Shown: in pieces, positions 1 through 64,000 of the stretch
Position numbering within the stretch: position 1 is the stretch's first letter
Layout: the number at the start of each line of letters is the position of its first letter
Origin: Bacteroidales bacterium
GTDB taxonomy: Bacteria > Bacteroidota > Bacteroidia > Bacteroidales > UBA3824
Direction of reading: 5' to 3'
Length of the DNA stretch: 64,000 nt
NCBI GenBank assembly: GCA_016286055.1
Contig: JAEERW010000006.1
Coordinates: 124,001-188,000 of the forward strand
Notes under the pieces: model-generated
What the model was told of the DNA's origin: nothing
Databases searched by the model: none
The model's input: only the letters and a program-made list of their open reading frames with translations
Made by a program: the position numbers and the translations under genes

Positions 1-17
1 TATTTGCAAACATCCTA

Positions 18-1685
18 TCAATACGCATTTTCGTGTACCCCTTTTACTGCCCTGCCGCTGGGGTCGTTGAGGTTTTTGAATGAGGGGTCCCATGCCAAGG
101 CTTCGGCGGTAGAACATGCCACACTCGGTACGCTCGGTACGCTCATTGCCGCAGAATCGCTTGGGAAAAGTTCTGAGAAAATTGAACGGTAATAATATTC
201 CTCCTTGTTCATGGGAGTGTTGATGGGGAAACGTTCGGCTGCGTGAGCCATCTGTTCGTCGGTAACTGCCTTTGAAGTCATATCTTTGAGACTATCGATC
301 CAACTGTAACCCACGCCGTCGGAAAACTGTTCTTTCTGTCGCCAAGCAATGCTTTCGGGCAACATATCCGAAAATGCAAGACGTACCACGCGTTTTTCTA
401 TCTCCTTGCCGGGACACATTTTGGCTTCGGGATTCAGGCGCATTGCCACGTCTAAAAATTCTTTGTCTAAAAACGGAACGCGCCCCTCGACACCCCATGC
501 CGCAAGCGACTTGTTTGCCCTCAGACAGTCGTAGAGGTAAAGTTTGCCGAGTTTGCGCACCGTCTCGTCATGAAAACTCTTTGCATCGGGTGCTTTGTGA
601 AAATAGAGGTAACCGCCAAAAATTTCGTCGGCACCCTCGCCGCTGAGCACCATCTTGATGCCCATAGATTTTATTACCCTTGCCAAAAGATACATTGGTG
701 TACTTGCGCGGACAGTGGTAACGTCGTATGTTTCAATGTGATAGATTACGTCGCGAATAGCATCCAAACCTTCCTGCACGGTGTAGTTAACCTCGTGGTG
801 CACAGTGCCGAGATGATCTGCCATAACGCGAGCCTTAGCCAAGTCGGGCGAACCTTTGATGCCCACTGCAAACGAGTGCAGACGCGGCCACCAAGCATGT
901 TCCTGATCGTCGGTTTCAACGCGTTTGGCTGAATACTTGTTGGCAACGGCCGAAATTACCGAACTGTCTAATCCGCCCGAAAGCAACACTCCGTAAGGCA
1001 CATCGCTCATAAGTTGACGTTTAACAGCGGCTTTGAGAGCATCGCCAAGTTCTGTTACGTCGGCTTTGTTGTTTTTTACTGCCTCGTAGTTGAACCAATC
1101 GCGGTGCCACCAACGGCGCATTTTGCCCTCCTTGCTGTAATAATAGTATCCGGGGAGGAAAGGTTCGTATTTTTCGCAAAAACCCTCCAAAGCCTTCAAC
1201 TCGCTTGCTACATAGACAGTTCCGTCGTAATCGTAGCCTATATAAAGAGGAATAATTCCGATATGGTCGCGAGCGATAAGGAAAGTGTCGTTTTCCTCGT
1301 CGTAAAGGCAGAAAGCAAAAATACCGTTGAGGTCTTCGATAAAATTGATACCCTTTTCTCTGTAAAGGGCAAGAATCACCTCGCAGTCAGATCCGGTTTG
1401 AAACTCGTATTTGCCTTTGAGACGTTCGCGTATCTGTTGATGGTTGTAAATTTCGCCGTTGACAGCCAGTGCCACCTTTTTGTCTTTGGTGTAAAGCGGC
1501 TGACCGCCCGAAAGCGGGTCCACGATAGCGAGCCTTTCGTGAGCCAGCACACAACGTTTGCTACTATATACTCCGCTCCAATCCGGACCGCGGTGTCTAA
1601 TTTTCGACGACATCAGCAACGCCTTTTCGCGCATCTTTGCCGACATTCCGTCGCATATATTCAGTATTGCTACAAATCCGCACAT
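18..1685 (-). CDS. asnB: Asparagine synthase B (glutamine-hydrolysing)
   Basis: The 555-residue product makes asparagine from aspartate, glutamine and ATP in the cytosol. The protein starts MCGFVAIL, so Cys2 is free to act as the N-terminal glutaminase nucleophile. HRGPD (31-35) and NGEIYNH (76-82) are the other glutaminase landmarks. The synthetase half has the PP-loop SGGLDSS (236-242) and later GEGADEIFGGY. Length and domain order fit full-length AsnB. A promoter with a clear TAACTTTG -7 box lies 30 bp upstream, and the gene is divergent from the 1931 gene. The stop is close to the window edge, so nothing can be said about the downstream neighbour. Confidence 0.97.
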   Translation of the reverse strand: MCGFVAILNICDGMSAKMREKALLMSSKIRHRGPDWSGVYSSKRCVLAHERLAIVDPLSGGQPLYTKDKKVALAVNGEIYNHQQIRERLKGKYEFQTGSDCEVILALYREKGINFIEDLNGIFAFCLYDEENDTFLIARDHIGIIPLYIGYDYDGTVYVASELKALEGFCEKYEPFLPGYYYYSKEGKMRRWWHRDWFNYEAVKNNKADVTELGDALKAAVKRQLMSDVPYGVLLSGGLDSSVISAVANKYSAKRVETDDQEHAWWPRLHSFAVGIKGSPDLAKARVMADHLGTVHHEVNYTVQEGLDAIRDVIYHIETYDVTTVRASTPMYLLARVIKSMGIKMVLSGEGADEIFGGYLYFHKAPDAKSFHDETVRKLGKLYLYDCLRANKSLAAWGVEGRVPFLDKEFLDVAMRLNPEAKMCPGKEIEKRVVRLAFSDMLPESIAWRQKEQFSDGVGYSWIDSLKDMTSKAVTDEQMAHAAERFPINTPMNKEEYYYRSIFSELFPSDSAAMSVPSVPSVACSTAEALAWDPSFKNLNDPSGRAVKGVHENAY

Positions 1686-1714
1686 AATAATAATGTTTAG
1701 TTATTTTTATACCG

Positions 1715-1746
1715 CAAAGTTATGGCTGAGCCACATTGTATGCAAT
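1715..1746 (-). promoter_or_regulatory. asnB promoter
   Basis: On the minus strand TAACTTTG (1715-1722) matches the Bacteroidetes -7 consensus TAnnTTTG. ATTG (1743-1746), 20 bp upstream, is a one-mismatch -33 box. Confidence 0.65.
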
Positions 1747-1875
1747 ACCGATTGTTCTTAATCGGATGAAAGTTTTTTTACGAGATACCTTTACGAAGTG
1801 TAAGAGAAATTGGTATGGCAAGTAAGGGAAATACGGATGGTGGAGGAAAAAAATTAAAAAAAAATCCATATTCTT

Positions 1876-1906
1876 GTTGCGTATATCAAAATTATTTTTA
1901 TCTTTA
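1876..1906 (+). promoter_or_regulatory. Possible promoter of the 1931 gene
   Basis: GTTG (1876-1879) and TATCTTTA (1899-1906), 19 bp apart, each differ by one base from the Bacteroidetes -33 and -7 boxes. The start codon follows 25 bp downstream. Confidence 0.4.
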
Positions 1907-1930
1907 CACAAAAATTAATAACTAAACATT

Positions 1931-2509
1931 ATGGAAAATATATTTGATAAAGAAACAATTTTAGTAAATCAAAAATTTACTATTGTCAACAACGAGTATC
2001 AGATTTTAGACGAAGGCGGTTCTGAAATCGGTTTTGTAAAAGAACAATCTTCTGCGTTGGAAACTATTTTGAAACTTTTTATGTCGCAAAAGATGTTGCC
2101 GTGGAAAATGAATATTCTTGATTCTCAGAAAAATGTACTTGTAACCATCTCCAAAGGTCTTACATTTTTCTTGTCAAAAATATCTGTAACCAACTCGGCG
2201 GGAACCGAAATAGCCACTATCAAACAAAAATTTGCCTTGAAACCTAAGTTTGAAGTTTGCGACACCACTGGTGCTGTTGTAGCCAGTGTTGAGGGCAATT
2301 TTGTGGCTTGGGATTTTAAAGTAACAGATGCCCAAGGCAATCAAATCGGATCTATCAACAAGCAGTTCGGAGGTTTGGCAAAAGAAATTTTTACCGATTC
2401 CGACAAGTACGTGGTGAAAATCAGCAAATCGCTGTCCGACCCCAATTTGCGCTCGGCAGTAATTTCGGCTGCGTGCATAATCGACAAGGTTCTCAAAGAG
2501 CGAAATTAG
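1931..2509 (+). CDS. LURP-one/scramblase-like small protein
   Basis: A 192-residue protein with no signal peptide. It looks like repeated beta-hairpins with phrases such as KFTIVNNEYQILDEGGSEIG, then KFEVCDTTGAVVASVEGNF and FKVTDAQGNQIGSINKQFGG. This matches the 12-stranded barrel of the LURP-one-related/scramblase superfamily, ending in a hydrophobic helix (about 168-186, SAVISAACIIDKVLKE). Bacterial members have no settled function; phospholipid or membrane association is inference. The gene stands alone, divergent from asnB and convergent with argB, and ends before a strong shared terminator hairpin. Confidence 0.7.
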   Translation: MENIFDKETILVNQKFTIVNNEYQILDEGGSEIGFVKEQSSALETILKLFMSQKMLPWKMNILDSQKNVLVTISKGLTFFLSKISVTNSAGTEIATIKQKFALKPKFEVCDTTGAVVASVEGNFVAWDFKVTDAQGNQIGSINKQFGGLAKEIFTDSDKYVVKISKSLSDPNLRSAVISAACIIDKVLKERN

Positions 2510-2552
2510 TATTTAATTATCACTAAATCAATAATTTAATTAAAAATAATAC

Positions 2553-2614
2553 CCCGTATACAATGAGGAAATGTGTCTTTTTTATCACATTTCCTCACCA
2601 TATACGGGTGTTTT
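2553..2614. terminator. Bidirectional terminator
   Basis: A long two-part hairpin: CCCGTATA (2553-2560) pairs with TATACGGG (2601-2608), and inside it TGAGGAAATGTG (2564-2575) pairs perfectly with CACATTTCCTCA (2586-2597). A T run follows on the plus strand. It separates the convergent 1931 gene and argB. Confidence 0.85.
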
Positions 2615-2632
2615 TTGTGGTAAAAACGAGAT

Positions 2633-3424
2633 TTACTTGCAAATCATCGTGCCTTTGTGTTCGGCTTCAAAAAAGCCTTCCACATCGTTTGAGTTGCCAA
2701 TAATTACTTTGTTGACACCTTTATTTATAGTGTTGAAAGCGTTTTCGAGTTTGGGAATCATGCCGTCGGAAAAAATGCCCTGCGCCGAAAGTTTGGGGTA
2801 ATTTTCGGAGTTTAGGAGCGGAATCACGCTGTTGTCGTCGTTGGCGTCCATAAGCACGCCTTTTTTCTCAAAACAGAAAAAGAGGTTGGCCTTCACCTTT
2901 TGGGCAAGTCCCGCCGCGAGAGTAGACGCCACAGTGTCGGCATTGATGTTGAGCAATTGGGCGTTGCGGTCGGCGGCAATGGTGGCTATTACGGGGGTGT
3001 AACCATTGCTAATAAGGTCGATAAGCAATTGAGCATTAACGCCTTCGGGAGTAATGTCGCCGGCAAAACCGTAGTCGATATCCTTTACGGGACGTTTAAC
3101 AGCGTCTAACAGCACACCGTCAACGCCCGAAATGCCCACCGAGCAGCGGTTGAGCGAATTGAGTTTTGCGGTGATGGTCTTGTTGATAAGACCCGTGTAA
3201 ACCATTGTTACCACGCGGAGAGTGTCGGCGTCGGTAATGCGTCGGCCATTCACCATTTTGGGTTCGATGCCCATACTTGTAAGCACTTGATTGGCAACCT
3301 TTCCGCCGCCGTGTACAAGCACAATGTTCTTTTTGATTTTGGCAAGACGAGCGAGAAATTCGTTGCGTGCGTTTTCGTCGTCGATAACCTTGCCGCCTAT
3401 TTTTACGATGTTGATTTCTTCCAT
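2633..3424 (-). CDS. argB: Acetylglutamate kinase
   Basis: A 263-residue amino-acid kinase that phosphorylates N-acetylglutamate (or another N-acylglutamate) in the second step of arginine synthesis. Family landmarks are KIGGKVIDD near the N-terminus, VHGGGKVANQ (38-47) and NGRRITD (59-65), then a central NINADTVA motif. Length is normal for ArgB. It is separated from the other arginine genes of this window (argD, argC, argG) by more than 24 kb. In many Bacteroidetes the acyl group is succinyl rather than acetyl; the sequence alone does not settle that here. Confidence 0.95.
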   Translation of the reverse strand: MEEINIVKIGGKVIDDENARNEFLARLAKIKKNIVLVHGGGKVANQVLTSMGIEPKMVNGRRITDADTLRVVTMVYTGLINKTITAKLNSLNRCSVGISGVDGVLLDAVKRPVKDIDYGFAGDITPEGVNAQLLIDLISNGYTPVIATIAADRNAQLLNINADTVASTLAAGLAQKVKANLFFCFEKKGVLMDANDDNSVIPLLNSENYPKLSAQGIFSDGMIPKLENAFNTINKGVNKVIIGNSNDVEGFFEAEHKGTMICK

Positions 3425-3444
3425 TTTTGCTATGTTTTTGGGCG

Positions 3445-3452
3445 CAAAGGTA
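3445..3452 (-). promoter_or_regulatory. argB -7 box
   Basis: TACCTTTG on the minus strand is an exact TAnnTTTG match 21 bp before the argB start. No clear -33 TTTG at the expected distance was seen. Confidence 0.5.
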
Positions 3453-3503
3453 GTAAATTATTAATGAAAGGGTGGAAGGAATAAAAAAATCCGCCATATT
3501 TTG

Positions 3504-3535
3504 TTTGTATTTCTCCTAACAATCTATTATTTTTG
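3504..3535 (+). promoter_or_regulatory. Promoter of the truncated Rpn gene
   Basis: TTTG (3504-3507), a 20 bp spacer and TATTTTTG (3528-3535) form a full-consensus Bacteroidetes promoter, 17 bp before an ATG at 3552. The promoter is intact although the gene behind it is broken. Confidence 0.75.
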
Positions 3536-3551
3536 CACAAAATAACAATTT

Positions 3552-3993
3552 ATGGGACGATTTATTCAAGACACACAAGCCGGTATCAGAGAAGGTGAAA
3601 CTCATATACCTGCAACTTCCTTGCTTCACCAAGGAAGAGAACGATTGTAAGACAGATTTTGAACGTTGGATTTATATATTTAAGAATATGGAAATTTTGG
3701 AGCGCATACCGTGGGCGGCGAAAAACTCGATTTTCGCAAAACTTGGCGAGATTGCCGAAGTGGCAAATCTCTCTAAACTGCAACGCCGTAAATACGACCA
3801 CGACTTGAAAGTATACCGCGACAGCGTGAATATTTTAAAATATGCGCAAGAGGAAGGGTTCTCTATGGGTGAGGAAAAAGGACGATCAGAGGCTATGCTT
3901 GAAACCGCCCGCAACGCTAAGGCTTTAAACTTACCCATTGAGACCATTGTGCAACTCACAGGTCTCACTCCCGAAGAAATTGAAAACTTATAA
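3552..3993 (+). pseudogene. Rpn-family (PD-(D/E)XK) nuclease/transposase, truncated
   Basis: Only the ends of a recombination-promoting nuclease (Rpn/YhgA-like) gene remain. From the ATG at 3552 the frame reads MGRFIQ, like the usual MGRFINP start of this family, but it stops after about 32 codons. In the next frame, open from 3520 and readable from a GTG at 3595, comes the family's C-terminal region: KLIYLQLP, then FERWIYIFKNMEILERIPWA, ending in EEGFSMGEEKGR and the small helical domain with LTGLTPEEIENL. The catalytic core, normally 150 or more residues between these parts, is missing. A large internal deletion with a frame change explains this. A 132-residue C-terminal peptide could still be made, so calling it dead is inference. 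Confidence 0.8.
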
Positions 3994-4028
3994 TTTATAA
4001 TAATATATTATAATAATATTATAAATTT
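3992..4028 (+). terminator. AT-rich hairpin after the Rpn remnant
   Basis: AATTTATAATA (3992-4002) pairs with TATTATAAATT (4017-4027) and is followed by T residues. It starts at the stop codon of the Rpn remnant. A stem made only of A-T pairs would be a weak terminator. Confidence 0.4.
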
Positions 4029-4093
4029 TTATACGGGGGGGGTAAAACGCCCTTATCGTAATTTATTTTACACTTGATAATTATCGTTCCCCA

Positions 4094-4120
4094 GTGGAAT
4101 GCCATTGAAGGATATTCCAC
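4094..4120 (+). promoter_or_regulatory. Leader hairpin before the 4158 lipoprotein
   Basis: GTGGAAT (4094-4100) pairs with ATTCCAC (4114-4120). A purine-rich AGGAGAG follows directly and the ATG is at 4158. Position suggests a 5' UTR structure; function is unknown. Confidence 0.4.
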
Positions 4121-4157
4121 AGGAGAGTTTTATTCACAAAAATAAAAATATCCAAAT

Positions 4158-5162
4158 ATGAAAAAACTTATCTTTTATTCATTGTTATCATTATCATTGT
4201 TTGCCGTGCCTTCGTGTGGCAGCGATAAGGAAGACGAACCAATAATCGCTGTTACAGGTTTGAACCTCGACTATACATCTATAACGATTGAGGAAGGAGA
4301 TACATTTACCCTTACAGCCACGGTACTTCCAGACAATGCCACCGACAAGACCGTGTTGTGGACAACAGGTGATGCCTCAGTAGCAACGGTGAGCGATGGC
4401 ATTGTTTCTGCCTTAAAAGGAGGTGTGTCCTGGATTACAGCCAAAGCAGGTGATAAGATTGCCCGTTGCAAGGTGACAGTTAAGCCTCTAAATTTGTATG
4501 TCGCCAAGGCTTTTTCTGTGTCAGAAACCAAGCAAGTATTTTTTTCCTCCGGCAATTTGCAGTATCATTGCAAAAACAAGAAATGGCTATTTGCTTCATT
4601 GCAATATGACTGCAAAGGTTATGACAATGAAAACATCTCTGATGGTTATGACGGCTATATCGATCTATTCGGCTGGGGTACAGGCAACAATCCTACTCTT
4701 GTAAGTGAGAACGCCGACGATTATGCCACCTTTATTGATTGGGGCTCCAAGATAGATGGTGGAAACGTATGGCGGACTCTCTCATCAGACGAATGGACAT
4801 ATATCATTCGAATACGTGCAGATGCGTCTGCAAAATGTTTTATGGCAGAAGTTGCAGGTGTTGAGGGGTTGGTTTTGCTTCCCGACGATTGGGAGTTCCC
4901 CAAGGGTCTTTCGTTTAATCATCAATATTTAGCAGATGATTGGCAGAAGATGGAATCAGCAGGTGCTGTGTTTCTCCCTGCTGCTGGTCGCCGCGTTGGT
5001 ACGTGGTACTCCGGCGGGAGCTTTTGGAGCAGATACTGGTCGTCGTCGGCTAACGACACCCACACAGACCGTGCGCTCAGCCTGAACTTTGACGATATGA
5101 GAGTGTACGGCAGTGCACGACCCAACGGTCATTCTGTCCGCCTTGTCCGTGCGGCGCAGTAA
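4158..5162 (+). CDS. Surface lipoprotein with Ig-like and FISUMP/Lcl-like domains
   Basis: A 334-residue protein. The signal peptide ends in a lipobox (VPSC, Cys20), followed by GSDKEDEP, an acidic stretch of the type that sends Bacteroidetes lipoproteins to the cell surface. Residues about 32-112 are a BIG2-type Ig-like domain (LDYTSITIEEGDTFTLTATV, then SVATVSDGIVSALKGG). The rest begins VFFSSGNLQYH and ends with PAAGRR, YWSSSAND and HSVRLVRA, the pattern of the FISUMP/DUF1566-like C-terminal domain. The same C-terminal layout occurs in the 62470 lipoprotein. The role is probably adhesion or surface binding; no substrate can be read. Confidence 0.8.
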   Translation: MKKLIFYSLLSLSLFAVPSCGSDKEDEPIIAVTGLNLDYTSITIEEGDTFTLTATVLPDNATDKTVLWTTGDASVATVSDGIVSALKGGVSWITAKAGDKIARCKVTVKPLNLYVAKAFSVSETKQVFFSSGNLQYHCKNKKWLFASLQYDCKGYDNENISDGYDGYIDLFGWGTGNNPTLVSENADDYATFIDWGSKIDGGNVWRTLSSDEWTYIIRIRADASAKCFMAEVAGVEGLVLLPDDWEFPKGLSFNHQYLADDWQKMESAGAVFLPAAGRRVGTWYSGGSFWSRYWSSSANDTHTDRALSLNFDDMRVYGSARPNGHSVRLVRAAQ

Positions 5163-5193
5163 TTAGTATTATTTGACTCCAAAAAAATTTTCC

Positions 5194-5233
5194 AATCCCC
5201 ACTCATCATTGCAGATGTGCGGGGATTTTTTTT
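5194..5233 (+). terminator. Terminator of the 4158 gene
   Basis: AATCCCC (5194-5200) pairs with GGGGATT (5221-5227) and is followed by eight T residues (5226-5233). Confidence 0.8.
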
Positions 5234-5282
5234 GATTTTCCCCCTCATTTCTTAAATAAAGTTTAAGTTTTTGTTCTTATCC

Positions 5283-5312
5283 GTTGTAATCCAAAAATTA
5301 TTTCTACTTTTA
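5283..5312 (+). promoter_or_regulatory. Possible phosphofructokinase promoter
   Basis: GTTG (5283-5286) and TACTTTTA (5305-5312), 18 bp apart, are one-mismatch -33 and -7 boxes. A small hairpin, GGGATT (5329-5334) with AATCCC (5342-5347), lies in the inferred leader. Confidence 0.4.
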
Positions 5313-5377
5313 TAACTCGAAATTTTTGGGGATTTTTTAGGAATCCCGTTGAGTAGGTTTGAATTATTATTTGGAAA

Positions 5378-6559
5378 ATGAAAGTCTTTAAAAATCACGG
5401 CACTATTGGCATTCTCACCGGCGGCGGCGACGTTCCGGGTCTAAATCCTGCCATTCGCCGTATCGTGGGTAGCGCTATTGCCCAAAACTACAAAGTACTT
5501 GGTATCAAACGCGGATGGGCGGGTCTCGTGGAAATGGTTAGAAGCCGAAATGTGGACAACCGCGACTGTTTTGAAGAGTTTTCGCAGTCGGTGCTCAACG
5601 CCACAAGTATGCACGTGGAGACATTTCTGCACTCTTCGCGCACCAAACCATCGGAACTTAAAGCCGACGATGTGCCTGAGCATCTCAAAGACCTTTACAA
5701 CGAGCCTACCAACGACCTCACCCCCGAGGTTATCAAAAATATCGAATATCTCGGTATCGACTGCCTTGTGGTAATTGGCGGCGATGATACTTTAAAATAT
5801 GCCTTACGCCTTCACAACGAGGGAGTTAAGATTGTGGGTATACCCAAAACAATGGACGGCGACGTGCCCGGCACCGACTATTGTCTCGGATTCAGCACCT
5901 GCATCACCCGCACCATCGACCTTATCAACACTCTGAGCGTTTCGGCAGGTAGCCACGAGAGATTTTTGGTGATAGAAGTTTTTGGACGTTACGCTGGATT
6001 TACAGCAATGCTTCCTGCCGTGGTGGGAGTGGCAAACCGCTGTGTGATACCCGAATACAAATTCAGCGTAAATCAATTGGCAGAACTCCTTGTTGAAGAC
6101 CGCGCCAAAAGTCCCGACCATTTTTCTACCGTGGTGGTTTCCGAAGGTGCCAAGTTCAACGGATTTGAGCCTCAGCCCGACGCCACAGGACATCTCACAC
6201 ACGGCTGCGGCGAGGAACTCGCTTATCGTCTGCGCAAAGCCTCAGCCAAATACAACGGCGGCAAACGTATCGACACCATTTTCCAAAATCTCGGTTATTT
6301 GGTGCGCACAGGATGTCCCGACTTTTCTGACTCTATCGTTCCCATCGGTTTTGCCAACGTGGCTATGGAGTCGATTCTCAACAAGAATTTCGGTGTAATG
6401 ACAGCCCTGCGCAGCGGAAAATACACCACCTCGCCGCTCGAAGTGGTGGCATCGGAAACCAAGGTTGTTGATGTGGAAAAATTCTACGACACCGAACTCC
6501 TCTGCCCAAAGAAGGCTGAGTTTAGCGGACGTCAGATGATGTGGATGACAAGTTTATAG
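5378..6559 (+). CDS. 6-phosphofructokinase, pyrophosphate-type signatures
   Basis: A 393-residue PFK-fold glycolytic enzyme. The N-terminal GILTGGGDVPGLN (11-23) is the phosphate-binding start. The decisive residues are GGDDT (134-138) and PKTMDGD (156-162). ATP-dependent PFKs usually have GGDG and PGTIDND at these sites, while PPi-dependent enzymes have the second Asp and a Lys. The sequence therefore points to pyrophosphate as phosphoryl donor. Later motifs (VIEVFGRYAGFTA) are normal for fructose-6-phosphate binding. It is followed after 19 bp by argS and probably shares its transcript. Donor specificity is inferred from two residues only. Confidence 0.9.
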   Translation: MKVFKNHGTIGILTGGGDVPGLNPAIRRIVGSAIAQNYKVLGIKRGWAGLVEMVRSRNVDNRDCFEEFSQSVLNATSMHVETFLHSSRTKPSELKADDVPEHLKDLYNEPTNDLTPEVIKNIEYLGIDCLVVIGGDDTLKYALRLHNEGVKIVGIPKTMDGDVPGTDYCLGFSTCITRTIDLINTLSVSAGSHERFLVIEVFGRYAGFTAMLPAVVGVANRCVIPEYKFSVNQLAELLVEDRAKSPDHFSTVVVSEGAKFNGFEPQPDATGHLTHGCGEELAYRLRKASAKYNGGKRIDTIFQNLGYLVRTGCPDFSDSIVPIGFANVAMESILNKNFGVMTALRSGKYTTSPLEVVASETKVVDVEKFYDTELLCPKKAEFSGRQMMWMTSL

Positions 6560-6578
6560 AATAATAATTTTTTCAATA

Positions 6579-8372
6579 ATGAATATAGAACAAAATCTAC
6601 AAGAAATTGTAATTAAGGCAGTTGCCGATATTTATAACAAAGAAGCCGCACCCGCGATGGTGCAGGTTCAAAAAACAAAAAAAGAGTTTGAGGGCGACCT
6701 TACTGTGGTGGTTTTTCCGCTGTTGAAACTTTCGGGCAAGAAACCCGAGGACACCGCTAACGAAATTGGCGAATACTTGGTAAAAAATTGGGATCACGCC
6801 CGCAAATTTAATGTGGTAAAAGGCTTTTTAAATATCTCTCTAAAACAGGATACTATCACAAAACTTTTGCTCCATATTAATTCGGTAGAAGATTTTGGAA
6901 TAACGCCCATTACCGACAAATCTCCTAAAATTTTATTAGAATTTTCGTCGCCCAACACCAACAAACCGCTCCACCTCGGACACCTTCGTAACAACTTCCT
7001 TGGTGATTCCATCTCGCGCATTCTCAAAGCCGGTGGCAACAATGTGGTAAAGGTAAACCTTGTAAACGACCGTGGCATACATATTTGCAAATCGATGCTT
7101 GCTTGGCAAAAATGGGGCAACGGCGAAACTCCCGAATCGTCGGGTATGAAGGGCGACCACCTTATAGGAAAATATTACGTGCTTTTTGACCAACATTACA
7201 AAGACGAAATCAAACAACTTATGGCTGAGGGTCTTACCGAGGACGATGCCAAACAAAAAGCACCTTCTATTATAGAGGCTCACCAAATGCTTCAAAAGTG
7301 GGAAGCCGGCGACCCCGACACTGTGGCTCTTTGGAAACAGATGAACAATTGGGTTTACGATGGTTTTGACGTAACGTACAAACTTATGGGCATTTCGTTC
7401 GACAAAATTTACCACGAATCGGAGACCTATCTCGAAGGTAAACAATACGTTGTGGACGCTCTCAACAAAGGAATCTGCCAAAAAGACGAAACCGGCGCCA
7501 CATATATCGACCTCACAGCCGACGGTCTCGACAAAAAGATTCTTCTCCGCAGCGACGGCACCACAGTTTATATGACCCAAGACCTTGGCACAGCCGCTCT
7601 CCGCTATCGTCAGTACCATTTCGACCAACATATCTATGTGGTTGGCAACGAGCAGGATTACCATTTCAAAGTGCTCAAACTCGTTCTCAAAAAGATGGGC
7701 TTTGAGTGGAGCGACGCTATCAAGCATTTCTCTTACGGTATGGTAGAATTGCCCAACGGCAAGATGAAAAGTCGCGAAGGCACAGTGGTTGACGCCGATG
7801 ACCTTATTGCCGAGATGACCGAAACCGCACGCAAGACCTCTGAGGAACTTGGCAAACTTAACGAAATGACCCCTGAGCAGCAAGACGTTACAGTCTCCAC
7901 AATTGCAATGGCTGCTCTCAAATACTTTATATTAAAAGTAGACCCCAAAAAGACCATACTTTTCAACCCTGCCGAAAGTATCGACTTCAACGGCAATACA
8001 GGTCCGTTTGTGCTCTACACCTACGCACGTATCCACTCTATTTTCCGCAAGTTAGAAGAAAAATCTGTTGCCCGCGTAACTCTCAATCCCGATTACGAAG
8101 GATTCAACGCCGCCGAAGCCGAATTGGTAAAACGCATCGCCGATTTCCCCAACGTAGTAGCCGAAGCTTGCAACCTATGTTCGCCCGCACAGATTGCCAA
8201 CTATGTGTACGAACTCAGCAAACAATACAACCAATTCTACCACGATTGCAAAATAGTTTCGGAAGAAAACGCCCAAGCCCGCGAATTCCGCATCATCCTC
8301 AGCGACAATACAGGAAAAGTTATCGCTAAATGCTTGAATATGTTGGGAATTAACGTTTTGGAACGGATGTAA
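6579..8372 (+). CDS. argS: Arginyl-tRNA synthetase
   Basis: A full-length 597-residue class I synthetase that charges tRNA-Arg. The N-terminal additional domain recognises the tRNA. The HIGH box appears as HLGHLRNN near residue 128, after SSPNTNKPLH. The KMSKS position holds KMKSREGT, the degenerate form common in ArgRS. A C-terminal DALR-type anticodon-binding domain ends the protein. It follows the phosphofructokinase by 19 bp. Its 3' end overlaps the end of the convergent ptb gene by 23 bp, so no conventional intergenic terminator is possible. Confidence 0.97.
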   Translation: MNIEQNLQEIVIKAVADIYNKEAAPAMVQVQKTKKEFEGDLTVVVFPLLKLSGKKPEDTANEIGEYLVKNWDHARKFNVVKGFLNISLKQDTITKLLLHINSVEDFGITPITDKSPKILLEFSSPNTNKPLHLGHLRNNFLGDSISRILKAGGNNVVKVNLVNDRGIHICKSMLAWQKWGNGETPESSGMKGDHLIGKYYVLFDQHYKDEIKQLMAEGLTEDDAKQKAPSIIEAHQMLQKWEAGDPDTVALWKQMNNWVYDGFDVTYKLMGISFDKIYHESETYLEGKQYVVDALNKGICQKDETGATYIDLTADGLDKKILLRSDGTTVYMTQDLGTAALRYRQYHFDQHIYVVGNEQDYHFKVLKLVLKKMGFEWSDAIKHFSYGMVELPNGKMKSREGTVVDADDLIAEMTETARKTSEELGKLNEMTPEQQDVTVSTIAMAALKYFILKVDPKKTILFNPAESIDFNGNTGPFVLYTYARIHSIFRKLEEKSVARVTLNPDYEGFNAAEAELVKRIADFPNVVAEACNLCSPAQIANYVYELSKQYNQFYHDCKIVSEENAQAREFRIILSDNTGKVIAKCLNMLGINVLERM

Positions 8373-9258
8373 CCATCGCAATCAAAATAGAATAAAATTT
8401 AGAAAGTGTCGAATCCGCCCGTGATGTCATCACCACGGGCGATTTTGTACCTGATAGGCAACCTGCAATTTCGCTTCCGCCGAGTTTGGTGGCAGATTTG
8501 TAAAACGCGTTGCCCGCCTCGATATTTGGAAACAGCAGACAATCTGCATCGCCCTTGATAGGTCCGTTAATGCCCTTAATATTAGCGGTTTCGGGGTCGA
8601 TGGCAATATCAATGCTCATAGGTCCGTCGGCAATGCAATTTAATTGTCCGCGGTCCGACATTTTTGAGATGATAGCCGCATCCACACCTGCATCAATAGC
8701 CGGCGAAATCAACTCGGTAGCAGCAATAATCGAAATCTTGGGTTTAGCAATGCCCAAAACATTAGCCATAGATTCTAATGCGTTGAGTATCACCAATTTT
8801 TGTTTTAAGTCGGGATTTGGAATTATAGCCGAATCGCCAAAAATCACAAGTTTTTGCAAACGGCTGTTTTGCAATACGGTAACGTGCGTTATCTGTGGCG
8901 AGTTAGACAGAAGACCATTGTGACGGTTGAGAATTGCTTTGAGATATTTTTCCGAACTGATAAGCCCCTTCATAAGCATATCGGCATTACCCGTAGAGAC
9001 GATTTTAACAGCCTCCACCACAGCGGTTTCGTCGTTGGCAATATCTAATATATCGTAATCTGTAAAATCGTGAGCAAATTGTTCAACGGCAGATTTAATT
9101 TTACTTTGGTTACCAACAAAAATAGGTTTTACAAGTCCCTCTTTTTGAGCCATTTGCACAGCCAAAATAGTGTGCGCATCGTATGGACACGCCACCGAAA
9201 GTTTCATTCCCCTCTTTTGCTGCGCCAACGGCAGAAGTTGTTCTAATTTAGCTATCAT
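8350..9258 (-). CDS. ptb: Phosphate butyryltransferase/phosphotransacetylase family
   Basis: A 302-residue enzyme of the phosphate acetyl/butyryltransferase family, which exchanges CoA for phosphate on short acyl groups. Length (about 300) and motifs such as LMKGLISSEKYLKAILN, HVTVLQN, GDSAIIPNPDLKQK and the C-terminal GPIKGDADCLLFPNIEAGN fit the butyryltransferase branch better than Pta. In butyrate producers ptb normally sits next to buk. No butyrate kinase is adjacent or anywhere in this window, so the acyl substrate is open. The gene is alone on its strand and overlaps the argS 3' end. Confidence 0.85.
   Translation of the reverse strand: MIAKLEQLLPLAQQKRGMKLSVACPYDAHTILAVQMAQKEGLVKPIFVGNQSKIKSAVEQFAHDFTDYDILDIANDETAVVEAVKIVSTGNADMLMKGLISSEKYLKAILNRHNGLLSNSPQITHVTVLQNSRLQKLVIFGDSAIIPNPDLKQKLVILNALESMANVLGIAKPKISIIAATELISPAIDAGVDAAIISKMSDRGQLNCIADGPMSIDIAIDPETANIKGINGPIKGDADCLLFPNIEAGNAFYKSATKLGGSEIAGCLSGTKSPVVMTSRADSTLSKFYSILIAMVTSVPKR
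8416..8446 (+). terminator. Hairpin inside ptb that could end argS transcripts
   Basis: CGCCCGTG (8416-8423) and CACGGGCG (8434-8441) form a perfect 8-bp stem followed by ATTTT on the plus strand. It lies within the 3' coding part of ptb, about 45 bp after the argS stop. The T tract is short, so terminator activity is uncertain. Confidence 0.4.
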
Positions 9259-9422
9259 CTGTTAAAAAAAATTACTCTGTAAAGATACTAACTTTATTTA
9301 TATGAATGACATTTTTTGAAATGTAAAATCAAAAAAAATGTATTTTCGTTTATTTTTGAAGGTTTTCTCTTTTTTTTTGAAAATAAATTAAATGAACAAG
9401 ATACAATTGTATGTTTTTTGCT

Positions 9423-9430
9423 TATATTTG
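9423..9430 (+). promoter_or_regulatory. -7 box of the GlsB-like gene
   Basis: TATATTTG is an exact TAnnTTTG match 46 bp before the start codon. No good -33 box at the usual distance. The ptb side of this intergenic region has TATCTTTA (9281-9288, minus strand), a one-mismatch -7 box. Confidence 0.5.
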
Positions 9431-9476
9431 GGAAGAAATTAACAACAAATTCATTAACTTATAAAATTTTAGTATT

Positions 9477-9728
9477 ATGTTGAATTGGATTATTTGGATT
9501 CTCTTAGGAATTCTTGCCGGATTTGTAGCCGGAAAATTATTCAGTGGCAAAGGTCACGGTTTGATTGTAAACCTTATTCTCGGTATCTGCGGTAGCCTTT
9601 TGGGCGGATGGCTATTCAGCCTTCTTGGCGGACACGTAAACGACGCATTCAGCCTTAAAGCGTTTCTTGTAGCGGTAGGCGGTGCGGTAATTATCTTGTT
9701 TATATTCAAGCTATTACGTGGTAAGTAA
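9477..9728 (+). CDS. GlsB/YeaQ/YmgE-family small membrane protein
   Basis: An 83-residue, three-helix inner-membrane protein. The start MLNWIIWILLGILAGFVAGK and the glycine-rich LILGICGSLLGGWLFSLLGG are the hallmark of the transglycosylase-associated/GlsB family. Members are often induced by envelope or general stress, but their molecular activity is unknown. It is a single-gene unit closed by a strong terminator. Confidence 0.9.
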   Translation: MLNWIIWILLGILAGFVAGKLFSGKGHGLIVNLILGICGSLLGGWLFSLLGGHVNDAFSLKAFLVAVGGAVIILFIFKLLRGK

Positions 9729-9752
9729 CCAAAACTTACAAAATTATTTCAA

Positions 9753-9782
9753 CGGGCATCGTTAGTTGGTGCCCGCTTTTTT
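9753..9782 (+). terminator. Terminator after the GlsB-like gene
   Basis: CGGGCA (9753-9758) pairs with TGCCCG (9770-9775), followed by C and six or more T residues. A GTG at 9766 that could extend the next gene lies inside this hairpin, which argues for the ATG at 9814. Confidence 0.85.
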
Positions 9783-9813
9783 GAGGCAATGTTATATAAA
9801 TAATTATAGAGAA

Positions 9814-11268
9814 ATGAGATTAACGAAGCGATTATTGATTTTGTCTGTTCTGTTGTTTGCAGTGCAGGCTAGTATGGCTCAGTACAGGATTTACGGTGGG
9901 CACAAAACCAAGAGATTTTCATTCAATTTTGACACTACGGTGCTTCATCGTGCCATCTATGCCGTAAAACTCACCGACAAAGCCGAATCTCCATATTCGG
10001 TTGACAATCCTCAGGCGTTTCTCTCGCAGAAAGCGTTAGACCGTCGTGCTAAATACAAAATTCCTATTACGGAACAAGATATTCCTGTAAATCAGGCTTA
10101 TATCGACAAGCTTACAGAAATGGGCTTTATTGTCAGGGGCAAATCAAAATGGCTCAATTGCGTTTGGGTAGAATGTCCCGAAGAAAAGTTGGAGGAGCTC
10201 AAATCCCTCTCGTTTGTGGATTACAACTATCAGTGGCGTCAGAAAACCGAAAAACCTACAGCCAAAGAGGTGAAGATGAAACGTCCAAAACTTCCCAAAG
10301 AAGCACTTGATAACACTATGACACTCAAATATGGCCGTTCTGACAACCAGACTCAGATGCTTAATGTACAGTCGCTACACAACCTCGGCTTTACTGGCAA
10401 GAACGTTACCGTTGCATTTTTAGATGCCGGATTTACCAAAGCTGACCAAATGTCGGTTTTTGAGCCTATGTTTAATGAAAACAGAGTGTTATATCTGTAC
10501 GACTTTGTTGAGGACGATCAAGTTGTTTACGACAAGGGAAACCACGGAATGAATGTCCTGTCTTGTGTTGCAGCCAACCAACCTGAAAAAATGATTGGTA
10601 CTGCCCCTGATGTCAGTGTGGTTTTGTTCCGTACCGAGGACGAGGACACCGAATACATCATTGAGGAGTTTAACTGGATGGAGGCAGCCGAAATTGCCGA
10701 CAGTTTGGGTGTGGACATGATTCATAGTTCACTTGGCTATCACGAGTTTGACGATCCGTCCACTTCATATGCCTGGAACGAGTGCAACGGCGACATCTGT
10801 ATTTCTACCATGGCTGCCGACTTTGCCGCTTCCAAAGGTATCTATGTTAACGTTAGCGCTGGCAACGAGGGCGATGAACCTTGGAAACACATTACCGCTC
10901 CTGCCGATGCCGACAGTTGTATGGCAATAGGGGCAGTTGACAACAAAGGCAAAATTGCGTTTTTTAGTTCGCTTGGTCCTTCGTACGACGGCAGAATCAA
11001 GCCTGACGTTTGTGCCAAAGGTTATCAAACCACTGTGAATGGTATTTCAGGACATCCCACATCATCAAGCGGAACCTCTTTTTCTGGTCCTATTATGGCA
11101 GGTTGCGCCGCATGTTTGATGCAGGCTCATCCAAACGCTCATCCTGTGGATATCATGAATGCAATCCGTCTTGCTGGATCTAACTACAAAGTTCCTGATG
11201 CTACATATGGCTATGGTATTCCTGATATGGGAATCGCTCACCAGATTCTTGTAAAAATGGGATTATAA
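9814..11268 (+). CDS. Secreted subtilisin-like (S8) serine protease
   Basis: A 484-residue protein from the ATG at 9814; an in-frame GTG upstream lies in a terminator. A signal peptide, MRLTKRLLILSVLLFAVQA to about residue 22, directs export. The triad is visible as Asp204 (VAFLDAGF), His244 (GNHGMN) and Ser422 (GTSFSGPIMAG), with oxyanion Asn351 (SAGNEG). The N-terminal 150 residues resemble an inhibitor-type propeptide. No sorting domain follows. The gene is 33 bp from the downstream lipoprotein gene and may be transcribed with it. Confidence 0.93.
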   Translation: MRLTKRLLILSVLLFAVQASMAQYRIYGGHKTKRFSFNFDTTVLHRAIYAVKLTDKAESPYSVDNPQAFLSQKALDRRAKYKIPITEQDIPVNQAYIDKLTEMGFIVRGKSKWLNCVWVECPEEKLEELKSLSFVDYNYQWRQKTEKPTAKEVKMKRPKLPKEALDNTMTLKYGRSDNQTQMLNVQSLHNLGFTGKNVTVAFLDAGFTKADQMSVFEPMFNENRVLYLYDFVEDDQVVYDKGNHGMNVLSCVAANQPEKMIGTAPDVSVVLFRTEDEDTEYIIEEFNWMEAAEIADSLGVDMIHSSLGYHEFDDPSTSYAWNECNGDICISTMAADFAASKGIYVNVSAGNEGDEPWKHITAPADADSCMAIGAVDNKGKIAFFSSLGPSYDGRIKPDVCAKGYQTTVNGISGHPTSSSGTSFSGPIMAGCAACLMQAHPNAHPVDIMNAIRLAGSNYKVPDATYGYGIPDMGIAHQILVKMGL

Positions 11269-11301
11269 ACAATTAATTATTATTAACTTTTAATACACAT
11301 T

Positions 11302-12228
11302 ATGATGAAAAAACTTTTATTTCTGTTTTCAATGGCTGCAATGGTGTTGGCATCGTGCGGCGCATTAGAAAAAAAGTCCGGTCCAATTTACGGTTTCGAT
11401 GTTATAAAAACTGCCGCTTTCAAAGAAGTTGATACAGCCAAAGTGCCTATGGTAACGGGTGTCAAGATTCAAGGTAAGTATGTAACTATTACACAAGACG
11501 GACAGGACTACGACTATATGATAATGCCAGGCGATAGTTTCGAAGGCGTTTTGTTCGACACCAAGGAGTATTATTCCTGGATTTTCTACCTTGTGCAAGA
11601 CAAGACGTCTTGCCCATATTATAAAAAAATGAGAGTGAGCAAGTATATGTCGGAATTCTTGCCCGCAGATCCAATCATGTTTGACTATATTTGGATTTAT
11701 AACAACGACGACGATATATTCCCTTATGAGATTAAGGGTAAATTCGACCTTCCGCGCCAAATACTCAAAGATTATGACCAGACATCCCTACCCGAACTCA
11801 ATTTCTCTGCTGTTGAGTATATTGAGGAAGAAGATTCCGACCCGACCGCAGTTCCAGACTTTTTGAAAAACGCTAAGAGTTTTGTGGTAAAAGGCACTCA
11901 GGTGAATATTTCTGATGGAACAAACACCACCACTCTTGATATTTTTCCTTGCTCTGACCTAGAAACTTTTAGTAACACCAATTACTTTTGGGAGTTTTAC
12001 ACTAAACCTGTGAACGGTGGCCCGGTAATTAATTTTGTAATGGCTAAACGGACTAAGGATGACAACTATGTCATTTTGGCGACCGATGCCTTCACTCAGG
12101 CACCGTTGGGAATGTTTTTGGTTCGTGACAGTGACTTTAAGAACCCAGATAAACTCAAACGCAAAATTTGCGTTTGCTATCCCTACGATGACGACTACAA
12201 TGAGTGGTTGAAGAATAAAGACCAATAA
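11302..12228 (+). CDS. Lipoprotein of unknown function
   Basis: A 308-residue protein with an N-terminal signal and lipobox (LASC, Cys18 counting from the first ATG), followed by GALEKKSG. This lacks the acidic surface-export signal, so it probably faces the periplasm. The rest is rich in aromatic and acidic residues, with two parts that look alike: VTGVKIQGKYVTITQDGQDYDYMI and FVVKGTQVNISDGTNTTTLDI. This suggests an internal duplication. I do not recognise a family. It follows the S8 protease by 33 bp and ends in a strong terminator. Confidence 0.75.
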   Translation: MMKKLLFLFSMAAMVLASCGALEKKSGPIYGFDVIKTAAFKEVDTAKVPMVTGVKIQGKYVTITQDGQDYDYMIMPGDSFEGVLFDTKEYYSWIFYLVQDKTSCPYYKKMRVSKYMSEFLPADPIMFDYIWIYNNDDDIFPYEIKGKFDLPRQILKDYDQTSLPELNFSAVEYIEEEDSDPTAVPDFLKNAKSFVVKGTQVNISDGTNTTTLDIFPCSDLETFSNTNYFWEFYTKPVNGGPVINFVMAKRTKDDNYVILATDAFTQAPLGMFLVRDSDFKNPDKLKRKICVCYPYDDDYNEWLKNKDQ

Positions 12229-12257
12229 ACTTGTGTTTTTTTTACATCAGTAATATT

Positions 12258-12287
12258 AGAGGCGCAAAACTTTGCGTCTCTTTTTTT
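12258..12287 (+). terminator. Terminator of the protease/lipoprotein unit
   Basis: AGAGGCGCAAA (12258-12268) pairs with TTTGCGTCTCT (12271-12281), one G-T wobble and a very short loop, followed by T residues to 12287. Confidence 0.9.
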
Positions 12288-12315
12288 GCAATTTTCAAGT
12301 AAGTATTTACCTTTG
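12285..12315 (+). promoter_or_regulatory. Promoter of the small OB-fold-like gene
   Basis: TTTG (12285-12288), 19 bp, TACCTTTG (12308-12315): a full-consensus promoter 29 bp before the ATG at 12345. Its -33 box is made from the last T residues of the upstream terminator. Confidence 0.8.
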
Positions 12316-12344
12316 CAACGCCAAAAATGTAAATATAATTAGCA

Positions 12345-12599
12345 ATGTCAGATAATACACGCAAAAGCAAATTAGACCTTTCGTCGGAATCTTTTCCGTT
12401 CATGGGCAAAATTCAAATCAATGAGGCAGGTTTCGCCTTTGTACAATTCAATGGAGTGGGCATCTATATCGCTCCTAAGTTGTTGAAAAACCAAACCATC
12501 AACAACGGTGATATGATTCAAGGCGAGTTTGTGGCTTCGTTTGACAAGAAGAAAAAACAGGACGGATACACCGCTGTGGAGATTCACAAGACTGAATAA
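12345..12599 (+). CDS. Small OB-fold/cold-shock-like protein
   Basis: An 84-residue soluble protein. The pattern MGKIQINEAGFAFVQFNG, then GIYIAPKLLKNQTINNGDMI and a final DGYTAVEIHK resembles the five-stranded cold-shock/OB domains at the N-terminus of Rho and RNase R (G-x-GF-F-V core, later a GD turn and a basic loop KKKKQ). RNA binding is therefore a reasonable inference, although the classical RNP1 motif is not exact. It has its own promoter and a strong terminator, so it is a single-gene unit. Confidence 0.6.
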   Translation: MSDNTRKSKLDLSSESFPFMGKIQINEAGFAFVQFNGVGIYIAPKLLKNQTINNGDMIQGEFVASFDKKKKQDGYTAVEIHKTE

Positions 12600-12608
12600 T
12601 ATTAAAAT

Positions 12609-12639
12609 AAAAAGAGCGGACAATAAATCCGCTCTTTTT
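12609..12639. terminator. Bidirectional terminator
   Basis: AAAAAGAGCGGA (12609-12620) and TCCGCTCTTTTT (12628-12639) form a perfect 12-bp inverted repeat with a 7-nt loop. The A and T tracts serve both the 12345 gene and the convergent GH3 gene. Confidence 0.92.
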
Positions 12640-12659
12640 GTTACAAATTAATTTATTAA

Positions 12660-14897
12660 CTATTTTACCGTTATCTTTGTTTTCCATTTGATATCCTCGT
12701 TGGCGCTTGAGGTGGCAATCCATACTTCAAACTCGCCTTTTTCGAGAATCTCTTTGTCGTCTAAACCGTAGAATTTGAGGCTTGAGAGCGGAACAGTGAT
12801 TTCAACATTCTGTTGTTCGCCTTTTTGCAAGTATACTTTTTTAAACCCTTTTAACTCTTTTATCGGGCGGGTGATGCTGCCCACAAGGTCGCGAACGTAG
12901 AGTTGCGCTACCTCAGCACCTTCGTAGTTGCCTGTGTTCTTTATTGTAAACGACACCTTTATTTCATCGTTTTCGCCAGAAAATTCAGTTTTGTTAACCG
13001 AAAAATCCGAAAAAGCAAATTCAGTGTAGCTTAATCCGTAGCCAAATGGATAGAGCGGACCAAAGCCAGTGTCGAGCATATACGATGTGCAGCCAAGCGA
13101 AGTTTGTCCAGCCTCAGCAGGTATATCGTCCAAAAGAATTTCGTTTCCCGACGCGGGGCGGCCAGTGTTGTTTTGATTGTAGTAAACAGGTATTTGACCT
13201 GCGTTTTTGGGAAAACTTGCAGGTAATTTTCCCGAAGGCGTTACTTTGCCTGCTACAAGGTTTACAAGTGCGTTGCCGCCCATGGTGCCGGGGTGGAACA
13301 TATACAGAATTGCGTCAGTGTTTTTAATATCGTCGGTGATAGTGAGCGGACGACCTGCCATAATCACAGCTACAACAGGTTTGCCGGTTTTCTTGAGAGT
13401 TTCTAATAGTTCAGACTGTGCGCCTTGCAAATTGAGGTTGCTAAGGCAGTGAGCCTCGCCGCTGAGTATTGATTCTTCGCCGCCTACAAATATAATGGCG
13501 TCGGCAGATTTGGCAGCGCGGGTCACTTCGGCAAATTTTGAGGTGTTGCTATCGCGCGAATAGGTGAGTCCTGCAACGTATGTAACATCATATCCGGCTT
13601 CTTTAAAGGCTGCTAACGGTGTAATAGTGTGCGATTTTTCACCGTCGAAAACCCAAGTGCCGAGCTGATCGTGAGGAGCATCTGCCATAGGTCCGCAGAG
13701 TAGAATCTTCTTAACGTTTTTCAAAGGCAGAGCGCCATTGTTTTTTAGCATAACAGCCGATTGTTCTGCAGCGTGAAGTGCGGCTTCAAGATGTTCTGGA
13801 GCATATTTTACATCCTGTGAAACAGTAGGATAGGGGTTTTGGAATAGTCCGAGACGGTATTTGATGCGGACAACGTTTTTGCAAGCCTCAGTAATTTTGC
13901 TTTCGGATACTTTGCCTTCCGAAACAAGAGTTTCGAGATAATCTTTGTAGGCGTTTGCCACCATATCCATATCCAAACCAGCGTTTATTGCTTTTTCTGC
14001 GGCATCTTTCATGTCGGCAGCAAAACCATGATTAATCATTTCGCCCACCGAAAACCAGTCGGAAACCACAAAACCGTCGAATTTCCATTCGTTGCGGAGA
14101 ATATCGGTGAGAATCAGTTTGTTGCCAGTAGAAGGCACACCGTCGTTATCGTTAAACGAACTCATATAAGTGGCGCATCCAGCCTGAGCAGCAGCACGGA
14201 AAGGTGGAAGGTAAACATTGCGCAAAAGACGCATAGGAATAAATGTTGAGTTGTAGTCGCGTCCTGCGGTGGCAGCTCCGTAGCCTACAAAGTGCTTAGC
14301 ACAAGCTGCAATCGAAGTTTCCTTGCTGAGGTCATCTCCCTGATAGCCTTTAACTGCTGCTGCACCCATTACTGAAGTAAGATAAGCGTCCTCGCCATAG
14401 CCCTCGGCAATACGTCCCCAACGAGGGTCGCGGGCAATATCGAGCATAGGGGCAAAAGTCCATCTGATACCATCTGATGCGGCTTCAATTGCTGAAATCT
14501 CGCTTCCTTGCCGCACGAGTTCTGGGTCGAAACTTGCAGCTTGACCCAGCGGAATAGGGAAAATTGTCTTGTACCCGTGTATAACGTCGCGCGAAATCAG
14601 CACGGGAATGTGAGGGGGATTGTCTACAGCGGCTTTTTGTATACGGTGCAGATTGTCGAGGTTGGTTTCGTTGAGAATACTGCCCATCATACCTTCTGCA
14701 GCGAGTTTTTCCATCTCTTCAACTCCAACTGCGGTAACTTGGTTGAGCTGTCCGATTTTGTGTTTTAGCGAAAGACTATTTACTACGCTGTCTACAAAAC
14801 GGTCTTCGGCGTTTCCATTGTTAACAGTGCCGCCGCCACCGCAAGCCGAAAGAGCAAGCAATGCTATCGGCGCAAGTTTAATAATGTCTTTGATCAT
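12660..14897 (-). CDS. bglX: Periplasmic GH3 beta-glucosidase (lipoprotein)
   Basis: A 745-residue enzyme from the ATG at 14897; an upstream in-frame start at 14942 would add a hydrophilic 15-residue lead before the signal peptide and is less likely. The lipobox is LSAC (Cys19), followed by GGGG rather than acidic residues, so the enzyme probably stays in the periplasm. The nucleophile is Asp280 in GFVVSDW. KHFVGYG and RDPRWGR are GH3 active-site loops, and a C-terminal fibronectin-like domain ends the protein. It would release glucose from short beta-glucans. It is divergent from SusC and shares the operator region at 14989-15129. Confidence 0.93.
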   Translation of the reverse strand: MIKDIIKLAPIALLALSACGGGGTVNNGNAEDRFVDSVVNSLSLKHKIGQLNQVTAVGVEEMEKLAAEGMMGSILNETNLDNLHRIQKAAVDNPPHIPVLISRDVIHGYKTIFPIPLGQAASFDPELVRQGSEISAIEAASDGIRWTFAPMLDIARDPRWGRIAEGYGEDAYLTSVMGAAAVKGYQGDDLSKETSIAACAKHFVGYGAATAGRDYNSTFIPMRLLRNVYLPPFRAAAQAGCATYMSSFNDNDGVPSTGNKLILTDILRNEWKFDGFVVSDWFSVGEMINHGFAADMKDAAEKAINAGLDMDMVANAYKDYLETLVSEGKVSESKITEACKNVVRIKYRLGLFQNPYPTVSQDVKYAPEHLEAALHAAEQSAVMLKNNGALPLKNVKKILLCGPMADAPHDQLGTWVFDGEKSHTITPLAAFKEAGYDVTYVAGLTYSRDSNTSKFAEVTRAAKSADAIIFVGGEESILSGEAHCLSNLNLQGAQSELLETLKKTGKPVVAVIMAGRPLTITDDIKNTDAILYMFHPGTMGGNALVNLVAGKVTPSGKLPASFPKNAGQIPVYYNQNNTGRPASGNEILLDDIPAEAGQTSLGCTSYMLDTGFGPLYPFGYGLSYTEFAFSDFSVNKTEFSGENDEIKVSFTIKNTGNYEGAEVAQLYVRDLVGSITRPIKELKGFKKVYLQKGEQQNVEITVPLSSLKFYGLDDKEILEKGEFEVWIATSSANEDIKWKTKITVK

Positions 14898-14939
14898 AAC
14901 TGTTTTTTTTAGGGGTTGTACATCACATAAATTTCTATG

Positions 14940-14947
14940 CAAACTTA
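14940..14947 (-). promoter_or_regulatory. GH3 promoter -7 box
   Basis: TAAGTTTG on the minus strand is an exact TAnnTTTG match 43 bp before the GH3 start. TTAC (14967-14970) is a poor -33 box, as expected for an activator-dependent promoter. An operator copy ends exactly 41 bp before the TA. Confidence 0.65.
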
Positions 14948-14988
14948 CGCAAAAAGGAGATTTTTTGTAACGTTTAATATTATTTTAA

Positions 14989-15129
14989 ACTACTGCAAAA
15001 GGGACAAATCACTACTTCAATTCTACTGCTGAGAGCCTCGGTTTGCAGTAGTAGAAATGTCGCTGAAAAATACTTTGAAAAATGGTTTGCCGTATGTTTG
15101 CAGTAGTTTTTCTAATGGGTTGCAGTAGT
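14989..15129. promoter_or_regulatory. Repeated operator motif TTTGCAGTAGT in the PUL head region
   Basis: This is the informative part of the 355-bp gene-free stretch between GH3 and SusC. The motif occurs at 14989-14999 (minus strand), 15042-15052, 15097-15107 and, with one change, 15119-15129 (plus strand). A partial inverted copy lies near 15024. The 14989 copy points to the GH3 promoter and the 15119 copy to the SusC promoter, each 41 bp before its TAnnTTTG box. This fixed geometry suggests binding sites for the locus regulator. Confidence 0.75.
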
Positions 15130-15145
15130 TTAGAAAGCGCAATAA

Positions 15146-15178
15146 TTTGGACATTCGCGTATACCGATTGTAGATTTG
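15146..15178 (+). promoter_or_regulatory. SusC promoter
   Basis: TTTG (15146-15149), 21 bp, TAGATTTG (15171-15178). This is a full match to the Bacteroidetes consensus and leaves a leader of roughly 65-70 nt before the SusC ATG at 15253. Confidence 0.75.
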
Positions 15179-15252
15179 CACATCGCAATTGAGCGACGGA
15201 CTTTGGCAAAAAACAGCAAACAATTTTTATCAACAATTTAATACTTATTAAT

Positions 15253-18200
15253 ATGAAAAGATTGCTAACATTTATTACGATTATGTGCTTCGCGGTAATG
15301 TCCGCATGGGCGCAGAACGGCAGGGTAACCGTTCATGGTAAGGTTGTTTCAAAAACCGACGGCGAACCTCTGCTTGGCGTTACAATTGCCGAAAAGGGTA
15401 CTACTAATGGTACAATCAGCGACCTCGACGGCAACTATTCTATCTCGTGCACCGAAGGTGCCACTATCGTAGCCTCGTATGTTGGTTACACTACTCAAGA
15501 AATAGCCGTTAAAGGTGGCGAACAAAACATTGTGCTTGAAGAAGACAATATCGGTCTTGAAGAAATTGTGGTTATCGGTTACGGCGTTCAGAAAAAGAGC
15601 GTGGTAACAGCCGCCATTTCGGGTATCAATGCCGACGACATTGCAGGCACCACCAACCGAGTAGACAATGCTCTTAGAGGTGCAGCTTCGGGCGTTACTG
15701 TTACTGCTACATCTGGTCAGCCGGGTGCAAGTTCTCAGGTAAGAATCAGAGGCGTTGGCACTATCAACAATTCCGATCCACTTTATATAGTAGACGGAAT
15801 GCCAATCGACGGTGGTATTGATTATCTTGCTCCCAGCGATATTCAATCTATCGAGGTGCTCAAAGACGCTGCTTCGGGTGCTGTATACGGTGCTCGTGCT
15901 GCCAACGGCGTTATCATTGTTACTACTAAAAAAGGTAAAACTGGCAAACCGGTAGTTTCTTACGATTTTAGTTACGGTTTCCAAAACACCACCAAAACCC
16001 GCGACGTACTCAACGCCGTAGAATACGCTACCATTTGGAACGAATATCAATACAATTCGGGATTCAACCCAATTTTTGATGTTGAGGAAATTAAAGCAAA
16101 AGGTATCGACACCGACTGGCAGCGTCGTCTTTGGAACTACAATGCGCCTGTTCAAAGCCATCAGCTGAGTGTTGCAGGTGCAAACGAAAGAGTTAACTAC
16201 TATTTCTCTGCAGGATACTATAATCAAGAAGGTATAATCGGCGGCGACTTCGACCGTTCTAACTACGAAAGATTCAATTTCCGCTCCAACAACATTTTTA
16301 CACTTGTTGACGCTAAAGACCGCAACTGGCTCAGCAACGTAAATGTAGGTATCAATATCGCCTACACTCATATTAATTCTAAAGGTATCGAAACCAACTC
16401 AGAATTTGGCTCTCCCCTTGGTTCTGCTCTTATGAATCCTCCTCTAATGCCTGTATATTCTGAAAATCCCGAAGCCGACCGTGCCGCTCACGCAGGTGAT
16501 CCTTGGCTTATTACCGACAAAAACGGATACTTATATTCTATAGTAGACCATTTTCAAGGAGAAAAACTCCAAGAACTCAAAAACCCGATGGCATTCTTAT
16601 CTTTGCCCGATCCGGGAAGCTGGAGCGATAAGTTTGTAAGCAATTTCTACGCCGAGGTTACTCTTTGGGATAATCTTAAGTTTAAATCTTCTTACGGCAC
16701 AGATATGGGTTTCTGGGGCAACCGCAGTGCTACAATTCCTCACTATATGAATACTATGGAAAAACCGTCGGTTTCGAGCGCACAAATGAGCTGGAACAAA
16801 GGTTTTACCTGGCAGCTTGAAAACACATTGAGCTACGACAAAACTATCAGCGGACACACATTCCAAATATTACTCGGTCAGTCGGCTAAGAAAAACAAAG
16901 GTGCATATCTTGGTGCATACTCTAAATACTTGGTTGCCATCGACTACGATCGCCTTTATCCCGATTTCACCACTGGTAACTCTGCCAACGCCGACGAGCG
17001 CAACGGCTGGGGTGCCGACAATGCCGACCACACTCTTGCATCGCTTTTTGCCCGTGTAAGCTACGACTATAAGAGCCGCTATATGTTTCAGGCTACTGTA
17101 CGCCGCGACGGATCGTCAAACTTTGGTCCCGACAATCACTACGCCACATTTCCCTCGTTCTCGGTAGGTTGGAATATCACTCGCGAATCATTCCTCGAAA
17201 ACCGTCCCCGCTGGTGGAACAACACAAAGCTCCGTTACTCTTGGGGTAAAAACGGTAACGAAAACATTGGTGCATTTGCCTATATGGTAAATACTTCTAC
17301 TGGTCATATCAACAACTATTTCTTCGGTCCTGAGGAAAGTGCTATCTCTACTGGTGCAAAAGCATCTGGTATTCCTAACCCTGCAATCCATTGGGAAGAG
17401 AATATTCAGCACGATGCCGGTATCGATATGGACTTTTTCAACTCGGCTCTTTCGTTGAGTGTTGATTGGTACAAGAAAACCACCGACGGAATGTTGCAGA
17501 CTCAGCCCATCGTAACCTACGTAGGCGAGGCAAAACCCATCGGCAACATTGGTAAAATGGAAAACACTGGCTGGGAGTTCGACTTGTCGTACCGCTGGAA
17601 CATCAATGATATCAAATTCCGTTTTGCTGCCAACGCTTCTTATCTTAAAAACAAACTCGTAGACTACGGTACCGAAAGCGGCGAAAACGATGTAGAAAGT
17701 ATGTCTGCCGCAGGATTCGGTGTAATAGCTCACTGCAAAAACGGCGAACCTTATCCTTACTTCTATGGTTATCAAACCGCAGGAGTATTCCAAAATATGG
17801 CTGAAGTTGAGGCTTCTGGCTTGAAATACGGTAACGAAGAATCAAGCGCAGCTCCCAAACCCGGTGACTTGATTTTTGTTGACCAAAACGGTGACGGATT
17901 TATCAACGATGCCGACAATACTAAAATTGGTAAAGGAATGCCCGATTGGACATACGGATTCTCGCTTAATGTTGATTACAAAGGTTTCGATTTTGTAGCA
18001 CAATTCCAAGGCGTGCTTGGCGCAGATGTTTACGACGCTACCCGCCGCAACGACATCAAATATGTTAACCTCCCAGCTTATATCAAAGACCGCTGGACAG
18101 GTGAAGGCACTTCAAACACTGTTCCTATCTTCGACGAAACTGCTTACAACAAACACTCTTCTGATTTCTTTGTAAAAGACGGTTCTTACCTCCGTTTAAG

Positions 18201-18417
18201 AAACATCGAACTCGGATACACTCTTCCTCAGCAGCTTACATCCAAGGCATTTATCTCAAAAGCAAGAGTATTTGTATCGTGTCAAAACCTCTTTACCGCC
18301 ACCAAATACGAAGGCTTCGATCCTGAAATCGGACAAAGCACCACTGCTATAGGTATCGACAAAGGTATCTATCCTCAAGCAAGAACTTTGACCTTTGGTG
18401 TTAATGTAAATTTTTAA
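15253..18417 (+). CDS. SusC/RagA-type TonB-dependent outer membrane transporter
   Basis: A 1054-residue transporter that imports oligosaccharides across the outer membrane using TonB energy. A signal peptide (to about residue 20) is followed by a carboxypeptidase-regulatory-like domain (about 25-100: VHGKVVSKTDGEPLLGVTI, TISDLDGNY). The plug follows, with EEIVVIGYGVQKKS and the SusC-typical RIRGVGTINNSDPLYIVDG and VLKDAASGAVYGARAANGV. The remaining 800 residues form the barrel and end in a terminal Phe (FGVNVNF). It is the first gene of a plus-strand operon with SusD, a glycan-binding lipoprotein and GH16. Confidence 0.97.
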   Translation: MKRLLTFITIMCFAVMSAWAQNGRVTVHGKVVSKTDGEPLLGVTIAEKGTTNGTISDLDGNYSISCTEGATIVASYVGYTTQEIAVKGGEQNIVLEEDNIGLEEIVVIGYGVQKKSVVTAAISGINADDIAGTTNRVDNALRGAASGVTVTATSGQPGASSQVRIRGVGTINNSDPLYIVDGMPIDGGIDYLAPSDIQSIEVLKDAASGAVYGARAANGVIIVTTKKGKTGKPVVSYDFSYGFQNTTKTRDVLNAVEYATIWNEYQYNSGFNPIFDVEEIKAKGIDTDWQRRLWNYNAPVQSHQLSVAGANERVNYYFSAGYYNQEGIIGGDFDRSNYERFNFRSNNIFTLVDAKDRNWLSNVNVGINIAYTHINSKGIETNSEFGSPLGSALMNPPLMPVYSENPEADRAAHAGDPWLITDKNGYLYSIVDHFQGEKLQELKNPMAFLSLPDPGSWSDKFVSNFYAEVTLWDNLKFKSSYGTDMGFWGNRSATIPHYMNTMEKPSVSSAQMSWNKGFTWQLENTLSYDKTISGHTFQILLGQSAKKNKGAYLGAYSKYLVAIDYDRLYPDFTTGNSANADERNGWGADNADHTLASLFARVSYDYKSRYMFQATVRRDGSSNFGPDNHYATFPSFSVGWNITRESFLENRPRWWNNTKLRYSWGKNGNENIGAFAYMVNTSTGHINNYFFGPEESAISTGAKASGIPNPAIHWEENIQHDAGIDMDFFNSALSLSVDWYKKTTDGMLQTQPIVTYVGEAKPIGNIGKMENTGWEFDLSYRWNINDIKFRFAANASYLKNKLVDYGTESGENDVESMSAAGFGVIAHCKNGEPYPYFYGYQTAGVFQNMAEVEASGLKYGNEESSAAPKPGDLIFVDQNGDGFINDADNTKIGKGMPDWTYGFSLNVDYKGFDFVAQFQGVLGADVYDATRRNDIKYVNLPAYIKDRWTGEGTSNTVPIFDETAYNKHSSDFFVKDGSYLRLRNIELGYTLPQQLTSKAFISKARVFVSCQNLFTATKYEGFDPEIGQSTTAIGIDKGIYPQARTLTFGVNVNF

Positions 18418-18446
18418 TGCATAATGCATAATTCATAATGCATAAT
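18417..18446. repeat. ATGCATAAT-type intergenic repeat, copy 1
   Basis: Iterated ATGCATAATGCATAATTCAT-like sequence between SusC and SusD. Near-identical stretches occur at 40394-40425 (opposite orientation) and 41645-41674. Confidence 0.6.
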
Positions 18447-18483
18447 ATGTAATTTTTAATTCGTAATTAAAATTTGAAATACT

Positions 18484-20046
18484 ATGAAAAACAATATAAA
18501 ACTTTCAGCAATGGCATTGGCGCTCGCTACAATTGGCTTGAGTGCATGCTCGGAGGATTTCTTAGATGTAGAAAACCCCACACAGTTGACTTTGGAAGAG
18601 TATTTTTCCGATCCTGAAAAAATGGAGTCGAGCATTACCGCTGCTTACGCTCCATTGCACTGGTTCGACTACAACGCTCACAAAGACTGCTCTTATGCCG
18701 ACCCGGTTTTAATCGCCGACATTATGTCAGACCAGGTATTCGTAGGTGGTAGCAACTCTACCGACCAACCTGCCCTCCAAAAAATTGGCAACTGGTCGGC
18801 CGATGCCAACAACACCCCTGTTAGCCTTTGGGACGACTGCTATTCTGGCGTAAAACGCTGCAACGACTGTCTCCATTATCTCGAAGGCTTCAACGGTAGC
18901 AACAAAAATAAGTTGATTGCCGAAATTTACACCTTGAGAGCTTATTACTACAATATTCTCTGGAAATTCTGGGGTAACATACCTTATTATGAAGGTAACG
19001 AAGAGTTTCCTTCACCTTCGATAGACAACGGTTACTCGGCAAAACAACTTTCTCCGTCGGAATCTTACGCTCAGATAATCAAATACCTTGAACTCGCTAT
19101 CAACGAACCCACATTCCCCTCTACTCAAAAAGCAGGTGAGGAAGGTCACGCTACCAAGGCTTTAGCCAAAATGCTCTATTCCGACTTTGTACTTTATCAA
19201 AAAGACAAAGACCGCTACAGCACAGCTCTCGGCTATATGGACGATGTAATTGCTGAATATCCTTTGGAAAAAGATTTTGCAAAAATCTTTACCGAAGCTG
19301 GCGAATGGTGTAGCGAAAGTATCTTTGAAATCAACTACGCCAAAATAGGTGGCCGCGACTGGACTAACAACGACCGTGTGGCTGGAGGTACAGTATTACC
19401 CGCTTTTGTTGGTCCTGCCGAGGCTGTTGAAGGTAAATGCAGTTCAGGTTGGGGATTTACTCCTATCAAAGAATCTGTCTGGGATCTTTTTGCCAATGGC
19501 GACCAGCGCAGAGACGCTTCGATAATCGATGCCCGCGGCATAGCAACTTCGGGACGTTATCAGTGCACCTACCTCTACAATGCAAAATACGCACCTCGTG
19601 CCGAAAATCTTGCTTCCTCGGGCGACCCCAACCTTTCGTATGGCAACAACCGCAGAGTGTATCGCGTGGCAGAGGCTTACATTAATGCTGCCGAACTTTC
19701 GGCTAAACTTGGCAACGGCAAGGCAGAAGGTTATTTAACCACTCTTAGAGAAGCTCGTGGAGGTTCGTACACAGGAAGTTCTATTGCCGACATTGTAGAA
19801 GAAGCTGCAAGAGAGTTTGTTGGCGAAGGCAAACGTTTCTTCATCGTACTTAGAAACGATGGCGAAAACGGAGTGAGCGCACAAAACCTCTTTGTAGGTG
19901 CTGCCAACGACAATTCGGGCAAATATAACTACACTGCCGAGCAGATGGCTCAAAATGGCAAATTCGCAGAATACAACAAGTATCTGCCTATTCCTCAAGA
20001 GGATCTTTCAGCCGACCAGAACCTCAAACAGAATCCTGGTTATTAA
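18484..20046 (+). CDS. SusD/RagB-type surface glycan-binding lipoprotein
   Basis: A 520-residue partner of SusC that caps the transporter and captures glycan. The lipobox is LSAC (Cys22), followed by SEDFLDVENPTQ, the usual SusD start with an acidic surface-export signal. The middle shows the TPR-like family features AEIYTLRAYYYNILWKFWGNIP and GHATKALAKMLYSDFVLY. The C-terminal region has RVAEAYINAAEL and LTTLREARGG, then EDLSADQNLKQNPGY, typical of the family. It lies 66 bp after SusC. Confidence 0.97.
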   Translation: MKNNIKLSAMALALATIGLSACSEDFLDVENPTQLTLEEYFSDPEKMESSITAAYAPLHWFDYNAHKDCSYADPVLIADIMSDQVFVGGSNSTDQPALQKIGNWSADANNTPVSLWDDCYSGVKRCNDCLHYLEGFNGSNKNKLIAEIYTLRAYYYNILWKFWGNIPYYEGNEEFPSPSIDNGYSAKQLSPSESYAQIIKYLELAINEPTFPSTQKAGEEGHATKALAKMLYSDFVLYQKDKDRYSTALGYMDDVIAEYPLEKDFAKIFTEAGEWCSESIFEINYAKIGGRDWTNNDRVAGGTVLPAFVGPAEAVEGKCSSGWGFTPIKESVWDLFANGDQRRDASIIDARGIATSGRYQCTYLYNAKYAPRAENLASSGDPNLSYGNNRRVYRVAEAYINAAELSAKLGNGKAEGYLTTLREARGGSYTGSSIADIVEEAAREFVGEGKRFFIVLRNDGENGVSAQNLFVGAANDNSGKYNYTAEQMAQNGKFAEYNKYLPIPQEDLSADQNLKQNPGY

Positions 20047-20065
20047 AAATGTTGGTTTTGTTTCT

Positions 20066-20103
20066 TCCTTTTCTTTTTCCGTTAAAACGAAAAGGATTTT
20101 ATT
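20066..20103 (+). terminator. Partial terminator between SusD and the binding protein
   Basis: TCCTTTTC (20066-20073) pairs with GAAAAGGA (20089-20096) and is followed by TTTTATT. A weak stem at this place could lower, rather than stop, expression of the downstream genes. Confidence 0.5.
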
Positions 20104-20129
20104 CAATAATCATTAAATAGGATAATATT

Positions 20130-21539
20130 ATGAAAGCGATAATAAAGTATTTAGCAATAGCAGCCTCAGCGGTTGTATTGTACGGTTGTCAAGACGACCA
20201 CAACGACATCAATCCTGCTGCCCGTCCTTCGGCTTCGGATATCAACGTTGATTTACAAATGCTCGATTCTAATAAAGTTATTTTCAGCATAGCAAATCCT
20301 GAGTGCAACCCCATTTGGTTTTTTGAAGATGGAAGCCAAAGCACTGTTAATGGATTTATCAAACAATTCCCTATTGCCGGAGAATACTCCGTGGAGGTAA
20401 AAATGTACAATAATAATGGTGTTTGCGATGGCAGCATCGTTAAAACCCTTTCGTTTGATCAATCTTTTCTTGATTTTGGCGAACGTAAAAAATTTGATGG
20501 TAACAATCTCTGGGACAATAATGTTGAAATCACTAAATATTATGCCACCACAAGCAGCTGGCAAGATATTACCGAACAGCTCTCTATTTCACAAAACAAT
20601 GAGATGTTTAGCGTAAAAGCTCCTGTGGCTAATGAGGCTACATGGCAAACTCAGGTTCACCTCCACAGCAATTTGAGCTCTTCCGCTGCTAAAAACTACA
20701 TTTTCCGCGCCACAATGGTGGCAACTTCTAAGCACGACAACATTACTATTAAGCTTACCGACGACACCGACGACCAAAACTTCATTTTTGCTAACGAAGG
20801 CAAGTATAAACTCAAAGCAAACAAGCCTGAAACATTTGAAGTGATTGCCAAAGGTGTTGATGCCGGCAAATTAAATCTTGTATTCGACTTTGGCGGTCAG
20901 CCCGAAAAATTCGATGTTTACATTTACGACATTGTTTTGGCAGAATACGATGGCGAAGTGCCTGAAGACAAACCCGCACCCGAACCAGTATTTGAGGAAA
21001 ACGCCGAGGGCAGCATAGTTGCCGACGTGGCTAAAACATGGGAAACTGCCACATATCACGGCGATGCCGGTTGGGTTCCCATGAGCGACTGGACTGTAAC
21101 TCGCGACGGCAACAACTACAAAATCCATTACGACAACGCTACCGACGCACAGTGGAAAGCTCAGTTCCGCCTTGTTAGCCAATACCTCACCGAAGCTGGT
21201 CAGAAATACGACTTGCGCATTAAGGTAAAATCTAACAAAGACATTTCTCAGGCTACATTCAAACTCTTGTCGATCGACGAAAAGAATGTAAACTTTACAG
21301 GCGATGGTATCCGCAAAGATATTGATGCAGATGTAGTTACCGAGTTTGTTGTAAATGGAGTTTCGGCAGAAAACGCAATGGAAATCACCACAAGAATGAA
21401 CAACGATGGCTCTGCACCTGAAAAACTCGACAACGGCGAAGACCAGAAAGGTGGTCTTACAATCTTGTTCGACTTTGGTGGCAACCCTGAAAAATGCGAT
21501 ATCGAAATCTTTGATATTGCCATTCAAAAGTCGAAATAA
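20130..21539 (+). CDS. SusE-position surface glycan-binding lipoprotein
   Basis: A 469-residue protein. The lipobox is LYGC (Cys20), followed by QDDHND, an acidic surface-export signal. After a PKD-like N-terminal domain (about 30-115, WFFEDGSQSTVNG, GEYSVEVKMYNNNG) come two similar modules of about 150 residues. Each begins with a WxTQ/WKAQ phrase (WQTQVHLHSN and WKAQFRLVSQ) and ends in VFDFGG/LFDFGG plus a short E-x-FDI-like strand. This looks like duplicated CBM4/9-type jelly-roll modules. By position it is the surface glycan-binding protein of this locus. Confidence 0.82.
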   Translation: MKAIIKYLAIAASAVVLYGCQDDHNDINPAARPSASDINVDLQMLDSNKVIFSIANPECNPIWFFEDGSQSTVNGFIKQFPIAGEYSVEVKMYNNNGVCDGSIVKTLSFDQSFLDFGERKKFDGNNLWDNNVEITKYYATTSSWQDITEQLSISQNNEMFSVKAPVANEATWQTQVHLHSNLSSSAAKNYIFRATMVATSKHDNITIKLTDDTDDQNFIFANEGKYKLKANKPETFEVIAKGVDAGKLNLVFDFGGQPEKFDVYIYDIVLAEYDGEVPEDKPAPEPVFEENAEGSIVADVAKTWETATYHGDAGWVPMSDWTVTRDGNNYKIHYDNATDAQWKAQFRLVSQYLTEAGQKYDLRIKVKSNKDISQATFKLLSIDEKNVNFTGDGIRKDIDADVVTEFVVNGVSAENAMEITTRMNNDGSAPEKLDNGEDQKGGLTILFDFGGNPEKCDIEIFDIAIQKSK

Positions 21540-21588
21540 ACAGCATTTTTTGAATTGAGAATAGTGTATATTATTTGAGTTAGAATTT

Positions 21589-21638
21589 GGGTGATGGCTT
21601 TGAGTCCACATTAAAACTTACAAGCCTCACCCTTTTTT
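21589..21638 (+). terminator. Terminator-like hairpin before GH16
   Basis: GGGTGATGGCTT (21589-21600) pairs with AAGCCTCACCC (21622-21632) with one bulge, followed by six T residues. GH16 may be expressed by read-through or from its own promoter, which I could not identify. Confidence 0.75.
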
Positions 21639-21662
21639 ACTCAATTAAACAAACAAAAAATC

Positions 21663-22781
21663 ATGAAAACGATGAATTTAACAATATTACTTTGTTCGCT
21701 GCTTGCTGTGTTTGGCTGCAGCAGCAACGACGATGACTCACCCACACCCGAAAAGAAAGTGAATATCTCTATTTCGCCCGAAAATGCTAAAATAGGCTTT
21801 GAAGGCGGAGTATTAGAATTGACCGTTAACGCCGACGGAGACTGGAGCGTTTCGTCAAAATCAGATTTCTGCACTATCGACCGCAAAGGCGGAATCAAGG
21901 GCGAAACTGTAATTAAGGTTACTATTACTAAAAACTCCTCTGACGAAAACCGCACTGCTGTACTCACTTTTCTCGGTGGCAAAACTTATTTTGATTACAA
22001 CATTGAGCAGGGATACGATGAGGCAAGTTTCAATAGTGGCGACATTACAGCTCCCGAAGGTTACAAGCTTGTATGGCACGACGAATTTGACGAAGCATCT
22101 CTCTCATCTGATTGGACTTACGAAGTGCAAAATTCAGGCTGGGTAAACAACGAGCTACAAAACTATCGCAAAGGCGAAATCGATGGCAAAAACACTGTTG
22201 AAACCAACAACGGAATCCTTAATATCAACTGTTTTAAGGGTAACGACGGAAAAGTGTACAGCGGAAGAATTTACGCTCACGTAAATGAAGGCTGGAAATA
22301 CGGATATATCGAAGCAAGAATACAACTGCCCAAAGGTAAAGGCACATGGCCGGCATTTTGGATGATGCCCGTAAACGTAGATTGGGCAAACGAAGGATGG
22401 CCCAAATGCGGAGAAATTGACATAATGGAAGAAGTAGGCGCTAATCCCAACTACGTTTCATCAAGTTTGCACGCCGAAGGTCATGTGCATACCCTCGGCA
22501 ATCAAGTTACTCACGAAATGCTTTGCTCTGGTGCTGAAGACGGTTTCCACACTTACGCTATTGAGTGGACAAAAGAAAAAATCACCACTTACGTAGACGG
22601 CAAACTGCAGCTCAGCTACAAATCAGACGGTACAGTTAAAAACTACCCTTACGACAAGCCTTACTACATAATTTTAAATCTCGCTTGGGGTGGCGATTGG
22701 GGCGGATACAAGGGTATCAACGAAGGCGATTTGCCCACAACAATGAAAGTTGATTACGTAAGAGTGTTCCAACAAAAATAG
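21663..22781 (+). CDS. GH16 endo-beta-glucanase (laminarinase type) with BACON domain
   Basis: A 372-residue surface lipoprotein. The lipobox is FGC (Cys19), followed by SSNDDDSP, a strong surface-export signal. Residues about 33-118 are a BACON domain (VNADGDWSVSSKSDFCTID). The GH16 domain starts at YKLVWHDEFDE. The catalytic motif GEIDIMEE gives nucleophile Glu251, Asp253 and acid/base Glu256. WPAFWMMP and the extended lid residues are of the beta-1,3- or mixed-linkage glucanase branch. It would cut polymeric beta-glucan at the cell surface for SusCD uptake. Laminarin versus mixed-linkage glucan cannot be told from this reading. Confidence 0.93.
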   Translation: MKTMNLTILLCSLLAVFGCSSNDDDSPTPEKKVNISISPENAKIGFEGGVLELTVNADGDWSVSSKSDFCTIDRKGGIKGETVIKVTITKNSSDENRTAVLTFLGGKTYFDYNIEQGYDEASFNSGDITAPEGYKLVWHDEFDEASLSSDWTYEVQNSGWVNNELQNYRKGEIDGKNTVETNNGILNINCFKGNDGKVYSGRIYAHVNEGWKYGYIEARIQLPKGKGTWPAFWMMPVNVDWANEGWPKCGEIDIMEEVGANPNYVSSSLHAEGHVHTLGNQVTHEMLCSGAEDGFHTYAIEWTKEKITTYVDGKLQLSYKSDGTVKNYPYDKPYYIILNLAWGGDWGGYKGINEGDLPTTMKVDYVRVFQQK

Positions 22782-22885
22782 ACTACTATATTTCACAATG
22801 CGCCTTTTACTTAAATCCAATAATCTTTTTTTAGGTTTTATCGTTTTTTTATTAAAATTTTTTATTGTAAGCAGTTTATTAATAC

Positions 22886-22922
22886 GGGCGCAAAAAGAGT
22901 ATAATCTTAAGCGCCCTTTTTT
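22886..22922 (+). terminator. Terminator of the glucan operon
   Basis: GGGCGC (22886-22891) pairs with GCGCCC (22911-22916), with an inner AAGA/TCTT pair, followed by six T residues. It lies between GH16 and the convergent regulator gene. Confidence 0.85.
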
Positions 22923-25692
22923 ATTTGCCTGTTTCTATTTGTTGCAGATAGTCAATGATATCGGTATCGATTCCAATTTTCTTTTTAAATCGGTATTTGA
23001 TACTCTCCACACCTCGCACGCTCATATTAAACATTTGGGCTATCTCTTTGGTACTAAATCCCATACGAATATAAGCGCAGAGCATATAGTCGTTTCTGGA
23101 AAGTCCGGGATGAACGGTTTTGAGTTTTTTGATAAAATTGTTATGCAAGAGGTCGAACTGTTCTTCAAAACGGTCTATAAGGTTGTCGTTTTGGATGTTG
23201 CCGTCAATTTTGTTAACAAGTCCCGATAGTTTGGCTTTTAGCAGCGGCGTCATGTTAGCCTCCTTAAACAATTCGGTAATGTCGTTTTTTATAGCCCCGA
23301 GAATTTCGTTTTTGCCTGCCAAAAGCAGAGCCATATCCGATAGTTCGTTGGTTTTGTGCTCGAGGTCGTTTTGAAGCTGCTGTTGAGCCATCTGACGTTC
23401 AAGTTGTTGAATATCTTCTTGCGCCTTGTCGATGATTTGCTGTTTTTGCTTTGATACGTTGTGTTTGAATACTTTAAAGGCAGCAAAAGCCAATGAAATT
23501 AACAGCAGCGCATACACCACGTATGCCCATATTGCGCGATACCATGGAGCAAGCACCACAAACTTAAAACTGTCCTCACCCAAAAGGCTACCATTCGGCT
23601 CATATTTGCGCACCTCAAACAAATATTCGCCTTCCATTAGCGAGGTAAACTCTTTGATATATGTGGTGGCAAGCTGGCTAAAATCTTTACCTTTTAAGCG
23701 GTATTGATATAGAGCTGTACGGTTATGGTCGGCATAATTAAACTTGATATTTGCCTTATTATAAGGAATTTCGGGAATATTTTTAAGACCTGCAAAATTG
23801 TTGTTCCACAATGGTGTGCCATCGGTAAGATACACACTATTAATAATAGAATTGTGGTTGGTATCGAGATAGCTGAAGTTGTCCATACAAACAATTGCAA
23901 ACCCGTTGTAATTAGGCACAAGCAGCAGCGAATCGTTAACAAAAAAAGGTGCGTTTGCCTTTACCGACGGATAAATAAAGTCGGCATCAAAAAAGAGGTC
24001 GTGGATGTGCGTACCGCTTTTGAGATTAATATAGTTTTGTGACATTCCTGCAGCCGAGCTTCCAAAATGCGATACTGTGGCAAAGCCCTCGTTGGCATCA
24101 AGTCCGCATATCGAATCGGGTTTTGTAAAAATATCGTTTTCAGCATCATACACAGTAGTGCCTGCCGACGACACTGCGTATAATTTTCCATCGGTAAAGA
24201 ATAGGTGAAAATATTTGTCGGCGGGCACTCCGTCGGATATGTGGTAACTTTTATCTACAATTATCTGGTTGTCGGTATGGTTGTAAGTGCACCGTACACA
24301 CGAATCGGCATTGTCGCTATGAATCCAAACATATTTGCCATCATATTCCATATTCGAGAACGAGCCTGCAATATCTTGATATTCAAATATATATTCACTG
24401 CCGCGTTTTTTTATAATGTATAGTTCGGAATAAGTTCCGGCTAATGCCACTGTGTCGGAAATCTGCAACATTCCCCAAAAACCTTTTATTCCGCTAACAC
24501 TGTGCGCCTTGCCATCGCTGAGCGAAAACAATCCCTTGTCGTGAAGGCAAAAAAACGTGCCAAATGCCTTGTAAAACTTCCACGCCTGACCCGTAAGTCC
24601 GTCAACAGTATGCAATTGCGCGTTTTGCAAAGGTAACGTGGCGTAAAAAACTCCACGATTGGTGGCAAGATAGAGTGTGTTGCCGTCGATAATTGCGTCA
24701 TAGCCAGCGCCTTCTAATCCATTGGGCGAAAATTTTTTCAGTTCAGAATGTAAGAGAATTTCGTCAACAGAATTGTCGAGACCAGCCCATAGAGTTTTGC
24801 CATTTTGATAGGCAAGCGAAATAACTGTGTTGTTTTCAAGACCTTGTGCCTCGCTAATAATTTCTACATTGCGTGAGGCTTTGTTGATAACGGCAATTCC
24901 CCCTTTGATAGTGCCCACGGCAAGTTCGTAGTCGTTGTCTGCCATGCAAAAAACACCTGACGTTTTAAGAAATTCATCTGCCTTGGTTTCAAACGGTTCG
25001 CATTTGTTGCCATCAAAAAAATACAGTCCGTCGTTTTCCGTAACAGCCAATATTCCACCATTGTAGGCTGCAAAACCGTGCAGTGCCATTTGGGATAATT
25101 TTTCGGTGTTGGTCATCACCTTTAACGCATTGCCATGCAGATACTTAATGCCTTGTGCCGATATATATAGAATACCGTCTACCACCGACGAACAGTCGAT
25201 ATGGGCATGAGGATTAAAAACCTCTAATGCCGAGCCGTTGTATTTCAACACAATATTGTCGGAAACAAAAAATATATTTTGGTCTATTCCGTAAATGTGC
25301 CACACATTGCCCATTGTGTTTTTTACATTTACATCAAGCATATCGCTGAGGCTGGTGTAATTAAGACCTCCGCTATTCGACACGTCAAAATAGCCGCACT
25401 CGTTGATGCCGCCCGCATAGATTCTTGCGCTTTTGGGCGGAGCATATACGCTACGGACTTCGGTTTTGAAAGGCTGCGGAGTAAACACACCGTTGTGGCA
25501 GGCAAGAATTTTTTCGCCATTAGCAAAAAAAACAAAATTATTGTCGGTGGCGTGCACATTCCAAGTTTGACCAGCAATGCCCATATTGCGCCCATAATGA
25601 CGGATAAAGCTGTGTATCTGAGCGTTAGAAAATAGCGGGCACAGCAATATCAGCATTATCACAACGGAGTTTATGTATTTTTGGCTTCGCAT
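22921..25692 (-). CDS. Membrane sensor-regulator: beta-propeller, Y_Y_Y domain, LuxR-type HTH
   Basis: A 923-residue single-protein regulator. A signal peptide leads to about 600 residues of periplasmic two-component-propeller-like repeats (short GNVWHIYGIDQNIFFVS-type blades). Next is a Y_Y_Y domain (NIKFNYADHNRTALYQYRLKG) and one membrane helix (WAYVVYALLLISLAFAAFKV), then a coiled coil (KAQEDIQQLERQMAQQQLQ). The cytoplasmic C-terminus is a LuxR/GerE helix-turn-helix (FSTKEIAQMFNMSVRGVESI). There is no kinase or receiver domain. Its location at the end of the glucan locus suggests that it senses glucan in the periplasm and controls the TTTGCAGTAGT promoters. Confidence 0.85.
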   Translation of the reverse strand: MRSQKYINSVVIMLILLCPLFSNAQIHSFIRHYGRNMGIAGQTWNVHATDNNFVFFANGEKILACHNGVFTPQPFKTEVRSVYAPPKSARIYAGGINECGYFDVSNSGGLNYTSLSDMLDVNVKNTMGNVWHIYGIDQNIFFVSDNIVLKYNGSALEVFNPHAHIDCSSVVDGILYISAQGIKYLHGNALKVMTNTEKLSQMALHGFAAYNGGILAVTENDGLYFFDGNKCEPFETKADEFLKTSGVFCMADNDYELAVGTIKGGIAVINKASRNVEIISEAQGLENNTVISLAYQNGKTLWAGLDNSVDEILLHSELKKFSPNGLEGAGYDAIIDGNTLYLATNRGVFYATLPLQNAQLHTVDGLTGQAWKFYKAFGTFFCLHDKGLFSLSDGKAHSVSGIKGFWGMLQISDTVALAGTYSELYIIKKRGSEYIFEYQDIAGSFSNMEYDGKYVWIHSDNADSCVRCTYNHTDNQIIVDKSYHISDGVPADKYFHLFFTDGKLYAVSSAGTTVYDAENDIFTKPDSICGLDANEGFATVSHFGSSAAGMSQNYINLKSGTHIHDLFFDADFIYPSVKANAPFFVNDSLLLVPNYNGFAIVCMDNFSYLDTNHNSIINSVYLTDGTPLWNNNFAGLKNIPEIPYNKANIKFNYADHNRTALYQYRLKGKDFSQLATTYIKEFTSLMEGEYLFEVRKYEPNGSLLGEDSFKFVVLAPWYRAIWAYVVYALLLISLAFAAFKVFKHNVSKQKQQIIDKAQEDIQQLERQMAQQQLQNDLEHKTNELSDMALLLAGKNEILGAIKNDITELFKEANMTPLLKAKLSGLVNKIDGNIQNDNLIDRFEEQFDLLHNNFIKKLKTVHPGLSRNDYMLCAYIRMGFSTKEIAQMFNMSVRGVESIKYRFKKKIGIDTDIIDYLQQIETGK

Positions 25693-25711
25693 ACATTGAA
25701 ATGTTAGGATA

Positions 25712-25719
25712 CAAATATA
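25712..25719 (-). promoter_or_regulatory. -7 box of the regulator gene
   Basis: TATATTTG on the minus strand is an exact TAnnTTTG match 19 bp before the start. The TTTGCAGTAGT motif is absent here, so no autoregulation through it is apparent. Confidence 0.5.
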
Positions 25720-25776
25720 TTAATTATTTTAATATATTCCTTTGTTTGCCGCCCAATAATCTTGAAAAAAGTGCAG

Positions 25777-26919
25777 TTATGGTTTCAACATTTTTTTCTT
25801 TACCGCATCTTTGCATAGGTAAATGTATGTGGTGTTGAGTTTGATGTAATCTTCCGACATATACCAAATGCCTTTGTAGCCGTATTGCCTTCCCCACGAA
25901 TTTTTTACCATATAGTATTTTTTGCCGTCAGAGCCTTTGACAATGCCGTAGATGAGCATTACGTGGTCGTAGGTAAATGTCCAATTGTCCCATTGCTGTT
26001 GTCGGAGTTCCTGCGAAACCACTATATTCGGCGGAAGTTTAGCGATACCGTTGTTGTTAAAATCAGTCTTTGTAAAATATTTTCCATCGCGATTCTCAAA
26101 TACCCCCGTCACATCGCCGCCCCAAGCCACGCAGTAGCCTTTCATAATAGCTGTTTCCAAAATTGTCATCAGACGATCGATGGGCAGGTTGAAACTTGGT
26201 TTTAGTCGCCATTTGTGTAATGCCTCAATGACAAAATCTTCATAAAACGGATGGTGAGTAAAACTCGTCAGGCTTATATAATTGTTCCAATCTATGCCGA
26301 GGCTTGCGGCAAAAGTTTTGGGCGTGTATGTTTTGCCATCGTATGTGAAAGATTCGGGACATTTGCCTATGTATCTGTCGATTACCTTTTGCACAGCAAT
26401 ATGCCATCCAGGTACGGTGCGCACATAATATGCAAGCCCCGTGGTGTCGGCTGGATAACTATGGTTAGTGCCTGTGCCATAATATCTTACAAGTGGTCGC
26501 AATTCCTTCATAAATTCCTCGAAATTTGCCAACGAATCGCCTACCAAACTTCCCGGTGCAGGCATTGCGTTTTCGGGACAGATGCCGTATTTTTTTATCA
26601 CCTCAAACACATCGTCAGCCGAGCCGCCCTCGCATATTTGGCTGAATCCGTGCATTCTAACGTGGTGCGTGGCGCAGTCCATATAGTCTTTGTTTGCCAC
26701 AAACATTTCGCAAAGGTCGTAAGTTTTGCCAGAGGTTCTGAGAATTTCGCTTTCCACAAATCCAAGAGTAGCATAATCCCAACAAGTTCCGCTTTGGTGT
26801 TGGTCTTTTACTGAGGTGATGGGGTTTTGCTTTATAACTGAGAAATTCTGTGCTGACGATAATAGCGGAAACAATAATGTCAGCGATAATAGTGTGATGG
26901 ATAATAAGATACGTTGCAT
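25777..26919 (-). CDS. Exported C1-family (papain/bleomycin-hydrolase-like) cysteine protease
   Basis: A 380-residue protein with a signal peptide to about residue 23. The catalytic cysteine is Cys46 in DQHQSGTCWDYA, with Gln40 before it as oxyanion residue. The histidine is in YDHVMLIYGI and the asparagine in MVKNSWG, so the papain triad is complete. Size and the long insertion between Cys and His fit the C1B/aminopeptidase-C-like group found in secreted form in Bacteroidetes. No propeptide is obvious: the Cys loop is only about 20 residues after the signal. Single gene; substrate unknown. Confidence 0.9.
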   Translation of the reverse strand: MQRILLSITLLSLTLLFPLLSSAQNFSVIKQNPITSVKDQHQSGTCWDYATLGFVESEILRTSGKTYDLCEMFVANKDYMDCATHHVRMHGFSQICEGGSADDVFEVIKKYGICPENAMPAPGSLVGDSLANFEEFMKELRPLVRYYGTGTNHSYPADTTGLAYYVRTVPGWHIAVQKVIDRYIGKCPESFTYDGKTYTPKTFAASLGIDWNNYISLTSFTHHPFYEDFVIEALHKWRLKPSFNLPIDRLMTILETAIMKGYCVAWGGDVTGVFENRDGKYFTKTDFNNNGIAKLPPNIVVSQELRQQQWDNWTFTYDHVMLIYGIVKGSDGKKYYMVKNSWGRQYGYKGIWYMSEDYIKLNTTYIYLCKDAVKKKMLKP

Positions 26920-26968
26920 ATTTATATTATGTTAGAATGAATCGTGTTTATAATCACCTATATATTAG

Positions 26969-27298
26969 TTAACTTGCTCCACAACCGCTTCCACAGCCAC
27001 TACCGCAACTGCTTCCACAACTGCTTCCGCAACTACTATCACCTCCTGAATCACCACCGTCGCCATCATAATAATTGCCGTCACCATACTCATCGTCTTT
27101 ATTGTGTGAATGATTTAGGTAATAGTTGGCTGTGTGAGTTGTGTATGACCAATCGCCATAGCCATATTTGTGGGATTTGGATCTGTACGATCTACCGTTT
27201 TTAGATTTTTTCTTTCTTCTAAAAAAAGCCTTAATATTTGACAGGTTTAACAATATTAATATGAGTGCTATTGGTCCTAACGTTAAAAGTAATGCCAT
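26969..27298 (-). CDS. Small membrane protein with Cys/Gly/Ser-rich tail
   Basis: A 109-residue protein. An N-terminal membrane helix (MALLLTLGPIALILILLNL) is followed by a basic patch (FFRRKKKSKNGRSYRSKSHK), a Tyr/His-rich middle, an acidic Gly/Asp segment (DEYGDGNYYDGDGGDSGGD) and a tail of CGSSCGSS-type repeats with six cysteines. I do not recognise a family. The periodic cysteines could bind metal or be lipid- or disulfide-modified. The repetitive coding sequence could vary in length by slippage. It is followed by another small single-helix membrane protein on the same strand. Confidence 0.6.
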   Translation of the reverse strand: MALLLTLGPIALILILLNLSNIKAFFRRKKKSKNGRSYRSKSHKYGYGDWSYTTHTANYYLNHSHNKDDEYGDGNYYDGDGGDSGGDSSCGSSCGSSCGSGCGSGCGAS

Positions 27299-27336
27299 AC
27301 AACTGAATATTAATGTGTTAACGAAGGATTGTCTGA

Positions 27337-27525
27337 CTAGTTAGAAGATTCTTGATTGCTATCTTTGTCAGGATTAAATTGAGGCGGCGTTTCGGGTTGG
27401 AGGAATTGTGGCGGTGTGCTTTTCTTTTTGGTGTAAACTTTGCCGTTGTCGCTGTCCATCACTTTTCGGAAAATAAATATTATTATGTAGCAAATTACTA
27501 ATATGAGAATGATTACTCCTAACAT
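27337..27525 (-). CDS. Small single-helix membrane protein
   Basis: A 62-residue protein: a membrane helix (MLGVIILILVICYIIIFIF) followed by a basic/polar, Pro-rich cytoplasmic tail (TPPQFLQPETPPQFNPD, with TPPQF twice). No known family. It lies upstream of the Cys-rich membrane protein in the same direction, with 38 bp between, so the two may be co-expressed. Confidence 0.5.
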   Translation of the reverse strand: MLGVIILILVICYIIIFIFRKVMDSDNGKVYTKKKSTPPQFLQPETPPQFNPDKDSNQESSN

Positions 27526-27553
27526 TTTTTTTCAGTTTTTTGAGGTTGATGAA

Positions 27554-27590
27554 AATAATTGCGCAGTACTTTGCATACCGCGCAATTATT
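27554..27590 (-). terminator. Hairpin after argD
   Basis: AATAATTGCGC (27554-27564) and GCGCAATTATT (27580-27590) form a perfect 11-bp stem 14 bp downstream of the argD stop. The T content after the stem on the minus strand is moderate. Confidence 0.7.
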
Positions 27591-27603
27591 AATTGTTGTA
27601 TTA

Positions 27604-28728
27604 TTATTTTGTAACCTTGTCGAATGCCTCCACAAACCTGTCGATTTCTTTTTCGGTGATGCAGAGCGGCGGAATGAGGCGGATGGTATTGACTCCGCCA
27701 GAAAATCCCGTGAAGATGTGCTCGTCGAACAACAGGCGTTTGCGGATTTCGGAAGCATCGGCAAAAGTTTCAATACCAACCATCAATCCACGTCCGCGAA
27801 GGTCTTTGATAGCCTTGTGGCCTTTGAGTTTGCCCATCAGGTATGCGCCCATCTTGGCGGCATTGTCCACGTAATTGTACTTAGCCATCACGTCGGCGGT
27901 GGCAATTGCTGCGGCGCATCCGAGGTGGTTGCCTCCAAATGTGGTACCCAACATTCCGAATTTTGCAGGTATATTGGGGTCAATCATTACTGCGCCCACG
28001 GGGAAACCGTTTGCGATGCCCTTTGCCATTGTTATGATGTCGGCCTTGACGCCCGAATATTGGTGCGAGAAGAATTTGCCCGAACGTCCGTAGCCGCACT
28101 GAATTTCGTCGATGATGAGCATAGTGCCGTTTTGCGTGCAGAGTTCGCGGAGTTGCTTCAAAAATTCGTCAGAAGCAATCTGCACACCGCCCACACCTTG
28201 GATGCCTTCTACGATAACTGCCGCTACATCGCTGTCAATCACTTTCTTAACCGATTCGATGTCGTTGAGGTTAGCCCAAAGCACCTTGTCGGTTTTGTTG
28301 ATTGGAGCCTGAATAGCGGGGTTGTCGGTCACAGCCACAGCAAGCGATGTTCTGCCAAAAAATGCGCCGTGAAAACTGATAACCTTGCTCCTGTTGGTGT
28401 AGAACGAGGCAAGTTTCAATGCGTTTTCGTTGGCCTCTGCACCCGAATTAACGAGGAAGAGTTTGTAATCGCTGTATCCGCTGAGTTTCTGCAACTTAAC
28501 AGCCAATTCCTCTTGCAGCGGAATGTGCACCGAATTGGAATAGAATCCGATTTTGCTTAACTGTGCCGTAATGGCCTTTACATAATCTTCCTGACAGTGA
28601 CCGATGCTGATAACACCGTGTCCGCCGTAGAGGTCGAGATATTTTTTGCCCTCAGAGTCAGTGAGTTCCAATCCCTTGGCACTCTCTATCGTTATTGGAA
28701 ATAACTTAAAAACTTCAAATGTGTTCAC
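27604..28728 (-). CDS. argD: Acetylornithine (or acylornithine) aminotransferase
   Basis: A 374-residue class III PLP aminotransferase converting N-acylglutamate semialdehyde to N-acylornithine. Motifs are YLDLYGGHGVISIGH near the N-terminus, NSGAEANENALKLA, FHGAFFGRTSLAVAVT, the PLP-binding IIDEIQCGYGRSGKFF and the Schiff-base lysine in ITMAKGIANGFPVG. The best start is a GTG at 28728 (VNTFEVF); no in-frame ATG fits upstream. It is on the same strand as argC, argG and the acetyltransferase but separated from argC by a DUF4143 ATPase gene and a membrane protein gene. Confidence 0.95.
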   Translation of the reverse strand: MNTFEVFKLFPITIESAKGLELTDSEGKKYLDLYGGHGVISIGHCQEDYVKAITAQLSKIGFYSNSVHIPLQEELAVKLQKLSGYSDYKLFLVNSGAEANENALKLASFYTNRSKVISFHGAFFGRTSLAVAVTDNPAIQAPINKTDKVLWANLNDIESVKKVIDSDVAAVIVEGIQGVGGVQIASDEFLKQLRELCTQNGTMLIIDEIQCGYGRSGKFFSHQYSGVKADIITMAKGIANGFPVGAVMIDPNIPAKFGMLGTTFGGNHLGCAAAIATADVMAKYNYVDNAAKMGAYLMGKLKGHKAIKDLRGRGLMVGIETFADASEIRKRLLFDEHIFTGFSGGVNTIRLIPPLCITEKEIDRFVEAFDKVTK

Positions 28729-28751
28729 TTTCTTTAAATGTTTATACTCGC

Positions 28752-28782
28752 CGCAACAACAGGTTGCGACAGGGCAAAGGTA
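28752..28782 (-). promoter_or_regulatory. argD -7 box and leader hairpin
   Basis: TACCTTTG (28775-28782, minus strand) is an exact -7 match. Directly downstream, in the inferred leader, CGCAAC (28752-28757) pairs with GTTGCG (28763-28768) around a 5-nt loop. The hairpin lies about 25 nt before the start codon. Confidence 0.55.
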
Positions 28783-28818
28783 AGTATTTTTTTTAGAATG
28801 TCATATATATTTTAGTAT

Positions 28819-30171
28819 TTACAAAAGTCCCGTCATATACAGCGGAAGGAACAAAATGCCGTTTTCTTCTTTCAAGTCAGCGGTATGCACTACGCAAGGC
28901 GAGGTGATGTAACTGTTGTATTTCTCGATACATTTTTTTAGCGAGGAAAGTGTGTAACGTTGAGAGGATTTAACTTCAAGAGGTACAATATTGTGACGGC
29001 TTGTTACCTTGTTTTTGCGGATTAGAAAGTCAATCTCCATACGGTCGTCCTTGTTGTCGATGGAAGGATTTGAATAGAAGTATAGTTTGTGCCCCGACGT
29101 TTTAAGCATTTGTGCGACAATGTTTTCAATAATCATTCCGCTGTTGAATTCAAGTTTGTCGCGGAGAATCTTTTGGTAAATATCAGCGGCAACTATTCCG
29201 TTTTCGTCAAAGGCGTGGCTAATGAGCAACCCTGTGTCCGACATATAGCATTTAAGGGTAACGCGGTCGGTTTTCATCCCCAAACCAATGGAGGGCTCGG
29301 TGGTGTTGTAACAAATATTTACTATTTTGGCATCCGAAAGCCAAAAAAACGAACTCTCGTAGTCCCTGAGCCTTGCGTCTTTTTTTATGTCGGAAAGACG
29401 GAAACGTTTTTCGTGACGTTGCAGTTGTGAAGGAATCTCGTCGAAAAGGCTTATTACCTTGTCGGCGTACACTCCCGCATATTGTGCCGCGCTGTTGCGG
29501 TAAAGTTGAAGTATCTGACGCTTCACCCGGTCGGTTTCCTGAAAATCCTTTGTGGCTATATATTTTCCTACTGCTTGCGGCATTCCGCCTACGATCATAT
29601 ATTGGCGGAAATAGTCCATAGCCTTGCGGTGCATAGATTCCCCCAAAGGCATTTTTTTGTTGAAACGGTCACGGATAAAGTCCATCAGCATTTCGTTGCC
29701 CGACGCCCAAAGAAACTCTTCAAAATCCATTGGAAACATCTCTAACGTTTCTTCTTCGGAAGGTAGCATTATTCCGGCAACACTCTGTTTGATAGATACT
29801 AATGAACCTGTTTCGATATAGTCGTATCTGCCGTCGGCTACCAAGTACTTGATAGCCGCTCTCGCTCTCGGGCAAAACTGAACTTCGTCGAAGATTATCA
29901 GCGACTGCCTTTCATAAAGGGTTACGCCCGTGTAATTGGTCAGGTACATAAACAAGGTGTCCAAATCGCCAAGATAATTGTCGAACAACTGTCGGATGTC
30001 ATCGTTAGCGATGTTGAAATCAATCAGGATAAACGACTTGTATTCGTTGCGGGCAAACTGTTCCACAATAAAACTTTTACCTACTCGTCGTGCTCCTTCG
30101 ATTAGTAGTGCTGTTTCGCCATTTCTATTTTGTTTCCAATCAAGTAGTTGTGTATAAATCTTCCTTTTCAT
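28819..30171 (-). CDS. DUF4143-type AAA ATPase, copy A
   Basis: A 450-residue ATPase of the COG1373/DUF4143 family. Walker A is GARRVGKS (26-33) and Walker B is LIIFDEVQFCPRARAAIKYL, where the DEVQ is family-typical. A mid-region MIVGGMPQAV motif and the C-terminal DUF4143 domain follow, with MEIDFLIRKN and PLEVKSSQRYTLSS resembling a restriction-endonuclease-like core (E-x-D...E-x-K). It is similar to copy C at 38198 in motifs and length, less so to copy B. Biological role unknown. Its promoter region contains a 33-bp tandem repeat. Confidence 0.93.
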   Translation of the reverse strand: MKRKIYTQLLDWKQNRNGETALLIEGARRVGKSFIVEQFARNEYKSFILIDFNIANDDIRQLFDNYLGDLDTLFMYLTNYTGVTLYERQSLIIFDEVQFCPRARAAIKYLVADGRYDYIETGSLVSIKQSVAGIMLPSEEETLEMFPMDFEEFLWASGNEMLMDFIRDRFNKKMPLGESMHRKAMDYFRQYMIVGGMPQAVGKYIATKDFQETDRVKRQILQLYRNSAAQYAGVYADKVISLFDEIPSQLQRHEKRFRLSDIKKDARLRDYESSFFWLSDAKIVNICYNTTEPSIGLGMKTDRVTLKCYMSDTGLLISHAFDENGIVAADIYQKILRDKLEFNSGMIIENIVAQMLKTSGHKLYFYSNPSIDNKDDRMEIDFLIRKNKVTSRHNIVPLEVKSSQRYTLSSLKKCIEKYNSYITSPCVVHTADLKEENGILFLPLYMTGLL

Positions 30172-30174
30172 TTC

Positions 30175-30273
30175 ACGTTTTTGAGATTATTAAACGGTAA
30201 ATTTTACACATTTTCGAGATTATTAAATGGCAAATTTTACACATTTTCGAGATTATCAGTTTGCAAATGTAAG
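30175..30273 (-). repeat. Tandem repeat array A upstream of ATPase copy A
   Basis: Three units with a 33-bp period; the GAGATTAT anchors start at 30183, 30216 and 30249. In the gene direction a unit contains CGAAAATGTGTAAAATTTGC (30230-30249). The most distal unit includes an exact -7 box, TACATTTG (30264-30271). The proximal units lie between this box and the ATG, each with a variant TAAAATTTG/A. Confidence 0.85.
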
Positions 30274-30322
30274 ATTTTTTTCGATTCAAACTCACAAAAA
30301 CTGCAAATTATTAATTTCATCC

Positions 30323-30652
30323 TCAATTGCTCCAATGACCCAATGCCTTGGCATATAAATATATGTACAAATATGTCATAAGAGCGCCAAAGCACGAGGC
30401 CAACAATAGCATATTGTATCCGTCGTCTTGTTGCAAAAAGAAGGCAAGAGCCAACGGCACCACCAACAACACAATTGCTCCGGCAAATGGCCATTCTTTA
30501 AATGTGGTTATCAGTCCAAACAGCCACACTATCGCGCATAATATGGATGAGATATAAAAAAGTATGTCGTAATGGCAGTAATAAGTAAAAATGCCTGTTG
30601 CCGGTGTTGCCCAGGCTAATATAAACAAAAGAATGAATAGTAGTTTTCTCAT
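30323..30652 (-). CDS. Small multi-pass membrane protein
   Basis: A 109-residue hydrophobic protein with about four predicted helices: residues 3-21 (LLFILLFILAWATP), 30-50 (LFYISSILCAIVWLFGLIT), 57-72 (AGAIVLLVVPLALAFFL) and 80-100 (MLLLASCFGALMTYLYIYLY). A conserved-looking QQDDG loop sits before the last helix. No family recognised. It lies between array A and argC on the same strand. Confidence 0.55.
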   Translation of the reverse strand: MRKLLFILLFILAWATPATGIFTYYCHYDILFYISSILCAIVWLFGLITTFKEWPFAGAIVLLVVPLALAFFLQQDDGYNMLLLASCFGALMTYLYIYLYAKALGHWSN

Positions 30653-30746
30653 AATTGTTTCTTTTTTAGTAGATTGGTGGCTGACAAAGGATTGTCATTA
30701 TGTAGAATGCCAAAACATAGAGTGTTTTGTGTTGATAGTGAATAAC

Positions 30747-30783
30747 CAAGGTAGCAGGGGTACTAATTGTACCCCTGCCCTTG
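30747..30783. other. Very stable hairpin downstream of argC
   Basis: GCAGGGGTAC (30754-30763) and GTACCCCTGC (30769-30778) form a perfect 10-bp stem with a 5-nt loop; CAAG/CTTG extend it outside a small internal loop. There is no T run on either strand, so it looks like a 3'-end stabiliser or processing site rather than a classical terminator. Confidence 0.6.
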
Positions 30784-30796
30784 ATTTAAAGACTAT

Positions 30797-31756
30797 CTAA
30801 AATCCCGAAGGTTTCAACCTCAATCCTGCTTTTTCATCTAATCCGAACATAATGTTCATGTTTTCAGTGGCTTGTCCTACTGCGCCTTTGATGAGGTTGT
30901 CGATGACGCTTTGAACAAGGAGTTGGTCGCCTTCTTTCTTGATGGAAACAATGCATTTGTTGGTGTTGACCACTTGTTTGAGATACAGGTTGCCATCGTA
31001 GAAATGCGTGAAGGGCTCGTTTTCGTAGCATTTGCGGTAGATTTCCTTAACCTCGTCTTCGGTTTTGTCGCATGTAAACCAAACACTTGCAATGATTCCA
31101 CGGGCAAAGTCGCCACGGTAGGGAATAAAGTGAATGGGACGCTGCAATGTCGGGTTCAAGAGGTCTTTGGTTTGGTTGATTTCTGCCAAATGCTGATGAG
31201 TGAAGGCCTTATAAACCGAAAAATTGTCGGTGCGCCACGAAAAATGACTTGTGGCGGTGAGTTTTTGACCTGCGCCGGTGCTGCCCGTTACTGCCGACAC
31301 CTGAATGTCGCTCTTGATGATGTCCGCTTTGAGTGCCGGCACAAGCGCCAACTGAATGGCTGTGGCAAAACATCCCGGATTTGCCAACTTATTGCAAGTC
31401 TTGATTTTATCGCGGTTGATTTCGGGCAATCCGTATACAAATCCTGTGTTGCCCACGCGAAACTCGTTGGTCATATCGATGATTTTTACGTCCGAGGGAA
31501 AATTGTATTCCGCAAGGAGTTTGCCCGTTTCGCCGTGAGCCGTGCAGAAGAATACCACGTCGGCTTTTTCGGTGGGTTGCTCGGCAAATTTGAGGTCGGT
31601 GTCGCCAAAAAGGTCGGCGTGAACATCGTAAACAGGTTTTCCAAAATTGCTTCTACTTACTGCCCAAACTATTTGTACATCAGGGTGATAAGTTAAAATT
31701 CTGAGAAGTTCGCCGCCGGTATATCCTGCCGCGCCTATTATGCCTACTTTTATCAT
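30797..31756 (-). CDS. argC: N-acetyl-gamma-glutamyl-phosphate reductase
   Basis: A 319-residue enzyme from the ATG at 31756 (MIKVGIIGAAGYTGGELL); an upstream start at 31783 would add an unlikely lead before the Rossmann fold. It reduces N-acylglutamyl phosphate with NADPH. The catalytic cysteine is in LANPGCFATAIQLALVPAL, and the substrate-binding AVTGSTGAGQKLT and HQHLAEI motifs follow. Length is normal for the short (type 1) ArgC. The gene starts behind a 239-bp AT-rich region with repeated sequences. Confidence 0.95.
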   Translation of the reverse strand: MIKVGIIGAAGYTGGELLRILTYHPDVQIVWAVSRSNFGKPVYDVHADLFGDTDLKFAEQPTEKADVVFFCTAHGETGKLLAEYNFPSDVKIIDMTNEFRVGNTGFVYGLPEINRDKIKTCNKLANPGCFATAIQLALVPALKADIIKSDIQVSAVTGSTGAGQKLTATSHFSWRTDNFSVYKAFTHQHLAEINQTKDLLNPTLQRPIHFIPYRGDFARGIIASVWFTCDKTEDEVKEIYRKCYENEPFTHFYDGNLYLKQVVNTNKCIVSIKKEGDQLLVQSVIDNLIKGAVGQATENMNIMFGLDEKAGLRLKPSGF

Positions 31757-31782
31757 TTGATATATTTTTTTGTGGTTTAACA

Positions 31783-31902
31783 ACGAATTAAACTAATTAA
31801 ACAAATAATTCTTTTGTAAATAAATAACAAATATAATCTTTGATTAAATTTGTTACGAATTAAACTAATACACACTAAATATATTCGTTACATTCGTAAC
31901 AA
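31783..31902 (-). promoter_or_regulatory. argC upstream repeats and -7 box
   Basis: The 239 bp before argC contains the direct repeat ACGAATTAAACTAAT at 31783-31797 and 31855-31869. It also has an inverted repeat, TTGTTACGAAT (31850-31860) with ATTCGTAACAA (31892-31902). An exact -7 box, TATATTTG, is at 31828-31835 on the minus strand, between the two direct repeats. The arrangement suggests operator sites around the argC promoter. Confidence 0.5.
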
Positions 31903-31995
31903 GGAAGTTTTTTTATAAAACTATCTTGTATTATTTTTATTAAAGGTATTCGTGTTTTTTGTTTAATTTGTTGTTAAATACTATAATTAATTATG

Positions 31996-32658
31996 TTATT
32001 TTGCTGTTGGTAATTCGGTGTTGGGAGCGGAGATTTGCGGTTCTTCGGTTTCGCCGTTGATAGTGATAATCACTTGGTAAGCCTTTTCGCCGGTTTGGCT
32101 TTCGGTGAGCGGACAGAGAAGTGTGGTGAGGGTCTTTACTGCCTCGGTGTTGGCCAAGCGGATCATCTTGGCGGTGTCGCAAGTTGCCAAAGCGTGTTTT
32201 TCAGCATCTTGAAGAACCTCTTTCATATCGTTTTTGTTTTCCCAATTGATAAGGTTCTTTTTCTCGTTGATGATTTGGAGACTGTCTGACGGGATGCTGA
32301 GCGACTGCAATGCGGCTGAGGGAAGGTCGATTCTTACCACGTTGGTGTCCACTTTGATGGCGGCTTTCGAGAGGTCAACGGCAAAGGCTATCGTGGCTGA
32401 GTATTTGATTGTGAAACTCTTGGTCGACATTTTGTCGAACCATCCGAATCCTGTGCCGTAGTTTTCTTCGCGGGTGATTTGTCCGGTCAACTGATATTTT
32501 GCTGAGGTTAATTCGCTGCAAGTCATAAGTTTCTCTTTGAGAACCTCTTCGTTGATTACCACTTCTTCCTTAAAGAATTTTCCGATTTGCGACAGGTAGT
32601 AGCAAACGCCGCAGCCGATGATGATACCGAGTATCAAGCCAAATAAAAATTTTTTCAT
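31996..32658 (-). CDS. DUF4230 family membrane-anchored protein
   Basis: A 220-residue protein with one N-terminal helix (FLFGLILGIIIGCGVCYYL) and an extra-cytoplasmic domain. The pattern LMTCSELTSAKYQLTGQI, IKYSATIAFAVDLSKA and a late helix with AEKHALATCDTAKMIRLA matches DUF4230. Function is unknown. The C-terminal tail is Pro/Glu rich and probably disordered. An exact -7 box (TATATTTG, 32692-32699) lies 33 bp upstream. Confidence 0.8.
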   Translation of the reverse strand: MKKFLFGLILGIIIGCGVCYYLSQIGKFFKEEVVINEEVLKEKLMTCSELTSAKYQLTGQITREENYGTGFGWFDKMSTKSFTIKYSATIAFAVDLSKAAIKVDTNVVRIDLPSAALQSLSIPSDSLQIINEKKNLINWENKNDMKEVLQDAEKHALATCDTAKMIRLANTEAVKTLTTLLCPLTESQTGEKAYQVIITINGETEEPQISAPNTELPTAK

Positions 32659-32691
32659 AGTAAATTTAGAGTTTAAAGTTTAACGTTTTTG

Positions 32692-32699
32692 CAAATATA
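32692..32699 (-). promoter_or_regulatory. -7 box of the DUF4230 gene
   Basis: TATATTTG on the minus strand, exact TAnnTTTG; no -33 box seen at the usual distance. Confidence 0.45.
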
Positions 32700-32761
32700 C
32701 AACTATTTTCGATAGACGAGATGTTTTTTTGATTATTTTTTTTAGAGGGGAAATTTGCAAA

Positions 32762-33760
32762 CTATCGTCTTCCTACTTCGCCAACGATAACAATCAGAGG
32801 GGTTTGGTAATTTTGCGAAAGGTTGTTAAGTGTGGTAATGTATTGTTTTTCAGTTGGTTTAGAAACGTTTTCTACAAGCATAACGGGCGTGTCGGTGGCT
32901 AATCCTTTGTTTATTAGCACATTTCGTATTTCGTTGAGATTGCTTGATGCCATATAATATACTAAGGTGGAGGCATTTGGCATTTCTATCTTTTTTGAAT
33001 GTCCGTTGATAAATGCCACGCTCGACGATATTTTTCTTTGTGTAAGAGGTATCCTGAGTGCGGCGGCGGCAGCAAAAGCGGCTGATATTCCGGGCGTTAC
33101 ACCTACATTGATAAAACATCTCTGCAAATATTCAATTTCTTCGCCTGCGTGGGCAAAGAGCATCGGGTCGCCGCCTTTGAGCCTTACCACATTTTTGCCC
33201 TCGCGTGCCGATTTTAAAAGCATATAGTTAATTGCCTGTTGCTCAAAACTATGCTTGCCACTGCGCTTGCCCACATACACTTTTTCGGTTTCAATGGTTT
33301 CGAGATATTCCTTGTTGGTTAAATCATCGTAAAAAATAATGTCGGCATTTTTGATTAACCGTTCGGCTTTGATAGTGAGCAGTTCGGGGTCGCCGGGACC
33401 GAATCCTACCAAATCTACTCTTCCTGATTTGGTGAGAATATTGTTGTCGTCAGCAAATAATTGCTTCAAATCCTCACGGTTACGCTTGACAACAACAGCC
33501 CAAAAGCCTTGCAACGGATTGGTTTCGGATGGTTGAAAAATGTTTTCAAAATCGTGATATAGGGCAATTACCTCAAAATCCGAATGTAAAGGATATGGCA
33601 AGTCTTGCGCCGGAGATATTGCTAAATCGGCTTGATTATCTGTTAGTTGGTGTAAATATGTATCCGAAAACGCAATGCTAAAACTTACACCATTAATATT
33701 GTTGGTAATGGCTTTTAGTTGCAAAGGTTTTAGATTGCTAACTAATTTGCAAGATACCAT
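32762..33760 (-). CDS. cobA: Uroporphyrinogen-III C-methyltransferase with HemC-like N-terminal segment
   Basis: A 332-residue protein that methylates uroporphyrinogen III to precorrin-2 for siroheme. The methylase domain spans about 113-332: VDLVGFGPGDPELLT (115-129), VRLKGGDPMLFAHAGEE and VTPGISAAFAAAAALRIP. The first 110 residues are not part of CobA. They resemble a fragment of porphobilinogen deaminase domain 1 (ADLAISPAQDLPYPL is comparable to the HSxKDLP region) but lack the active Arg cluster and the cofactor Cys domain. It overlaps the upstream dehydrogenase gene by 23 bp, which supports translational coupling. Confidence 0.88.
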   Translation of the reverse strand: MVSCKLVSNLKPLQLKAITNNINGVSFSIAFSDTYLHQLTDNQADLAISPAQDLPYPLHSDFEVIALYHDFENIFQPSETNPLQGFWAVVVKRNREDLKQLFADDNNILTKSGRVDLVGFGPGDPELLTIKAERLIKNADIIFYDDLTNKEYLETIETEKVYVGKRSGKHSFEQQAINYMLLKSAREGKNVVRLKGGDPMLFAHAGEEIEYLQRCFINVGVTPGISAAFAAAAALRIPLTQRKISSSVAFINGHSKKIEMPNASTLVYYMASSNLNEIRNVLINKGLATDTPVMLVENVSKPTEKQYITTLNNLSQNYQTPLIVIVGEVGRR

Positions 33761-34193
33761 TTTCTATTTCCTCTTTTATTTTGTTTCTTACTCTGATACT
33801 GCGTTTTACGTCTTTGGCATCGGACGAAACCGCCACCGAAATAGAGCCTGACGTAAAAATGGCAGGCGATGTAAAATCGCACAAAAAAGGCGAATCGCAA
33901 ACACTTGTAAGTATTCCTCTTTTTTGTGCTAATAGTTTGATTTTGTGGTTTAAACGTCGGTCTTGGGTGCATACATACAGCAGAGTTACACCGTTGAGGT
34001 CGTCTTCTTGAAACTCTTTTTCAATTGTTTTGAAATTTAGAGCCTTAATTTCATTAGAAATTTTTTTGGCAATAACTGTTGCCTTAGATGTAAATCTGCT
34101 GAGTATCTGTGCTTTGTGAGTAGCCACTCTGCCGCCGCCAACAATCAGAATATTTGCCGACGATATTCGTATGTTGATAGGTAAGAAATCCAT
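33738..34193 (-). CDS. Precorrin-2 dehydrogenase/sirohydrochlorin ferrochelatase (CysG N-terminal/Met8 type)
   Basis: A 151-residue protein from the ATG at 34193, two bases after the stop of the sulfite reductase gene. An earlier in-frame start at 34223 would overlap that gene. The Rossmann nucleotide site ILIVGGGRVATHKAQIL is at 16-32. FTSPAIFTSGSISVAVSSDA contains the usual F-x-x-PA and S-GG-like region of the family. It oxidises precorrin-2 with NAD and inserts iron to finish siroheme. At about 150 residues it lacks most of the C-terminal helical dimer part. Confidence 0.9.
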   Translation of the reverse strand: MDFLPINIRISSANILIVGGGRVATHKAQILSRFTSKATVIAKKISNEIKALNFKTIEKEFQEDDLNGVTLLYVCTQDRRLNHKIKLLAQKRGILTSVCDSPFLCDFTSPAIFTSGSISVAVSSDAKDVKRSIRVRNKIKEEIENGILQIS

Positions 34194-34195
34194 TT

Positions 34196-36526
34196 TCAGT
34201 GTTTTTTGATTAATACACGCCAATAAGAGCCAAGATTCTCGGTTTCAAGCACTTCGTGACCTTCAAGACGTACCGAGCCCGGTACGTTTTTGATAGGTTG
34301 ACCATCGTCGAGGAGTATTTCCAAGAGTCCGCCCTGAGGAATAGTTGCAAGCACCACTTTGGTTTTAACAAAGTTCATCGGACAAGCCACACCTCTAAAA
34401 TCGCGTTTTACAACATCATTGTTTCCAGCCACTTGCTGAGTTTTAGCGGGTTCTTCTTTCTTAATGTTATCAATATTTTTGAATTGCAACGAATCGTCCA
34501 TTGATTCGTAAAGTTTGTTGACAGTTGAAACCAACGAATCTATTAAATCTTTGTATTCTAAAAGGGTGGATTTTTGTTTGGCTTTTTCGATAATCGGGAG
34601 ATATTTTTGAGACACCAAACCGGCTTTAATAAACAGATTTTCAAAGTTTTCGTAAACTTCCTTGTCGGTTCTCGGGTCGGCACCGCGCGTAACCAAAAGC
34701 ATTCTTGATGCCGAAAATACAATTTCGTTGAGCAATTTTTCTTTGTTGGTTTCGCTATTCAGATATTCTTTTTGTTTGTCCTTAATTGTCTGTTGGTCAA
34801 GTTCTATGATATCAAACAAGCCGGCAGAACATTCTGCCTGCGACGACCTTGAAAGTGAGAACAACGCTTTTGCACCCCAATCAAAATAGTAGTTTTTATC
34901 ATCCTCAAATTCAGGAACTTCGGCAAAACTTGACAAGATTTCTTTTACAGTTTTAGCACCGTTTTTTATTACAAAATCGTTGTAATCTTTGAAATTTGCT
35001 TTTTGCGAAATGTATTTCGCAAAAAACTTTTCAACAAATTCGGGAATATCTTTTGCTGACAGAAACCCTTGGTTTTCAGCCAATTCTTTGTTTCCCGAAG
35101 TTCTCAGCCAAATATTGTATGCGGGATAGGGATAGTCGCCTTTGCGACCAATGCGTCCGCTGAAACCGAGATCCGACCACGCACTTTGAGCGCACGAGTT
35201 GGGGCAGCCGTTTATATTGATTTTTATTGCCGGTATTTCATCAAGTTTTAGTTTGCTGTTTTTCAAGCGTTTGGCAATTGCTTTTTCTAAACCTTTGGGC
35301 AAGCATATACCCAAACGGCAAGTGTCGGCACCTGTGCAAGATACTATATTATTGATAGTTACAGGCAAATCAAGTTCAAACCCAAGATTTTTGAAAAATT
35401 CATATATATTGCCCAAATACTCTTCTTTGATATTCCTTATCTGAATGTTTTGGCGTGGGGTAAAGCGGATAACATCTTGTCCAAAATTATCTAAAAAATC
35501 TGCTATTTTTTCAAAAGTATTGTTGCTAATATTGCCGTTTACCACAGGAATTATCACCGAAAAAAGGTTTGATTCTACGTTGGTTTGTTTTTTAGCGTAA
35601 CGGTTTTTCCAAATTTTAAACTCTTTGCTGGTATTATTAATCGGCTCAAAATCAGGAGTTTTGTACGAAATGTTTAAGACTGCGGGTTCAAAATCCAAAG
35701 ATTTGTCGTCTTTGAGTTGGTTAAACTCTTCGTAAAAAAGTTTAAGAGTATCTTCTTCGCCGTTTTTGTAAAAAATATAGCGTATACGTGCTTTGTAGCG
35801 GTTTTTTCGGTTTCCATTGAGGTTGAAAAAGTTTTTTGCAGCCTTAGCCGCTCTAAACAAGTCTTTTTCGTTTAAAAAATCAAATGCCACCCAACCTTTG
35901 TGCGGATTAGAAGCCACGCTGCCACCCAATAAAACTTTGAATCCTCGTTGGTTGTTTTGAATTTTTGGTATAAAACCCAAATCTGCAACTAACGCAAAAT
36001 CAGCGTCTTGTTCGTTGATATCGAATGCAATTTTTAATTTTCTGGGCATCGACCACGAATCTTTTTCGGCAATGAGTCGCGAAGTAAGTTCTACGGCGTA
36101 AGGGTACACGTCGAACACTTCTGTGCTGCTAATTCCGCTTTTTTCGTTCACAAGCATATTTCTGATAGTGTTTCCGCCTCCGCCTTGGGTCGAAAGTTCA
36201 GCATCTTTGAGAGTGTTTAAACTTGGGGTGATGTCGTCGAGCGCAACATCGTGAATTTGAATCTCTTGACGAGTGGTGATGTGTATATGCGAAGCATTGA
36301 TGTTTTGAGCCACTTTTGATGCCTCTCTTAGTTGCTGAGGAGTAATCAAACCACCTACACAGCGCACTCTGAGCATATATCTGCCGTCTTGACGTTGCTC
36401 GTACACGCCCATAGGCACGCGGTTGGCTTTGAGTTGCGCACCGCTGATTTCTCCCTTCTTGAATTTTTCGATAAGTTGCTGATTATAATTGATATCAGCC
36501 TGCAAAGTTTGCGATAATCTATACAT
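34196..36526 (-). CDS. Siroheme sulfite/nitrite reductase fused to a TusA domain
   Basis: A 776-residue protein from the ATG at 36526 (MYRLSQTLQ); a longer frame reaches 36658 but crosses the -7 box. Residues 1-560 form a NirA/CysI-like reductase with two ferredoxin-like half-domains. The 4Fe-4S/siroheme cysteines are Cys397, Cys403 (SCTGADTC), Cys441 and Cys445 (NGCPNSC), the complete C-x5-C, C-x3-C set. A helical, HEPN-like segment follows at about 600-690, then a TusA sulfur-carrier domain (708-776) with its cysteine at 715 (VACPMNFVKTK). It would reduce sulfite to sulfide, possibly with sulfur relay to the TusA part. The siroheme genes follow directly. Confidence 0.9.
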   Translation of the reverse strand: MYRLSQTLQADINYNQQLIEKFKKGEISGAQLKANRVPMGVYEQRQDGRYMLRVRCVGGLITPQQLREASKVAQNINASHIHITTRQEIQIHDVALDDITPSLNTLKDAELSTQGGGGNTIRNMLVNEKSGISSTEVFDVYPYAVELTSRLIAEKDSWSMPRKLKIAFDINEQDADFALVADLGFIPKIQNNQRGFKVLLGGSVASNPHKGWVAFDFLNEKDLFRAAKAAKNFFNLNGNRKNRYKARIRYIFYKNGEEDTLKLFYEEFNQLKDDKSLDFEPAVLNISYKTPDFEPINNTSKEFKIWKNRYAKKQTNVESNLFSVIIPVVNGNISNNTFEKIADFLDNFGQDVIRFTPRQNIQIRNIKEEYLGNIYEFFKNLGFELDLPVTINNIVSCTGADTCRLGICLPKGLEKAIAKRLKNSKLKLDEIPAIKININGCPNSCAQSAWSDLGFSGRIGRKGDYPYPAYNIWLRTSGNKELAENQGFLSAKDIPEFVEKFFAKYISQKANFKDYNDFVIKNGAKTVKEILSSFAEVPEFEDDKNYYFDWGAKALFSLSRSSQAECSAGLFDIIELDQQTIKDKQKEYLNSETNKEKLLNEIVFSASRMLLVTRGADPRTDKEVYENFENLFIKAGLVSQKYLPIIEKAKQKSTLLEYKDLIDSLVSTVNKLYESMDDSLQFKNIDNIKKEEPAKTQQVAGNNDVVKRDFRGVACPMNFVKTKVVLATIPQGGLLEILLDDGQPIKNVPGSVRLEGHEVLETENLGSYWRVLIKKH

Positions 36527-36552
36527 CTTTCGTTTAATTAATGGTTCGGGTG

Positions 36553-36560
36553 CAAAGATA
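36553..36560 (-). promoter_or_regulatory. -7 box of the sulfite reductase operon
   Basis: TATCTTTG on the minus strand, an exact TAnnTTTG, 26 bp before the ATG at 36526. The 324-bp gene-free stretch 36527-36850 holds this promoter and, on the other side, repeat array B. Confidence 0.55.
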
Positions 36561-36706
36561 TGGAATGTAGTAATATATTCTATAATTAAGCACAAAATAT
36601 AGATAATATTTCTATTTTTCGTTTCTAAGTAGAATAAACATCTTTTTAAACGACGCAATTATCTTGGATTTAGAAATGTTTTATAAAGTGATACCAAACC
36701 GCCATT

Positions 36707-36834
36707 CCCCCGAAAAAGTGTAAATTTTCTTCAACATTCCCCCGAAAAAGTGTAATTTTTTTCGATTATTCCCCCGAAAAAGTGTATTTATTTTTGATTA
36801 TTCCCCCGAAAAAGTGTAAATTTGCAATTAGAAT
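36707..36834 (+). repeat. Tandem repeat array B upstream of ATPase copy B
   Basis: Four units with an exact 32-bp period, starting at 36707, 36739, 36771 and 36803. Each begins CCCCCGAAAAAGTGTA, which is invariant; the second half of the unit varies. The last unit supplies the -7 box of the ATPase gene and the third supplies its -33 box. Confidence 0.92.
36793..36824 (+). promoter_or_regulatory. Promoter of ATPase copy B, embedded in the repeats
   Basis: TTTG (36793-36796), 20 bp, TAAATTTG (36817-36824): full consensus. The spacer contains the CCCCCGAAAAAGTG core of the fourth repeat. A protein bound to the core would therefore sit between the two boxes. Confidence 0.8.
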
Positions 36835-36850
36835 ATTCAATGTAATCGCT

Positions 36851-38155
36851 ATGAAAAGGTTTATATACAACAACTTAGTAAAATGGAAGAATAAAACTGA
36901 CCGCAAGCCGCTTATTTTGTTGGGCGCAAGGCAAGTGGGCAAGACTTATATTATTAAGAATTTTGGCAAAAAGGAGTTTAAAAACTTTGTTTACGTCAAT
37001 TGCCATCAAAACGAGTTCACCAACAATCTGTTTCATAATTTAATGGTAGAACGGATAGTTACTGAGATAGAAAGGTTTTACGATGTTAAGATTGTATGCG
37101 GCGAAACTCTATTGGTATTTGACGAAATTCAGGAAGCGCACAACGGAATTGCCTCGTTGAAGTATTTTTGTGAGGATATGCCCAACCTTCACGTTGTAGC
37201 CGCCGGTTCGCTCTTGGGAATTTCGCTTCGCAGCGATGAATCGTACCCTGTGGGCAAGGTGGAGACTCTAAAAATGTATCCGATGAGTTTTTCGGAATTT
37301 CTTATGGCGAAAGGTCGGCAAGGACTTGTGGATGTGCTTGACGAATTGGCGTGGGATTCAATGAAATCTATGAACGAAGAATATACTGAGTTGCTCCGTC
37401 AGTATTATTTTACAGGCGGAATGCCCGAAGTGGTAAAAACTTACATTGCCACTGGCGACACCTCTGCCACGCGAAAAGTTCAGCAAGATATTCTTGACGC
37501 ATACCAACGTGATTTTGCCAAGCATACCAAATCGCAGGCCGAAAATATCCGCCGTATTTGGAACAATATTCCCGCTCAATTGGCGCGTGAAAACAAGAAA
37601 TTTATATTTGGTGCGGTAACCAAAGGGGCGAGGGCTTCCACTTATGAGGAGGCAATTCAATGGCTTGTGGATGCCGGCTTGGTTTACAAAGTGGACCGTG
37701 TGCGCGATCCCTCTATGCCGCTGAAATTTTATGCCGATTCGTCCGCTTTTAAACTTTTTGTGCTCGACTGCGGACTTCTGGCGTGTATGAGTGAGGCTAA
37801 TCCTAATGCTATGTTGCTGGGTAGTAACGCTTTTATTGAGTTTAAAGGCTCTTTTACTGAAAATTATGTGCTTCAACAATTGAAGGCTTCGGGCTACCAA
37901 TCTGTGTTTTATTATTCAAAAGAAAAATCAACAATGGAGATAGATTTCTTGTACCAAACCTTAGAACGCATTGTCCCCGTTGAAGTTAAAGCCGAAGAAA
38001 ACGTTAAAAGCAAATCGCTCTCCTCCTTTGTAAACTACGAATTTCAGGAGAGGAATTTTAAGGCAGTTAGGTTTTCGATGCGTCCATACATCGACCAAGA
38101 TTGGATGGAGAACGTGCCACTGTATGCAGTGGAGAGTTTTGGACGGAGGAGATGA
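36851..38155 (+). CDS. DUF4143-type AAA ATPase, copy B
   Basis: A 434-residue ATPase from the ATG at 36851; an in-frame start at 36782 lies inside the repeat array and upstream of the -7 box, so it is rejected. Walker A is GARQVGKT (25-32) and Walker B is LLVFDEIQEAHNGIASLKYF. The mid-region YFTGGMPEVVKTYI and C-terminal EIDFLYQTLERIVPVEVKAEEN are family features. It differs from copies A and C in the Walker B tail and belongs to another branch (HQNEF and GSLLGISLR motifs). Role unknown. Its promoter is built into array B. Confidence 0.93.
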   Translation: MKRFIYNNLVKWKNKTDRKPLILLGARQVGKTYIIKNFGKKEFKNFVYVNCHQNEFTNNLFHNLMVERIVTEIERFYDVKIVCGETLLVFDEIQEAHNGIASLKYFCEDMPNLHVVAAGSLLGISLRSDESYPVGKVETLKMYPMSFSEFLMAKGRQGLVDVLDELAWDSMKSMNEEYTELLRQYYFTGGMPEVVKTYIATGDTSATRKVQQDILDAYQRDFAKHTKSQAENIRRIWNNIPAQLARENKKFIFGAVTKGARASTYEEAIQWLVDAGLVYKVDRVRDPSMPLKFYADSSAFKLFVLDCGLLACMSEANPNAMLLGSNAFIEFKGSFTENYVLQQLKASGYQSVFYYSKEKSTMEIDFLYQTLERIVPVEVKAEENVKSKSLSSFVNYEFQERNFKAVRFSMRPYIDQDWMENVPLYAVESFGRRR

Positions 38156-38197
38156 ATTCTAAATAGTGTTTTATCCCCCCGACAGAAATAATCAATC

Positions 38198-39535
38198 TTA
38201 TATAAACATCGTCATATACGCCGGAAGCAATGTTGTTTGACCATCGCGCTTGAAGTCTTTGGTATAAATCAGATACCTTTTGTCCACTATGTGCGAAAAC
38301 TTTTCACAAAAGGCGTCGAGCGATTTGTGAGAGTTGTAGCCAGAGGATTTCACTTCAATGGGGTAAAGTTTGGCTCCCCGTGAAAGCAAAAAGTCGATTT
38401 CGTAGTTGTGTGTGTCATCCTTAGCCCAAGTGTAATAAAAAAGTTTGTTGCCCGTGGCGGTGAGCGTCTGGGCAATCATATTTTCGTAAATGTAGCCAAG
38501 GTTGGTGTTGAGTTTGTCGTTCAAAAGTTTCTGATATATAATGTTGTCGGTATGGTCTTTGTCCCAAAAGGCAAGCGTTACAAATAGTCCCGTATCGGCG
38601 CAGAAAATTTTGTATTTTGTAATGTCTTTGGTTAGCGACATACCAACATTTGGGTCATTGGAATGGTACGAAAAAAGTGTCGTCTTGCTGTCTTCGAGGT
38701 TTTTGAGCAATTCTGTCAACTTGTTTTCGTCCACATCGCCGAGCACAGCATACGGTTTGTAGCGGTTGTTGTTTTGGCTCAATTGCGATGGAATTTCCAT
38801 AAACAGCGTCTCTAATCGTCCTGACGAGTCTAATTTTTGAAAATCGTCCTGATAAATTTTTATGATTCCGCGCTTAGCAAGGTCAACCATACTGAAATTG
38901 TTGGTTTCGAGATATGTGTTGACAGCCTGAGGCATTCCGCCAATGAGCATATAAAGCCTGAAATCGCGCATTTTTTCGCGGTGCGCCATATTGAGCGGCA
39001 ACTTTTGGTCGTAAAAAGTCCGTAGCAATGGAACGGTTGCTGTATCGTCCAACGCCCACCTAAATTCCTCATAATCCATTGGATACAGCGTTATGCGCTC
39101 CTCCTCGCTTGGAATGGTTATGTCTTTGGTATTCTTTTTAATGCTTATGAGCGAACCTGTTTCGATATAGTCGTACCTTCCGTCTTTAACAAGGTATTTT
39201 ATAGCCTGACGTGCCTTAGGGCAGTTTTGCACCTCGTCGAAAATGATAACCGATTTCCGCTCTTGTAACACAACATTGTAGATTGATTGTAGTTGCAAGA
39301 AAATGAAATCTTTGTTCATTAGGTTGTTGAACAGGGCTTTAACCTCGTCGGTTGCCTCAATGAAATCTATCAAAATGTATGATTCATACTCGTTTTTGGC
39401 AAATTGTTCCACAAGTGTTGATTTGCCCACGCGCCTTGCACCTTCAATCAGCATCGCTGTTTTGCCGTTTTGAATGTGTTTCCATTCAAGAAGTCTGTCG
39501 TATAGTTTGCGTTTGAATATCCGTTCCATAATCAT
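38198..39535 (-). CDS. DUF4143-type AAA ATPase, copy C
   Basis: A 445-residue ATPase; starts at 39535 or 39529 (MERIFKRKL) are both possible. Walker A is GARRVGKS (32-39) and Walker B is VIIFDEVQNCPKARQAIKYL. MLIGGMPQAVNTYL and the C-terminal YEIDFLLSRGAKLYPIEVKS match copy A closely. It is convergent with copy B, 42 bp apart, so two ATPases of different branches stand tail to tail. Its upstream region contains a 33-bp tandem repeat unlike that of copy A. Confidence 0.93.
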   Translation of the reverse strand: MIMERIFKRKLYDRLLEWKHIQNGKTAMLIEGARRVGKSTLVEQFAKNEYESYILIDFIEATDEVKALFNNLMNKDFIFLQLQSIYNVVLQERKSVIIFDEVQNCPKARQAIKYLVKDGRYDYIETGSLISIKKNTKDITIPSEEERITLYPMDYEEFRWALDDTATVPLLRTFYDQKLPLNMAHREKMRDFRLYMLIGGMPQAVNTYLETNNFSMVDLAKRGIIKIYQDDFQKLDSSGRLETLFMEIPSQLSQNNNRYKPYAVLGDVDENKLTELLKNLEDSKTTLFSYHSNDPNVGMSLTKDITKYKIFCADTGLFVTLAFWDKDHTDNIIYQKLLNDKLNTNLGYIYENMIAQTLTATGNKLFYYTWAKDDTHNYEIDFLLSRGAKLYPIEVKSSGYNSHKSLDAFCEKFSHIVDKRYLIYTKDFKRDGQTTLLPAYMTMFI

Positions 39536-39557
39536 TATTTTGATGTTGTAACGGATG

Positions 39558-39588
39558 CAAAAATAGTGCTTTTATTACATTTACCAAA
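39558..39588 (-). promoter_or_regulatory. Promoter of ATPase copy C
   Basis: On the minus strand TTTG (39585-39588), 19 bp, TATTTTTG (39558-39565): full consensus, 22-28 bp before the candidate starts. The -33 box is part of the first unit of array C. Confidence 0.75.
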
Positions 39589-39700
39589 ATGTTTTTGCCA
39601 AAAATATCCAAAAATACCAAAATGTTTTTGCCCAAAACCTCCAAAAATACCGAAATGTTTTTACCCAAAACCTCCAAAAATACCAAAATGTTTATCATTG
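39583..39700 (-). repeat. Tandem repeat array C upstream of ATPase copy C
   Basis: Three full units and one partial unit with an exact 33-bp period; the ACCAAAATG or ACCGAAATG anchors start at 39583, 39616, 39649 and 39682. In the gene direction a unit includes GGTATTTTTGGAGGTTTTGG, which itself contains TATTTTTG, a -7-like octamer. The sequence is unlike arrays A and B. The array also lies upstream of the divergent SAP gene. Confidence 0.9.
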
Positions 39701-39719
39701 TGGCTTTGAAAAATATCCC

Positions 39720-39727
39720 TATCTTTG
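39720..39727 (+). promoter_or_regulatory. -7 box of the SAP-domain gene
   Basis: TATCTTTG, exact TAnnTTTG, 19 bp before the ATG. ATTG (39697-39700), 19 bp upstream, is a one-mismatch -33 box inside the end of array C. Confidence 0.55.
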
Positions 39728-39746
39728 CATCAAAAAACGAATCGTT

Positions 39747-40349
39747 ATGCCTCGTCCTTCATTTGACCAAATAGCCTCGTATGATGAGTTTGCAAAATAC
39801 TATTGGTATCGCGATGAACTGATTAAGATTTGTAAATCGCTTAATATCAATGCGTCAGGTACTAAAATGGAACTGATGGAATATATCAGGCTCTATTTTT
39901 CGGGGGTTATGGTTGAGCCTAAAAAATCATTGCCTAAGCCTAAACCTACCGCCACAAATCTTACGCTCAAAACTTCGCTGATTGAGTGCGGTTTTACATT
40001 CGGTCCACGGTTTCGCGAGTTTTTTGAGACTGTTACGGGCGTTAAGCCTTTTAAATTTAATGTGGATATGGTGGCAACGGTAAAGAAGGTGAAAGCCGAG
40101 AATGATGTTTCGTTTACCCTTGGCGACTTGCTTGATGTGTTGCACGGCAAAAAAGTTTATGCTCAATACGACAAATCAATGTTGCAGTGGAACCGTTTTG
40201 TAAAGGATTTTTGCGCCGACCCTGCCACATCTCGTTTCCCCGACAAAATCAAAACTGCCTCAATCCTCTGGGCGCAAGTGCGCAACTCCACCCGCGAAAA
40301 GGTTTACACCACGGAATTATTGACCGAGTTTGGAGAGTTGATAAAATAA
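39747..40349 (+). CDS. SAP-domain protein
   Basis: A 200-residue protein with no signal. Residues about 12-52 form a SAP-type helix-loop-helix (YYWYRDELIKICKSLNINAS, GTKMELMEYI), a motif often used to bind DNA or RNA. The C-terminal region (about 75-190, ECGFTFGPRFREFFETVTG, FTLGDLLDVLHGKK, DKSMLQWNRFVKDFCAD) resembles the DUF6434-like part seen with SAP domains in other bacteria. Role unknown. It has its own promoter and a strong terminator and is divergent from ATPase copy C. Confidence 0.75.
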   Translation: MPRPSFDQIASYDEFAKYYWYRDELIKICKSLNINASGTKMELMEYIRLYFSGVMVEPKKSLPKPKPTATNLTLKTSLIECGFTFGPRFREFFETVTGVKPFKFNVDMVATVKKVKAENDVSFTLGDLLDVLHGKKVYAQYDKSMLQWNRFVKDFCADPATSRFPDKIKTASILWAQVRNSTREKVYTTELLTEFGELIK

Positions 40350-40353
40350 AAAA

Positions 40354-40391
40354 TGCGGAGCCTATTATAAATAATAGAATCCGCACTTTTT
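40354..40391 (+). terminator. Terminator of the SAP-domain gene
   Basis: TGCGGA (40354-40359) pairs with TCCGCA (40380-40385), and inner CTATTAT (40362-40368) with ATAATAG (40371-40377), followed by CTTTTTAT. Confidence 0.82.
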
Positions 40392-40393
40392 AT

Positions 40394-40425
40394 AATTATG
40401 CATTATGCATTATGAATTATGCATT
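40394..40425. repeat. ATGCATAAT-type intergenic repeat, copy 2
   Basis: AATTATGCATTATGCATTAT-type sequence just before the 3' end of argG. It is nearly the reverse complement of the copy at 18417-18446. Confidence 0.6.
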
Positions 40426-40427
40426 GA

Positions 40428-41615
40428 CTAGTATTTCTCATTGTTTACAGCGTACCAAATCTTAGACTGAACGCCTACAACCTTGGTGAAGCCTGCGATG
40501 TCATCGGCGGTGAAGGCTTTGTTGTCTTCGCCGTAAACACCGAATTTTGAGGTCATTAGGTCGTGTTCGCTCTCAATACCGTTGATAAAGAATGTGTAGG
40601 GACGGAGGGCTACAAACACTTTGCCGCTAACTTTTTGCTGTGTGCTTTCGAGGAATTTTTCCATATCGCGCATTTCGGGTTCAAGGAGCATACCTTCGTG
40701 CAGACGGTTGCCGTACCATTGCGAAATATTGTCTTTCCAATAAATCTGCCATTTGGTAAGTGTGTGTTTTTCAAGGGCGTGGTGAGCCTTGATGATTACC
40801 ATAGGAGCGGCTGCCTCAAAACCTACGCGACCTTTGATACCGATGATGGTGTCGCCGATGTGCATATCGCGACCAATTGCGTATGCTCCGGCAAGTTTTT
40901 CTACCTCGCGGATGGCGTCTACCTTGTTGTCGAATTTTTTGCCGTTAACGCAGCAGAGTTCGCCCTTGCAGAATTCGAGAGTAATAACAGATTCTTCTGA
41001 TTTTGTGCAGTGAGTGGGGTAGGCCTCTTCGGGCAATGGCTGAGCCGAGTTGAGGGTTTCGCGACCGCCGATAGATGTGCCCCAAAGACCTTTGTTGATA
41101 GAGTATTTAGCCTTGTCGAAGTTCATTTTGATGCCTTTTTCTTTGAGGAAGGCTATTTCGTCGGCACGTTGGATGTTGGTTTCGCGAACAAGAGCCTGCA
41201 CTTTGATTTCGGGACAGAGAATGTCGAAAACCATCTCAAAACGTACTTGGTCGTTGCCTGCGCCGGTGCATCCGTGGGCAATCTTGTCGAACTTGTTGGC
41301 TTTGGCGTAGTTGGCCACGGTGATGGCTTGGATAATGCGCTCGCTCGAAACAGACATCGGGTAGGTGTTGTTTTTGAGCATATTGCCAAAAATCATATAT
41401 TTAACGGTCTTGTCGTAATACTCTTTCGACACGTCGATGCAGTCAAAATGTTTTGCGCCGCCTTGGAAAGCGCGGTCTTTTGCCGAGGCGATTTCTTCGT
41501 CGGAGAATGCGCCCGAGTTAATCATAAGGGCTGTAACTTCCTCGCCCTGAGAAGATAGCAACGTTGTAACCCAAGTGGTGTCCAATCCGCCGCTGTATGC
41601 TACTAATGTCTTCAT
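40428..41615 (-). CDS. argG: Argininosuccinate synthase
   Basis: A 395-residue enzyme joining citrulline and aspartate with ATP. The PP-loop is VAYSGGLDTTWVTTLL (4-19). HGCTGAGNDQVRFE and the central SIGGRETLNSAQPLPEEAYP follow. The divergent sequence around the usual RPYTFFINGIESEH end is as seen in Bacteroidetes ArgG proteins. It lies 59 bp downstream of the acetyltransferase gene on the same strand, so the two are likely one operon. Confidence 0.95.
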   Translation of the reverse strand: MKTLVAYSGGLDTTWVTTLLSSQGEEVTALMINSGAFSDEEIASAKDRAFQGGAKHFDCIDVSKEYYDKTVKYMIFGNMLKNNTYPMSVSSERIIQAITVANYAKANKFDKIAHGCTGAGNDQVRFEMVFDILCPEIKVQALVRETNIQRADEIAFLKEKGIKMNFDKAKYSINKGLWGTSIGGRETLNSAQPLPEEAYPTHCTKSEESVITLEFCKGELCCVNGKKFDNKVDAIREVEKLAGAYAIGRDMHIGDTIIGIKGRVGFEAAAPMVIIKAHHALEKHTLTKWQIYWKDNISQWYGNRLHEGMLLEPEMRDMEKFLESTQQKVSGKVFVALRPYTFFINGIESEHDLMTSKFGVYGEDNKAFTADDIAGFTKVVGVQSKIWYAVNNEKY

Positions 41616-41644
41616 TATATTATTGTTGTTAGTTATAAATTTTT

Positions 41645-41674
41645 ATTATGAATTATGCATTGAATTATGCATTA
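41645..41674. repeat. ATGCATAAT-type intergenic repeat, copy 3
   Basis: ATTATGAATTATGCATTGAATTATGCATTA between the acetyltransferase and argG; same word set as the copies at 18417 and 40394. Confidence 0.55.
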
Positions 41675-42301
41675 TTAAAACTCCACAAACACGTTGCTTT
41701 TTTGGAAACTTGCGTGTTCTGCCAACTTGTTCATATCCTTAGGACCGGTTTCTTTTTCCCATTCGGGGTCGTAGAGCATACCGGTGCAGAGGCAGTTTTT
41801 GCGGTTCTTAGAGGTTAATATTCCGAAGTTTACGCAACTTTGGCAGCCTTTCCAAAATTCGTCGTCGTCGGTGAGTTCCGAAAACGGTACGGGATGGTAG
41901 CCGAGTTCGTTGTTGATTTTCATAACTTGCAGACCTGTTGTAAGTCCGAAGATTTTGGCGGTGGGGAATTTTTTGCGGCTGAGATCAAAAGCCTTGAATT
42001 TGATAGCCTTTGCCACGCCTCGTCCTCTGAACGCCGGATTTACAATCAATCCCGAGTTGGCAACGAACTTTTCGTGACCCCAACTCTCTATGTAACAGAA
42101 ACCTACCCACAGACCGGTTTTTGTTAATGCAATAATTCCTTTACCCTCTTTCATCTTGTTAGAGACGTATTCGGGCGAGCGTTTTGCGATACCTGTGCCA
42201 CGGGCTTTTGCCGAACTTGCCATTTCGTCTACTATCTCTTGCGAGTATTTGCTGTCCGACTCAACGGCGGTTCTTACTATGATTTCGTCTTGGTCTGTCA
42301 T
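41675..42301 (-). CDS. GNAT N-acyltransferase next to argG
   Basis: A 208-residue GNAT protein. The acyl-CoA site is seen in SGLIVNPAFRGRGVAKAIKF (about 83-102). The C-terminal 60 residues add a cysteine cluster, CQSCVNFGILTSKNRKNCLC, possibly a metal site. It starts the operon with argG. From synteny as I remember it, Bacteroides genomes place such a gene at the head of the argG-argC-argD cluster, and no argA or argJ is visible here. It is therefore a candidate for the first N-acylation of glutamate; this is inference. Confidence 0.85.
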   Translation of the reverse strand: MTDQDEIIVRTAVESDSKYSQEIVDEMASSAKARGTGIAKRSPEYVSNKMKEGKGIIALTKTGLWVGFCYIESWGHEKFVANSGLIVNPAFRGRGVAKAIKFKAFDLSRKKFPTAKIFGLTTGLQVMKINNELGYHPVPFSELTDDDEFWKGCQSCVNFGILTSKNRKNCLCTGMLYDPEWEKETGPKDMNKLAEHASFQKSNVFVEF

Positions 42302-42494
42302 TTTTTTGTCAAATTATTGAGTTTTAACGTTTTGTTTGTTTGATAACTGTCAATATTTTTTATATAATAGGCTGCAAAGTAATGGCTTTTAAAATAAATA
42401 TGCAAATATTGAATAGTGAATTTATTATTAAATTTTTAAATGCTTGTATAATAGTGCTTTATGTAAATCTGTTTTAAGTATACCACTTACAATG

Positions 42495-42543
42495 TATGCA
42501 AAAACGCTGCATAAATATTCAGTATTGCGCGTTTTTTTGCATA
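42495..42543. other. Long inverted repeat in the gene-free stretch before the transporter
   Basis: The 314-bp stretch 42302-42615 has no gene. TATGCAAAAACGC (42495-42507) can pair with GCGTTTTTTTGCATA (42529-42543, two extra T), loop 21 nt, with seven T residues on the plus strand. It looks like a terminator but no plus-strand gene precedes it. It could be the 3' end of a small RNA or a regulator site. A near -7 box for the acetyltransferase lies at the other end. Confidence 0.45.
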
Positions 42544-42591
42544 ATGATAACACGCCATATAATTATATAAAGTGTGCTCGCAAAAAATGAT

Positions 42592-42599
42592 TACTTTTG
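42592..42599 (+). promoter_or_regulatory. -7 box of the transporter genes
   Basis: TACTTTTG, exact TAnnTTTG, 16 bp before the ATG at 42616. No clear -33 TTTG upstream. Confidence 0.55.
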
Positions 42600-42615
42600 C
42601 AAAATTTTTAACGAG

Positions 42616-43197
42616 ATGAATATCCTATCTTTAAAATTGTTTTGGGAGTTTTTTAAAATTGGTGCGTTTACCTTTGGCGGCGGCTACGCTATGATTGCTC
42701 TGGTAAAAAATGCCTTGGTAGAGCGTCACCGTTGGATGACCGACGACGAGTTTACGGAGTGCATCACCCTTGCGCAGTCGCTGCCCGGAGTTTTTGCCAT
42801 TAATATGGCGCTCTACACTGGGTTTAAAATTGCCAAAAAAACGGGAGCGGGGTTTGCTATGCTCGGCGCCGCGCTGCCCTCGATGATTATCATTGTGGTG
42901 ATAGCCGCGTTTATACAAAACATCAACGGCTACAAGGTAGTGAACGACGTGTTTGCTGGCATCCGTCCGTGCGTTATAGCACTTATCCTTGTTCCGGGAT
43001 TGAATTTGCTCAAAAAAGCAAAACTCACCAAATCAACATTTTGGATACCTATACTTACCTGCCTTTTGATATGCCTTTTGGGCGTTTCGCCAATGTACCT
43101 GATAATTGCGGCAATAGTGGGCGGAGTAATTTGGGCGCGCGCAACAATTGGCAAAACAGCCTCGCAACCATCTAAAAAAGAGGAGGAAACGAAATGA
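42616..43197 (+). CDS. Chromate transporter family, N-terminal half protein
   Basis: A 193-residue membrane protein from the ATG at 42616; an upstream start at 42574 precedes the -7 box and is rejected. It has one CHR domain: FKIGAFTFGGGYAMIALVKN (about 11-30), WMTDDEFTECITLAQSLPG, then four to five helices. Short CHR proteins work in pairs as an anion transporter; chromate efflux or sulfate-like anions are possible. The next gene, a second half, overlaps it by 4 bp (ATGA). Confidence 0.93.
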   Translation: MNILSLKLFWEFFKIGAFTFGGGYAMIALVKNALVERHRWMTDDEFTECITLAQSLPGVFAINMALYTGFKIAKKTGAGFAMLGAALPSMIIIVVIAAFIQNINGYKVVNDVFAGIRPCVIALILVPGLNLLKKAKLTKSTFWIPILTCLLICLLGVSPMYLIIAAIVGGVIWARATIGKTASQPSKKEEETK

Positions 43198-43715
43198 TTT
43201 ACTTGCAACTTTTTTGGGTATTTTTTAAGATAGGGCTCTTCGGCTTTGGCGGAGGCTATTCTATGGTGTCGATGATAAGGATGGAGGTGGTCGACGACTA
43301 TCAATGGATGTCGGGCGGCGAGTATGCCGACCTTTTGGCGCTTTCGCAAATGACCCCGGGACCAATTTCTATCAACACCGCCACATTTGTAGGCTACACT
43401 CAGGGCGGAATTTTGGGTTCGGTGATAGCCACATTTTCTCTCTGTTTGCCCTCAATAGTGCTTATGGCAATGGTGGTTTCGCTGTTTTTTAAGCATAAAG
43501 AATCGCCCTACGTAAAAAAGCCGATGCAGGTGATGAACCCTGTGGTGGCTGGACTCATTATATCAGCCGCCCTGATGATGTGCAACAGCGACAGTTTTTC
43601 GTCGTACATTAGCGTAATAATCTTTGTTGCCACCGTTGTGGCGCACTATTTTTTCAAAGTAAATCCGATATTGCTGATAGTAGCCGCCGGAGTGGTGGGA
43701 TGGCTTTGCGGGTGA
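43194..43715 (+). CDS. Chromate transporter family, second half protein
   Basis: A 173-residue partner of the preceding protein with the same fold: FKIGLFGFGGGYSMVSMIRM, MSGGEYADLLALSQMTPGPISI and hydrophobic helices to the C-terminus. The ATGA overlap shows translational coupling. Together the pair equals one long-chain ChrA. The gene ends just before the repeated palindromes of the Fic gene. Confidence 0.93.
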   Translation: MIYLQLFWVFFKIGLFGFGGGYSMVSMIRMEVVDDYQWMSGGEYADLLALSQMTPGPISINTATFVGYTQGGILGSVIATFSLCLPSIVLMAMVVSLFFKHKESPYVKKPMQVMNPVVAGLIISAALMMCNSDSFSSYISVIIFVATVVAHYFFKVNPILLIVAAGVVGWLCG

Positions 43716-43731
43716 AAAATTTGGAATTTTG

Positions 43732-43830
43732 GATTTCTTATTTTACTTTTACGCCGGAAAGTAAAATAACGCGATTTCTTATTTTACTTTTACGCCGGAA
43801 AGTAAAATAACGGATTTTTTATTTTACTTT
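43732..43830 (+). repeat. Repeated palindromes upstream of the Fic gene
   Basis: Units of 41 and 40 bp start at 43732 and 43773, with a partial unit at 43813-43830. Each full unit holds a perfect inverted repeat, TTATTTTACTTT and AAAGTAAAATAA, around TACGCCGG. The third unit has only the left arm. The array ends about 30 bp before the Fic ATG at 43860, so it covers the promoter area. Confidence 0.9.
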
Positions 43831-43859
43831 TTGAACATAACGGATAAAATAGAAATGAT

Positions 43860-44996
43860 ATGGATATTGCGAATTTTTTACCGGGACATTACGAAGAAAA
43901 CTGCGGATACAAATACTTTGTGCCCGAAAAGGTTAACACCGAATGGAGTTGTACTCTACCTGAGATAAACACACTTTTAGAAAAGGCGGCTATCAAACTT
44001 GGCGAGTTGAATTCTTTTTCGCGGCTTGTGCCTAATATCGACCTGTTTATACAGATGCACGTGGCAAAAGAGGCTGTGATTTCGAGCCGCATAGAGGGAA
44101 CACGCACCCAAATCGACGAGGCTCTTATGCCTGTGGAGGAAATTGCCGAAGAACGCCGCAACGATTGGAAAGAGGTAAACAATTATATATCAGCCCTTAA
44201 TGCAGCCATATTGCAGTTAGAAACGTTACCAATTTCAAGCAGATTGATTCGTAACACACACCACATATTATTAGAAGGTGTAAGGGGAAATTATAAAATG
44301 CCCGGAGAATTTCGCACAAGTCAGAATTGGATTGGCGGAGCAAGTCTTGCCGATGCACGGTATATTCCGCCTCACCACTCTTTGCTCAACGACCTTATGG
44401 GCGATTTAGAAAACTTTATTAACAGCGATGGCGGAATCCCCGACCTCATTAAAATTGCTATAATTCATTATCAGTTTGAGACAATCCATCCATTCCTTGA
44501 TGGCAACGGACGTATCGGACGTTTGTTGATAACGCTCTATCTTGTAAGTAAAGGTATTTTGCAAAAACCGTTATTGTATCTTTCTGAGTTTTTTGAACAG
44601 CACAAAAGTCTTTATTATCAGAATCTTGCCGATGTAAAACAGCAAGGCGCAATGGCTCAATGGATAAAGTTTTTTCTTGTTGGCGTTCAACAGACTGCAA
44701 CTGTGGCAGTGGAAACGCTGTCGAAGGTGTTAAAATTCAAGGACGAAACCGAAAATCTCATCCGCAGTAATTTTGGCCGTCGCTCATCTTCGGCTATAAC
44801 ATTGTTTCACAGTTTGTTGCAAAATCCCACTGTAAGCATAGAGCAAGTTATCAACATCTGTGACGTAAGTTACAAATCTGCCAACGATTTGGTAAAAGAC
44901 TTTGTTCAATTCAACATCCTCACCGAAACCACCGGCAAAAACCGCAACAGATTTTTTAGGATGGAAAGGTATTTGGAGGTGTTTAGTGAGAGGTAG
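43860..44996 (+). CDS. Fic-family protein with inhibitory helix
   Basis: A 378-residue, probably AMPylating enzyme. The Fic motif HPFLDGNGRIGR (210-221) is complete, with the catalytic His210. SSRIEG (75-80) fits the (S/T)xxxE(G/N) inhibitory motif, placed N-terminal to the Fic core, as in self-inhibited class II Fic proteins. A C-terminal winged-helix-like region (about 310-375, VSIEQVINICDVSYKSANDLV) may bind DNA. No antitoxin gene is adjacent. Substrate unknown. The gene is preceded by repeated palindromes that could be its own operator. Confidence 0.93.
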   Translation: MDIANFLPGHYEENCGYKYFVPEKVNTEWSCTLPEINTLLEKAAIKLGELNSFSRLVPNIDLFIQMHVAKEAVISSRIEGTRTQIDEALMPVEEIAEERRNDWKEVNNYISALNAAILQLETLPISSRLIRNTHHILLEGVRGNYKMPGEFRTSQNWIGGASLADARYIPPHHSLLNDLMGDLENFINSDGGIPDLIKIAIIHYQFETIHPFLDGNGRIGRLLITLYLVSKGILQKPLLYLSEFFEQHKSLYYQNLADVKQQGAMAQWIKFFLVGVQQTATVAVETLSKVLKFKDETENLIRSNFGRRSSSAITLFHSLLQNPTVSIEQVINICDVSYKSANDLVKDFVQFNILTETTGKNRNRFFRMERYLEVFSER

Positions 44997-45047
44997 GGGG
45001 GAACCTTGTTTTTTTGTATGATAAGTAGTGATTTATCTTATTTTCAA

Positions 45048-45078
45048 TTTGTATTATCATAAAATTTGATTATCTTTG
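45048..45078 (+). promoter_or_regulatory. Promoter of the ABC-3C-like operon
   Basis: TTTG (45048-45051), 19 bp, TATCTTTG (45071-45078): full consensus, 23 bp before the first ATG. Confidence 0.8.
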
Positions 45079-45101
45079 CGTAAGATACTTTAACAAAGGA
45101 T

Positions 45102-46316
45102 ATGGCTGATACTGAAACTTACGGAACATATAATACACCCCTAACAACCATAAAGCATTCCGCGATGGCTTCATGGTCAGGTTTCGTGTATCAGGGTTTG
45201 TGTGCATTACAACATTCTCTTTCATTGTTGCGTGAGGATTGGGATAATGCAATAACAAAACAACTTAGTTTGGAAGCATACGAAGATTTTGCGATACTCA
45301 ACAACAACGGAAAAATCGAGAGCCTTCATCAATGTAAATGCATTCAATCACCTAAAAATTATACAGACGAATGTCAAAAAATGATAGACAAACATGATTA
45401 TTGGAAGAATGAAGAAAGGATGTTAGCAAATTCTTCTGTGCCACTTTGGTTTCATTCCAATATGACTAACACATATGCTTGTGGTGTAAAAGCGTATCCT
45501 TTTTCTCCAACGCAGACTACATGTTCTCCTGTTCATATTTATACTTTGATACAAAATGGAATTAAAGAATTAAGTGTTATAGGGTCAAGTGAAATAAAAA
45601 CGAATAAACTTATTGTTCTGATTTCAAAAAGGGTGTCGTGCATCCATGAGCAATGTATTAATAACCCTAATAATTCATTTAATTTTGCAGTTCAGAATCC
45701 TATCCCATTTACCGACATCGCGACAATTATCCAAGATCCTTCTTTATATTTTGATTTAAAAGAACGTATAGAAACATGCAGATTCTATTTAATGCTTACT
45801 TTAAAAAACAGATTATTAACCAAACGGGATGCCGATGAAACAAAGATAAATAAATTAATTTTTGACATAGGAACGAAAACAAATGAAGAGTTAAGGAGAA
45901 TAATATATCGCTTGTTTCCCGATATGAATGTTTTATCAAGTGATGCAAATATTTTTGAATTGTTTTCCACTTCTCGTGGAAATAATTTGTTTAACGTGCT
46001 TAATTGTGTAGAGGAACCAATCGAATCAGATGACTTCAATTGGAAAAAAGATAATAATAAAATATTTCTAACCCCTTCAACACTTGGTATGGATGTTGAT
46101 CCAGAAGAACATTGTCTTTCCATTGTCAATAATTCTTTTAATGCAGAATTATTGAGAGATTATCGATGGATAGTCGGATATATAGACCATAAAGTTGAAG
46201 ACATCATAGAAGCGTCTCATTTATTTACTCAAATAGATGCCAATAATGCATATATTACCCAACCTCAAAAAGTTGGATTGTTGGACATAAACTCAAAAAA
46301 TCATGGAAACTATTAA
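45102..46316 (+). CDS. ABC-3C-like effector with PD-(D/E)XK nuclease-type N-terminus
   Basis: A 404-residue protein. The N-terminal region ASWSGFVYQGLCALQHSL (23-40), then E58 in LSLEAYEDF and HQCK (76-79), fits the E...ED...QxK core of DUF4297/Cap4-like double-strand DNA endonucleases. The remaining 300 residues are alpha-helical without motifs I know and would be the C-terminal domain that docks on the partners. Its 3' end overlaps the next gene by 14 bp. With the small middle protein and an SMC-like ATPase behind it, this matches the ABC-three-component design. The nuclease assignment rests on few residues. The gene is visibly AT-rich. Confidence 0.72.
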   Translation: MADTETYGTYNTPLTTIKHSAMASWSGFVYQGLCALQHSLSLLREDWDNAITKQLSLEAYEDFAILNNNGKIESLHQCKCIQSPKNYTDECQKMIDKHDYWKNEERMLANSSVPLWFHSNMTNTYACGVKAYPFSPTQTTCSPVHIYTLIQNGIKELSVIGSSEIKTNKLIVLISKRVSCIHEQCINNPNNSFNFAVQNPIPFTDIATIIQDPSLYFDLKERIETCRFYLMLTLKNRLLTKRDADETKINKLIFDIGTKTNEELRRIIYRLFPDMNVLSSDANIFELFSTSRGNNLFNVLNCVEEPIESDDFNWKKDNNKIFLTPSTLGMDVDPEEHCLSIVNNSFNAELLRDYRWIVGYIDHKVEDIIEASHLFTQIDANNAYITQPQKVGLLDINSKNHGNY

Positions 46317-46947
46317 TGATATTATTTTAAATGAGTTTAGAGTCTGCAACTATGCAAAGGTTGCAGACATTGATGGTCGTCCATTTATGTCTGCAACCGA
46401 CGGGATTGATTATTGGCTTATCAGTTCCAAAGTTGATGACGTAGTTAATCAAAGACAACTTTTTAAGAATGTAATAGAACAAACATCTGAATGCAAATGC
46501 GTTGAAAAAAATTTGTCTTTGTTATTACTTGTAAATATTGAAGGTCAAAACAACATTGACACAGAGGTCGTTCAGATAGAAAATGACAAGTTCTACTTTA
46601 AAAAGTACGTTCTTAAATATAATCAAGAATCAGTAAACGGACTAATAGAAATGATGACGCAAAAACATGTACAAACGATTAGTCCATTATTACTTGATGA
46701 TAGTAATTTTGAACAATTGAGAAGTTCGGATGATACACTTTCTGCAATATCATTATTGTATAGTATTGCACATAAACTTACCTTTATTCCAATTCCTTCG
46801 TCGTCAAAACCGAGAGAGGATACGAAATTAAATCTTGATTCTTCTGAATTGCAAAATTTATTAGATTGGGTAAAAAACTCCCCGTCGACAGATACTGACA
46901 TAGATACATATTTAAATAACTTAATTGCAGAAAATGAAGAAGTTTAG
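46303..46947 (+). CDS. ABC-3C-like middle component
   Basis: A 214-residue soluble protein without a recognisable enzyme motif. It starts METINDIILNEFRVCNYAKV and is rich in Asn, Asp and Ser. The middle component of ABC-3C systems is a small, fast-evolving protein encoded between effector and ATPase, and size and position fit. It overlaps both neighbours by 14 bp, so the three proteins are probably made in fixed ratio. Assignment is by context more than by sequence. Confidence 0.65.
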   Translation: METINDIILNEFRVCNYAKVADIDGRPFMSATDGIDYWLISSKVDDVVNQRQLFKNVIEQTSECKCVEKNLSLLLLVNIEGQNNIDTEVVQIENDKFYFKKYVLKYNQESVNGLIEMMTQKHVQTISPLLLDDSNFEQLRSSDDTLSAISLLYSIAHKLTFIPIPSSSKPREDTKLNLDSSELQNLLDWVKNSPSTDTDIDTYLNNLIAENEEV

Positions 46948-49222
46948 GATCCAACATATAAGAGCACACAATTTTAAAGGCTTCTCTACTCTTGATGTAG
47001 AGTTGTCGGGCACATCTGTTATATTGGGAGGATTGAACGGATATGGTAAGACAACCATATTTGATGCTCTTGAATTGCTGTTTACTGGAAAAATAGAACG
47101 GTTCGTACAATACGATGCAAATTTTATCAATCATAATTGTGCAAGAAGTCAGGACCATAAACCATTGGTATTTGATATGACAGATCCTATTATTTCAGTT
47201 GGTGCAACTATTGTGATTGATGAAGATGTTGTACAACTTAAAAGAGAGGCAAAAGTAGTTGATTTAGAGAATCCATTAAAATTTGAACCATTTGGTACTT
47301 TACAAATATTCGATACTGAGAATGAATGCTTTGCCACGATTACTGACAACCAGAGAGAGGCTTTGGGAATCAATGATTTAGCGCGAGATTATTGTGCTTT
47401 AAATTATCTCAGTCAAGAAGAGGCCACGTCTTTTCTCAAATGCAAGGATAAAGATAGAAGTGATATGGTTCAAGATTTATTAGATACAACCTTGTTTGAT
47501 TCGCCTATGGATAAAATAATAACAATCAACAAAAAAATTGATCAATTAATCAAAACACGGGAAAATGAACAAAAACAGTTGAATGATGATATCAAACAAT
47601 TAAAACAATCCTCATCAATTTCTGAAAATATAACTCATTATATTTCATTGTCAAATAATCAATCACCATGGGATATCGAGAATCCTCAATTAAATGATGA
47701 TGATTTTGAATCTTGGGTTAAAGAAAACGGTATTATTGACAATTTAAAGTATTATATCGCTCACGAAACAGATTTTAAACAATACAATCGAAATAATGCT
47801 ATCGCAGATTTGAAAAAAGATGGCGTTTTAAATGATGTAGTGTTTTATTTGCAGAATAAAGAGAAGGAATCATTAATTACGTCATATAATCTTTTACAAA
47901 CAACACTATTTGAACCGATTAATAATCTTTCATCTACATCTATTTCAACTTTAAATATTGATATTCAGACTTTTCCTTCTGATGTCGTTTCTATCGAAAC
48001 CAGTCAGCAGATGACGGAGAAGATAAAACAATATATAAATATGTTGCAGTCTTCCAACAATATTCAACGGATGGTTCAAGACTTGTTAGAAACAAGAAAA
48101 GTATTAGCAACTAAGTTACAAGAGTCTAATTCAACTCTTGCTCTGGCTAAATGTCCTTTATGTGGTACAGAGTTTAGTAGTACTGACAAGTTAGGTGAAA
48201 CTATACAACAATATGAAATAGAACTGAATGAAAACTTTGCATCCTTGAATAAAGGTCTTGGTGAGCAGTTCACTCAACTAAAAAGTGCATTGTTAGATAA
48301 AATTGTAGAACCTATACAGAATTTTTTTGCTTTACATTATGTTTCTGAACAAATCGCTAATAAATTCAAAGCATTGGATTTGACATCTATTGCAACAAGA
48401 TTGCGAAATCTTGATAAATTGGGTGTAGTTATTGACATATCCAAACCTGAATCTGATTGCGTTGCTGAAATTGTTGCTAAAATTACATCTATGGTAAATG
48501 TTATTGATGATAATGTGAATTTCTCGTTATTAAACCAAATGTTTAATAGTTATGTTAATAAAGATATTGATAAAGAGAATTTTACCATAGAAAATCTTGA
48601 AAAGAAAAGGTCTTATTTGATTTCTCAATGGAATAAGACACGTAGCACGTTATTATCAAAAAAAGAACAAGATTTACAACATGTTTCTAATAGTATAGAC
48701 AAATTTAAAGAACGAAAAAAGTCTTTAAAAAGGTTATTTGATAGCATTAAACAGCAGAAAAATCAATATGTTACAAAGATTATTTCTGATATTCAGATTT
48801 TGTTTTATATTTATTCAGGTAGAATACTGCAAGATAACTATTTTGGCAGAGGACTGTTTATAAAACCGGATTTTGATCGTAACAGAATTTTGTTTGTTTC
48901 GGGAAAATATCAAAACAACGACGTTGACGCATTGTACCATATGAGTAGCGGACAACTTGTAGCCGTTGCAGTTTCATTTATGCTTGCTTTGAACCGTCTG
49001 TATAGCACAAATAATTTACTTGCGATTGACGACCCAATTCAAACAATAGATGATATAAACTTTTGGGGACTTATGGAGACCCTGCGTCATGAATTTAAAG
49101 ATCATTTTATGCTGTTATCTACACATGAATCCAATTACGAGCAATTATTGGACTATAAGTTCCACAAAATTGGCATACAATCCGAATTGATAAATACCGC
49201 CGATTTGCATAAGAGTAATTAG
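46934..49222 (+). CDS. SMC/Rad50-like ABC ATPase of an ABC-3C-like system
   Basis: A 762-residue protein from the ATG at 46934; an in-frame TTG at 46925 is less likely. Walker A is GLNGYGKT (33-40). The coiled middle has a single CPLC zinc-hook motif (407-410), as in Rad50-type proteins. The ABC signature is SSGQ (671-674) and Walker B is LLAIDD (695-700), with a D-loop-like region after it. Such ATPases sense or load on nucleic acid and control the paired nuclease. The start overlaps the middle component by 14 bp. The gene is strongly AT-rich compared with the flanks, consistent with transfer. Confidence 0.85.
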   Translation: MKKFRIQHIRAHNFKGFSTLDVELSGTSVILGGLNGYGKTTIFDALELLFTGKIERFVQYDANFINHNCARSQDHKPLVFDMTDPIISVGATIVIDEDVVQLKREAKVVDLENPLKFEPFGTLQIFDTENECFATITDNQREALGINDLARDYCALNYLSQEEATSFLKCKDKDRSDMVQDLLDTTLFDSPMDKIITINKKIDQLIKTRENEQKQLNDDIKQLKQSSSISENITHYISLSNNQSPWDIENPQLNDDDFESWVKENGIIDNLKYYIAHETDFKQYNRNNAIADLKKDGVLNDVVFYLQNKEKESLITSYNLLQTTLFEPINNLSSTSISTLNIDIQTFPSDVVSIETSQQMTEKIKQYINMLQSSNNIQRMVQDLLETRKVLATKLQESNSTLALAKCPLCGTEFSSTDKLGETIQQYEIELNENFASLNKGLGEQFTQLKSALLDKIVEPIQNFFALHYVSEQIANKFKALDLTSIATRLRNLDKLGVVIDISKPESDCVAEIVAKITSMVNVIDDNVNFSLLNQMFNSYVNKDIDKENFTIENLEKKRSYLISQWNKTRSTLLSKKEQDLQHVSNSIDKFKERKKSLKRLFDSIKQQKNQYVTKIISDIQILFYIYSGRILQDNYFGRGLFIKPDFDRNRILFVSGKYQNNDVDALYHMSSGQLVAVAVSFMLALNRLYSTNNLLAIDDPIQTIDDINFWGLMETLRHEFKDHFMLLSTHESNYEQLLDYKFHKIGIQSELINTADLHKSN

Positions 49223-49317
49223 GATTGTCGAATTGCTACTTTATTTGTTTTACGATACCAATTGAATTAACATCCAAAAGTATCTAACTCCTTTCGATTT
49301 TCTTTAAAACAATATTT

Positions 49318-49343
49318 TACTACAAAAAATCGTAGTAAATTTG
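49318..49343 (+). promoter_or_regulatory. -7 box with overlapping inverted repeat
   Basis: TACTAC (49318-49323) and GTAGTA (49332-49337) form an inverted repeat that runs into the -7 box TAAATTTG (49336-49343). The ATG at 49359 follows after 15 bp. A repressor at the repeat would cover the promoter. Confidence 0.55.
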
Positions 49344-49358
49344 CCAAAAACACAATTT

Positions 49359-49610
49359 ATGAGTAAAGCATCAAATACACCCCCAATCACCGATATGAAA
49401 CAGCGTATGAGCGATATTATGCTTTCGGTGTCTTGGCGCGAAATCGCACGTATTTATTTCGACAATTCCGTTTCGTGGTTTTATCACAAGTTGGATGGTA
49501 TTGATGGAAATGGCGGCAACGGCGGTTTTACTCCGCAAGAGGCTCAGCAACTAAAATCCGCTCTCTGCGACCTTGCCGATAGGATACGTTGCTGCGCGGA
49601 TAAGATTTAA
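49359..49610 (+). CDS. Small DUF5053-like protein
   Basis: An 83-residue protein from the ATG at 49359. It begins MSKASNTPPITDMKQRMSDI, then SWREIARIYFDNSVSWFYHK (a predicted helix), a glycine/asparagine loop (DGIDGNGGNGG) and a C-terminal helix with FTPQEAQQLKSALCDLADRI. This layout is that of DUF5053, a small Bacteroidetes family of unknown function. It is a single gene with an exact -7 box and stands between the ABC-3C operon and repeated AAAAAGTGTA motifs. Confidence 0.6.
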   Translation: MSKASNTPPITDMKQRMSDIMLSVSWREIARIYFDNSVSWFYHKLDGIDGNGGNGGFTPQEAQQLKSALCDLADRIRCCADKI

Positions 49611-49625
49611 CCAAAAACTCCGCCA

Positions 49626-49668
49626 AAAAAGTGTATCGCTAATACAAAAAGTGCGACTAAAAAGTGTA
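49626..49668 (+). repeat. Orphan AAAAAGTGTA repeats
   Basis: AAAAAGTGTA at 49626-49635 and 49659-49668, with AAAAAGTGCG at 49646-49655, between two convergent genes. The same decamer is the core of repeat array B (CCCCCGAAAAAGTGTA), but there is no DUF4143 ATPase here. Confidence 0.55.
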
Positions 49669-49676
49669 ACGCTTTG

Positions 49677-51752
49677 TCAATCCTTTACCCTAACTAATTC
49701 AGGTTCATAATCTTCACCGTTTTTATACAAAAATCTGTCGTGGGGATTGTAGATGATTTCGCCGGTGATGGTGCGCAAAATGCCGTGGCGTAACGTAAAG
49801 TGCTGATTTTTACGCGAAAGTTTGATTTTTATCGGTTCCGACTTCCAATAATCGTAAAATAGGGCGGGAGAGATGCTTTCTACCGAGGCGGGAATGTAAA
49901 TTTTGTGTTCGTACACATCCCAATCAACCATCAGCGGCACAAAAGGGTGACATTCTTCGTCGCGTTCGCAACAGCATAGGTCGTCATCGTCGTTGGTAAA
50001 GTTGTACAAAATCCAACTTTGCGACGAAATTTTCTTTACTCCGTCGGGAATAATTACACCTTCCGAAGTACTGATGCCGGATCTTTCTAACAAAATTAAT
50101 TCACCTTGCGAGGTTACAAGGCAGTTTTCAATCCTTTTGAAAAATGGGCTTTGGGGCGAAACGTCAAACTTGACGATATAACTATGGTCGCGGAAAAATC
50201 CTGAGTCAATGTAACATACCGATTCTGGAATAGTTAGTTTGCCTCCATCGCCGAACTTATCGTAATAAAAAGCCTTGCTAAAAAGGCTGTCGATGCCGTT
50301 TGGAATGTTTATATCGGGGTATTGTCCGCAAAACAACAGTTTAGTGCCGCCACCCGAAACAAACATATTGTTGCTATACCACATATTTTTATTGTCGGGG
50401 TGAATTATTATCTTAACTTTCTTATCTACAATTAGATCTACGACTGAATTGATACTTATTTGCTTAAAACTACTCGGAAGATTGAGAGTATCGTGTGCGT
50501 AATAGTTAGAAATCCAATGAAGATATTGGTCGTCGATGATAGATTCCACGCCTTCGGGAACGGTTAAGTGATTTCGATTTGTGGTGTTAAACTTTATCAA
50601 TGATTTTCCATTGGCAGATAGTAAGTTACCATCTTTGGTGGAATACATCTTATTACCCTTTGCGCAGATATAACTTTTTGCCTTGGGTGTTTCGTCCGAA
50701 ATCAACGAAGAAGGAATCTCCAATACCTCGGTTTTGTCATTATAAATAGAATAATAGTTAAAATTTTTGCTAAACTTTACACCTTCGGGGATAGAAACTT
50801 TTTTGTTCTCCCAACTGATAGCCAATAATGTATCGCCGTTTTTCGATAGCAAACAATTGTTCTTTGCCTGAAAATATTTGTTTTCGGGCGAAATAATCAG
50901 AGTTTCATAATAGTGATTAAAATCCTTCACTTGCGCTAACGTGGATGGCAAAATTAGTTGTTTGCAAGTTCCGGGCATAAGGTAGGGACAGTAGATTTCC
51001 ACGCCTTCGGGAATAATGATGTCGTCGCCCGTTAAACCGCCTCTGAGCAGACGTTTGCCATCTTTTGAAAGAATGCAATTGTTTTTTACCATCAATGCAT
51101 CCGATTGTACAATAACAGTGTCGCCAAAGATTTTGTCAATGTTTTTCAGCGACTTTGGCAATAACAGCGTATCGGGGCTGGGGTACGAATAATTGTGATA
51201 CCCATATGCCGATAAATCAATTTCTTCCACACCTTCGGGAACGATAATATTATAATTATTGTGCTTGGTATGTTTTTTGCCAAAAATGCGCAGAGTTTTG
51301 CCGTCTTTGGTAACAAGGCAGTTGTTAATAGATTGATAAACAGAATTTTCGGGAGCCACTATTGAACTAACTATATTGAACGGAAGGTGTGCTATCTTTT
51401 TTACGCTGCCCGGAATGTATAATTGGTAGTGATCATAAAAAAATAAAACAAAATCTACAACCTCCACTCCGTCAGGCACTTTTATTGTATCGCCATAAAA
51501 ATCGTAGAAATATGAACTTGGTATGTCAGTGGTGTATAATCGTTTGCCATCTTCCGACAGTAAGCAATTGTCTTTCAGTATAAAACGTTTTGAATTGAAA
51601 TCAGGAATTTCTTCCAAAACTATGCTGTCGATATTATCATACTTGTATTGATACCAGTTTTTCATCAACGCCAATGCCGAATCAGCCGAGATTATCTGCC
51701 CCGACAAAAACAGTGGAAATAGTGATAATAATATAATAAGTGTAGGTTTCAT
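49677..51752 (-). CDS. Secreted BspA-like leucine-rich repeat protein
   Basis: A 691-residue protein with signal peptide MKPTLIILLSLFPLFLSGQ. It carries many LRR_5 (BspA/TpLRR) units of the form N-C-L-L-S-K-D-G-K-x-L ... I-P-E-G-V-E, for example NNCILSKDGKRLLRGG with DIIIPEGVE, and KVSIPEGVKF. These repeats form an elongated surface used for adhesion in Bacteroidetes and other mucosal microbes. No sorting domain or lipobox is seen at either end, so it is secreted or held by other means. It has an exact -7 box 25 bp upstream. Confidence 0.88.
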   Translation of the reverse strand: MKPTLIILLSLFPLFLSGQIISADSALALMKNWYQYKYDNIDSIVLEEIPDFNSKRFILKDNCLLSEDGKRLYTTDIPSSYFYDFYGDTIKVPDGVEVVDFVLFFYDHYQLYIPGSVKKIAHLPFNIVSSIVAPENSVYQSINNCLVTKDGKTLRIFGKKHTKHNNYNIIVPEGVEEIDLSAYGYHNYSYPSPDTLLLPKSLKNIDKIFGDTVIVQSDALMVKNNCILSKDGKRLLRGGLTGDDIIIPEGVEIYCPYLMPGTCKQLILPSTLAQVKDFNHYYETLIISPENKYFQAKNNCLLSKNGDTLLAISWENKKVSIPEGVKFSKNFNYYSIYNDKTEVLEIPSSLISDETPKAKSYICAKGNKMYSTKDGNLLSANGKSLIKFNTTNRNHLTVPEGVESIIDDQYLHWISNYYAHDTLNLPSSFKQISINSVVDLIVDKKVKIIIHPDNKNMWYSNNMFVSGGGTKLLFCGQYPDINIPNGIDSLFSKAFYYDKFGDGGKLTIPESVCYIDSGFFRDHSYIVKFDVSPQSPFFKRIENCLVTSQGELILLERSGISTSEGVIIPDGVKKISSQSWILYNFTNDDDDLCCCERDEECHPFVPLMVDWDVYEHKIYIPASVESISPALFYDYWKSEPIKIKLSRKNQHFTLRHGILRTITGEIIYNPHDRFLYKNGEDYEPELVRVKD

Positions 51753-51776
51753 AATCGTTTCGGTTTAATAATTGCT

Positions 51777-51784
51777 CAAAGATA
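51777..51784 (-). promoter_or_regulatory. -7 box of the BspA-like gene
   Basis: TATCTTTG on the minus strand, exact TAnnTTTG, 24 bp before the start codon. Confidence 0.55.
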
Positions 51785-51948
51785 CAAAAAATCTGTATTT
51801 GAGTATTGCGAAAAGCCAAACAATAGTCAGTTTTTGCTTACTACGTAATCTACTTACTAAAATCTGTAATTATATTCTACATAAATCATTCCTTTTAGAA
51901 AAATACTCCAAATTTTAGATTTTTCATAGATAATATCCGTTGATGCCA

Positions 51949-51956
51949 TATTTTTG
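51949..51956 (+). promoter_or_regulatory. -7 box of the esterase/ATP-grasp cluster
   Basis: TATTTTTG, exact TAnnTTTG, 28 bp before the ATG at 51985. Confidence 0.55.
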
Positions 51957-51984
51957 CATCGTAAATCATAAAAATATTAGTGCA

Positions 51985-52734
51985 ATGAAGATAGGATATT
52001 ACAAACATTGGAGCGAAAATCTCGGCAGAGAGGTTGAGTACAAGACTTTCGGCGATGCCGGTAGGGGTGTGTTGGTGTTCCCTTCGCAAGACCAACGTTT
52101 CTACGAATGGGAAGACAACGGTATGGTGGCCACTCTCGCTCCAATGATTGAGTCAGGCGATTTCCATCTGATTTGCTGCGACAGTATCGACGCTGAAACT
52201 TGGAGTCTATCTGATGGCAACCAAAACGACCGTATCCAACTGCACGAACGTTGGTTTCATTACATCACCGACGAACTTATTCCCGAAGTCTGTAATAACC
52301 AGAAACTTATTGCAACGGGTTGCAGCATGGGCGGCTATCATGCCGGCAATGTATTTTTTCGTCGTCCTGAACTTTTCGACGGAATTGTGTCGCTCAGCGG
52401 ACTGTTTCACGCCGATTATTTCTTCCCAAATTTCGATAACTCACTCATTTACCGCAATTCGCCAATCCACTATCTTGGCAATGCCGGCGATTACAACCTA
52501 ACTGTTCGTCAGTTGAAAAACAAAAATATGATATTTTGCTGTGGACAAGGCCGTTACGAAGAAATTACCTCAGAATCTACCGTTCGTCTTGGAAACATTC
52601 TCAACCGTCTTGGCGTTAATGCGTGGATAGATTTGTGGGGCAACGACGTTAGCCACGATTTTTATTGGTGGCGATGTCAGGCCAAGTATTTTTTTGAAAA
52701 AATAGCCGCCGGAAACATCAGCAAGGCAGCATAA
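51985..52734 (+). CDS. Alpha/beta-hydrolase esterase 1 of the ATP-grasp cluster
   Basis: A 249-residue cytoplasmic esterase-D-like protein from the ATG at 51985; the upstream in-frame start at 51940 precedes the -7 box. The nucleophile elbow is GCSMGGYHAGN (the GxSxG serine), and the C-terminal DVSHDFYWWRCQAKYFF carries the likely catalytic His. A conserved CCDSIDAETWS segment is shared with the second esterase at 54044. The two are about half identical by eye and flank an ATP-grasp enzyme. Substrate is unknown; hydrolysis or acyl transfer on the ATP-grasp product is possible. Confidence 0.85.
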   Translation: MKIGYYKHWSENLGREVEYKTFGDAGRGVLVFPSQDQRFYEWEDNGMVATLAPMIESGDFHLICCDSIDAETWSLSDGNQNDRIQLHERWFHYITDELIPEVCNNQKLIATGCSMGGYHAGNVFFRRPELFDGIVSLSGLFHADYFFPNFDNSLIYRNSPIHYLGNAGDYNLTVRQLKNKNMIFCCGQGRYEEITSESTVRLGNILNRLGVNAWIDLWGNDVSHDFYWWRCQAKYFFEKIAAGNISKAA

Positions 52735-52764
52735 TAATGAGAAAATGAATAAAAAACTATAACG

Positions 52765-54006
52765 ATGAACTTTATTTTTATTTCGCCACATTTCCCGCAC
52801 ACATATTGGGAATTTTGCGACCGCTTGAAACAAAACGGCGTTACTACACTCGGCATTGCCGATGCGCCTTACGATTCGCTAAGCAACGAGGTAAAAAACT
52901 CTCTTACAGAGTATTACAAGGTTAACAATCTTGAAAACTACGATGAGGTTTACCGCGCTGTGGCGTTTTTTGCCTACAAATACGGTCGCATAGATTGGAT
53001 TGAATCTAACAACGAATATTGGCTTGGTCAAGACGCCCGTTTGCGCACCGATTTTCACGTTACCACAGGTTTGATGACCGACGGAATTGCCTCCATTAAA
53101 GAGAAATCCGCTATGAAAAAAATCTATCAAAACGGCGGAATACCCACAGCATGGCAGTTTAAGGCATCCGAAGGCATTATCAAGGCGCGAGAATTTGCCG
53201 ATATAGTAAAGTATCCTTTAATAGCCAAACCCGATGTGGGCGTGGGTGCAGGAGGTACGTTTAAAATTCATTCCGATGTGGAACTCGAAAACTTTTTCTT
53301 CACCGTTTCCAATACGCAAAACTATGTTATTGAGGAGTTTATCACCGGCGACATCTGTTCTTACGATGCCATAATCAACTCTAAGGGAGAGCCGCTTTTT
53401 GAGTCGATGACCGTGTGGCCGCCGTCGATTATGGACATAGTTAACAAACAGTTAGACCTTGCTTATTACGTTGACAAAACCATTCCCGAATCGCTCCGCA
53501 ACATTGGACGACGCACCGTGGAAGCCTTTGGTGTAAAAAGCCGTTTTGTGCACCTTGAATATTTCCGTTTAGACTCCGACCGTGGGGTGCTTGGCTCAAA
53601 GGGTGATTTTGTGGCTTTGGAGGTAAATATGCGTCCCGCAGGTGGTTACACGCCCGATATGATTAATTATGCACATTCTACCGACGTTTACAAAATTTGG
53701 GCAGATATGGTTTGTTACGACAAATCGCAAATTGCGTCATCAAATCAGCACAACGTTGGCAATGCGCTTTCGTTGCCGTGGAAAAACGAATATTATTGTG
53801 CATTTGCCTCACGCAGAGATATTTATAAATACGTTCATTCCAACGATGAGGTAAAAAATCGTTACCACAATCAGTTGGTAATGTGCGAACGTATGCCCGA
53901 AATTCTCTCCGGCGCAATGGGCAACCAAATGTTTACCGTTAAACTCAACACTTACGACGAAGTGGAAGAATTTATAAGGTTTGTGCACGAAAAGGTTGCC
54001 GCGTAA
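52765..54006 (+). CDS. ATP-grasp carboxylate-amine/thiol ligase
   Basis: A 413-residue ATP-grasp enzyme that would join a carboxylate to an amine or similar by an acyl phosphate. The N-terminal pre-ATP-grasp domain starts MNFIFISPHFPHTYWEF. The ATP lysine and loop are in YPLIAKPDVGVGAGGTFKI; NYVIEEFITGDICSYDAII and the metal-binding FVALEVNMRPAGG follow. Substrate cannot be predicted. It follows esterase 1 by 30 bp and precedes esterase 2 by 37 bp, all in one direction. Confidence 0.88.
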   Translation: MNFIFISPHFPHTYWEFCDRLKQNGVTTLGIADAPYDSLSNEVKNSLTEYYKVNNLENYDEVYRAVAFFAYKYGRIDWIESNNEYWLGQDARLRTDFHVTTGLMTDGIASIKEKSAMKKIYQNGGIPTAWQFKASEGIIKAREFADIVKYPLIAKPDVGVGAGGTFKIHSDVELENFFFTVSNTQNYVIEEFITGDICSYDAIINSKGEPLFESMTVWPPSIMDIVNKQLDLAYYVDKTIPESLRNIGRRTVEAFGVKSRFVHLEYFRLDSDRGVLGSKGDFVALEVNMRPAGGYTPDMINYAHSTDVYKIWADMVCYDKSQIASSNQHNVGNALSLPWKNEYYCAFASRRDIYKYVHSNDEVKNRYHNQLVMCERMPEILSGAMGNQMFTVKLNTYDEVEEFIRFVHEKVAA

Positions 54007-54018
54007 ATGTTTTTTTAT

Positions 54019-54026
54019 TACTTTTG
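54019..54026 (+). promoter_or_regulatory. Internal -7 box before esterase 2
   Basis: TACTTTTG, exact TAnnTTTG, 17 bp before the ATG at 54044. GTTG (53995-53998), 20 bp upstream, is a one-mismatch -33 box inside the ATP-grasp gene. Esterase 2 may have its own transcript. Confidence 0.5.
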
Positions 54027-54043
54027 TCAAAAATACATCCGAA

Positions 54044-54769
54044 ATGAAAACTGAATACCACAAAAATTATAGCCACAACCTTGGCCGCGATATGGAATAT
54101 AAAGTGTATGGCGATGGCGGCAAAACTGCACTTGTTTTTCCGTCGCAAAATGGCAGATTCTTTGATTATGAGAACTTTGGAATGGTTGACACCCTTGCTC
54201 CGCTTATCGACAGCGGCAGATTGCGACTCGTTTGTTGCGACAGTATCGACCCCGAAACTTGGAGCAGCCAAAGTTGGGACAACCGTTGGCGTATTGAGCA
54301 GCACGAGCGTTGGTACAACTATATTTGCAACGAACTTGTGCCCGAAATTGACAGCGCAGGAAGCCTTATCTCCACTGGATGCTCAATGGGCGGATTCCAT
54401 TCGGCAAATTTCTTTTTCCGTCGTCCAGATATTTTTGACACGCTGATAGCGCAAAGCGGACTTTACCACGCAAGTTACTTTTTTGGCTCTTACACCGACG
54501 AACTTGTATATTCAAATTCGCCCGAAGACTACCTTACTTGGATGCCCCGCGACCATTATTATTGGAACGAATATCGTCACCGCCGCATCATAATTTGCTG
54601 TGGTCAAGGCAATTGGGAAGAAGACCTTCTCGCCTCCACCCGCCGTCTCGATACCATTCTCAAAGACCACGGAGTGCCCGCTTGGTTTGATTATTGGGGC
54701 TTCGACGTTGCCCACGATTGGTGTTGGTGGCGCCCACAAATAAAATATTTTATGGAAAAGGTGGTGTAA
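54044..54769 (+). CDS. Alpha/beta-hydrolase esterase 2 of the ATP-grasp cluster
   Basis: A 241-residue paralogue of esterase 1, from the ATG at 54044. Shared landmarks are YSHNLGRDMEYKVYGDGG, CCDSIDPETWS, the nucleophile elbow STGCSMGGFHSANFFFRRPD, ICCGQGNWEED and the C-terminal HDWCWWRPQIKYFME. Both esterases keep the same putative triad, so neither looks degenerate. Retention of two similar enzymes around one ligase suggests two substrates or a heteromer. Confidence 0.85.
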   Translation: MKTEYHKNYSHNLGRDMEYKVYGDGGKTALVFPSQNGRFFDYENFGMVDTLAPLIDSGRLRLVCCDSIDPETWSSQSWDNRWRIEQHERWYNYICNELVPEIDSAGSLISTGCSMGGFHSANFFFRRPDIFDTLIAQSGLYHASYFFGSYTDELVYSNSPEDYLTWMPRDHYYWNEYRHRRIIICCGQGNWEEDLLASTRRLDTILKDHGVPAWFDYWGFDVAHDWCWWRPQIKYFMEKVV

Positions 54770-54812
54770 CCAAATTTTTTTGCTACCTTTACACCGTAAA
54801 AAACATAAAACC

Positions 54813-55193
54813 ATGGACACTGCAATTAAAGAAAAGACCCTTCCTCCATCGGTTTTGGAGTGTTGGAACAAGGTAAAGGATTGGGATAATGCAACCAAAT
54901 TTGAGTTTGGGTTGATGATATTGAATAGTCTTAACCCTCAGTACGTTGCGCCTAAACAGGATGAAGATGCCAAATTAGTAGAGGAATACGAGAAAAATCT
55001 CCACCCATACACTATGGACGAAATCAACGCTATGCTCGATGAGGCAGAAGCCGAATTTGCAGCGGGGAAAGGTATTCCCGGAGAGGATGTTGACCGCGAA
55101 ATGGAAGAAGAACTTAGACGCGAAGAAGCGGAAGAGGCTGCAAGGTCGTATTATTATAAAGTGATTAACGAACCCCTATCAGCAATAGCATGA
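54813..55193 (+). CDS. Antitoxin-like partner of a RelE/ParE toxin
   Basis: A 126-residue acidic protein from the ATG at 54813. The N-terminal part (TLPPSVLECWNKVKDWDNATK) is predicted helical and could be the DNA-binding or dimer region. The C-terminal half, EINAMLDEAEAEFAAGKGIP and EDVDREMEEELRREEAEEAA, is the charged helix type that wraps RelE/ParE toxins. It overlaps the toxin gene by 4 bp (ATGA), the usual type II order antitoxin-toxin. Confidence 0.75.
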   Translation: MDTAIKEKTLPPSVLECWNKVKDWDNATKFEFGLMILNSLNPQYVAPKQDEDAKLVEEYEKNLHPYTMDEINAMLDEAEAEFAAGKGIPGEDVDREMEEELRREEAEEAARSYYYKVINEPLSAIA

Positions 55194-55504
55194 AAATTAT
55201 TTGGCGTCAAAATGCAAAAGATGGGTATAAACAAATTGCCAATTATATCAAGTTGAAATTTGGTATCAAAGCAAAGCGCAAATTTGTTACAGAAGTTACC
55301 GAATACGAAAAATTGTTGTGTCAACATCCTAATATGGCTTCAATCGACCCTCTTTTTGAAACTCGCGCCAGAACATACCGCAGTGTTTTAATCAACAATC
55401 TCAGCAAAATGGTTTATTATCTTGAAGATGATATAATCTATATTTCCGCATTTTGGGATTGTAGAAGCAACCCTATTACACAGGCTCAGCAAGTAAAAGA
55501 TTGA
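55190..55504 (+). CDS. RelE/ParE-family toxin
   Basis: A 104-residue basic protein. WRQNAKDGYKQIANYIKLKFG at the N-terminus and the late YRSVLINNLSKMVYYLEDDIIYISAFWDCRSNP match the RelE/ParE fold (two helices, then four strands with the final F-W-D-x-R). The Arg near the end of the last strand fits the ParE branch. It acts on gyrase or mRNA in relatives; which one is unknown here. Strong terminator follows. Confidence 0.88.
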   Translation: MKIIWRQNAKDGYKQIANYIKLKFGIKAKRKFVTEVTEYEKLLCQHPNMASIDPLFETRARTYRSVLINNLSKMVYYLEDDIIYISAFWDCRSNPITQAQQVKD

Positions 55505-55514
55505 TTATTAAACA

Positions 55515-55550
55515 AAAAAGGCAGTCTGAAAATCTCAGACTGCCTTTTTC
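55515..55550 (+). terminator. Terminator of the toxin-antitoxin unit
   Basis: AAAAAGGCAGTCTGA (55515-55529) and TCAGACTGCCTTTTT (55535-55549) form a perfect 15-bp stem with a 5-nt loop. On the minus strand it could also end the tRNA-Leu transcript. Confidence 0.93.
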
Positions 55551-55551
55551 G

Positions 55552-55633
55552 TACCCGGGACAGGAGTCGAACCTGCAAACCTCGCGGCACTAGAACCTGA
55601 AACTAGCGCGTCTACCAATTTCGCCACCCGGGC
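55552..55633 (-). tRNA. tRNA-Leu (anticodon CAG)
   Basis: An 82-nt class II tRNA on the minus strand. The acceptor GCCCGGG pairs with CCCGGGT, the D arm is GGCGAAATTGGTAGACGC, the anticodon loop is TTCAGGT, and the T arm is GCAGGTTCGACTCCTGT, with a long variable arm between. CCA is not encoded. Confidence 0.92.
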
Positions 55634-55677
55634 AAATTTTTTTTCAAATTTTGCGTTGCAAAGTTAGATTCTTTTTT

Positions 55678-55685
55678 TATATTTG
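55678..55685 (+). promoter_or_regulatory. -7 box of the TPR gene
   Basis: TATATTTG, exact TAnnTTTG, 22 bp before the ATG at 55708. GTTG (55655-55658), 19 bp upstream, is a one-mismatch -33 box. Confidence 0.5.
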
Positions 55686-55707
55686 GAAAAAATTTAGGGC
55701 AAAAAAA

Positions 55708-56700
55708 ATGAATAATTTTTTATTCGTTAAATATCAAGGTCTTAGTAGTGGCGAAAAAAGTGTGCTCGCTACAATTTCGGTGCTTCCGTCGTCGTGGTAT
55801 AGTGTAAAAGATTTGTTTCACTATCTCGACATACACAACGGCAGCGACGAAGGAGTGAAGTTTTTCGACAATCTGCACACGCTTGCCCGCAAAGGTTGGC
55901 TCAATTTTACCAAAGGCTGTTACAAAATTTCTGATTCGGCTAATAGTTTTTTAACATCGCTAAAAATCAACGAACAGCATTATCTCCGCACGCTTATCGA
56001 AAAAGTTTCGGGATATTTTGCCAAGCCCAAAATCGAGGAACGTCGCAAAGAATACGAGCATATTGCAGCCAACATCCTCGAAAAAATCAAGTCGCCATCA
56101 AAGAAACTTGCCCTTCTTGCAAAAAATTTTTCAAAATATTGCCTCAACCTCAAACAGAAATGTTTAGCGTTGAAATACAGCGATATGGCTGTTGATATTC
56201 AAAAACAAGTGGACGTTTACGATGAGGATCTTTGCAGTATTTTTGCCGAAAAAGCCGCTGTGCTAAACTCTGCCGGCAAATACGGAGAGGCAATAGAAAC
56301 TGGTCTTAAATGCTTGGATTTCTGCGTTATGCACAAACGACCAAACAAAACCAAAACATACGCCTTAGAACTCTGTTACGGTGTAATGTCGTCGGCATTT
56401 GAGCGTTTAAACGATTACAAAAAATCACTTCTCTATGCTCTCAAAGCCATCGAAACAGGTCGTCGCAACCGCAATTTTGGTGTTTACGAGCAAGCCATGA
56501 GCCTTTACAACGCGGCAGTGTCGTACTACAAAGACGGCGAATTTGCCCGTGCCCGATTCTATATAATAAAGGCATACGCCGAATATTGCAACGAAAACGG
56601 CGGTCATCGTCCCGGCTGGTTTTCAAAATGGAATATACGGCGCATACGTTACTGCGTGAGATATAGAATCAACTATCTGATTTCGAGATTGTTGGGATAA
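55708..56700 (+). CDS. Winged-helix/TPR protein
   Basis: A 330-residue soluble protein from the ATG at 55708. The first 95 residues look like a winged helix (SSGEKSVLATISVLP, WYSVKDLFHYL, KFFDNLHTLARKGWLNFTKG). Residues about 140-310 form TPR-like helical pairs (ALKYSDMAVDIQKQVD, YGEAIETGLKCLDFC, YKKSLLYALKAIETGRRN, MSLYNAAVSYYKDGEFARAR). The C-terminus is basic. Related proteins occur with STAND or signalling modules, but none is next to it. The gene ends exactly where the convergent LtaS-like gene ends. Confidence 0.65.
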   Translation: MNNFLFVKYQGLSSGEKSVLATISVLPSSWYSVKDLFHYLDIHNGSDEGVKFFDNLHTLARKGWLNFTKGCYKISDSANSFLTSLKINEQHYLRTLIEKVSGYFAKPKIEERRKEYEHIAANILEKIKSPSKKLALLAKNFSKYCLNLKQKCLALKYSDMAVDIQKQVDVYDEDLCSIFAEKAAVLNSAGKYGEAIETGLKCLDFCVMHKRPNKTKTYALELCYGVMSSAFERLNDYKKSLLYALKAIETGRRNRNFGVYEQAMSLYNAAVSYYKDGEFARARFYIIKAYAEYCNENGGHRPGWFSKWNIRRIRYCVRYRINYLISRLLG

Positions 56701-58680
56701 TTATTCCGCCGTCAACCTATTATTCTTCATCCTCTCCACATATTGTTGAATTATTGCCTTCATCTGAGTCTCCATAAAGGGCACTTGTGGAAAGTCGTCT
56801 TTGTGGTCAATGAGGTTGTTTTGGAGGGTTTGGTCGTGGCGATAGTCGAATATTCCAAACAATTTGTCGGCTTTATATTGAATCATCAGAGTGTCAAGAT
56901 AATACTGCGATGTGCCGTTGAGATCGTTGAAAACATAGTTGACATAGCCTGCCGAATCGCTTTTGAAAATATCTTTTCCAAAAGAGAAAAACGGCTTATT
57001 GTAGTTGAGAAGGCTTAACAATGAGGGAGTTATGTCCATTTGCTGCATCAGACGGGTGGAATCCATCTTGGCAGGCAACGAACCGTCGGGCGTGAAGAAG
57101 AAAATCGGAATCAGAAATCTTCCACATTCGCCTTGATACTCGTCTAAACATGCGGGACCCGTGTGGTCGGCGGTGAAAACAAAAATCGTGTTTTTGTACC
57201 AATCGTAATCCTTGATGCGTTCAAAATATCTGCGCAGCGAATAATCGGCATATTCTACCGCCTTGTGCATCGGGATTAAACCCTCTTTGAAGCGTTCGGA
57301 GTATTGCTCGGGTACTTTGTAGGGGTTGTGGCTCGATGCTGAAAAAATCGTCAAGAAAAACGGTTTTCCCTCGTTGGCAATGCGGTTGCAATTGTCGGCA
57401 AAGTATTGAAAATAAGGTTCATCCCAAATAGCCCAAGTGCCGTCGAAATCGTCATCGTTGTTGTATTCGGTCATACCGTAGTAATCTTGAAAACCTATGG
57501 CATTAGAAAAGCCCTTGAAACCGAGTGTGGTGTTAGGTGCTCCGTGGAAAAATGCGGTGTAATAGCCTTCGTTTTTGAGCATTTCGGGCAAACCTTGAAG
57601 AGTGTTGTTGGCGTAAAAATAATAGCAATAAGGCTCTTTGTAACGCGGTACCCCTGCCAAAACGCCGGGCATACAGTCAACCGAGCGAATACCGTTGGCA
57701 AACGAATATTCAAAAGCGTAACTTTGCAAAATAAGCGAATCCAAAAACGGCGTATATCCCTTAAAATTAGGAATATCCTTATTAAATAAACCTGTGTATT
57801 CGCGGCTGAAACTCTCCATAAGTATCAGCACAATATTGCGTTTGTTGATTACATTGTTGCTGTCGGGAACAATTTTGGGCATAAAAAGGCTGTCTAACTC
57901 CTCGCTTGCATAAAAGTTGGGATTTTTGTAACCGCTTTTGTGTATGGTGGTTATGAGGGTAAACGGCGTATTTAGCACAATTGCCGTGTGCGACGGTTTT
58001 TTGCAATAAATATCTGCCACGTCCATACGGATAGGGTGCATTTTAAGACCGAAACCTCCGCGAGCACCGCAAACGCCAAGATAAATGGCAAGGCACATTA
58101 ATAGAAAGTTGGTGATATAGAATGCCTTACCGCTAAGGAAAAAGTGAGTTGTTTCGCCTTTTTTGATAGGATTGAAATATAGCAGACAGAGTGCCACAAC
58201 AGATGCAATGCCAAATATCCAAACCTGCCAATATTCTGTAATAGAGTGCATTAAGATTGTTCCGATATTGGTTTCGTTGCCAAATTCCGAAAAGAATGTG
58301 GAAGTGGTGCGTCTGCCGCCAAACTCATAATAAACTACATCGGCAACGTTGGCAAGTATAAACGGAATGTTTACAGCAAGAAAAACGATTTTTACAATCT
58401 TTTGGTAGCCAGCCGTGCCGCGTTTTTTTATAGGAAGCATATGCAACAGTATGCAAATCAAGTTGATATAGCAAAGTGCGCTGAGGTCGAAACGTGTTCC
58501 GCCCATACACATTGTGAAAAGTTCATCTGAATCAACATCGGCAAAAGCACTTTTGTACATCAAGTAAAAAAATATACGTGCTGCCATGTACAACACCATA
58601 GCAATCAGCATATTAACCGCCATAATAACGGCGGGCTGCTGTTTAAAGTTTCTCACAAATTCGCGCATACTAAAAATCAA
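56701..58680 (-). CDS. LtaS-like sulfatase-fold membrane enzyme
   Basis: A 659-residue protein; starts at 58680 or 58668 (MREFVRNF) are both possible, close to the HD gene stop. Five N-terminal membrane helices (to about residue 210) precede a sulfatase-type domain outside the membrane. The metal/nucleophile motif is VLILMESFSREYTG, with later FVFTADHTGPA and SASSHNPY supplying metal ligands. This is the phosphoglycerol/phosphoethanolamine transferase architecture. In Bacteroidetes it may modify lipid or polysaccharide head groups; the substrate is unknown. It forms an operon with the HD-domain gene. Confidence 0.88.
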   Translation of the reverse strand: MIFSMREFVRNFKQQPAVIMAVNMLIAMVLYMAARIFFYLMYKSAFADVDSDELFTMCMGGTRFDLSALCYINLICILLHMLPIKKRGTAGYQKIVKIVFLAVNIPFILANVADVVYYEFGGRRTTSTFFSEFGNETNIGTILMHSITEYWQVWIFGIASVVALCLLYFNPIKKGETTHFFLSGKAFYITNFLLMCLAIYLGVCGARGGFGLKMHPIRMDVADIYCKKPSHTAIVLNTPFTLITTIHKSGYKNPNFYASEELDSLFMPKIVPDSNNVINKRNIVLILMESFSREYTGLFNKDIPNFKGYTPFLDSLILQSYAFEYSFANGIRSVDCMPGVLAGVPRYKEPYCYYFYANNTLQGLPEMLKNEGYYTAFFHGAPNTTLGFKGFSNAIGFQDYYGMTEYNNDDDFDGTWAIWDEPYFQYFADNCNRIANEGKPFFLTIFSASSHNPYKVPEQYSERFKEGLIPMHKAVEYADYSLRRYFERIKDYDWYKNTIFVFTADHTGPACLDEYQGECGRFLIPIFFFTPDGSLPAKMDSTRLMQQMDITPSLLSLLNYNKPFFSFGKDIFKSDSAGYVNYVFNDLNGTSQYYLDTLMIQYKADKLFGIFDYRHDQTLQNNLIDHKDDFPQVPFMETQMKAIIQQYVERMKNNRLTAE

Positions 58681-59308
58681 AATAATCGTCGTCTTCTTCC
58701 TCTACTTTCTTCTCTAAAATGCCCGCTGCGAGGTTGTCGCCGGCTTGAATAATGGTGCAGAGTGGGCAAATTTCGCGCGATGTGTTAAGGTTTTTGCGCA
58801 GTTCGGTACTTTGAAAAGGCAAATCCCATGCGGTCATGTGCCAACGGATAGCCATAATTTCGTAATCGCTCATAGCAAGTCCGCAGCGAAGTAGCATTAT
58901 CACTGATTTTTCGCCGTGTCCGAGAGGGAAATTGCTGTAATCTAAGTTGTAGCCGGTATAATATTCGGGTTTGCCGTCTTTGCCTTTGCGGCGGCGTGTG
59001 GCTTTTTTGTAAATATCTGATTTGCAAACATCGTGAAGTAATGCTGCAATTATTATGCTATCGTCGGGACACTCTTCTTTCAATTCGGGACGAAATTCTG
59101 CCATCATATCACGCACTTTGAGCGAACAATAATAAACGTTGAGAGAGTGTTCAAGAAGTCCTCCGTCGTCGTTTAAATGGTGGCGAGCCGATGCCGGTGC
59201 TTCAAAAAAACCAATTGTATCAAGTTCTTCAATCACCTCGTCGATGCCCTCGCGTTCGGTAGATTTTAGTAGGTTTATAAATTCTGTACGTTTTAAATCG
59301 TTTTTCAT
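58670..59308 (-). CDS. HD-domain phosphohydrolase
   Basis: A 212-residue soluble HD protein. The metal site is visible as H-x-L (LLEHSLNVY), then ALLHDVCKSD, with later GHGEKSV and RWHMTAWD histidines, the pattern of HD nucleotidases/phosphodiesterases. The C-terminus ends in an acidic tail (EEEDDDYFDF). It overlaps or abuts the LtaS-like gene and is followed upstream by the DUF4907 lipoprotein after 5 bp, so an extended operon 56.7-62.0 kb is possible. Confidence 0.85.
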   Translation of the reverse strand: MKNDLKRTEFINLLKSTEREGIDEVIEELDTIGFFEAPASARHHLNDDGGLLEHSLNVYYCSLKVRDMMAEFRPELKEECPDDSIIIAALLHDVCKSDIYKKATRRRKGKDGKPEYYTGYNLDYSNFPLGHGEKSVIMLLRCGLAMSDYEIMAIRWHMTAWDLPFQSTELRKNLNTSREICPLCTIIQAGDNLAAGILEKKVEEEDDDYFDF

Positions 59309-59313
59309 CTATT

Positions 59314-59673
59314 TTATTGTTTTAATATGTTCATGTCGATAAGGTCTTGACGGGTAATCGACGGTGGCATTTCGCCTTTAATCATTTTGAGCACAACCAA
59401 TTTGCCACAGTGCAAAGCATCACATTGTGTGTCAAATTGGTGAAACCCTTCTATTACAGGGATATGGCGCTGCACTATTAGTTTTTTGTCATCAACATAC
59501 ACTGCATAACCCCAGCCGCTGTCTACTTGTATAGTTTCTACTCGGAATTTTAAGTCGGTATTATGGGTGGTATCCCACGATGTGCAATTTTCGGTAGGCG
59601 TAGAGTTGATACACGATATTGTTGAGAGTATCAATGGGGCAACAATCATTATCAGAACACTTTTAAACCTCAT
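59314..59673 (-). CDS. DUF4907-like lipoprotein
   Basis: A 119-residue lipoprotein with lipobox STISC (Cys21). The body KFRVETIQVDSGWGYAVYVD, RHIPVIEGFHQFDTQCDA and VVLKMIKGEMPPSITRQDL matches DUF4907, a short Bacteroidetes family often encoded next to kelch-repeat lipoproteins. Function unknown. It lies 3 bp from the outer membrane protein gene and is clearly co-transcribed with it. Confidence 0.82.
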   Translation of the reverse strand: MRFKSVLIMIVAPLILSTISCINSTPTENCTSWDTTHNTDLKFRVETIQVDSGWGYAVYVDDKKLIVQRHIPVIEGFHQFDTQCDALHCGKLVVLKMIKGEMPPSITRQDLIDMNILKQ

Positions 59674-59676
59674 AAT

Positions 59677-60447
59677 CTAGAAAATTTTGCTCAGCAAGTA
59701 AGAGCGGTTGGTGGTCCACTGCGAAATTGGGATAACGAAACTTGTGCTGATGTAGAACATTGTGTTAGGTTGAGCTGTGTTTGGCGTTATCGTTTGTTTG
59801 TTGTTCGCCTGCCCGATGGATACAGTATAATCTTTGTTGAGGAAGCTTTGTGGCATAATAGAAAAACGCATATTAAACAGCTTGTAGTTGAAACCTACGA
59901 AGATAGGGGTGGAGAATGCGTTATATGAGTCCTTGTCTTGTTTGTGTTTAACCTTTTCTGTGTTGCCTTTGAGTTTTTGTATAGTGGTGAGCCCTATGTT
60001 TAGATTGAACTGACCGCCAACATAGAAGTATCCCTGATTGTTGTAAATCTGGTGTCCGAATTTTAACAAAACAGGGAAGCAGACACTAGTAATTCGGTTG
60101 GTTTCTTTAAGTTCCACGGCTTTGTCGGCAGAAGAGTAACGGGCAGATGCAGCAAGCGAAGAAAAGTTGGCACCGAATACCAATCCCATTTTGTCGTTGT
60201 TGAAATCGTGGTGAAACTGCAATCCGATAGTGTATCCGGGAGTGTATTCCACATTTTTGATAGGATATACAGGAATGCTGCCCTGGTCGGTTTTTACCAC
60301 AAGGTTTTGTAATGTGTCGGGGGCTCCGGCAAAATTGTGGTGCATGCCGATCTCGAGTGCAAAATAGTTGAATTCCCATCGCACTTGGGCTTGGGCTGCG
60401 GAGCAGACACTTGTTAATATTGCAATTATAAGTGCTAATTTTTTCAT
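59677..60447 (-). CDS. Outer membrane beta-barrel protein
   Basis: A 256-residue protein with a signal peptide (to AQAQ, about residue 21) and alternating aromatic strands (WEFNYFALEIGMHHNFAG, YTIGLQFHHDFNNDKMGLVF, GYFYVGGQFNLNIGL, FSTPIFVGFNYKLFNMRFSI). This is an 8-10-stranded barrel of the porin-T/OmpW-like kind. It sits between the DUF4907 and kelch genes, 10 bp from the latter, in one operon. Role unknown. Confidence 0.8.
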   Translation of the reverse strand: MKKLALIIAILTSVCSAAQAQVRWEFNYFALEIGMHHNFAGAPDTLQNLVVKTDQGSIPVYPIKNVEYTPGYTIGLQFHHDFNNDKMGLVFGANFSSLAASARYSSADKAVELKETNRITSVCFPVLLKFGHQIYNNQGYFYVGGQFNLNIGLTTIQKLKGNTEKVKHKQDKDSYNAFSTPIFVGFNYKLFNMRFSIMPQSFLNKDYTVSIGQANNKQTITPNTAQPNTMFYISTSFVIPISQWTTNRSYLLSKIF

Positions 60448-60457
60448 GTTAGATTAG

Positions 60458-61957
60458 TTAAGGTCTGTATTCCCAAAGGAAGTTTTCGTATTTAGAGTCT
60501 GAGTTTTCGCCGGTGTAACTGTAACCTCCGCCTAAGTAGCAACGGTCGTTACCCGAAATGCCGAAACTGTGCGATACATTTTTATAGGGGAATGATTCGC
60601 ATCTCAGCCAATCGTTGTTTGCTTGGTCGTAGCGGTAGAAATCAGAGTAGAGTCTGTCGTTGTTTTCGCCAGTGCCATAGTATCCGTATCCTGCCACAGC
60701 CATTGATGCGCCAAAAGCACGGGCGTCGCCAGGGAACGCCTGTTTCTTTTCCCACATAAAATAATAAGGTGCGTCGTCTTTTTGCGTGCCCTCTTTTAAT
60801 ATGCAATGGATGAGGTCGGTGTGATATTTGCCGTCGTTATCTTTTCCGCCAACAATATAAGCGTTGTCGCCTATGATAAACGAGGATGCGCCAGTGAGTT
60901 CGCCGTAAGCAAATGGCTGTGTCATTGTGTAGAAATATCCGCGTTTTAGATTTGGCATATTGTTGTTGTCACGTTCCATGATAAATACGTAGAAATCGTT
61001 GTGACAAGCTCCGCTGGCGTTTTCTCCTAATCCAAGGAAGCCTAGCTCTCCGAGTGCGAACGAAACAGAGCCTGTGCGTTCGTTGCCTGTAAAAGGTGGG
61101 CCTTGACGGTCTTTATAGTTGCTGCGGACTTCTTCCCAGCGGTCTTTCTTGGTGAGGTCTAATACGTAGAAGTCTTTTTCGTAGCTTGTTTTTCCCTCGG
61201 GGTCGGAACAGCCGAGACCCACATATAGGCAGAGAACAGGCACGTTTTGAATGTAGTCGGTGTAGTTGAGCACAAATGCCGACACTCCCCAGCGCGCTCT
61301 GCCCTTGAACGGTGGCAATGAAACTATCTTTTTGCTTTTTGAGCTAAACATATATACGTCGCTAAAGCATTGTCCTGCGTTGCGTCCCAAGCCGAAGTAA
61401 GTGATAGTGTCACCGTCCACCACTGTGGAAACAGAAAAGCCGTCGGCGCGCACATTGTCGGAGAGCCGAGATTTAGGCTCGCTGCATGCAAACCATTCGT
61501 CGTGTGGCTGCGAAGTGGTAAACTTGGTGATGTTAGGATTGTAACCAATAGTGCCGCTTTTGGTTATGATAAATGAGCGGATATAGTATTCGGTTTCGAA
61601 GTTTAGCCCGCTTAGTGATGATTCAAAATCGGTACTTTGTTGGCTGTTGTAGTCGAAAAAAGTGCAATTACTTGAATCGCTGTTAATTACAGGAATGTTG
61701 CTATTGGCAGACCAACAATGTCCGTATTTGACAATTTCATCAGGGTCGGTGTATTCAAAATAACCATTTACGGTGGCACCACGGTCGTAAACAGATTTTA
61801 CGGTGTCGCTAAAGCCCGCACTTTCGAGTATAGACCCCGCAGGCGTGATGAAAGCATTTTTGAAGAACACCCTATATTGAGAATAAAGGTTGTCGTCGGC
61901 GGTACAAGCGCACATTAGCATTGCAGAGGCCGAAAAAAGCGTTAATAGAGTTTTCAT
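60458..61957 (-). CDS. Kelch-repeat lipoprotein
   Basis: A 499-residue protein with lipobox MCAC (Cys18), followed by TADDN, a possible surface-export signal. Residues about 30-145 are an Ig/fibronectin-like domain (GATVNGYFEYTDPDEIVKYG, LNFETEYYIRSFI). From about 150 on, six kelch blades appear (GFSVSTVVDGDTITYFGLGR, SFIIGDNAYIVGGKDNDGKYH, SMAVAGYGYYGTGENNDRLY, HSFGISGNDRCYLGGGYSY), a beta-propeller. Partner proteins are the barrel and the DUF4907 lipoprotein behind it. An exact -7 box, TATTTTTG, lies at 61987-61994. Confidence 0.85.
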   Translation of the reverse strand: MKTLLTLFSASAMLMCACTADDNLYSQYRVFFKNAFITPAGSILESAGFSDTVKSVYDRGATVNGYFEYTDPDEIVKYGHCWSANSNIPVINSDSSNCTFFDYNSQQSTDFESSLSGLNFETEYYIRSFIITKSGTIGYNPNITKFTTSQPHDEWFACSEPKSRLSDNVRADGFSVSTVVDGDTITYFGLGRNAGQCFSDVYMFSSKSKKIVSLPPFKGRARWGVSAFVLNYTDYIQNVPVLCLYVGLGCSDPEGKTSYEKDFYVLDLTKKDRWEEVRSNYKDRQGPPFTGNERTGSVSFALGELGFLGLGENASGACHNDFYVFIMERDNNNMPNLKRGYFYTMTQPFAYGELTGASSFIIGDNAYIVGGKDNDGKYHTDLIHCILKEGTQKDDAPYYFMWEKKQAFPGDARAFGASMAVAGYGYYGTGENNDRLYSDFYRYDQANNDWLRCESFPYKNVSHSFGISGNDRCYLGGGYSYTGENSDSKYENFLWEYRP

Positions 61958-61986
61958 TACGTTATTTCAGGTGTGAAAATTTTCGC

Positions 61987-61994
61987 CAAAAATA
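61987..61994 (-). promoter_or_regulatory. -7 box of the kelch operon
   Basis: TATTTTTG on the minus strand, exact TAnnTTTG, 29 bp before the start codon. Confidence 0.5.
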
Positions 61995-62013
61995 TAGTTT
62001 TTTTGTGAAATAT

Positions 62014-62050
62014 AAAAAAAAACGGCGCAAAAACTTTTATTCTTGCGCCG
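62014..62050 (-). terminator. Terminator after the tRNA-Asn genes
   Basis: CGGCGCAA (62023-62030) pairs with TTGCGCCG (62043-62050). On the minus strand a run of nine T residues follows (62014-62022). Confidence 0.9.
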
Positions 62051-62057
62051 AAATTCG

Positions 62058-62131
62058 CTCTCCAACGTGGACTTGAACCACGGACCCTCTGATTAACAGT
62101 CAGATGCTCTAACCAACTGAGCTATTGGAGA
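62058..62131 (-). tRNA. tRNA-Asn (anticodon GTT), copy 1
   Basis: A 74-nt tRNA on the minus strand: acceptor TCTCCAA with TTGGAGA, D arm TAGCTCAGTTGGTTAGAGC, anticodon loop CTGTTAA (GTT), T arm CGTGGTTCAAGTCCACG. CCA is not encoded. Confidence 0.95.
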
Positions 62132-62175
62132 ATTATCCAAATACTTTAATAATCTATGACAATAACATCTATTTG

Positions 62176-62249
62176 CTCTCCAACGTGGACTTGAACCACG
62201 GACCCTCTGATTAACAGTCAGATGCTCTAACCAACTGAGCTATTGGAGA
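62176..62249 (-). tRNA. tRNA-Asn (anticodon GTT), copy 2
   Basis: Identical in sequence to the copy at 62058-62131, 44 bp upstream of it in the minus direction. A tandem duplication with one shared terminator. Confidence 0.95.
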
Positions 62250-62469
62250 ATTATTATCTTTAATATCTATGTCAAATTTCGTTTCTCAATTGCGGTGCAA
62301 AGGTAGGGTATATTTCCTAATAAAAAAATTTTTTTACAAAAAAAATCCAATTTTTTTTTATCACACTCTGTATCCGTCTATTAAAATATCAATCATTGGG
62401 GTTAATGAGCCGCACTATTTGTAGAGATATTCGCCAAGATGCTCTTTCTATAATCTGACAACTGATGAA

Positions 62470-63960
62470 CTATTCTACTTTAACCGACGGATTAAAGTGT
62501 TGCACCAAACGGACTGGCAATCCAATGGAAGCAGAGAAAGAGCCGTCTAATAGAATTGAATTATCATAAATATCAAAAGAGAATACATATCTTGTATTGT
62601 TGTTGGTGTCAAATGATAACGATTGATAAGCGCCGACCGAATTATAAAACATTGATCCACGCATTTCGCCAGTTTCGGGAAGAAAAACCGCTCCATGAGA
62701 TTCCAAAACAGCCCATTCTTCTTTGGTATATTGGTTTGGAATATCTTTATAATATTTAATAGAATAATTACCATCAAATGGCGGCTTACCTTCATCAGCC
62801 GTCCAATCATCGGGTAAAAATATCCATCCATAAACGCCATCCACAAAGGCGCCACCACTTTTTTGAATAGCATCGGGTCGTTGAGATGTCAGATAATCCC
62901 ACTCGTCTTTGGATAGAATAGTCCATTCTGCACCATAAGCGCAAATGCCACTCAAAAAACCATCGGTATCTACAGGAGCATTGTAGTTATCATCGTTGGT
63001 TGTCTGATCTGGTTTGCCACCTTCTAAAAACGCTCCCCATTTAAAGATATCAGTCCAATTATCTTCACCTTTCCAATTAGCATAATCTTCACCCACATTC
63101 ATTGTTTTTGTAAAGCAACTGTTATATTGAGGAGATGCCAAACGCCAAGTGCCGTCCATTGGCCGGTATTGCAAGTTGCCTTTACTAAAAAAAACGTATT
63201 TGTTGTCGCCCACCGAAAACAATCCGTGAACACATCCTTCGGGCACGGTGAAACCTATACTATAAAACAGCTTGTCTTTGACATCGAAACAATGCTCCAA
63301 AGCTAACATTTCGCTTTCGATAGCAGTACCAAACGGCACAGCATAAAAACAATTGCCGCTAACAACCTCGGAGTAAAACGCCAAACCATATTTCATCGTC
63401 AATTTAGTGTTTAATAGATTGATATTCAAAAAAATAGTGCTTTGAACAAGGCTGATAGAAATAGCGTTGGTATTGTAAGTGAAGTTTTCGCAAGCCCAAT
63501 AACTATATTTTTCCAAACCTTCGGCAAGTGATGACACTTTTTTAACGTCGATAAACGGTTTGCCGTTGTTGTATTTAGTTTCATTCTTGAGTGCGGCGGT
63601 GAATTTGGTGGAGCCAGGAATCAATTCTACGCCTTTTTTTACCTTTAATTCGCCCGAAAACTGAGCGGATGTTTTACCAGCTTTGCCTTTGGCTGACAAA
63701 ATCAACGGTTCGTAAAGCACCTGTGAATTAGATATTTCTACTTCATCGCCATCTTCAAAGGTTTGTTTCAATTCTACTCCGTCAACACTGCCCTTCATCG
63801 GTGTAATACCTATGGTGATTGAAAAAGGAACAGTTTTGTATTTATCTTCCGCCTCTTCAATGGGTTTGTTGTTGTCTGGAGCGGTGTCGTCCTTTTTACA
63901 AGATGTGGCTGCAAAAAACAAGACCAACAATAGGATTAATAGTTTGCTATACGATGTCAT
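62470..63960 (-). CDS. Large lipoprotein with fimbrillin-like N-terminus and FISUMP-like C-terminus
   Basis: A 496-residue protein with lipobox AATSC (Cys21), followed by KKDDTAPDN, an acidic surface-export signal. The first 240 residues (TFEDGDEVEISNSQVLYEPL, LSAKGKAGKTSAQFSGELKV, KYSYWACENFTYNTNAISIS) have the look of fimbrillin-like Ig sandwiches. Residues about 250-496 (KYVFFSKGNLQYRP, DIFKWGAF, ILSKDEWDYL, GWIFLPDDW, VFLPETGEMRG, GLPVRLVQHF) form the same domain as in the 4158 lipoprotein, minus the YWSSS phrase. It is probably a surface adhesin or fimbrial tip protein. It lies 26 bp downstream of another gene end with the same last four residues. Confidence 0.82.
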   Translation of the reverse strand: MTSYSKLLILLLVLFFAATSCKKDDTAPDNNKPIEEAEDKYKTVPFSITIGITPMKGSVDGVELKQTFEDGDEVEISNSQVLYEPLILSAKGKAGKTSAQFSGELKVKKGVELIPGSTKFTAALKNETKYNNGKPFIDVKKVSSLAEGLEKYSYWACENFTYNTNAISISLVQSTIFLNINLLNTKLTMKYGLAFYSEVVSGNCFYAVPFGTAIESEMLALEHCFDVKDKLFYSIGFTVPEGCVHGLFSVGDNKYVFFSKGNLQYRPMDGTWRLASPQYNSCFTKTMNVGEDYANWKGEDNWTDIFKWGAFLEGGKPDQTTNDDNYNAPVDTDGFLSGICAYGAEWTILSKDEWDYLTSQRPDAIQKSGGAFVDGVYGWIFLPDDWTADEGKPPFDGNYSIKYYKDIPNQYTKEEWAVLESHGAVFLPETGEMRGSMFYNSVGAYQSLSFDTNNNTRYVFSFDIYDNSILLDGSFSASIGLPVRLVQHFNPSVKVE

Positions 63961-63985
63961 AATAAATTATGCGCTCTAACGTGAA

Positions 63986-64000
63986 TTATTCTACTTTAAC
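63986..64000 (-). CDS. 3' end of an upstream gene, probable paralogue (partial)
   Basis: The last 15 bases read VKVE then a TAA stop on the minus strand. The 62470 lipoprotein also ends VKVE, and ten or more bases are identical at the DNA level. This suggests a tandem paralogue beyond the window edge. With four residues visible the call is tentative. Confidence 0.35.
   Translation of the reverse strand, partial: VKVE

Follow-up and report, generated by a model that had tools for sequence, protein, structure and literature searches.

Tandem operator-like arrays upstream of DUF4143 AAA ATPase genes vary together with the proteins encoded beside them

What purpose could a tandem repeat serve directly upstream of each of three related ATPase genes in one Bacteroidales genome? 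The window, by which we mean the whole 64,000-nucleotide stretch analysed here (contig JAEERW010000006.1, positions 124,001 to 188,000), carries three genes with Pfam AAA_14 and DUF4143 domains, and arrays A, B and C each lie directly upstream of one of them. A preliminary description had reported these arrays with periods of 33, 32 and 33 bp, and Tandem Repeats Finder (TRF) recovered all three in place. ATPase A (28819 to 30171, minus strand; PADLOC PDC-S01, E 2.9e-112) is flanked by presumed argD and argC genes, an assignment consistent with their Pfam domains, and its array occupies 30174 to 30256 on the same strand (33 bp, 2.5 copies, 92% match), with a degenerate distal unit extending to about 30280; the lag-score call, also of period 33, spans -109 to +1 from the ATG. 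ATPases B (36851 to 38155, plus strand; PDC-S01, E 5e-173) and C (38198 to 39535, minus strand; PDC-S01, E 1.5e-94) are arranged tail to tail. Array B (36703 to 36823, plus strand; 32 bp, 3.8 copies, 84% match) was also called as a motif chain, its four operator-like units, CCCCCGAAAAAGTGTA, starting at 36707, 36739, 36771 and 36803 with a spacing of 32, while array C (39582 to 39693, minus strand; 33 bp, 3.4 copies, 92% match) consists of 33-bp units that begin AAACATTT at minus-strand starts 39594, 39627, 39660 and 39693. Arrays A, B and C have lag scores of 49, 66 and 67, far above the maximum of 21 among 1600 dinucleotide shuffles, so they are not products of chance; being contiguous 32–33 bp units with no long spacers, they are not CRISPR arrays either.

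The -7 promoter box of Bacteroidota is TANNTTTG, and boxes resembling it were found where they had been described, within or overlapping arrays B and C and in the distal part of array A. The box of ATPase B, TAAATTTG (36817 to 36824, plus strand), overlaps the last array B unit, in the same register as in 72 of 125 Bacteroidota arrays; in those 72, one unit is superimposed on the box in a single register, with the box at operator position 17, compared with 0 of 125 for slid sites. The box of ATPase C, TATTTTTG (39558 to 39565, minus strand), comes after array C at a distance of 16 bp, and inside the array the same octamer follows three of the four unit starts, and that of ATPase A, recognised from its sequence as the -7-like TACATTTG (30264 to 30271, minus strand), is at the distal end of array A. 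This register on the -7 box points to transcription.

The arrays had been said to accompany every ATPase gene of this kind, which nearly holds within the genome itself, where an array scoring at least 18 precedes 36 of the 40 dispersed DUF4143 (PF13635) matches and one scoring at least 15 precedes 37 (32 of these 37 with a 32–33 bp period), but does not hold across the family, some subfamilies (with protein starts such as MLINR and MYYREL) showing no array in this genome and 20 relatives. The expected enrichment of 32–33 bp repeats over other genes was clear in those 20 related genomes, with arrays before 77 of 113 family genes versus 18 of 546 other genes (Fisher p 2e-54). Left out were 4 short-upstream genes, 7 fragments and 1 duplicate from the relatives, and 35 background genes that overlap with a family gene in their upstream regions, 21 of which reach a score of 18. 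At the order level, 60 of 90 genes had an array, 58 of the 60 with a period of 32–33 bp; from the order-level search came 29 loci and 60 more among the matches listed, and since the order-level and named loci are best matches to ATPase B, the rates apply to the B branch, not to all DUF4143 genes. Scores fell below 18 for 36 of the 113 genes of relatives and 30 of the 90 order-level genes. One of the 80 named loci (L264) and three of the 93 order-set and phylum-set loci (L327, L347 and L365) were left out; phylum labels of named loci came from record titles, two "uncultured bacterium" records being placed by guess. When 284 kb of the genome was surveyed for any array with a 20–60 bp period and a TRF score of at least 80 within 200 bp upstream, five of 232 genes qualified: the three ATPases, a Fic gene, and a SAP gene that has its intergenic space in common with array C.

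The repeat units themselves have two parts. In the copy-B branch, a common anchor, AAAAnTGT, is joined to a 6–9 bp address that agrees among the units of one locus and differs from locus to locus: agreement at address positions 4–9 was 0.70–0.81 within a locus versus 0.31–0.37 between loci, and at anchor positions 10–13 and 15–17 it was 0.85–1.00 both within and between. Sites were chosen with the motif itself, which biases the anchor towards constancy; the within/between contrast of the address is free of such bias. The core reported as common to arrays A and B is real and corresponds to this anchor, with one deviation in copy A (by eye), and array C, described as unrelated, belongs to a branch with a different anchor, AnATTT. 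With a motif trained on Bacteroidota, 13 of 37 other loci had phased sites (0/185 in shuffles); reverse training gave phased pairs in 26 of 42 loci (0/210 in shuffles), and the anchor recurs in distant phyla that have the ATPase. Phased chains were found upstream of 145 of 322 family genes, a set including four pairs with identical protein C-termini, versus none of 322 shuffles and none of 514 other genes, and five alternative spacing ranges gave 0–19 of 322. Three boxes were commonest (67 of the 145 chains), and 141 chains had two to four. A chain on the reverse strand was detected for 46 of the 322 genes, so units can be partly palindromic.

Unit similarity tracks protein identity (Mantel r 0.49, permuted maximum 0.06). 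Among protein pairs at 0.7–0.8 identity, 95% share a unit and 0% share the neighbouring flank, in an analysis that excluded 3 of 113 arrays; one pair at 88% protein identity had no shared best unit. For covariation within the protein, with ATPase B as the reference here and in the motif work, the 145 genes were reduced to 140 by removing identical proteins and those shorter than 380 aa. The address association was strongest at protein windows 376–399 (r 0.25, permuted maximum 0.12), and its peak fell within 340–406 in 100 of 100 bootstraps and in both data halves; permutations were at gene level with phylogeny retained, the internal control being the other protein windows only. Address similarity thus tracks most closely the C-terminal PD-(D/E)XK domain near its catalytic residues, a segment (residues 343–400, with D365, E378 and K380) encoded at 37877 to 38050 of the plus strand in ATPase B. 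K386 with DNA position 1 and K359 with DNA position 8 were the sole residue-base pairs to pass a 500-permutation maximum test, and six of the top 20 pairs fell in residues 340–400 versus 2.7 expected (p 0.04); Arg at 359 had no clear base preference (n=29: G 11, A 9, T 8). In the other branches, replication for the address was weak (r 0.14, with AAA-part windows at 0.12). A role of the middle, winged-helix-like part as address reader found no support, its windows giving r -0.10 to 0.03; windows tied it weakly to the anchor, and single-pair mutual information gave nothing for that link.

Could a different host regulator bind the arrays, the ATPase gene being merely its regulated target? In its favour, repeats also stand upstream of 3 of 10 Fic matches in the same genome (one of the three an ATPase-type array). 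DUF1016_N matches, another control family there, had none in 11, a twelfth lacking upstream DNA. We regard this explanation as very unlikely, because one host regulator would give one motif, and the units instead vary by locus in a single genome and track the adjacent protein; the recurrence of the anchor across distant phyla and the concentration of the association in a single protein segment also argue against it. A separate idea, selection for orthogonality among paralogs, was rejected: units were shared by same-genome pairs as often as by cross-genome pairs at equal identity, with 28% (n=29) versus 25% (n=124) at 0.5–0.6 identity and 50% (n=10) versus 50% (n=32) at 0.6–0.7, and these comparisons gave no sign that paralogs avoid each other beyond divergence.

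The three ATPases match PADLOC models of PDC-S01, an unvalidated candidate for a defence system made of a single gene, over nearly their whole length. The available excerpt of PMC12988326 describes PDC-S01 as an ATPase fused to a PD-(D/E)XK member and ranks it fourth by frequency among prokaryotic defences, most PDCs still awaiting validation; it mentions no promoter array. Walker A/B and nuclease residues are strongly conserved: among 140 aligned copy-B-branch proteins, K31, D91, E92 and E378 occur in all 140 and D365 and K380 in 139, and in the other branches the D, E and K of the nuclease motif are kept in 83, 80 and 74 of 83. In the AlphaFold2 model of ATPase B (mean pLDDT 87.6) the middle part is read as a winged helix; Pfam gave no winged-helix match in ATPases A, B or C. 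The nearest solved folds are the archaeal ATPases SSO1545 and PABY2304 (2FNA and 2QEN), which are only 14–15% identical to ATPase B, and further down the Foldseek list come structures of Orc1/Cdc6 bound to origin DNA (2V1U and 2QBY), with TM-scores of 0.26–0.31. The nuclease domain modelled alone was poor (mean pLDDT 61.5), its PDB matches all having E above 0.02 and many being known nucleases, and the alignment profile had zero matches among PDB sequences.

The private unit at each locus, its covariation with the protein and the fixed -7 register strongly support, at the level of sequence, the gene-specific operators that had been proposed. Quite probably, the private tandem operator at each locus is bound by the ATPase-nuclease encoded there, which in this way represses its own gene. 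The DUF4143 AAA ATPase would itself bind the array preceding its gene, and the bound boxes, most often three, would line up along a single side of the helix, since 33 bp make about three turns; where the array overlaps the gene's own promoter, binding would hold transcription low. The nuclease-like domain may read the address and the middle part, on weak evidence, the anchor, and repression could be lifted by infection, by ATP state or by titrating the protein away. Counting against self-repression, an active nuclease would have to spare its own promoter. A broader reading is conceivable, though we lean slightly against it: DUF4143 would be a sequence-reading PD-(D/E)XK domain with a diversifying code, and every PDC-S01 a self-addressed ATPase-nuclease with some three copies of its address in the promoter of its gene. 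The candidate code would pair residue 386 with base 1, 388 with bases 2–3 and 359 with base 8 (Asn-A, Lys-G). If true, nature would have supplied thousands of matched proteins and operators as a library, with one domain both naming an address and able, potentially, to cut DNA that bears it.

Conservation of the catalytic residues in 139–140 of 140 proteins, together with the distant fold likeness to Orc1/Cdc6, raises the alternative that the array is mainly a nuclease site, used for nicking, homing or copying, or to maintain a selfish gene, much as iterons or origin boxes are used, with regulation secondary. The inheritance of these loci is in keeping with it: array and gene are inherited together and occur in unrelated flanks, relatives of the family are on 61 plasmid records, and some arrays occur without the gene. 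The co-inheritance into unrelated flanks and the plasmid records, with the 40 matches in one genome, give partial support to an earlier suggestion of a mobile or expanding gene class, as does an argC-argD pair without an ATPase gene in one relative of the genus (G009); no transposition machinery was recognised, and no target duplication, integrase or excision product seen, at the loci examined. Beside the window copies, the gene list and a Pfam scan of eight neighbouring proteins (metabolic, one DUF4230 and one acetyltransferase) revealed no recombinase. The sulphite reductase DNA flanking copy B had only two chance-like matches of about 40 bases in the 20 relatives, so for copy B only the deletion-like site in G004 is informative. 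Array B had no match among 50,697 phage records, and a three-phased-anchor pattern picked out 11 stretches in viral contigs, most of them unconvincing and none with a family gene on the viral DNA covered; judged by eye, L391 resembles a genuine array, with L395 and L392/L398 as possible further cases. A role of phage genomes as target or decoy was rejected as support for a phage-target model. With the -7 register pointing to transcription, no target duplication, integrase or excision product seen, and most of the viral stretches unconvincing, we think it unlikely that the array is mainly a nuclease site.

A repeat-length switch had also been suggested, and unit number does differ between some orthologs. 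Among 19 ortholog-like pairs (at least 80% protein identity and a TRF value on both sides, one fitted at doubled period and counted along), the difference reached roughly one unit or more in six, as with 3.0 versus 3.9 at 98% identity and 3.0 versus 5.7 at 83%, and was small in the others. Such differences, and a maximum of about nine units, are what a contingency locus would offer, slippage altering unit number and switching expression by phase variation. Set against this, units are diverged within arrays, come most often as three boxes, and keep constant spacing and a conserved promoter phase, which makes phase variation an extremely improbable account.

Self-repression through a private operator has partial parallels. 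The archaeal and eukaryotic Orc1/Cdc6 initiators bind repeated boxes near their own gene and are not known to carry a nuclease domain; the present proteins differ in an extra nuclease-like domain (DUF4143, with conserved D..ExK), a private address per paralog and a promoter-borne array. In toxin-antitoxin modules and restriction-modification controllers, a DNA-binding product controls its own promoter via repeated operators and the unit moves together. Here no partner gene was recognised, each window copy being a single gene with its own array rather than a type II toxin-antitoxin pair; the 33-bp phasing is family-wide, and the address seems to be read by the nuclease-like domain. A private operator per copy gives a handle on the binding target of a PDC-S01 protein, allows its trigger to be measured by promoter reporter, and may explain how a single genome can house tens of paralogs; should the address be read by the nuclease-like domain, these genes amount to an extensive natural collection of DNA-recognition pairs. 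The same principle may extend to more ATPases, as those of PF01637 in this genome share the layout at a period of about 52 bp, with 10 of their 15 matches scoring above the cut-off.

The three tandem arrays that the preliminary description had placed before the ATPase genes A, B and C, with periods of 33, 32 and 33 bp, are present in the window, each directly upstream of a gene with the Pfam domains AAA_14 and DUF4143 (PF13635), and the observation proved to be general. For each gene, the DNA between 250 bp before its start and 20 bp into its coding sequence was compared with itself at lags of 15-60 bp; on this lag score, shuffled sequences gave a 99th percentile of 15 and a maximum of 21 (n=1600). 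In the window's source genome (4.18 Mb), PF13635 matched 40 times, in 34 cases above the family cut-off. A score of 15 or more was reached by 37 of the 40 and one of 18 or more by 36; the periods of the 37 are 32-33 bp in 32 arrays, 23 bp in two and 51-53 bp in three. Three matches fell below 15: L001, L019 (truncated where its contig ends) and L030 (gene start unclear). Unit sequences were mostly gene-specific, with a common unit in 23 of 630 array pairs of this genome by our sharing measure. Expanded arrays precede L085, L154 and L118, with about 8.2, 8.7 and 5.9 units inside the 250 bp scored. Lag scoring found no tandem array in the subfamilies with the highest DUF4143 scores, which start with MLINR (L001, L051, L055, L058) and MYYREL (L054, L057, L059); by eye, L001 has a long inverted repeat in place of one.

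The comparison with other genes proposed in the preliminary description came out clearly in favour of the family. In 20 related genomes, drawn from the genus and the order of the source genome, 77 of the 113 distinct family genes having at least 200 bp of upstream DNA scored at least 18, against 18 of 546 background genes from own and related loci, some of the 18 carrying real arrays of other families (Fisher p 1.9e-54); a further 35 genes were excluded from this background for having upstream DNA in common with a family gene, and 21 of them pass. Only 0.44% of 2260 shuffles reached this score, and periods were confined to 20-23 (12), 32-34 (62) and 53 bp (3). In a wider set, made up of genes from 393 genomes drawn at order level and four genes of a phylum-level search, 60 of 90 genes pass, 58 of them with a period of 32-33 bp, while in named genomes the share was 34/42 for loci labelled Bacteroidota and 15/37 for others. 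As control families in the source genome, DUF1016_N genes had an array in 0 of 11 cases and Fic genes in 3 of 10. Of the 15 PF01637 ATPases over the cut-off in that genome (L404-L418), 10 had arrays with a period of 51-54 bp, L405 and L409 being counted both here and among the 40 PF13635 matches. The window's Fic gene (43860-44996, SoFic by PADLOC) has its own 41-bp array of 2.5 copies upstream, at 43731-43831, and a second Fic gene of this genome (L187) likewise has a period of 41 bp, about four helical turns. One PF01637 ATPase gene carries a 33-bp array of 2.1 copies at its 3′ end (L040:5434-5501), with no obvious gene start adjoining.

Upon inspection of the units in the copy B branch, a 20-bp motif, TTC-n6-AAAAnTGTA, emerged. 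Trained on the 42 Bacteroidota loci, it recovered pairs 31-34 bp apart in 13 of the 37 other loci (shuffles 0/185), and reverse training on those 37 gave pairs in 26 of the 42 (shuffles 0/210); sites, phased or single, occur in loci titled Lachnospira, Treponema, Haemophilus, Actinobacillus and Fibrobacter. Phased chains were found at 145 of 322 genes, compared with none of 322 shuffles and none of 514 other genes, and contain two boxes in 35 cases, three in 67, four in 39 and more in 4; five alternative spacing ranges yielded 0-19 and the reverse strand 46 of the 322 genes. Operator positions 10-13 and 15-17, the anchor, are nearly constant, while agreement at the address, positions 4-9, is 0.70-0.81 within a locus and 0.31-0.37 between loci; choosing sites with the motif favours the anchor's constancy, not this contrast. 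By its sequence, the unit of this branch is operator-like, consisting of anchor and address. The copy C branch has a like design with a different anchor, AnATTT (12 genes, one without convincing sites).

The Bacteroidota -7 box, TANNTTTG, has its first base precisely on position 17 of an operator unit in 72 of the 125 arrays from Bacteroidota, compared with 0 of 125 when sites were slid by 5-28 bp. The operator box that has this register is mostly the last or second-last of its array; for copy A and the family gene of relative G008, the -7 box precedes the array. Protein bound in this register should compete with RNA polymerase and would thereby repress transcription. The best reading of the arrays is that they are private tandem operators by which the whole family regulates itself, in which each ATPase would bind its own operator and control its own gene, both binding and repression being putative.

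Unit similarity tracks protein identity (Mantel r 0.49, maximum of 500 permutations 0.06; 110 arrays, 5995 pairs). At 50-60, 60-70, 70-80 and >80% protein identity, 25, 50, 95 and 96% of pairs have a common unit, whereas the flank just upstream of the array is shared in 0, 0, 0 and 33%; each gene is thus inherited along with its array, which forms the border of similarity. Across 140 genes, with overall identity controlled, similarity of the address goes with ATPase B windows 343-366 and 370-405, which surround D365 and E378-x-K380, and the association is at most 0.09 in other windows. The peak window, 379-393, has a partial r of 0.25 (maximum over all windows in 60 permutations, 0.12), all 100 gene bootstraps peak within 340-406, and both data halves agree; gene permutations leave relatedness in place, for which the flat profile across the rest of the protein serves as control. 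Just two single residue-base pairs passed a 500-permutation maximum test: residue 386 with base 1 (Lys with T, 47/49; Gln with another base, 19/23; P < 0.002) and residue 359 with base 8 (Asn with A, 25/30; Lys with G, 22/29; Arg with no clear base; P = 0.004). A pair chosen post hoc, residue 388 with base 2, has Lys with T in 97/120 and other residues with A in 16/20. In other branches (83 genes, 528 pairs), nuclease (r 0.14) and middle-domain (0.13) windows lead weakly, closely followed by AAA windows (0.12). On the best reading, the address is probably read by the nuclease-like domain.

PADLOC assigns all three ATPases to PDC-S01, a predicted defence candidate that is very frequent among rumen genomes according to PMC13356809. 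The AlphaFold2 model is confident (mean pLDDT 87.6), with SSO1545 and PABY2304 as the closest solved folds (TM 0.44-0.55) and Orc1/Cdc6 on origin DNA and Avs3 ranking lower. In the model, helix 262-274 together with strands 278-284 and 295-304 gives the middle part the look of a winged helix, for which ATPases A, B and C had no Pfam match. Catalytic residues are retained in 139-140 of 140 copy B branch genes, and elsewhere as D in 83/83, E in 80/83 and K in 74/83. In the open-access literature searched, DUF4143 itself came up in one paper, and no account of promoter arrays of DUF4143 ATPases turned up.

Two genes read as argC and argD, in agreement with their Pfam domains, enclose copy A; they adjoin, copy A being absent, in G009 (spacing 30 bp) and three order-level relatives (13-200 bp). 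The place is not cleanly empty in other genus members: G010 has two other genes there, argD is 13 kb off in G008, and for the rest the sequence examined does not include argD. In G006, argC falls in two overlapping matches (L179:9302-10232), as from a frameshift or assembly error. Within the arg region of the window, a DUF4230 gene is separated from array B by tetrapyrrole-methylase and sulphite-reductase genes (32762-36526), and the DNA where the sulphite-reductase gene begins gave only chance-like matches against the 20 relatives. At the B/C place, G004 carries two near-identical array B units, about 50 bp with weak resemblance to the beginning of gene B, and array C's outer end; SAP and argG follow, and the 7.2 kb there contain no family gene; the best reading is that both genes were lost and the arrays partly retained. 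In G008, the B/C gap is occupied by a different ATPase with its own array. A lone array at L045:4643-4728 is 95% identical to the array of an ATPase in G008 and has no family gene in 20 kb. Another lone array (L191:687-758) is 97% identical to that of L013 but stands before a gene matching the Fic model, with no family gene on the surrounding DNA examined. On two viral contigs, three phased anchors (L392:1058-1130 and L398:3786-3858) lie about 150 bp upstream of an ORF of 308-310 aa, that of L392 having no Pfam match. Homologs of ATPase B occur in 61 plasmid records and 13 unannotated phage records.
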